Virus record (IMG/VR): IMGVR_UViG_3300025276_000248
Coordinates: 1 to 21,713 of that record
Length of the DNA stretch: 21,713 bases
Strand: one strand, 5' to 3'
Source of the DNA: a virus
The notes beneath the pieces were generated by a model. The model was not told the origin of the DNA, did not search any database, and saw only the letters and a program-made list of their open reading frames with translations. The position numbers and the translations under genes are program-made. Positions 1 through 21,713 of this stretch are shown in pieces. Each line of letters starts with the position of its first letter. Position 1 is the first letter of the stretch.

Positions 1-588
1 ATAGGTGATCCTATTACTATTTTAACTAATAAAAAACACACAGAACAACCTCTATTTAATTCTATTACAGAAGATATTAATTTAGATGGTTCATCTGCTT
101 ATTTTACATCAACACAACAAATTCCGATTGAAGTATCATCTCAAAACGATTATTTATCGTATGATATTCCCCCTACAACACCTACCCAATATAATGGTGA
201 ACAAATAATCTTAAATTCTGGTAGATTATTATTTAATTCTACTTTTGATCATATACTACTATCATCAGCCAAATCAATTAATTTAAATACAGTAGAATCT
301 GTTAATATAGATGCTCGTACTAAAACAGTAATACAAACACCTGAATTATATTTAGGTGGTGTTGAAACATCTCAACCTGTAGTATTGGGAGATGATTTAG
401 TAGATCTTTTATCAAAAATATTAACTGATTTTGAATACCTAACAGGTGCTCTCCAAAATCAATTAGGTGTTCCTGTTGGGTCTCCAATTGCACCCACTAA
501 TTTAATAGCACAAGCTATAAATAATAAAATAGGAAGTTATAAAGCTGAATTATCTAATATATTATCTCAAACTACTAAGACTGTATAA
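1..588 (+). CDS. Baseplate spike / gpV-gp5-like protein, C-terminal part (5' end outside window)
   Basis: The reading frame is open from base 1 to the TAA at 586-588, so this is the last 195 residues of a longer protein; the TTG at 385 is internal and not the start. Fragment residues about 73-120 are a run of short alternating hydrophobic/polar strands (GRLLFNS, HILLSS, SINLNT, SVNIDA, TVIQT, ELYLGG), the pattern of the beta-helical or OB/spike region of gpV, gp5 and VgrG proteins. After it comes a conserved-looking PVVLGDDLVDLLSKIL segment, then a helical tail. Such proteins form the trimeric membrane-piercing spike under the baseplate hub. The gp25- and gp6-type genes downstream agree with that role. 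The next gene starts in the last base of this stop codon (TAATG), suggesting translational coupling. I am fairly sure of the class; enzymatic domains, if any, would lie upstream of the window. Confidence 0.7.
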   Translation: MGDPITILTNKKHTEQPLFNSITEDINLDGSSAYFTSTQQIPIEVSSQNDYLSYDIPPTTPTQYNGEQIILNSGRLLFNSTFDHILLSSAKSINLNTVESVNIDARTKTVIQTPELYLGGVETSQPVVLGDDLVDLLSKILTDFEYLTGALQNQLGVPVGSPIAPTNLIAQAINNKIGSYKAELSNILSQTTKTV

Positions 589-1580
589 TGTTAGATCCTA
601 AAGAAGTACTTAAAAAACGTAAAGAAAAACAACAACTTAAAAAAGAAAGTGTTGAACAGTCTGAATTAACATCTACTGATATAGATGGCATTAACAATGC
701 AGTTACTGAAGATTCAAAACCTACAGGATTACAAAGATTAGGTTCATTAATATTAAAGCAAAGTCAAAAATTATCTAAATTTGTTATACCATTAGCATTT
801 AATCTTATTAAAGAATATGGGATAGCTAAACTAGAGGCAGCTTTAGAAGGGGAAAGTGATAATATAGATGAATTAAGAGAACAACTTAAAGAAGAATTTT
901 GTAATGTTCAATTACCTCAAATTATAGCAAAACGAAATAATGCTGTAGATTATTTAAACAATACAGGTAGAATATTAGATACATTAACTGTTAGTGTTAA
1001 TTTTGGAGCTTCATTTGCTGAGATTTTAGAAACACTCATTAAAATATTAAGGGGAGCTAGTTTTACAATTAATCAAGCTGCAAAAGCAATCCCATTAATT
1101 CCAGGTGCTGTTGTATCCGCTGTTAACGATTTAAGTACTATCGCAGATACTATAACTTTTAAACCAGATGGTACTCCAAATATTCCACCTATTAAAATTA
1201 TAGCGGCCCAAGTATCACCAGCATTTGCTACAGTACAATCAACTATTGTAAGATGTGTAGATCTGTTAGATAGATTAGATATTTTAATTACATTATGTGA
1301 CCCAAATGCTAATTTAACAGGCATATCAGACTCAATTAACACTGTATATGATAATGAATTAATAGCTGCAGCAACAGAAAATGATGGTACGTATAAAGGA
1401 TTTATATTAGAAATAGAATCCATCCCATTTACAGATACAGTAAACAAAAATAGAGCAGTAGGTAAAAATAGATCTGGTATTATATTAATATCAACAGAAT
1501 CTTCATTTGCCTCCAACCCTCAAGTATTAATCGACGAACTTAAATTTATTATTGACAGGGATGATTTGAAGTCCTACTAA
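588..1580 (+). CDS. Unrecognised tail/baseplate-region protein, 330 aa
   Basis: I do not recognise this family. Residues 1-50 are highly charged (KKRKEKQQLKK and similar) and probably disordered or helical. Residues about 50-190 look alpha-helical with amphipathic or hydrophobic stretches (FVIPLAFNLI, FGASFAEILETLIKIL, IPLIPGAVVSAV). No signal peptide or clear transmembrane helix stands out. The last 60 residues look like a small folded domain (YKGFILEIESI, SGIILIS, SFASNPQVLIDELKFIID). It overlaps the spike gene by one base and lies upstream of the gp25-type gene, so a structural or assembly role in the central baseplate or tube end is likely from position alone. A tube-cap or hub component (gp48/gp54-type) is possible, but I see no motif that supports it. 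Coding status is secure: long frame, base composition like its neighbours, tight packing. Confidence 0.6.
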   Translation: MLDPKEVLKKRKEKQQLKKESVEQSELTSTDIDGINNAVTEDSKPTGLQRLGSLILKQSQKLSKFVIPLAFNLIKEYGIAKLEAALEGESDNIDELREQLKEEFCNVQLPQIIAKRNNAVDYLNNTGRILDTLTVSVNFGASFAEILETLIKILRGASFTINQAAKAIPLIPGAVVSAVNDLSTIADTITFKPDGTPNIPPIKIIAAQVSPAFATVQSTIVRCVDLLDRLDILITLCDPNANLTGISDSINTVYDNELIAAATENDGTYKGFILEIESIPFTDTVNKNRAVGKNRSGIILISTESSFASNPQVLIDELKFIIDRDDLKSY

Positions 1581-1598
1581 ATTTACATATTTATAATC

Positions 1599-1961
1599 AT
1601 GAAAGCGACAGAATTTAAAAAACTCATTAAAGAATCAGTACGAGAAGTTATTCAAGAAGAATTAAAAGAAATTCTTTTAGAAGCAGTTCGTGCTCCTAAA
1701 ACTGTAGTAACAGGAACAACTCCTATCCAATCAACACATCAAGGTTTACCTGATGATGATAAAGTAAAATTAAGAGAAAACATGATGGGAGTTTTAGATG
1801 GGATGAAGCGTGGTGAAGATACTATGTCTTTTACTTCAGCTGATGCTCAAGGTATAGGAAATTCTTTACAAGTACAACCAGGAATGGATACAACAAATGG
1901 CCCACTTCCAGCAGGTAATGTTGGTTTAGATCAAATCATGGGTTTAATGAAAGGTAAATAA
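1599..1961 (+). CDS. Small protein with charged N-terminal helix, 120 aa, function unknown
   Basis: Residues 1-30 (MKATEFKKLIKESVREVIQEEL onward) form a strongly amphipathic charged helix. That kind of N-terminus is common in small proteins of marine T4-like phages, where it may mediate oligomerisation. The rest is Gly/Met/Gln-rich and probably flexible (MMGVLDGMKRGEDTMSF, LQVQPGMDTTNGPLPAGN), ending in MGLMKGK. It lies between the 330-residue protein and the gp25-type gene, and its stop overlaps the next start (TAATG at 1959-1963). An 18-base gap precedes it, containing ATATTTATAA two bases before the ATG. A baseplate assembly factor or small structural protein is a guess from position only. 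Confidence 0.55.
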   Translation: MKATEFKKLIKESVREVIQEELKEILLEAVRAPKTVVTGTTPIQSTHQGLPDDDKVKLRENMMGVLDGMKRGEDTMSFTSADAQGIGNSLQVQPGMDTTNGPLPAGNVGLDQIMGLMKGK

Positions 1962-2368
1962 TGGCATTTAACCCACTTGTAATACCAACTACTGACTTTC
2001 AACCTAATGTTGGAGTAGGGGTTAATCTACCTTTTTCAAACCCTCAATGTTTTGTAAGTAATTTTACTAGTAAAGATTCAATAAAGAATAATTTAATTAA
2101 TTACTTTTTAACAGAACCCGGAGAAAGATTAGATAATCCCGAATTTGGGGGTGGTTTAAGAAGTTTTATTTTTGAACAAATTACTAATGGTACTTTATCT
2201 GGTATTGAAGACGATATAAGCTCTAAAATATCAACTTATTTCCCTTCAGTATCTATAAGTGCAATTAACGTTGGTGCTGTTGAAGATACTAATACTATTA
2301 ATGTAGTTATAAAATATACAATACCTCAACAAGGGGTATCTGACGAAATCGAAATTAACTTTGGATAA
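1961..2368 (+). CDS. Baseplate wedge protein, gp25/gpW-like
   Basis: This 135-residue protein matches the size of T4 gp25 (132 residues) and the pattern of the gp25/TssE/gpW family. Residues 37-71 contain the family signature: a helix (SKDSIKNNLINYFL), then TEPGERLDNPEFGGGLRSFIF, which includes the conserved E-P-x-E-R element (E52, P53, E55, R56) and the F/Y-G-x-x-L turn. The C-terminal half has alternating strands (SISAINVGAV, INVVIKYTIP, EIEINFG). In contractile tails this protein sits in the wedge core, contacts gp6 and nucleates sheath polymerisation. The older label of lysozyme for this family is not supported by its structural role. It overlaps both neighbours by one base (TAATG) and is directly followed by the gp6-type gene, the usual W-J pairing. 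Confidence 0.88.
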   Translation: MAFNPLVIPTTDFQPNVGVGVNLPFSNPQCFVSNFTSKDSIKNNLINYFLTEPGERLDNPEFGGGLRSFIFEQITNGTLSGIEDDISSKISTYFPSVSISAINVGAVEDTNTINVVIKYTIPQQGVSDEIEINFG

Positions 2369-4221
2369 TGGCACAAGCGAGAGACATAAAATACCTAAAT
2401 AGAGACTTTGCTGATCTAAGATCATCATTAATTAATTACTCTAAAACATATTTTCCAACAACATACACTGACTTCACAGAAGCTTCTCCGGGTATGATGT
2501 TTATGGAAATGTCATCTTATATTGGTGATGTTCTTTCATTTTACCAAGATAATCAAATACAAGAAACATATACCCAGTTTGCTCGTAAATTCGAAAATTT
2601 ATTTGATTTAGCATATGTTATGGGATATAAACCCCAAGTTACAGGTGTAGCTACTGCTAATGTTGATTTTTACCAAACAGTCCCAGCTGTAGTATCAGGA
2701 CCTTCAATTTACCAACCAGATTATAATTACGCTTTATTAATTGGAGAAAACACTCAAATAGGCTCATCAGCAAATTCTAATATTAACTTCTTAACAGAAG
2801 ATCCAATAGATTTTACTGATTCAAGTTCACTAAATCCTACTACTGCTACAGTTTATACAGTAGATGGAAGTAATAATCCAACAACATACCTACTTAAAAA
2901 AAGTAGAAACGCTATTTCTTCAACAATAAACACAGTTACTGTTTCTGCTGGTTCAACCCCACAAGAATTTTTTACAACTACTGTTAATGCACCTAATATT
3001 GTAAGTATTTTAGATATAGTAGATTCTGATGGTAATGTATGGTATGAAGTACCTTACTTGGCAGAAGAAATGGTATATGATTCAATTCGTAATACTAACC
3101 CAAATGATCCAAATAATTATACTAATGAAGGTTTATCACCTTACTTACTACAATTAAAACAAACTCAACGTAGATTTGCTACTCGTGTAATTAATAGTGG
3201 TTCATTAGAAATTCAATTTGGAGCAGGCACTACTCAAGACGTAGAAGAAGAAATTACACCTAATAGTGATAATGTTGGTTTAGGTTTACCATTTGAAAAA
3301 AACAAACTTACAACTGCTTATTCTCCTACAAACTTTATCTTTACTCCTACCTATGGTATAGCACCAACAGGTAATTTAACAGTAAGATATTTAACTGGAG
3401 GTGGTGTTGCTGCTAATGTTAATGCCAACACATTAACTAATATAAAACAAATAAATAAAACATTTGTTAATTTTAGTACTACAGATAGTAGTGGTTTATA
3501 TCAACAATCTTTTGATTCCTTAATTACTAACAACCCAAATGCTGCTTCTGGTGGTAGAGGGGGAGATAGTATTGAAGAATTAAGACAAAATATTATATCA
3601 AATTTTAGCACACAATTTAGAGCAGTTACCCCAGATGACTATACTGTAAGAGCTTTATCATTACCTTCTAAATTCGGAAAAGTAGCTAAAGTATATACTG
3701 AAAAAGCAAAAGCATCCTCTAATACAGGTACTAATATTGATTTATATACACTAGCATTTGATAATAATAGTAATTTAACTACAGCATCAAGTACATTAAA
3801 ACAAAATCTTTCAACATATTTATCTCAATTTAGAGTTATTGGAGATTCTGTAGCTATTAAAGATGCCTTTGTTATTAATATTGGTATAAATTTTGAAATT
3901 ATTGTTTTACCTAACTTTAATAGCAATGAAGTTTTAAGAAGATGTATTATAGCTCTTCAAAATGCTTTTACTATTACTAATTGGCAAATTAATGAACCTA
4001 TTATATATAGAGATTTAACAATTCTTTTAGATAATATAGAAGGAGTCCAAACGGTTAAAGATATATTAATTAGCAATAAAACGGGTGCTAGTTATTCTAC
4101 ATACTCATATGATGTAGAGGGTGCTACAATTAATCAAGTAGTTTACCCATCAATTGATCCAATGATATTTGAAGTTAAATTCCCAAATAGTGATATTAAG
4201 GGCAAAATTGTAAACATATAA
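2368..4221 (+). CDS. Baseplate wedge protein, gp6/gpJ-like (Baseplate_J family)
   Basis: This 617-residue protein is close in size to T4 gp6 (660 residues). The N-terminus (RDFADLRSSLINYSKTYFP, then SPGMMFMEMSSYIGDVLSFYQDN and a helix ending in AYVMGYKP) is typical of gp6-type wedge proteins. Residues about 395-450 carry the Baseplate_J-like signature: GGRGGDSIEELRQNI, then FRAVTPDDYTVRALSLP and a strand with FGKVAKVYT. In contractile tails two copies per wedge form the iris ring that joins neighbouring wedges round the hub and transmits the contraction signal. It starts in the stop codon of the gp25-type gene. The C-terminal part (about 450-617) contains strands ending in VKFPNSDIKGKIVNI. 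I see no truncation or frameshift. Confidence 0.87.
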   Translation: MAQARDIKYLNRDFADLRSSLINYSKTYFPTTYTDFTEASPGMMFMEMSSYIGDVLSFYQDNQIQETYTQFARKFENLFDLAYVMGYKPQVTGVATANVDFYQTVPAVVSGPSIYQPDYNYALLIGENTQIGSSANSNINFLTEDPIDFTDSSSLNPTTATVYTVDGSNNPTTYLLKKSRNAISSTINTVTVSAGSTPQEFFTTTVNAPNIVSILDIVDSDGNVWYEVPYLAEEMVYDSIRNTNPNDPNNYTNEGLSPYLLQLKQTQRRFATRVINSGSLEIQFGAGTTQDVEEEITPNSDNVGLGLPFEKNKLTTAYSPTNFIFTPTYGIAPTGNLTVRYLTGGGVAANVNANTLTNIKQINKTFVNFSTTDSSGLYQQSFDSLITNNPNAASGGRGGDSIEELRQNIISNFSTQFRAVTPDDYTVRALSLPSKFGKVAKVYTEKAKASSNTGTNIDLYTLAFDNNSNLTTASSTLKQNLSTYLSQFRVIGDSVAIKDAFVINIGINFEIIVLPNFNSNEVLRRCIIALQNAFTITNWQINEPIIYRDLTILLDNIEGVQTVKDILISNKTGASYSTYSYDVEGATINQVVYPSIDPMIFEVKFPNSDIKGKIVNI

Positions 4222-4223
4222 TT

Positions 4224-4523
4224 ATGGGATTATTAGATAGATATAACAAAGGAGTAGCAACAGGAGTTGGTTTAGCCTCAGAAAACCCTGAAGCTACTAT
4301 TACAACACCCATAGGTGACCCAGAAGTTCAATTTAAAGGTTCCAGTTTAGATTTAGAAAATCCTAACCCAGTAGGAGGTCCTATTAATGTTGCTTATAAC
4401 ACTCAAGTAGGTAGCGAATATAAAAGTTTTACAACCACCCAGCCTTACACTCCTAAAAGTACTTATATAGATAGTCTTCAGAGTGATGAACTAATAAGAA
4501 GGGCTAGCGACCCATTTAAATAA
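4224..4523 (+). CDS. Small unrecognised protein, 99 aa, in baseplate operon
   Basis: It starts two bases after the stop of the gp6-type gene (ATAATTATGG context) and ends six bases before the next start. The protein is low in predicted secondary structure, rich in Gly, Pro, Thr and Asn (ITTPIGDPEVQF, NPNPVGGPINVAY), and ends in a short charged helix (IDSLQSDELIRRASDPFK). No motif is recognised. Its fixed place between wedge proteins makes a small linker or extended-arm baseplate component plausible, but this is inference from position. The frame is complete and its composition matches its neighbours, so I take it as a real gene. Confidence 0.55.
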   Translation: MGLLDRYNKGVATGVGLASENPEATITTPIGDPEVQFKGSSLDLENPNPVGGPINVAYNTQVGSEYKSFTTTQPYTPKSTYIDSLQSDELIRRASDPFK

Positions 4524-4529
4524 AATATT

Positions 4530-5663
4530 ATGGCAGTATATAAACTTTTTCCATATAAAGACACTTCTCTATATTCAATGTATTCTACAATGAATACCGG
4601 GATAGATCCTATTAACCAAGTATCAAACTTAAATTTTGCAGTAAATAGTTCACCTTCTGTTGCACGTTCACTTATAAATTTTGATACTATTGAATTACGA
4701 GATGTATTAAATAATAAGGTAACAGGAACTTGGGATGCTGATTTAAAATCTTTTATTGCAACCGCTCAAGGTATAGTAGAAGATTCTGTTTTAGAAGTAT
4801 TCCCTATATATAATTCTTGGAATCAAGGTACAGGTACATATCTAGATCAACCAATAACTACAGATGGTGCTTGTTGGGATTCTCCTTTATTTGGTGGTGG
4901 AAACGCTTGGGATATAGGAGGTTCAGTATTAGGGTATACTAGTTCTTACAATGCTGTATATGCGCCTCAAGGTGGAGGTTCATGGTATATTAGTTCATCA
5001 GATGGTACAACTACATATCCTACAACACAATCATTCGGTCCTAGAACCGATAAAGATCTAAATGTTACTATTACATCTATGGTTGAGGATTGGTTTAGTG
5101 GTTCATTACCTAATAATGGTGTTATCATTAAATGGGAAAATGCCGCTGAATTTAATACTAATAAGCAAATACAACCTGTAATGCAATATTACACAGTTGA
5201 TACAAATACAATATACCCCCCAGAATTAGATATTAAATGGGATGATTCAACTTGGGATACAGGTTCGTCGTCAACAACAATTTTAGATCAACCTAACGCA
5301 TTTATAGATCTAGCAGAAAACCCAGGAGTGTTTTATTCCGAAAGTATTAATAGATTTAGAGTAAATTGCAGACCTAAATATCCTACCCGTGTTTGGTCAA
5401 CATCTTCTTTGTATACTAAACAATATTATTTACCCTCTGGTTCAGCTTGGTACGCAATTAAGGATCTAGATACAGATGAGTACGTAGTGGATTTTGATTC
5501 AAATTATACTAGAATTAGTGCTGATGCATCTTCAAGTTATTTTGATATTTATATGAATGGTTTAGAACCTGAAAGATATTATAAAGTACTGATTCAAGTA
5601 AATAATGGAAGTAGTACAACAGTATATGATAATGATTACTATTTTAAAGTAGTTAACGGATAA
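4530..5663 (+). CDS. Structural protein with DNRLRE-like N-terminal domain, 377 aa
   Basis: The N-terminus has the pattern of DNRLRE-type beta-sandwich domains: a short strand with FPYKDTSLYS, a MNTGID segment, then ARSLINFDTIEL (residues about 6-55). The domain seems to continue through VLEVFPIYNSWNQGTG and TDKDLNVTITSMVEDWFSG to about residue 225 (GVIIKWENAAEF). DNRLRE domains occur in extracellular and phage structural proteins and are often linked to carbohydrate binding; that activity is not shown here. The rest is aromatic-rich beta structure (RPKYPTRVWSTSSLYTKQYY, YFDIYMNGLEPERYYKVLIQ) ending in a fibronectin/Ig-like last strand set. It lies between wedge genes and the giant gpI-like protein, so a baseplate periphery or tail-surface role is likely. 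Its stop overlaps the next start (TAATG). Confidence 0.6.
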   Translation: MAVYKLFPYKDTSLYSMYSTMNTGIDPINQVSNLNFAVNSSPSVARSLINFDTIELRDVLNNKVTGTWDADLKSFIATAQGIVEDSVLEVFPIYNSWNQGTGTYLDQPITTDGACWDSPLFGGGNAWDIGGSVLGYTSSYNAVYAPQGGGSWYISSSDGTTTYPTTQSFGPRTDKDLNVTITSMVEDWFSGSLPNNGVIIKWENAAEFNTNKQIQPVMQYYTVDTNTIYPPELDIKWDDSTWDTGSSSTTILDQPNAFIDLAENPGVFYSESINRFRVNCRPKYPTRVWSTSSLYTKQYYLPSGSAWYAIKDLDTDEYVVDFDSNYTRISADASSSYFDIYMNGLEPERYYKVLIQVNNGSSTTVYDNDYYFKVVNG

Positions 5664-6184
5664 TGAGAGAACAAGTAAATTTAACAAGAAATTCATTCAG
5701 TAAAACTCAATACCCTAAGGTTATTGATACTGAATTTTCTCAGTTAACACCCCAGAATACTGAGCCTGTTGCGATACAAAATGTATCCGTTGACGAATTT
5801 TTTGTTTTATATAATAAATTGTTTTTTGATATTCCTCAAAGAGGTAATAATTCACACGAAACTTTAATAACAACTAGTACAGAATATATTGGATATAATC
5901 CATTAACAACAGAATTAGAGGCTCTACAGCAAGAAATTACACAATTAAGAAGACAATTACTTGATGAAAGAAGTGGAGCATTAAATACTATTGCTGATGT
6001 TTTAGATACAGCAGGTTTAGACCTCCCAGAACTTCCAATACTACCTGATTTAGAGATCCCATCAGAATTTAGTGTAGATGTAAATGTGGGTGTTGACCAA
6101 GGAGAAGAACAAACACGTAGGGAAAAAAGAAAAGAACGTAGAGCAAAACGTAAGGAAGAACGACAAGAAAGAAGAAATAATTAA
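5663..6184 (+). CDS. Small coiled-coil protein with basic tail, 173 aa
   Basis: Residues 1-75 form an N-terminal region that looks partly folded (VSVDEFFVLYNKLFFDIP). Residues about 82-104 (LTTELEALQQEITQLRRQLL) have heptad-like leucine spacing and should form a short coiled coil, probably an oligomerisation helix. A Pro/Leu-rich linker follows (LPELPILPDLEIP, residues 121-133). The last 22 residues are extremely basic (RREKRKERRAKRKEER). The basic tail could bind acidic partners or nucleic acid, or be an extended arm; its role is not known to me. It begins in the stop codon of the preceding gene and ends two bases before the giant gpI-like gene, so it is almost certainly co-translated with baseplate proteins. 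Confidence 0.55.
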   Translation: MREQVNLTRNSFSKTQYPKVIDTEFSQLTPQNTEPVAIQNVSVDEFFVLYNKLFFDIPQRGNNSHETLITTSTEYIGYNPLTTELEALQQEITQLRRQLLDERSGALNTIADVLDTAGLDLPELPILPDLEIPSEFSVDVNVGVDQGEEQTRREKRKERRAKRKEERQERRNN

Positions 6185-6186
6185 TT

Positions 6187-9100
6187 ATGGCTGAAGCTAA
6201 AATTACACAGGTAAATCCTACTTCATTTGAACTAGAAGAATACTCAGTTGCAGATGAAAATCTTATTTCTTCCATAGAAATAGAAACTTTATTTGATCCT
6301 CAAACAGATTATATAGAATATTTCGTATATAATCCTAATAATGGAGGTCAAGTAAACCCCCCATTCGATTCACCTGCTAATTATAATAATTATACTTTAG
6401 AAGATAATATATTAGCTATTAATCCTGAAGAAGATCTATTTATAAATGGGTTTGAAGAGGGTACTTATAATACATTTTACAATTTCCTTTCATTAAGATT
6501 ATCATCTAACTTCTCCCAGAGATATTATATATCAGAAATTTCTGCTGATAGAACAGAAGTTAGACTAACCTCTAATGATATATCTACAGAAGAAATAATT
6601 GCTTCTACTACAGAATATATTCAAGAAAGAAACTCAGCTGAGTTCTTCCCCGATTTTTATTTAAATTTTGGTAATAACCAATTAGTAATAGCAAATAATG
6701 TTTTATTAGATGTAGATAACGTTTTAATAAAATTATATGATCCTTTACCTCCCCAATATCAATTAAAATCTACATTATGGGTAGTAGAACAAGTAGCTGA
6801 CCCTATAGCATATTTAATTGATTTACCATTTGAACCTATAATAGTTGATAACTCTATTAGGATCAAAGGTCCTAATATTAATCTACCTGTAAAAGGTCAA
6901 GTTAATAATTCTACAGAAGAGGTAGACTTTACTAGTTTAATTGAAACTTCAGTAACATCTTCATTACAACAAATTAATAGTTTTTATGCTGATCCAAGTG
7001 TAAAAATAAATGTAGATTACAATGAGTACAGTAATTTTATTAATTTCTCCTCAGCTCAGAAACGTACTAGTAACTTCTTTTATAAACTAGGACAAATAGA
7101 AAGTTGGACTTCAACAGCTGCATTAGGGTCAAACCAAATAAATTCTTCAGTTTCTAGCTCAGTAGCTTTTTATGAAAATAAAATTAATGAAACTATTGAT
7201 GGGTTTGATAATTTTGAATATTTTCTATATTATACATCAGGTTCAGTCAAACCCTACCCAAAAACAAATACTGAAGAACCCTACGATCAGGCATCTACAA
7301 CAAGTATATTAGGTCAAAATTGGATTACATCTAGTTTAGAAAGTGCTGAAGCGTACGATGTAAATAACAAAAATTGGATTTACTATGCTATCCCAGAATA
7401 CTTAAGGGAAGATACAGCAAACCAACCATATTTAGATTTTTCGAATATGGTAGGTCATTTTTATGACGAAAATATATGGGTATACATCAAAGATATTACG
7501 AACAAATGGGATAATGATAATCGTATTGATTCAGGAATTTCACGCGATTTAATCGCACAACAATTACGTGATTTAGGTTTTAATCTATATGAGAACCAAT
7601 TTAGTTCATTTAATCTATTTTCAGCTACTTTAGGTTTAACACCATCAGGAAGCTTTTTCCCATTCCCCAATATGACAGGTTCTTTACCTACACCAAGTGG
7701 GTTTGAATATGTAAATGCTTCTATAACAGGTTCAAATGAGATTTTACCTCAAGATGATATAAAAAAACGTATCTATAAACGTATTTATAACAATTTACCT
7801 TACTTATATAAGAAAAAAGGTACAGTTGATGGTATTAGAACATTAGCTACAATATATGGTATCCCAAATACATTACTTAGAATTGATGAATTTGGTGGTA
7901 AAGATAAAGATAATACTAACGATTGGGATTATTGGTTTGAACAATTTAATTATGCTTATTCAACAGGAGATGACGGAATTATTAGTTCAGATTGGGGTGT
8001 AAATACAGATTGGACATCCCCAGATGATGTTCCTGCATCTTTACAATTTAGATTTCAACTTCCTCCTTCATCCTCTAACTCACCTGCTTCACAGTCTTTA
8101 TGGACTTTAGATAATGGTAGAGATGTAAGATTAGTTTTAGAATATGATACTACACTTTTAGATTCTGGATCATTTAGTGGTTCAATTGCTGATCCTAATA
8201 ACCAATATGCCAATTTAAAGTTTTATCCTAACTTTAATGGAGATGCTACAGAATTTGCTAATGTATCTTTGCCATTTTTAAATGGTGGGTGGTGGTCTGT
8301 TATGGTTAATCGTGATGCAGGAGATTTTGAATTAATAGCAGCCAATAAAATATATTCTGGGAGTAATGGTTCCTCTTTAGGATTTATAGCTTCTTCCTCT
8401 ATAAATTCAGATGATGGTGCCTGGTTTAGTTCAACTAATTCATACTTTCCTACCTTAGGTGGCATTACAGGATATACTGATTTTAGCGGTTCATATCAAG
8501 AAATTAAATATTATAATACACAAATTTCTCATAGTGTATTTAAAGATTACGTAATGAATCCTCAATCTATTGAGGGTAATACTATTAATAGTGCTCCTGA
8601 TGAATTAATATTTAGAGCAGCATTAGGAGGTGAGCTATACACAGGTTCAGTTTCAATACATCCTAAAGTAACAGGTTCTTGGGATACAGTAAATTCATTT
8701 GCTGCTAATTCAAACTTTACAATTACTGAAGGTAATTTTGCTGTAAATAGAGAATATGTGTTTATGGACCAACCAGCAGTTGGTATCAAAAACCGCATTA
8801 CAGATAAAATAAGACAAGTAGCTTTAAATCTACCTGAAGGTGATCAACAATTATCTAATATTAGATCTATACAACAAGATACTGAAATAGATGATGCCTA
8901 TACTGATACAGTAAATCAAGTAGAGGTAGCATTATCTCCAACTAATCAAATTAATGATGATATTATTAATTCAATTGGTTATCTAAATATTGGAGAGTAT
9001 ATAGGTGATCCTAGACAAATTTCATCTAGCTCTACTAGCTACCCAGACTTAAATGTTTTAAGAGATGAATATTTCCTTAAATATACAAGCAATTACGATT

Positions 9101-11814
9101 GGAATGATTTTATTAGATTAATTAAATTTTTTGATAATTCACTTTGGAAAACAATCAAAGACTTTATCCCATCTAAAGTATCAGCAGTTACAGGTATTTC
9201 TATTAAACAACACTTATTAGAAAGACAAAAATATCCTGAACCACAAGTCTCATATTCTGAACCTTACTACACAGGTAGTATAGGTCAAATTGCTGGGTTA
9301 TTAGATGGTCAAAGAATATTCACAGCTTCAAGCGATTTTGAATCATTTCCAATTGTTGTTCCATCTGGTTCAGATGGTGGTACTTTACCTAGTTTTGTAT
9401 TAGGTACTAATTATACAGAATTTGCATATCCAGGAGCAATTAATGTAACTCAAAGTTGGAATGGTGCTAATGTTACACCATTTGGATTTGAAACGTTTAC
9501 TCAAGATGATGCTCGCGAATTTGTAGATGGTGAATTTAGTGGTTCAGAATTTATTGTTACCAATGGAGAGTTAAATCCAGGCTGTGATGATATTAAAGTA
9601 GCAGATTCTACAAATATTACTTTTGATATAGCTCACGCTACGTTTAATGGTGATGGTAAAACCCTATCTCCAGCTGTTATTCAAACCCCATTTTCTGGTC
9701 CTTCTCCTAGTTTTATAGCCGGAGCCAAAATTCTATCTACAGGAGATTTAAATATGTGGTGGAGTTCTACTAGAGCTATAGTAGATAATGGAGCCTCTGG
9801 AAAAATCTACACTGATACTTTTAAAGCAGAATATATAGCTATTAGTAAAACCTCTAAAAATGGATTAGATTTAACTAATATTATTCCTAATGTTAAAGAA
9901 TTTACAATATTAACATCAGCGCTAGCTCCAACTCAAACCGGTGCTACTAGTGTATCAACTTCAACAACAACTCTAACTCTTACAGCTCTACTTAATAACG
10001 AGTATCCCGATAGTTATGTATTTAAAGTATCATCAGATGCTAGTATTGCTTTAGTTAGTAGTATCCCACCAGGAGATCCAGCACCCGTACCTAATCCCGT
10101 AGTAATACCTACACAAAATGATATTTTATCTGTATTAGATCCATTTTTTAATGGTGATTTTAGTAATAGTGATTGTAATGCTATTATCAATAATGTTTTA
10201 ATTCCAAGACAAAGTAAAATTTTCTGGGAGTTAGATTATTCTACTAATGCTATACAAGCGGTAAACCAACAAGCAATAATTAGTGCTTCGCAACAAGGTG
10301 GTGATTTACCAAAAGCATTTATTCAAGATTATAATTACTATTCAACACCAATTTTAAGACGTAATTATTTAGGAGCTAAATCAACATCACCCGATTTTAA
10401 TGAATTATCAACAGCAGGTGGATTCGGTCAGTTACCTGTAGTACAAAGTGAAGGATACTATTTTGCATTCTTTAACTGGGTAGGAGGTACTTCTCCTGAA
10501 TGGGGTAATGAATTAGAAGATAGGAGTGCAGTAAACGTTAGATATTATATAGGTGAAGATGGAAATGTAATTGAACCTATTAATGATTCTAATGGTATTA
10601 ACTTAAGCATTGTTCAACAAAATTTTGAACAAGATTCAAATGCTATTTTAAGTTTTAATGATAAAGATGGTGCTACTTCTAAATTTACTAATTTAGAGGG
10701 TAAACATCCAATATTTAAAAGTGGTCAACTACCACAACCTATTATCTATACCCAAACTGCCAGCATTGGTAGTGATCCTGCATTACCTAATCAAGGTGGT
10801 GGTGCTATAAATTCAATTGATTTTGTTCAAGGTGACCAATCACCATCTCTACTTGTACAAAACTTTCAATTAACATCTACCCCTAATGGTTCACCAAATA
10901 GCGACTATGATATAGGTGCAGGTAATTCATATACTTTTAATAACATAATCAATATTGGAGGTGAAGCTTCATTCACTAACAGTAATACAAGATATGTAGT
11001 AAATTCTGCATCCCCTAACCAACCATCTGATTTAGGTATTACTTTAACAATAGATACTTTAATTAAATTATTACCTTCTAATAATTATGATTTCCAATCA
11101 AATTTACAAATTATAAAAAATGGTACTACTGTTTTAAAATCACAACAATTTAACTTTACAGGTAATGGTGCTCCGTTTGCCCAACTTACAGCTACCGATA
11201 ATTCAGCTAATAACAATGATTTTTATGAATTAGTATTAAATTCATATCAACAAGGAACCCCAGGTTCTGGTAATCCAATCCTATTATCTCCAATAATAGA
11301 TATTAATAATTCAAGATTTAATGTTAACCAACAACCCCTCCCTCAAGCAGGTCCCGTTACTAGATTTTGGGAAACCGCTGGTGCTTTAAATAAAATTAAA
11401 GCGTCATCTACCTTACCTGGACCACCAGTTTTAGGAGGTTTAAAAGCATATTATGGTCAACGTCAATCAGATATTTTAGGTAGTGGATTTAACCCAATTA
11501 CCCAAAATTTTATTGTTCAAATAGGTGATGAAATTAGATTTGATGGAACTGAAACTCAAACATACTATATAAATAATGTAGATACAACCGGGGGGGAAGT
11601 TATATTAACATTAGATAGAAACCAAACAGCTCAAAATTTAGATTATTTTTTACTTAGAAGATATGTGACAGATCCTTCATACTTAATATTAGAGGTAGAT
11701 AAACCAGCTGGTGGTACTTCAACTGGGGTTCTTACACCAGAATATTTCTATGGGGAAACCGAGGAAAAAATAGATAGTATACTCCAAAAACTTACAAGAG
11801 ACAATTTAATTTAA
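6187..11814 (+). CDS. Giant baseplate/tail protein, gpI/gp7-like segment plus LamG-like domain, 1875 aa
   Basis: Residues about 525-565 read KKRIYKRIYNNLPYLYKKKG, then TVDGIRTLATIYGIP, matching the LP-x-L-x-K-KGT-x-x-x-I-x-x-L-x-x-x-x-G pattern of P2 gpI-type tail proteins, equated with the core of T4 gp7. Upstream, residues about 420-480 hold a region familiar from marine phage baseplate proteins (FYDENIWVYIKDITNKWDND, GISRDLIAQQLRDLGFNLYE). Residues about 640-798 form a LamG/concanavalin-like beta-sandwich (VRLVLEYDTT, GGWWSVMVNRDAGDFELI, SGSYQEIKYYN), ending in VMNPQSIEGN. A further conserved-looking element, FVDGEFSGSEFIVTNGELNP, is near residue 1111. The last 700 residues are beta-rich and unassigned. 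Its position after gp25- and gp6-type genes fits the W-J-I order of contractile baseplates. It is much larger than P2 gpI and larger than T4 gp7 (1032 residues), so it probably combines wedge and receptor-side functions. The start follows TTAATTATGG. Confidence 0.72.
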   Translation: MAEAKITQVNPTSFELEEYSVADENLISSIEIETLFDPQTDYIEYFVYNPNNGGQVNPPFDSPANYNNYTLEDNILAINPEEDLFINGFEEGTYNTFYNFLSLRLSSNFSQRYYISEISADRTEVRLTSNDISTEEIIASTTEYIQERNSAEFFPDFYLNFGNNQLVIANNVLLDVDNVLIKLYDPLPPQYQLKSTLWVVEQVADPIAYLIDLPFEPIIVDNSIRIKGPNINLPVKGQVNNSTEEVDFTSLIETSVTSSLQQINSFYADPSVKINVDYNEYSNFINFSSAQKRTSNFFYKLGQIESWTSTAALGSNQINSSVSSSVAFYENKINETIDGFDNFEYFLYYTSGSVKPYPKTNTEEPYDQASTTSILGQNWITSSLESAEAYDVNNKNWIYYAIPEYLREDTANQPYLDFSNMVGHFYDENIWVYIKDITNKWDNDNRIDSGISRDLIAQQLRDLGFNLYENQFSSFNLFSATLGLTPSGSFFPFPNMTGSLPTPSGFEYVNASITGSNEILPQDDIKKRIYKRIYNNLPYLYKKKGTVDGIRTLATIYGIPNTLLRIDEFGGKDKDNTNDWDYWFEQFNYAYSTGDDGIISSDWGVNTDWTSPDDVPASLQFRFQLPPSSSNSPASQSLWTLDNGRDVRLVLEYDTTLLDSGSFSGSIADPNNQYANLKFYPNFNGDATEFANVSLPFLNGGWWSVMVNRDAGDFELIAANKIYSGSNGSSLGFIASSSINSDDGAWFSSTNSYFPTLGGITGYTDFSGSYQEIKYYNTQISHSVFKDYVMNPQSIEGNTINSAPDELIFRAALGGELYTGSVSIHPKVTGSWDTVNSFAANSNFTITEGNFAVNREYVFMDQPAVGIKNRITDKIRQVALNLPEGDQQLSNIRSIQQDTEIDDAYTDTVNQVEVALSPTNQINDDIINSIGYLNIGEYIGDPRQISSSSTSYPDLNVLRDEYFLKYTSNYDWNDFIRLIKFFDNSLWKTIKDFIPSKVSAVTGISIKQHLLERQKYPEPQVSYSEPYYTGSIGQIAGLLDGQRIFTASSDFESFPIVVPSGSDGGTLPSFVLGTNYTEFAYPGAINVTQSWNGANVTPFGFETFTQDDAREFVDGEFSGSEFIVTNGELNPGCDDIKVADSTNITFDIAHATFNGDGKTLSPAVIQTPFSGPSPSFIAGAKILSTGDLNMWWSSTRAIVDNGASGKIYTDTFKAEYIAISKTSKNGLDLTNIIPNVKEFTILTSALAPTQTGATSVSTSTTTLTLTALLNNEYPDSYVFKVSSDASIALVSSIPPGDPAPVPNPVVIPTQNDILSVLDPFFNGDFSNSDCNAIINNVLIPRQSKIFWELDYSTNAIQAVNQQAIISASQQGGDLPKAFIQDYNYYSTPILRRNYLGAKSTSPDFNELSTAGGFGQLPVVQSEGYYFAFFNWVGGTSPEWGNELEDRSAVNVRYYIGEDGNVIEPINDSNGINLSIVQQNFEQDSNAILSFNDKDGATSKFTNLEGKHPIFKSGQLPQPIIYTQTASIGSDPALPNQGGGAINSIDFVQGDQSPSLLVQNFQLTSTPNGSPNSDYDIGAGNSYTFNNIINIGGEASFTNSNTRYVVNSASPNQPSDLGITLTIDTLIKLLPSNNYDFQSNLQIIKNGTTVLKSQQFNFTGNGAPFAQLTATDNSANNNDFYELVLNSYQQGTPGSGNPILLSPIIDINNSRFNVNQQPLPQAGPVTRFWETAGALNKIKASSTLPGPPVLGGLKAYYGQRQSDILGSGFNPITQNFIVQIGDEIRFDGTETQTYYINNVDTTGGEVILTLDRNQTAQNLDYFLLRRYVTDPSYLILEVDKPAGGTSTGVLTPEYFYGETEEKIDSILQKLTRDNLI

Positions 11815-11822
11815 ACTATAAT

Positions 11823-11853
11823 TTGGCATAAAGCTAAAACAATCATATATTTA
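11823..11853 (+). promoter_or_regulatory. Probable Bacteroidetes-type promoter before the fibre operon
   Basis: TTG at 11823-11825 (within TTTGGC) is followed after exactly 20 bases by TATATTTA at 11846-11853. This fits the Bacteroidetes housekeeping consensus (-33 TTG, 17-23 bases, -7 TAnnTTTG), with A replacing the final G. It lies in a 60-base gap, one of the few in this window, and the ATG of the next gene is 21 bases past the -7 box, leaving room for a short leader. The same layout with the same 20-base spacer occurs at 20862-20892. Calling it a promoter is inference from sequence. Confidence 0.5.
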
Positions 11854-11874
11854 TAACAAAATACGTATTAAACA

Positions 11875-12534
11875 ATGGGATATTTAAATAATTCAGTAGT
11901 AACAGTAGATGCTATCCTTACAACAAAGGGTAGAGAGTTACTTGCTAAAAACGATGGTACATTCCGTATCACACAGTTTGCACTAGCAGATGATGAAATA
12001 GATTATACACTTTATAATCCAACTCACCCTTCAGGTTCAGCTTACTACGGTCAAGCTATTGAAAACATGCCTCTATTAGAAGCATTTCCTGATGAAACTC
12101 AAATCATGAAATATAAACTTACTACTTTACCACGTGGTACTGCTAAGATGCCAATCTTAGATGTAGGTTATACTTCAATCGTAATTAGACAAGGTGCTTC
12201 ATTAGCAATTACCCCACAAACTCTAAATTATTTAGGTGGTAACCAGAACGAAGCTTCAGGTTATACTGCTACTATTTCAGATGTTAGATTATTATCTACG
12301 TTTGAAGGTGTTGGTATTGATACACTCTCAACAGATGCTTTAAATGTTAATTCAACTACTACATTAGGTACTAACGTATCAGCAACAGTAATAGGTACAA
12401 CAATTAACCTTAGAGCAACTACAGTTAATACATTATTTGGTGCTAACACTGCGTTATATGCTACAATGACAGTTGTAGGTAGAGATAGTGGTGCAAGATT
12501 ACAAGTACCAATCACCATAACTAAAGTATCCTAA
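11875..12534 (+). CDS. Conserved phage structural protein with C-terminal Ig-like domain, 219 aa
   Basis: The first 120 residues (MGYLNNSVVTVDAILTTKGR, FRITQFALADDEIDYTLYN, SAYYGQAIENMPLLEAFPDE) match a well-conserved but functionally undefined structural protein that I recall from marine T4-like phage genomes. Residues about 125-219 look like an Ig-like beta-sandwich: alternating strands with Thr/Val-rich turns (NVSATVIGTTINLRATTV, LYATMTVVGRDSGARLQVPI). Ig-like domains on phage structural proteins are usually surface-exposed and may aid weak attachment to carbohydrates. It is the first gene after a probable promoter and lies two bases upstream of the next structural gene. A role in the tail/baseplate periphery or neck is inferred from neighbours; nothing in the sequence shows an enzymatic function. 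Confidence 0.65.
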   Translation: MGYLNNSVVTVDAILTTKGRELLAKNDGTFRITQFALADDEIDYTLYNPTHPSGSAYYGQAIENMPLLEAFPDETQIMKYKLTTLPRGTAKMPILDVGYTSIVIRQGASLAITPQTLNYLGGNQNEASGYTATISDVRLLSTFEGVGIDTLSTDALNVNSTTTLGTNVSATVIGTTINLRATTVNTLFGANTALYATMTVVGRDSGARLQVPITITKVS

Positions 12535-12536
12535 TT

Positions 12537-13562
12537 ATGTCATTTAATAGATTAGAAGCAGACGATTTTGTAGTATCCGCTGACAGCATTACAGCTGGTT
12601 TGTGGACTAATAGTCAAGTCCCAACAATTACAACATTTTTTTCCTCATCTACCCAAGCTGCTGGTAACTCAGGTGATTACTATTTAAACGTATTTTCAAA
12701 TGCTGCAACTTCATCTTTAGAATTTGCTGTTAACTATGGAAATCAAGATGGAAGTGGTAGTATAGCATATAACTTAGATGTAGATGGTAAATCACCATCT
12801 TCAACAATTTATGGACAATACCGTACTTTAGTATTAGGTGATGAAAATGCAGATTTTGTTTTTGGTGGAGTTACAAATGCTGTATCACAATCCTTTTGGG
12901 CGATTTCAACAGAAAGAAGTAGATATAAAGAATCCATAATGCCTGGTTCAACTACATTAGAGATTACAGGACCCAATGGTGTTATTTCTTTAACAGATAA
13001 TAGCCAAGTAGTATCCTCAGTTGTATTTAATGATGCAGGTAGGGTATTCCAATTAGTTTCGGGTTCTGCTGGTACAGTATTTACAGGTAAAAATAATGAA
13101 GGATATAGTATTGATTCAGGTTCGTATGGTTTATTCCTACCTGATATTGCTACTTATATTTTAAACCCTCAAGCATTACGTAATGATTTTGCTGATGGGG
13201 GTGTTGGTTTAGATGAGAATGTAGAAAGTGCACTTACGTTAACTACAAACCCCAATCCAAATATTATATACGCTGCTATTACATCTAGTTTTACAGCGAA
13301 TTCAGAAGAAACAATTACTTCAGATTTTGTATTTGTGAGACCAAGAAGTTCACAATTTAATTATTCTGAAAACCCATCGTTTATTTCGGGTTCAACTGGT
13401 GAGGTATTGTATCCATTATTCATTAATTCACCTACAACCTATGTTACAACTGTAGGTCTATATAATGATACTAATGAGTTATTAGCAGTAGCTAAATTAT
13501 CAAAACCATTAGAAAAAGATTTTACAAAAGAAGCTCTTGTTAGAGTTAAATTAGACTTTTAA
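12537..13562 (+). CDS. Phage structural protein sharing a C-terminal domain with the next gene, 341 aa
   Basis: The protein is beta-rich throughout (SSLEFAVNYGNQDGSGSIAY, IYGQYRTLVLGDENADFVFG) with no signal peptide or membrane helix. The last ~75 residues form a distinct domain: FNYSENPSFISGSTGEVLYP, a TYVTTVGLYNDTNELLAVAK segment, then LSKPLEKDFTKEALVRVKLDF. The 324-residue product of the next gene ends with a clearly related version. I recall this C-terminal element from structural proteins of marine T4-like phages; its function is not established to my knowledge. The ATG is preceded by CTAATT with no Shine-Dalgarno sequence. Position between the Ig-like protein and the collagen-like fibre suggests an attachment or adaptor protein for fibres, which is inference. 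Confidence 0.6.
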   Translation: MSFNRLEADDFVVSADSITAGLWTNSQVPTITTFFSSSTQAAGNSGDYYLNVFSNAATSSLEFAVNYGNQDGSGSIAYNLDVDGKSPSSTIYGQYRTLVLGDENADFVFGGVTNAVSQSFWAISTERSRYKESIMPGSTTLEITGPNGVISLTDNSQVVSSVVFNDAGRVFQLVSGSAGTVFTGKNNEGYSIDSGSYGLFLPDIATYILNPQALRNDFADGGVGLDENVESALTLTTNPNPNIIYAAITSSFTANSEETITSDFVFVRPRSSQFNYSENPSFISGSTGEVLYPLFINSPTTYVTTVGLYNDTNELLAVAKLSKPLEKDFTKEALVRVKLDF

Positions 13563-13571
13563 AATAAATGA

Positions 13572-14546
13572 ATGAGCGCATTCAAACAATTTTTATCACA
13601 GGATTTAACAGTAGAACCCTTTAGAGTAAATAAGGGGTTCTCCTTTCCTTCTCCTGAATTTACAGACTTCAATGTTGAAATTGATAGATTAGTAGGGCTT
13701 AATGGTAATTTCGAATTTACCCAATCCCTTACAGGAAATAATTCAGACCAATATTCTGTTTTAATATATGATTCTGCTAAAGAATTATATTATTCTAACT
13801 TTTTAACCTCATCATATGGTTCTCCTGTCCAAACACAAAGTTTATTCCCTGGAGAAAATATAGAGGGTGATGCATTTGTGGGTAGTCCTGATTCTTCAGG
13901 TAGATATGAAAATTATCTTCAATCTACAGATGATGTAGTAAGATTTTTCCCTACAGCCTCTAGCGATCAAATCTTTGTACTTTCAATCCCATCACGTTTA
14001 TGGGGTGACTATATTCAACCTAATTCTTTTGAGTATAGAGTTATAGATGCTGATAACATTACTCATATTATTACTGATGATGGAAATGGTAATCTTTATG
14101 TGGGAGGGATTTATGTAGGTAATATTATATACCCCCACGGAATAGCAGTATTTACAAAATTACAAGATAATGCACCACCAGCCCCAGAAGGTTATGGTCT
14201 TTCTGAATATGGAACTAATGTATATGGTGGTGGTATTTCTATAGCGGATTTAACTGGTACTAATGTAACTTGTTCATTTTCAAGTTCATTTGATATTTAC
14301 GAAACACAATATAAATCTACAATAAACGAATTCGAATTTAATTTTTCACAAAACCCATCCATAATCTCAGGATCCACAGATGGTACAGTTTATGATTTTG
14401 TAACAGGTTCTTTTTTCTCTCCTTACGTTAGCACCGTTGGGTTATATGATGATGCTCAAAATTTACTTGCAGTTGGAAAGTTGTCTCAACCACTCCCAAT
14501 ATCGAGAACAACTGATACTACTATATTTATAAACATAGATAGATAA
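13572..14546 (+). CDS. Phage structural protein, C-terminal paralogue of the preceding gene product, 324 aa
   Basis: The start is ATG at 13572 (MSAFKQFLSQDL); the nearby ATG at 13568 is in another frame. Residues 1-250 differ from the preceding protein and contain beta-rich sequence and a Gly/Tyr-rich loop (PEGYGLSEYGTNVYGGG). Residues about 250-324 mirror the preceding protein's C-terminus: FNFSQNPSIISGST, then SPYVSTVGLYDDAQNLLAVG and KLSQPLP. The shared domain suggests both attach to the same partner or assemble in the same way while exposing different N-terminal regions. It lies five bases upstream of the collagen-like fibre gene. The last codons include TATATTTATAA (14522-14532), similar to the -7 boxes elsewhere, but with no TTG at the right distance. 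Confidence 0.6.
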   Translation: MSAFKQFLSQDLTVEPFRVNKGFSFPSPEFTDFNVEIDRLVGLNGNFEFTQSLTGNNSDQYSVLIYDSAKELYYSNFLTSSYGSPVQTQSLFPGENIEGDAFVGSPDSSGRYENYLQSTDDVVRFFPTASSDQIFVLSIPSRLWGDYIQPNSFEYRVIDADNITHIITDDGNGNLYVGGIYVGNIIYPHGIAVFTKLQDNAPPAPEGYGLSEYGTNVYGGGISIADLTGTNVTCSFSSSFDIYETQYKSTINEFEFNFSQNPSIISGSTDGTVYDFVTGSFFSPYVSTVGLYDDAQNLLAVGKLSQPLPISRTTDTTIFINIDR

Positions 14547-14551
14547 TTACA

Positions 14552-17500
14552 ATGGGAAAAGGAACCGATAGACTAGAAAATATATTTGACCCCACAGTTG
14601 ATGAAATCAACCAGGGGTATACCATAAACGCTTGGCATGTATCACAATCAGTAAATGCCTTTACAGGTACAGGAAGTTTTGATATTGATATTGATGGAAG
14701 TTTAACCGTTACTGGTTCAATTTACCATATGGATGCACAAGATGCTAATGGTGTTGTAAATAACGTAGTAATTAGAGACGTATCTACAGGAGAATATTTT
14801 GTAACTGGTTCTTGGGGCGGTAACACCTCTGGTACCTCAGGTATAGACGGAACATCAGGAAGCTCAGGTTCATCAGGTACATCAGGCTCATCAGGTAGCT
14901 CGGGTACTTCAGGTTCAAGCGGTAGTTCAGGTACATCTGGTAGTTCAGGTTCTTCTGGTACTTCAGGTGCCGACGGTTCTTCAGGTTCAAGTGGTACATC
15001 AGGTGCAGACGGTTCATCAGGTTCATCAGGAACTTCAGGCGCTGATGGTTCTTCAGGTTCAAGCGGTACTTCAGGTGATTCAGGAAGTTCAGGTTCATCT
15101 GGTACTTCAGGTGCTGATGGTAGCTCAGGCTCATCAGGTACTTCAGGTACTGATGGTGTAGACGGTTCAAGTGGTTCATCAGGAACCTCAGGTGCAGATG
15201 GTAGCTCAGGCTCATCAGGAACTTCAGGTAATTCAGGTTCAAGCGGTAGCTCAGGAACTTCGGGTGCAGACGGTTCATCAGGTTCTTCAGGTACTTCAGG
15301 TGATTCAGGAAGTTCAGGCTCATCAGGTACTTCAGGTGATTCAGGAAGTTCAGGCTCATCAGGTACTTCAGGTGCTGACGGATCTTCAGGTTCATCAGGC
15401 ACATCTGGTGTAGACGGTTCGAGCGGTTCATCAGGTACTTCAGGTGTAGGAACAGACGGTTCATCTGGTTCATCAGGTACTTCAGGGGCAGACGGCCCTT
15501 CAGGTAGCTCAGGCTCATCAGGTACATCAGGTTCAAGTGGTAGCTCAGGTACTTCAGGTACTGGTAGAGCTGTGTCTGTATTAGATGAAGGTGGTTCCTT
15601 GACTACAGACGTTCTTTCACTTAATTTTATAGGTGCAGGTGTAACAGCAACAGATCCAGGCTCAAATAATAATATAACAGTAACTATCCCAGGTGGGGGT
15701 GGTGGATCAGGTTCATCAGGTTCTTCTGGTACTTCAGGAGCAGACGGTTCAAGCGGTTCATCAGGAACTTCAGGCGATTCAGGTTCATCAGGTTCATCTG
15801 GAACCTCAGGTATAGGTACAGATGGTAGCTCAGGTAGTTCAGGTACTTCAGGTGTAGGAACAGACGGTTCAAGTGGTTCATCTGGTACTTCAGGCGCAGA
15901 TGGCTCAAGCGGTTCATCTGGTACTTCAGGAGCAGAAGGTTCAAGCGGTTCATCAGGAACTTCAGGCGATTCAGGTTCAAGTGGTAGCTCTGGTACTTCA
16001 GGTACTGGTCAAGCCATTACAGTTATAGATGAAGTTACCACATTAACTACAGACGTATCTAAATTCACATTTTTAGGTGCTGGAGTAACAGCTGCTAATA
16101 GTGGTACTGAAGTAACAGTAACTATCCCAGGCGGTGGTGGTGGATCTGGATCAAGCGGTTCATCAGGTACATCAGGTTCAAGCGGTAGTTCAGGTACATC
16201 AGGAGAAGCAGGCTCCTCAGGCTCATCAGGTACCTCAGGCGAGGCCGGATCCAGTGGTTCATCCGGAACTTCAGGCTCATCAGGTTCAAGCGGTACTTCA
16301 GGATCAAGTGGTTCAAGCGGTACTTCAGGAGAAGCAGGCTCAAGTGGTAGCTCAGGTACTTCAGGCGATTCAGGTTCATCAGGTTCAAGTGGAACCTCAG
16401 GTTCAAGCGGTTCTTCAGGAACTAGTGGTTCTTCAGGTTCATCAGGTACTTCAGGTAACGATGGTTCTTCAGGTTCATCAGGTACTTCAGGTAACGATGG
16501 TTCTTCAGGTTCATCAGGTACTTCAGGCGATTCAGGTTCAAGCGGTAGCTCTGGTACTTCAGGTGCAGATGGTAGCTCAGGTAGCTCAGGTACTTCAGGT
16601 ATAGGAACAGACGGTTCAAGTGGTTCTTCAGGAACCTCAGGCGCAGACGGTTCAAGCGGTTCATCAGGAACTTCAGGCGCAGATGGCTCAAGCGGTTCAT
16701 CTGGTACTTCAGGCGATTCAGGTTCAAGCGGTAGCTCTGGTACTTCAGGTGCAGATGGTAGCTCAGGTAGCTCAGGTAGCTCAGGTACTTCAGGTATAGG
16801 AACAGACGGTTCAAGTGGTTCTTCAGGAACCTCAGGCGCAGATGGCTCAAGCGGTTCATCTGGTACTTCAGGTTCAAGTGGTAGCTCTGGTACTTCAGGT
16901 ACTGGTCGAGCCATTACAGTTATAGATGAAGTTACCACATTAACTACAGACGTATCTAAATTCACATTTTTAGGTGCTGGAGTAACAGCTGCTAATAGTG
17001 GTACTGAAGTAACAGTAACTATCCCAGGCGGTGGTGGTGGATCTGGATCAAGCGGTTCATCAGGTACATCAGGTTCAAGCGGTAGTTCAGGTACATCAGG
17101 AGAAGCAGGCTCCTCAGGCTCATCAGGTACCTCAGGCGAGGCCGGATCCAGTGGTTCATCCGGAACTTCAGGCTCATCAGGTTCAAGCGGTACTTCAGGA
17201 TCAAGTGGTTCAAGCGGTACTTCAGGAGAAGCAGGCTCAAGTGGTAGCTCAGGTACTTCAGGCGATTCAGGTTCATCAGGTTCAAGTGGAACCTCAGGTT
17301 CAAGCGGTTCTTCAGGAACTAGTGGTTCTTCAGGTTCATCAGGTACTTCAGGTAACGATGGTTCTTCAGGTTCATCAGGTACTTCAGGTAACGATGGTTC
17401 TTCAGGTTCATCAGGTACTTCAGGCGATTCAGGTTCAAGCGGTAGCTCTGGTACTTCAGGTGCAGATGGTAGCTCAGGTAGCTCAGGTACTTCAGGTATA

Positions 17501-18682
17501 GGAACAGACGGTTCAAGTGGTTCTTCAGGAACCTCAGGCGCAGACGGTTCAAGCGGTTCATCAGGAACTTCAGGCGCAGATGGCTCAAGCGGTTCATCTG
17601 GTACTTCAGGCGATTCAGGTTCAAGCGGTAGCTCTGGTACTTCAGGTGCAGATGGTAGCTCAGGTAGCTCAGGTAGCTCAGGTACTTCAGGTATAGGAAC
17701 AGACGGTTCAAGTGGTTCTTCAGGAACCTCAGGCGCAGATGGCTCAAGCGGTTCATCTGGTACTTCAGGTTCAAGTGGTAGCTCTGGTACTTCAGGTACT
17801 GGTCGAGCCATTACAGTTATAGATGAAGTTACCACATTAACTACAGACGTATCTAAATTCACATTTTTAGGTGCTGGAGTAACAGCTGCTAATAGTGGTA
17901 CTGAAGTAACAGTAACTATCCCAGGTGGTGGTGGTGGTGGTTCTCAAAATGTATTTACTACTTCTTCAGTTTCAAATTCAGGAGTTAAACAAGCATCTAC
18001 TTCCCGAATTAAAACTACTACTGTAAACGATGATTTAACATTTAATTTTATAAATGAAGTTTCAGGTTCAACAAATACTGCAACAAAAACTTTAACAGTT
18101 TCATCCTTACCTTCCCCACAACTTTATCTTAAAAAAAATGAAGAAACTGGTCAAGGTGGTGCACAAACTATCGCATCTGATACTACTGGAAGTATAACTT
18201 GGAAAGATGGAGCTAATAATTATCAAGATAACGATCAATGGTTTACAGTTAATGGTGATAATCATTTTATATATGATCCTAACAACTCCACTACCTACTT
18301 CCAACTACTTCAAGAAGGTCTTTATGAATTTGATCTCCAATTAAAAACTGTAGGTAATTCTTCAGGTCAAAATCAATTTAGCCGTATCTCCTTTATCAGA
18401 GCCAGTTTACTTACACCCCCAATCCCAACCTTTATAGAGGTTATAGGAATGGGAGCTAATAATGCAAATAATACTAGTGCAAGGAAAGTCTCAACTACTT
18501 TTTATCTTTCTCAAGATAATATAGACAATCTAGAGAATTATTTTTATGTTACTACTGGAACCAGCGTTGATTTTGGTGCGGCAGCACAATCCCTACTTGT
18601 TGGAGGTGGTGGGTCTGATGGTATAAAAGGTAATTACTGTTCAATTAAATATATTTCTGATGCTGGTAAAGGTAGTCTATAA
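14552..18682 (+). CDS. Collagen-like tail fibre with repeated beta modules and C-terminal head, 1376 aa
   Basis: Residues 1-90 form an N-terminal domain like the attachment end of phage fibres (INAWHVSQSVNAFTGTGSF, GSLTVTGSIYHMD). Four long Gly-X-Y blocks (residues about 91-337, 384-486, 530-785 and 829-1084) are built mainly from SSG, TSG, ADG, DSG, EAG and NDG triplets. They are separated by four copies of a ~45-residue beta module (AITVIDEVTTLTTDVSKFTF, LGAGVTAANSGTEVTVTIP, then a Gly run) near residues 338, 487, 786 and 1085; the first copy is divergent. Residues about 1131-1376 form a separate beta-rich C-terminal domain (GLYEFDLQLKTVG, FSRISFIRASL, ARKVSTTFYLS) that resembles a C1q/TNF-like trimeric head by strand pattern only. 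It likely forms a trimeric host-contacting fibre. The stalk has only one proline in its triplets, unlike animal collagen. An exact 897-bp tandem duplication lies within the gene. Confidence 0.8.
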   Translation: MGKGTDRLENIFDPTVDEINQGYTINAWHVSQSVNAFTGTGSFDIDIDGSLTVTGSIYHMDAQDANGVVNNVVIRDVSTGEYFVTGSWGGNTSGTSGIDGTSGSSGSSGTSGSSGSSGTSGSSGSSGTSGSSGSSGTSGADGSSGSSGTSGADGSSGSSGTSGADGSSGSSGTSGDSGSSGSSGTSGADGSSGSSGTSGTDGVDGSSGSSGTSGADGSSGSSGTSGNSGSSGSSGTSGADGSSGSSGTSGDSGSSGSSGTSGDSGSSGSSGTSGADGSSGSSGTSGVDGSSGSSGTSGVGTDGSSGSSGTSGADGPSGSSGSSGTSGSSGSSGTSGTGRAVSVLDEGGSLTTDVLSLNFIGAGVTATDPGSNNNITVTIPGGGGGSGSSGSSGTSGADGSSGSSGTSGDSGSSGSSGTSGIGTDGSSGSSGTSGVGTDGSSGSSGTSGADGSSGSSGTSGAEGSSGSSGTSGDSGSSGSSGTSGTGQAITVIDEVTTLTTDVSKFTFLGAGVTAANSGTEVTVTIPGGGGGSGSSGSSGTSGSSGSSGTSGEAGSSGSSGTSGEAGSSGSSGTSGSSGSSGTSGSSGSSGTSGEAGSSGSSGTSGDSGSSGSSGTSGSSGSSGTSGSSGSSGTSGNDGSSGSSGTSGNDGSSGSSGTSGDSGSSGSSGTSGADGSSGSSGTSGIGTDGSSGSSGTSGADGSSGSSGTSGADGSSGSSGTSGDSGSSGSSGTSGADGSSGSSGSSGTSGIGTDGSSGSSGTSGADGSSGSSGTSGSSGSSGTSGTGRAITVIDEVTTLTTDVSKFTFLGAGVTAANSGTEVTVTIPGGGGGSGSSGSSGTSGSSGSSGTSGEAGSSGSSGTSGEAGSSGSSGTSGSSGSSGTSGSSGSSGTSGEAGSSGSSGTSGDSGSSGSSGTSGSSGSSGTSGSSGSSGTSGNDGSSGSSGTSGNDGSSGSSGTSGDSGSSGSSGTSGADGSSGSSGTSGIGTDGSSGSSGTSGADGSSGSSGTSGADGSSGSSGTSGDSGSSGSSGTSGADGSSGSSGSSGTSGIGTDGSSGSSGTSGADGSSGSSGTSGSSGSSGTSGTGRAITVIDEVTTLTTDVSKFTFLGAGVTAANSGTEVTVTIPGGGGGGSQNVFTTSSVSNSGVKQASTSRIKTTTVNDDLTFNFINEVSGSTNTATKTLTVSSLPSPQLYLKKNEETGQGGAQTIASDTTGSITWKDGANNYQDNDQWFTVNGDNHFIYDPNNSTTYFQLLQEGLYEFDLQLKTVGNSSGQNQFSRISFIRASLLTPPIPTFIEVIGMGANNANNTSARKVSTTFYLSQDNIDNLENYFYVTTGTSVDFGAAAQSLLVGGGGSDGIKGNYCSIKYISDAGKGSL
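16012..16908 (+). repeat. Tandem direct repeat, copy 1 (897 bp), in collagen-like fibre gene
   Basis: Each copy encodes one beta module followed by one collagen-like block (299 residues, frame preserved). Base-by-base reading shows copy 1 identical to copy 2 at 16909-17805. Identity continues past the second copy to 17925, so the third beta-module copy is included. Upstream it reaches back to 15970 except for one difference at 16011 (A) versus 16908 (G), which changes Gln to Arg. Third-codon positions are identical too, whereas the earlier collagen-like blocks use scrambled synonymous Ser/Gly codons. Confidence 0.95.
16909..17805 (+). repeat. Tandem direct repeat, copy 2 (897 bp), in collagen-like fibre gene
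   Basis: This is the second copy of the 897-bp unit, directly adjoining the first and identical to it. The sequence continues to match the unit for another 120 bases, to 17925; at 17926 C becomes T (GGC to GGT) and the sequence then runs into the unique C-terminal head. The structure looks like an unequal-exchange or slippage product between neighbouring beta-module copies. Confidence 0.95.
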
Positions 18683-18692
18683 TAATTAAAAT

Positions 18693-19148
18693 ATGAATTG
18701 GTTATATAAAGGGGAAGAAATGACTTCTTTGGAGTCATTTCCCCCATCAACATTCGGTTTCGTATATAGAGTAATCCACATCCCAAGTGGTAAAGCTTAT
18801 ATAGGAAAAAAATTCGTTAAATTTACTCGTAAAGCTAAATTAACTAAAAAAGATTTAGCATTATATGAAGGTACTAAAGGTAGAAAACCATCATACAAAC
18901 AAGTAGTAAAAGAAAGCGATTGGCAAACCTATTGGGGTTCAAATAAAACCCTAACGAACTTACTAGAGAACGAACCTATAGAGAATTTCAAACGTGAAAT
19001 TTTAACTTTGGCTACCTCAAAGAAGTTATTAACTTACGAGGAAACAAAAGCACAGTTTATCTACGAGGTATTAGAAAATCCAAACGATTTCTTCAACGAT
19101 AACATTCTCGGCAAGTTCTACACAAAAGACTTTGAGTCCCAAAAATAG
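18693..19148 (+). CDS. GIY-YIG family nuclease, Seg-like, 151 aa
   Basis: The GIY-YIG core is visible: GFVYRVIHI (residues 22-30) provides the GIY strand and AYIGKKF (35-41) the YIG strand. Arg46 lies eight residues past the YIG motif, near where the catalytic arginine is expected. A glutamate in YEETKAQF (115-122) could be the metal-binding residue. The middle has a signature I recall from T4-like phage members: ESDWQTYWGSNKTL (74-87) and FKREIL (99-104). Such proteins are DNA nucleases, often homing endonucleases of the Seg type; a diverged housekeeping role is also possible. No separate DNA-binding domain is seen at this length. I choose ATG 18693 because the N-terminal WLYKGEE resembles relatives; an in-frame ATG at 18720 lies inside a 9-bp hairpin. 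The gene sits at the junction between fibre and replication genes, a typical free-standing homing endonuclease location. Confidence 0.75.
   Translation: MNWLYKGEEMTSLESFPPSTFGFVYRVIHIPSGKAYIGKKFVKFTRKAKLTKKDLALYEGTKGRKPSYKQVVKESDWQTYWGSNKTLTNLLENEPIENFKREILTLATSKKLLTYEETKAQFIYEVLENPNDFFNDNILGKFYTKDFESQK
18717..18741 (+). other. Perfect 9-bp inverted repeat over the 5' end of the nuclease gene
   Basis: GAAATGACT (18717-18725) and AGTCATTTC (18733-18741) are exact reverse complements with a 7-base loop. In mRNA this would form a hairpin covering codons 9-17 of the GIY-YIG gene, including an in-frame ATG at 18720. There is no T-tract after it, only a run of C, so it does not look like an intrinsic terminator for the fibre gene. 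Hairpins restrain translation of some T4 homing endonuclease genes; a similar role here is inference. Confidence 0.5.
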
Positions 19149-19166
19149 GGTTGTATATTCACCCCT

Positions 19167-20093
19167 ATGATAAATCACCTATTAGTAAACATAGTTAACT
19201 CCGTTTTAGGAGCCGGTAAATCTACAGCTAGAGGCAATCAAGCCTACCACTGTCCGTTTTGCCATCACTCTAAACCAAAATTAGAGGTTAACTTTACTGA
19301 TGGACAGAAAAATCCTTGGCACTGTTGGGTATGTAATAAGAAAGGTACAAATCTAGTTACCTTACTCAAACAAGCCAAAGCCCCTGACGATAAGATTGCT
19401 GAAATTAAAAAGCATGTATCCTATAGAGATTATAGAGATAATATCAAACCAGCTGAGGCAGTTAAATTACCTAAAGAATTTAAACCATTTGTAGACATAT
19501 CAAAAGGCGATATGACTGGAAGACAAGCCATATCTTACTTAAAACGTCGTAACGTAAGTAAAGCGGATATACTGCGCTACAATATTGGTTATTGCGATGG
19601 CGGTGTCTATGACAAGATGATTATAATACCGTCGTATTCCCACGAGGGAACGCTAAATTACTTCGTAGCTCGTAACTTCAATGAGCACAGCCCTGTTAAG
19701 TATAAAAACCCACCAATGAGTAAAGATGTAGTGCCATTTGAATTGTTTATCAATTGGTCATCTCCACTAGTTTTGGTTGAAGGTATGTTTGATGCATTGG
19801 CTATAAAACGAAATGCTATACCATTATTAGGTAAACATATTCAGAGAGAATTAATGAAGAAGATTGTTACATCACAAGTAGAAAAAATATATATAGCTTT
19901 AGATAAGGACGCGCAGAAAGATGCCGTTAAGTTTTGTGAACAGTTGATGGATGAAGGTAAAGAAATATACCTAGTAGATTTAGAAGATAAAGACCCATCG
20001 GAAATGGGATTCAAAGCTATTACTACCCTAATCCAGAAAACAACCCCATTGAGTCAATATGATTTAATGGCTAAAAAATTACAATTTGTATGA
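19167..20093 (+). CDS. DNA primase, gp61/DnaG-type (zinc ribbon plus TOPRIM), 308 aa
   Basis: An N-terminal zinc-binding element is clear: HCPFCHH (C29, C32) and WHCWVCNKKG (C53, C56), a CX2C...CX2C ribbon used by primases to recognise template. The RNA polymerase core follows: basic/substrate region with YDKMIIIPS and YFVARNF (residues 148-171), then the TOPRIM fold with LVLVEGMFDAL (Glu205, Asp209), IYIALDKDAQ (Asp246, Asp248) and EDKDPSEMG (around Asp276). These acidic residues bind catalytic metal. Length is near T4 gp61 (342 residues), and no helicase domain is fused, so a separate replicative helicase is expected elsewhere. It makes RNA primers for lagging-strand synthesis. The stop overlaps the next start (ATGA, 20090-20093), coupling it to the PD-(D/E)XK nuclease. 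Just upstream, ATAGGG/CCCTAT (19145-19150 and 19163-19168) could pair across the start codon. Confidence 0.87.
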   Translation: MINHLLVNIVNSVLGAGKSTARGNQAYHCPFCHHSKPKLEVNFTDGQKNPWHCWVCNKKGTNLVTLLKQAKAPDDKIAEIKKHVSYRDYRDNIKPAEAVKLPKEFKPFVDISKGDMTGRQAISYLKRRNVSKADILRYNIGYCDGGVYDKMIIIPSYSHEGTLNYFVARNFNEHSPVKYKNPPMSKDVVPFELFINWSSPLVLVEGMFDALAIKRNAIPLLGKHIQRELMKKIVTSQVEKIYIALDKDAQKDAVKFCEQLMDEGKEIYLVDLEDKDPSEMGFKAITTLIQKTTPLSQYDLMAKKLQFV

Positions 20094-20872
20094 GTAAGAA
20101 AATTGTTTTAAAGAATTCTTACAAACGTATTTTGGAAGTATCAGATGATGCTAAACAAATTACAATGCCTGATTCTCGTTACTATCAACGTAATGGGGAC
20201 TTTTACCCATCTATTACTTATGTTTTAGGTTCTTACCCAAAAGGTAAATACTTTGAAGATTGGTTAAAGAAAGTAGGATATGCTTCGGAGCACATCGTAC
20301 GTAAAGCAGCAAATCAAGGTACTGAAACTCATGAAATGATTGAGGATTACTTGAATGGTAAAGAATTAAATTTCTTATCTAAATCAGGCCACCCACAATA
20401 TGATACACTTGTTTGGCAAATGTTCTTACGTTTTGTTGATTTTTGGGAAGAGTACAAACCAGAACTAGTTGAGACTGAAGTACATCTATTCTCAGATGAA
20501 CTTAAAGTAGCAGGTACTTGTGATATGCTTTGTAAAATCGATGGTGAACTTTGGATTATTGATTTTAAAACATCTAACCATCTCCAAACAACATATGATC
20601 TTCAAACTGCGGTTTATGGTAAATGTTACGAGGAATGTTTTGGACATACCCCAGATCGTTATGGTGTTTTATGGTTAAAGTCAAATAAGCGTAAAGCAGC
20701 TGAAGGTAAGATTCAAGGTAAAGGTTGGGAAATGTACGAATCAAAACGTAGCCAAGAAGAAAATCTTGACATTTTCCAAACAGTTAAAAAATTGTTTGAT
20801 CTTGAAAACCCATCACACAAACCAGCATTTACTAAATTTAGAACATCTGCGCGCCGAATACTTGGAGATTAA
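20090..20872 (+). CDS. PD-(D/E)XK nuclease, RecB/Cas4-like, 260 aa
   Basis: All core motifs of the RecB-type PD-(D/E)XK fold appear in order: GTETHEMIEDYL with His81; ETEVHLFSDELKVAGTCDML with Asp145; LWIIDFKTS with Asp158 and Lys160; and the helix motif YDLQTAVYG with Gln172 and Tyr176. These residues bind the metal and cut DNA, so the enzyme should be active. The N-terminal region has YPSITYVLGSYPKGKYFEDWL, a lead-in typical of this family in phages. Cysteines C144, C148, C179 and C183 do not have the spacing of the Cas4/AddB iron-sulphur site. It is translationally coupled to the primase (ATGA overlap), which suggests work at the replication fork or in recombination or DNA end-processing; degradation of host DNA is an alternative. 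The last codons contain the TTG box of the next probable promoter. Confidence 0.83.
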   Translation: MSKKIVLKNSYKRILEVSDDAKQITMPDSRYYQRNGDFYPSITYVLGSYPKGKYFEDWLKKVGYASEHIVRKAANQGTETHEMIEDYLNGKELNFLSKSGHPQYDTLVWQMFLRFVDFWEEYKPELVETEVHLFSDELKVAGTCDMLCKIDGELWIIDFKTSNHLQTTYDLQTAVYGKCYEECFGHTPDRYGVLWLKSNKRKAAEGKIQGKGWEMYESKRSQEENLDIFQTVKKLFDLENPSHKPAFTKFRTSARRILGD

Positions 20873-20892
20873 AGGAATCTTTCGTATATTTA
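20862..20892 (+). promoter_or_regulatory. Probable Bacteroidetes-type promoter before the P-loop kinase gene
   Basis: TTG at 20862-20864 (TTGGA) is followed after exactly 20 bases by TATATTTA at 20885-20892, the same spacing and -7 box as at 11823-11853. The TTG lies in the final codons of the nuclease gene. A 5-bp inverted repeat, AGATT (20866-20870) and AATCT (20876-20880), sits between the two boxes and may be an operator or chance. The kinase ATG at 20909 is 16 bases past the -7 box. No experiment is available; the call rests on the match and its repetition. Confidence 0.5.
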
Positions 20893-20908
20893 TGGTAAAC
20901 GCGTGTTT

Positions 20909-21709
20909 ATGATATCGTTAGTACAATTATTAAATGAAGTAGAAGGTAACCCTAAAGCTATCATATTAGCTGGTGCTCCTGGTGCTGGGAAAGGTTATGT
21001 GTTAAAAGGTTTAGACTTAGGTGGTTTAAAAATAATGAATATTGATAACACATTTATCAGTATGCTTAAACAAGCCAACGTATCTTTAGATCTAAAAAAC
21101 GCTACACCTGAAGAAAGAAGCGAGCAAGCTAAAGCAATGGCTGCATCTAATAAAGAATTTAAAGGTGAAATCCAAGATACTATAGCAGGCAGAGAATCAT
21201 TTATTTTAGATGGTACGGCTGCTTCACTCAAGCAAACCACCTTACTTAAAGACCAATTAGAAGAAGCTGGGTATAGTGTATTTATGCTCTATGTTTATAC
21301 TGATCTAGAACGTTCACTTATTCAAAATCAAGACAGATTTGAAAAATCAGGTGGTGAAGATAGAAGTTTAGCACCAGCTATTGTATTGCGTACCTGGAAA
21401 AGTGTAACAGATAATTTAAAACCATATGCTGATTTATTTGGCAATAACTTTGCAGCAGTAGCTAATACATTAGAAGGTAATAAAATAAAAGATGTTGAAG
21501 ATATTCTTAAAACATATTTAGAACCATTTACACCCACAGGTACTAAACCTAAAACACCTGCCCAACAGGAAAAATCAAAACAACAAAAACTTGAGCTAAA
21601 TGCTGAAATTCAAGCTATGTTAAATGATGAATTTTTAGAAGATGTACTTACCTACACTGTATCTAAAGATGAGGCTCAAAGTAAACTACAGAATTTTTTA
21701 CGTTCATGA
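20909..21709 (+). CDS. P-loop kinase, zeta-toxin/AAA_33-like, 266 aa
   Basis: Residues 17-29 (AIILAGAPGAGKG) are a strong Walker A motif. NIDNTF (residues 44-49) fits a substrate-binding Asp, SFILDGTAAS (97-106) a Walker B-like strand, and VYTDLERSLIQNQDRF (129-144) with VLRTWKSV (159-166) a basic lid. This layout belongs to zeta-toxin-like and polynucleotide-kinase-like P-loop kinases; which substrate is phosphorylated cannot be read from the sequence. Residues about 205-235 are a Lys/Gln/Pro-rich linker (TKPKTPAQQEKSKQQK), and the C-terminal 35 residues form an extra helical segment. I prefer ATG 20909 over the in-frame GTG at 20903, because a transcript from the promoter at 20862-20892 should begin near 20899 and the ATG leaves a usable leader. 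No antitoxin-like partner is adjacent. The stop overlaps an ATG (ATGA at 21706-21709) that may start another gene cut by the window end. Confidence 0.7.
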   Translation: MISLVQLLNEVEGNPKAIILAGAPGAGKGYVLKGLDLGGLKIMNIDNTFISMLKQANVSLDLKNATPEERSEQAKAMAASNKEFKGEIQDTIAGRESFILDGTAASLKQTTLLKDQLEEAGYSVFMLYVYTDLERSLIQNQDRFEKSGGEDRSLAPAIVLRTWKSVTDNLKPYADLFGNNFAAVANTLEGNKIKDVEDILKTYLEPFTPTGTKPKTPAQQEKSKQQKLELNAEIQAMLNDEFLEDVLTYTVSKDEAQSKLQNFLRS

Positions 21710-21713
21710 ATCA

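Follow-up and report, generated by a model that had tools for sequence, protein, structure and literature searches.

Two sites in a 21.7 kb virus record (the window, by which we mean the whole stretch of DNA analysed) carry a short signal that is very probably a real phage promoter, and at both of them a host-type early promoter and a phage late promoter appear, on balance, to be superimposed. Site 1 (TTGGCATAAAGCTAAAACAATCATATATTTA, 11823-11853) is preceded by a T at 11822, which makes its upstream element TTTGG, and site 2 (TTGGAGATTAAAGGAATCTTTCGTATATTTA) lies at 20862-20892. As the first-pass annotation had reported, TTTGG-N19-TATATTTA is present at site 1 in the 60-base gap before gene 11875 (11815-11874), and a second match with an equal spacer and −7 element is present at site 2; the spacer from TTG to TATATTTA is 20 bases at both. 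Site 1 is intergenic, but the TTG of site 2 falls within the last codons of the exonuclease gene that precedes it (20090-20872, listed also as 20084-20872; codons ..LGD-stop). These two sites were the only forward matches to TTG-N20-TATATTTA in the window; there were none on its other strand and none to a reversed control pattern. In Markov-1 shuffles of the window 0.11 matches were expected by chance, with two or more in 1 of 300 shuffles; when the spacer was left free between 17 and 23, 0.73 were expected and two or more occurred in 52 of 300. Because spacer-free shuffles reached two matches this often, the pair alone is modest evidence, and it is the relatives that carry the case.

The string shared by the two sites runs past the −7 element of the first-pass annotation and reads ATATTTATAA. 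There are four such boxes in the window, ATATTTAT occurring also before genes 1599 (from 1587) and 14552 (from 14523), and the boxes at 1587 and 14522 have no TTG. What had been called a matched pair is thus two of four boxes. A pattern search for orthologs of gene 14552 found none. We also considered the box as an antisense copy of the T4 late promoter, TATAAATA; this minus-strand reading was rejected because the window genes and most boxes run with the sense strand. The features are collected in Table 1.

Table 1. Promoter elements and flanking genes in the window
Feature	Coordinates	Strand	Evidence
TTTGG, −33-like element, site 1 (early-type)	11822..11826	+	TTG at the same spacing in 28/79 related upstream regions
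TATATTTATAAC, site 1	11846..11857	+	−7-like element 11846-11853; late-type ATATTTATAA 11847-11856
TTGG, −33-like element, site 2, in exonuclease coding end	20862..20865	+	TTG at 20 in 11/74 relatives
TATATTTA then TGG, −7-like element and box, site 2	20885..20892	+	TATTTAT 61/74, TATGTAT 13/74
ATATTTATAA, third box, lacking TTG, upstream of gene 1599	1587..1596	+	upstream-region listing
TATATTTATAA, fourth box, no TTG, before Gly-Ser-Ser-rich fibre gene 14552	14522..14532	+	upstream-region listing
First gene of fibre module, 219-aa conserved protein	11875..12534	+	relatives 77-99% identical
Zeta-toxin-like P-loop kinase gene, downstream of site 2	20903..21709	+	PF06414, E 2.8e-14

The main genes of the window lie on the plus strand and encode baseplate wedge proteins, a 1875-aa protein, fibre-module proteins, a Gly-Ser-Ser-rich fibre, a SegE-type GIY-YIG protein, a primase, a PD-(D/E)XK exonuclease and the zeta-toxin-like kinase, whose gene starts at GTG 20903 or, more likely, at ATG 20909. 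Neither a PHROG nor a Pfam family matched the 219-aa protein. The closest isolate in the phage collection is Flavobacterium phage immuto (NC_055915), whose baseplate wedge protein is 45% identical over its full length, and its gene order (baseplate, fibre, GIY-YIG, primase, exonuclease) matches that of the window. The Gly-Ser-Ser-rich fibre gene contains a near-exact direct repeat of about 897 bp within 16009-17862, with identical translations at 16122-16604 and 17019-17501. The SegE-type nuclease-like protein (18693-19148) matches PF19835, and the label "NAD synthetase" carried by its PHROG family and by the immuto ortholog is probably a misnomer.

For the genome-wide counts, gene starts in immuto were those of the plus-strand genes of the record, with its few minus-strand genes left out, and those in Microcystis phage Mel-JY01 (PP395634), in the contigs G001, G002 and G004, and likewise in the pieces used of LR756508, FCL-2, phi38:1 and T4, were the longest ATG open reading frames of at least 45 aa. 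G001 is a related contig of 149.8 kb with 80% identity at the site-1 protein. The first-pass annotation had proposed a scan for enrichment upstream of gene starts, and this bore it out: TTG-N20-TATATTNA was concentrated there, standing before 27 genes in immuto (31 matches in all) and before 17 of 191 genes in G001 (21 in all). All 17 of the G001 sites had TTGG and 13 had TTTGG, and TTGG was present at 11 of the 12 upstream sites in G004 and in the early-type promoters of G002 as well. A scan of six contigs with this pattern gave 50 matches, which in each contig lay mostly on one strand; the reversed control gave 5. The spacing was strict: TTG stood at exactly 20 bases from 24 of 25 TAnnTTTAG boxes before immuto genes (3.2 in shuffles) and from 13 of 13 TAnnTTTG[TC]A boxes in Mel-JY01 (1.3 in shuffles). 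In the small-gene region of immuto at 66.5-78 kb, 24 genes are preceded by gaps of 25 bases or more; TATTTAT is absent upstream of all 24, and most have TTG followed at 20 bases by TATATTTAG or TATCTTTAG. In the same genome the TTG-N20-TAnnTTTAG class preceded 0 of 60 structural-module genes and 24 of 173 others (P 9e-4). The early-type sites mostly continued after TATATTNA with C in G001 (7/17) and G004 (8/12) and with G in immuto (19/27), rather than with TAA.

The final A in place of G in the −7 element, on which the first-pass annotation had remarked, is no accident of the window, being systematic in immuto, G001, G002 and G004. Since the G is nearly invariant in F. johnsoniae and A is found throughout the immuto early class, the suggested phage-specific recognition gains some weight. 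The early-type promoters of immuto between 60 and 76 kb end in TATATTTAG and never in TTTG. Its genes annotated for 7-deazaguanine in DNA include DpdA, QueC/D/E and FolE, and, as a speculation, modified G might be the reason for the absent TTTG ending. Many early-type leaders of G001 (for example, before 352, 3119, 105124 and 143987) share AATAAAGGTT as their last bases, adjoining the ATG; the late-type leaders compared with them lack this motif. Mel-JY01 was recorded from Microcystis elabens and has 13 Bacteroidetes-type TTG-N20-TAnnTTTG promoters (such as those before genes 63103, 64093, 69164, 98346 and 143155) together with the late-type box, which suggests that its true host may be a Bacteroidetes bacterium in the Microcystis culture. 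For the window itself, the Bacteroidetes host named in the first-pass annotation is likely, given the Flavobacterium host of immuto and the promoter type.

The longer box forms a class of its own. There were 34 [AC]TATTTAT sites in immuto, 20 in Mel-JY01 and 34 in G001, and TTG at 18-22 bases from them was found in 7/34, 1/20 and 5/34, respectively, compared with 3.1, 1.7 and 2.8 in shuffles, so that TTG near boxes is close to chance genome-wide. In immuto the box favours structural-module genes, standing before 19 of 60 of them but before 15 of the 173 other genes (Fisher P 6e-5). Both classes emerged from unbiased 8-mer counts in immuto, and the box did so in Mel-JY01 and G001 too: ATATTTAT occurred upstream 32 times in G001 (1.4 expected, 0 on the opposite strand) and 19 times in Mel-JY01 (2.5 expected, 2 on the opposite strand), and TATTTATA 24 times in immuto (0.6 expected, 6 on the opposite strand). 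No ATATTTAT was found upstream of 73 genes of FCL-2 or 78 of phi38:1, control phages of Flavobacterium and Cellulophaga, and an artefact of base composition was ruled out by these two phages together with reverse-complement and letter-shuffled controls. The box mostly lies 13-37 bases upstream of start codons. Where TTGG was found 15-25 bases before a box, it stood at 20 in G001 (3), G002 (1), G004 (1) and the window (2), the exception being one TTGG at 15 in G004. By their letters, sites 1 and 2 are of this composite kind, TTGG at 20 plus the box. Immuto has no TTGG composite site; two of its upstream boxes have TTG at 20, one of them that of gp107. Directly before immuto gp089 (106221) there is no TATTTATAA box, and TATTTATTT lies 67 bases upstream.

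To follow site 1 among relatives we collected 80 IMG/VR loci with a relative of the gene-11875 protein, of which 78 were usable (in L025 and L032 the match begins inside the gene), giving 79 rows with the window. In these upstream regions ATATTTATAA was present in 72/79 and TATTTATA in 75/79, at 15-32 bases from the ATG. TTG at 17-23 bases from TATATTTA was seen in 30 of 78 rows, 28 times at 20 and twice at 19, and never at 17, 18 or 21-23; TTG at 20 was missing in 51/79. Among 39 less similar representatives TTG was present in 9, compared with about 2 predicted by shuffling. On a gene tree of the 79 rows, the TTG-at-20 state (28 rows) needs 4 changes; it is found in 23 of the 27 rows of the group containing the window, and a separate group of four also has TTG. 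Conservation of the site 1 TTG is partly common descent. In rows with TTG the gap to the previous gene is mostly 56-78 bases, and in those without it mostly 25-54. We concluded from the conservation, the tree and the gap pattern that the box is the general element and TTG an addition retained in some lineages. The positional counterpart of site 1 in immuto, gp107 (90688), reads TTG-N20-TATATTTATAA.

For site 2 a separate set of 80 loci was used, of which five with little or no sequence past the gene were left out (L073, L099, L141, L145 and L148, though L148 does have about 100 bases there and was passed over all the same), and L011 was too short and was dropped at counting, leaving 74 relatives. 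Every one of them has either TATTTAT (61/74) or TATGTAT (13/74) 3' of the exonuclease gene. The box is kept despite strongly diverged flanks and often overlaps the stop codon. TTG at 20 was present in 11 of the 74, all with the protein end LGD as in the window, and missing in 63; no TTG at other spacers within 17-23 was found among them. The exonuclease ends in LGD where TTGG is present and mostly in KRKL-like residues where it is absent, so that this end of the protein varies together with the promoter element; the coding sequence may have adapted to hold it.

A candidate reader of the box is encoded directly upstream of the baseplate module. The profile of PHROG_234, the family of T4 gp55, gave one weak match in each of four of five records searched, always to the same syntenic gene (in one-genome searches E was 0.008 for immuto gp118, 2e-4 for G004 and 0.009-0.012 for G003 and G001); at the same loose threshold it also matched in 7 of 14 control genomes, and in a library scan the protein scored E 0.2 or worse. 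Pfam Sigma70_r2 was the best family for three of the four orthologs (E 0.002-0.004, below the curated cut-off), and no Pfam family was found for that of immuto. A profile of the family had no match in T4 and, among PDB sequences, only chance-level matches to LuxR-family regulators; PHROG_12791 had no match in the five records, and a family search of FCL-2 and phi38:1 was empty, which says little alone. A structural model built with 32 sequences (pLDDT 76.7, pTM 0.45) resembles sigma domain 2. Its top Foldseek matches were mostly sigma factors (best E 0.36), and the aligner's 50 rows were sigma factors or polymerase complexes with Z about 8-10, a value that helical models can attain without kinship; the matches were confined to the first domain (2.5-3.5 Å over 94-102 residues). 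We regard it as likely that this protein is sigma-like and, given that the profile, Pfam and structure matches are all weak, use only that name for it. Relatives of the protein are encoded in at least 595 stretches of IMG/VR. The run of immuto genes that leads to gp118 has an early-type promoter upstream, before gene 76244, and G001 has a variant ending in TATATTGG at the same position, before 11153. The gene directly after the sigma-like gene has the box (immuto 78906, G001 13158).

The two sequence classes, where they lie, their conservation and their division between gene classes are observed; from them we infer promoter activity, its timing and which factor reads which element, as follows. 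TTTGG or CTTGG upstream of TATATTTA, at a spacer of 20 bases counted from TTG, would be the early-type promoter of the phage group, read by host RNA polymerase with the Bacteroidetes-type primary sigma factor, and ATATTTATAA would be the single-element promoter box of structural and some other phage genes, read by the host core polymerase with a phage sigma, most likely the sigma-like protein. Early in infection, the host polymerase would use promoters of the TTGG-N19-TATATTTA type, those ahead of the sigma-like gene among them, and would read the composite sites to some degree as well; later, the phage sigma would redirect the core polymerase to ATATTTATAA, with no need of an upstream element. 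Most box sites would then carry the late element alone and the two reported sites both elements, so that the fibre module and gene 20903 could be transcribed early and late. In F. johnsoniae transcription begins 4-5 bases past the −7 element (PMC6847099), and the same distance here would put the predicted starts near 11858 and 20897. Several points count against this scheme. LR756508 encodes a sigma-like protein (43% identity) yet has the box before 0 of 49 open reading frames in the 50 kb read (95-145 kb), with no other clear motif there; 15 immuto boxes precede genes outside the structural modules; the sigma assignment is weak in sequence; and common descent accounts in part for the conserved TTG of site 1. 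A broader picture, which we advance tentatively as one possibility, is that of an abundant group of T4-related phages, probably infecting Bacteroidetes, with its own late system, in which a divergent gp55-like sigma would recognise ATATTTATAA, which mirrors the T4 late box in orientation and overlaps the host −7 element, and TTGG-at-20 sites, sites 1 and 2 among them, would act as early-to-late relays, the same bases being read by the host and then by the phage sigma.

The sites might instead be plain host promoters, TTTGG-N19-TATATTTA with A for G, used by the host primary sigma alone and followed by an incidental TAA. They fit the early-type grammar of the relatives exactly, and two or more matches arose once in 300 shuffles; however, the box persists without TTG in most relatives of either site, and the early-type promoters of those relatives continue mostly with C or G rather than TAA, which makes this explanation quite unlikely. 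The host-promoter claim of the first-pass annotation stands as far as a genuine Bacteroidetes-like grammar of the phage group is concerned, but the conserved element is the longer ATATTTATAA; as it is conserved, free of TTG at most sites and biased toward structural genes, the sites are not simply a pair of host promoters. The same persistence of the box at sites 1 and 2 would suit purely late promoters, in which ATATTTATAA alone matters and TTGG is due to chance at site 1 and to protein coding at site 2, where it does encode the LGD end of the exonuclease. We consider this unlikely, as TTG is confined to 19-20 bases at site 1 and to 20 at site 2, is kept in most rows of the tree group of the window and found in another group, and stands at 20 in the immuto ortholog of site 1 as well.

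That the box is no promoter but works at the RNA level, marking translation starts or processing sites, is highly improbable. Its usual position shortly before start codons would allow such a role, and Bacteroidetes lack Shine-Dalgarno sequences (PMC6847099). Against it, the distance to the ATG varies (15-32 bases at site 1), and the box is missing from most genes of the same genomes. The box also shares bases with the −7 element of a recognisable promoter class, and each of the two classes goes with its own set of genes.

None of the papers listed in our literature searches dealt with late promoters of Bacteroidetes phages. With a recognisable early class, a late one and a candidate sigma factor for the latter, temporal gene classes could be assigned from contigs alone and hosts hinted at for many uncultured phages, the sigma-like protein being encoded in hundreds of IMG/VR stretches. 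T4 late transcription could also be compared with its counterpart in a distant host group, and Flavobacterium genetics would gain phage promoters.

Among known systems, the sites resemble first the Bacteroidetes sigma-ABfr promoter, with TTTG at −33 (site 1), an AT-rich spacer of fixed length and TAnnTTT at −7. The consensus is TTTG at −33 and TAnnTTTG at −7 (PMC6847099 and PMC7366714), and in F. johnsoniae the −7 element closes with an almost invariant G and the start lies 4-5 bases past it (PMC6847099). Unlike that promoter, TATATTTA ends in A at both sites, site 2 has only TTG (CTTGG) at −33, and the box continues as TAA and is conserved without the −33 element. The 20-base spacing of the sites equals that of the early-type promoters of related phages (immuto 24/25, Mel-JY01 13/13, G001 17). 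Immuto shares syntenic genes and both promoter classes with the window, although its early class differs in having TATATTTAG with TTGC or TTGG. The second resemblance is to the late promoters of T4, which consist of an 8-bp box without a −35 element (PMC2988020); TATAAAT is given for this box in PMC3037559. As at T4 late promoters, a single box of A and T only, about 8-10 bp long, stands before structural genes, a bias seen in the structural modules of immuto. Upstream elements give a mixed picture, most box sites having none and sites 1 and 2 having TTGG. There is a candidate phage sigma factor, although the link of the sigma-like protein to gp55 is weak. Unlike the T4 late box, the sense-strand TATTTATA is the reverse complement of TATAAATA, and TTGG accompanies two of the four window boxes, those at 1587 and 14522 being without it. 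Both comparisons fail on a defining letter, and we therefore filed the sites under neither sigma-ABfr nor T4 late promoters; they would seem to work like a blend of the two.

Follow-up and report, generated by a model that had tools for sequence, protein, structure and literature searches.

The fibre gene and its surroundings

The window, that is the whole stretch of 21,713 nucleotides analysed here (IMG/VR record IMGVR_UViG_3300025276_000248), derives from an uncultured phage that is related to Flavobacterium phages, contractile-tailed and kin of Immutovirus. It carries a gene for a collagen-like tail fibre within a contractile-tail block, with baseplate wedge genes upstream, and the tail/baseplate location is supported by the presence of the same neighbours in three other loci (L005, L007 and L008). 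Of the named isolates, Flavobacterium phage immuto (genus Immutovirus) came closest in the searches and has a parallel tail block; the collagen-like stalk is absent from the two translated immuto fibre/spike proteins. Directly 3' of the fibre gene lies a SegE-like GIY-YIG gene (18693-19148), which is kept in many relatives and persists in L007, where the fibre is missing. Elsewhere in the window, an ORF of 1,875 amino acids (6187-11814) has no PHROG match and aligns poorly or not at all with the DNA of relatives around 9554-10125 and 10870-11436, and a Zeta-toxin-like P-loop kinase domain is found at 20903-21709 (Pfam, 2.8e-14).

The fibre protein matches PHROG tail fibre families (down to 5.7e-94) and Pfam Collagen PF01391 (2.6e-99, in 16 stretches). 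It is composed of an N-terminal region, Gly-X-Y stalks that total about 825 residues, four beta modules of some 49 amino acids each and a C-terminal tip (Table 1). The N-terminal region, 81% identical to that of L005, was found in nine loci, and the fibres that have it in common range from 389 to 1,412 amino acids and differ in their number of modules. Because tips and stalks differ at this position, the fibre slot is variable in several ways. Ser, Gly and Thr abound in the stalk and Pro is nearly absent, a composition that leaves a triple helix uncertain. Assuming 0.286 nm per Gly-X-Y residue and every such residue triple-helical, the whole stalk would measure about 236 nm and one repeat unit about 70 nm. 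Two models of the tip, both of low confidence (pLDDT 45 and 52), gave as best Foldseek matches mostly TNF-family proteins, together with the needle of the cyanopodophage Pan3; on these models the tip is probably a jelly roll, which we treat as a lead only. A PDB sequence search with the tip returned no match, neither tip nor head matched isolate phages, and module, tip or head alone gave no PHROG match. Head and module had no relatives in genome_contigs, and the exact DNA pattern of the module had no match in viral_contigs, from which the closest records may have been withheld.

Table 1. Position of the fibre gene, its parts and the repeated stretch in the window
Feature	Position	Strand	Remarks
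Collagen-like tail fibre gene, 1,376 aa	14552..18682	+	ORF; PHROG; Pfam
N-terminal region, presumed anchor	14552..14830	+	kept in fibres with different tips
Beta module 1, older type	15557..15703	+	about 70% nt identity to modules 2-4
Matching stretch, first occurrence	15970..17028	+	41 bp + mismatch + 1,017 bp
Beta module 2 (Gln)	16001..16141	+	markers 16011 A, 16132 C
Stalk segment copy 1 (Gly-X-Y repeats)	16142..16897	+	
Matching stretch, second occurrence	16867..17925	+	offset 897
Beta module 3 (Arg)	16898..17038	+	markers 16908 G, 17029 C; marker recombinant of modules 2 and 4
Presumed diagnostic junction, 122 bp	16908..17029	+	from markers
Stalk segment copy 2	17039..17794	+	identical to copy 1
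Beta module 4 (Arg)	17795..17935	+	markers 17805 G, 17926 T
C-terminal tip, probably TNF/C1q-like jelly roll	18110..18679	+	low-confidence models, Foldseek

Anatomy of the repeat and stalk length in relatives

Within the fibre ORF a stretch is repeated in frame with a period of 897 bp (299 codons). The unit consists of one beta module and one stalk segment of about 250 amino acids, so that the stretch contains three near-identical modules and two identical stalk segments. A sequence-only reading of the window had described this repeat as a tandem match with 41 additional matching bases upstream and one Gln/Arg difference, and a base-by-base comparison confirmed each of these elements: positions 15970-16010 equal 16867-16907 (41 bp), the lone mismatch is A at 16011 against G at 16908, the following 1,017 bp are exact (16012-17028 equal 16909-17925), and identity ends at 17029 C / 17926 T. 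The 338 codons compared across the duplication are all equal, third positions included, whereas other identical-peptide blocks (at least nine amino acids, at all other offsets of the fibre gene) share only 54% of their codons. This comparison rules out chance identity of the repeat and bears out the earlier remark that the other collagen-like blocks differ in synonymous codons; the view that the event was recent, kept the frame and added 299 residues, one module plus one stalk segment, is also supported. Outside the window, exact repeats within a gene reach at most 113 bp in a set of about 50 collagen-like ORFs (that of the window counted), and exact direct repeats of at least 150 bp are absent from the other loci compared (L005-L174). 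An antisense ORF of 617 amino acids (16009-17862) falls inside the repeat and was regarded as a putative by-product of the repeat's composition, not as a gene.

Modules 2, 3 and 4 are 99% identical pairwise and are told apart by two bases only (Table 1), which form the pairs A-C, G-C and G-T, respectively. The middle module is thus a hybrid of the outer two, with the left marker of module 4 and the right marker of module 2, and because it is a marker recombinant the junction is placed within the 120-bp identical tract that separates the two markers. A molecule that carries G at 16908 together with C at 17029 is to be expected only when two or more units exist. The segment that spans these two positions fits single short reads, and provides a simple read-level marker for fibre-length variants in metagenomes.

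Relatives of the phage show that stalks can differ between otherwise nearly identical genomes. Three of them (L008, L009 and L090) have flanks that are 99.96-99.99% identical, with just three SNPs outside the fibre over the 11.7-11.8 kb compared. In L090:10367-10392, compared with L009, four SNPs within 15 bp agree with a block that lies 144 bp downstream (identity over 113 bp), a tract that appears conversion-like from its sequence. The fibres of these three also differ by a 108-bp in-frame stalk indel (mapped as L089:9201-9308 against L088) with a direct repeat of 29 bp at its ends, which is shorter than the usual final assembly k-mers. The indel and the four-SNP tract, both in near-identical relatives, suggest that exchange or conversion between repeats very probably changes stalks in this lineage. 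However, the indel is the lone length change observed between near-identical relatives, and it used a 29-bp stalk repeat and not a module, which counts against module exchange. Stalk-length variation as a general rule was rejected, as several other near-identical contig groups keep their fibre length; the stalks of these groups are mostly devoid of exact repeats of at least 30 bp. The searched records, from which those very close to the window may have been withheld, contained no further length state of the phage itself.

The module type of copies 2-4 is present once in L008 (86-87% nucleotide identity), where the module preceding the tip is of another type (64%), and the expansion in the window is therefore derived. 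The closest relative by the conserved gene at 11875-12534 is L007 (98%), which has no fibre gene at all: the two genes that flank it in the window lie 4 bp apart there (L007:12560-12720). A 735-kb megaphage (L175, LR756501.1) encodes a Ser/Gly/Thr-rich stalk protein of 3,488 amino acids, in which there is no exact repeat above 78 bp.

Probable origin of the repeat

These properties make it probable that the repeat is genuine: a tandem duplication, recent and in frame, of a unit made up of one stalk segment and one module. Should the duplication be genuine, which we consider likely but unproven, unequal exchange between modules accounts for it best. The ancestral gene would have carried module 2 (Gln), a stalk segment and module 4 (Arg), with 120 bp identical between the two modules. 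As the DNA replicated, two gene copies would have misaligned, so that module 4 of one lay against module 2 of the other, and a single crossover within the identical tract (16909-17028) would have produced the order module 2, stalk, hybrid module, stalk, module 4. The fibre would have gained about 70 nm if its stalk is triple-helical, with anchor and tip unchanged. The hybrid middle module matches the prediction of a single exchange between module copies; a false assembler join at the module would yield the same sequence. The sequence-only reading had proposed unequal exchange as a stalk-length switch: the position of the junction within a module, indicated by the three marker pairs, favours the exchange, and reversible or regulated switching is unsupported. 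The molecule as assembled, its exact number of units, a triple helix and any effect on adsorption are properties that we infer.

To evaluate the assembly, the k-mer sets of the repeat region written as one, two or three units were compared. The two- and three-unit forms have all their k-mers in common up to k=1018, so that they are not separable by k-mers up to this value and the copy number of units is unproven. The repeat could accordingly be real and its unit number wrong or mixed, with three or more units, or a mixture of lengths, reported as two. This possibility, which overlaps our preferred explanation, is a minority one, although stalk length does differ among near-identical relatives between samples; no other length of this particular phage was seen.

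An assembly artefact is somewhat less probable still, but the doubt already expressed on this point was justified. A one-unit genome could have given the window contig if the loop at the 120-bp shared module was walked twice, or if contig ends were joined there, since the one- and two-unit forms cannot be told apart by k-mer content up to k=121 and branch alike up to k=120. A false join would likewise be expected to leave exact identity, with its junction inside the tract that the modules share. In addition, the window record belongs to a metagenome-derived virus collection, and the lack of a comparable exact repeat in any other locus counts against a real duplication. On the other hand, at k=127 the one-unit form has no branching and the two-unit form has 6 private k-mers; a one-unit genome assembled with a final k of 127 therefore should not yield the window contig. 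Moreover, at repeat loops short-read assemblers break or collapse more commonly than they unroll, and a 120-bp repeat is within ordinary read-pair spans, two properties that argue against an artefact. Tandem repeats are nevertheless a known source of assembly errors, collapse included (PMC6868369). Read depth bears on this question in the opposite direction to that first proposed, where doubled depth across the repeat was to be the sign of an artefact: a contig with two units is expected to show 0.5x depth if there is one true unit, 1x if there are two and more than 1x if there are more than two, and doubled depth would mean about four units.

An older duplication held identical by gene conversion is improbable. 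The tract in L090 shows the kind of change that conversion would leave, but this explanation needs zero differences over 1,017 bp in a gene where other identical-peptide blocks share about half of their codons. The least credible proposal is that stalk length is switched by a programme to set host range or reach: elsewhere, length or domain-copy changes in viral fibre or collagen-like genes are tied to host range (PMC4281060, PMC7242381), but neither a dedicated recombinase nor an invertible element could be recognised next to the fibre gene, no alternative state was seen, and plain homologous exchange accounts for the anatomy.

If the duplication produced by unequal exchange is real, it is a fresh snapshot of fibre growth by a whole structural unit, with anchor and tip fixed and the exchange point located within 120 bp. 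A broader idea, that identical beta modules act as recombination handles by which the lineage adds or loses stalk units of about 70 nm, and that populations hold a ladder of fibre lengths, is doubtful and is put forward as speculation. The case also cautions that, for stalks of this kind, unit counts taken from public contigs are not reliable.

Comparison with known systems

Phage fibres of the collagen-like kind, with internal domains and stalks that vary, have been described (PMC3368898, PMC9437275). A limited literature search gave no report of a phage collagen-like fibre in which a whole unit is exactly duplicated. The EPclA and EPclB fibres of E. coli prophages resemble the window fibre in having Gly-X-Y stalks and terminal globular domains; EPclB has an internal non-collagen domain between two stalks, comparable to the window modules, and EPcl stalk lengths vary in multiples of three (PMC3368898). 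In contrast with the EPcl fibres, a Pfam scan of the window protein found no PfN, Pf2 or PfC domain, PF01391 being the only match. Its stalk is Ser/Thr-rich and Pro-poor, unlike EPclP stalks, in which Pro and charged residues are abundant, and the exact duplication that it carries has no described counterpart among EPcl fibres in the passages of PMC3368898 consulted. Siphophages of Gram-positive hosts likewise have small beta domains set between collagen-like linkers that vary in length; there the domains are carbohydrate-binding.

Duplication of a fibre segment is shared with the adhesin of T4 gene 37 (Tetart et al. 1996, cited in PMC4281060 and PMC6957217). There, a small adhesin domain was reportedly duplicated, with a host-range phenotype, whereas the window has duplicated a whole stalk unit. 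Guarani virophage (PMC7242381) resembles the window lineage in that a viral collagen-like gene underwent a repeat-associated in-frame length change; it differs in that the change is an 81-nt deletion, tied to host range, in a virophage of amoebal giant viruses, and not a duplication. The BclA spore filament, a bacterial spore protein and not a phage fibre, has a collagen-like stalk in which DNA repeats change filament length (Sylvestre et al. 2003, cited in PMC13188886), and unequal recombination or slippage has been proposed for collagen-like repeats (PMC13188886). Repeat-driven length change in repetitive fibres and collagen-like proteins is already known, and the window, if its duplication is real, presents such a change at the scale of one complete module and stalk segment.
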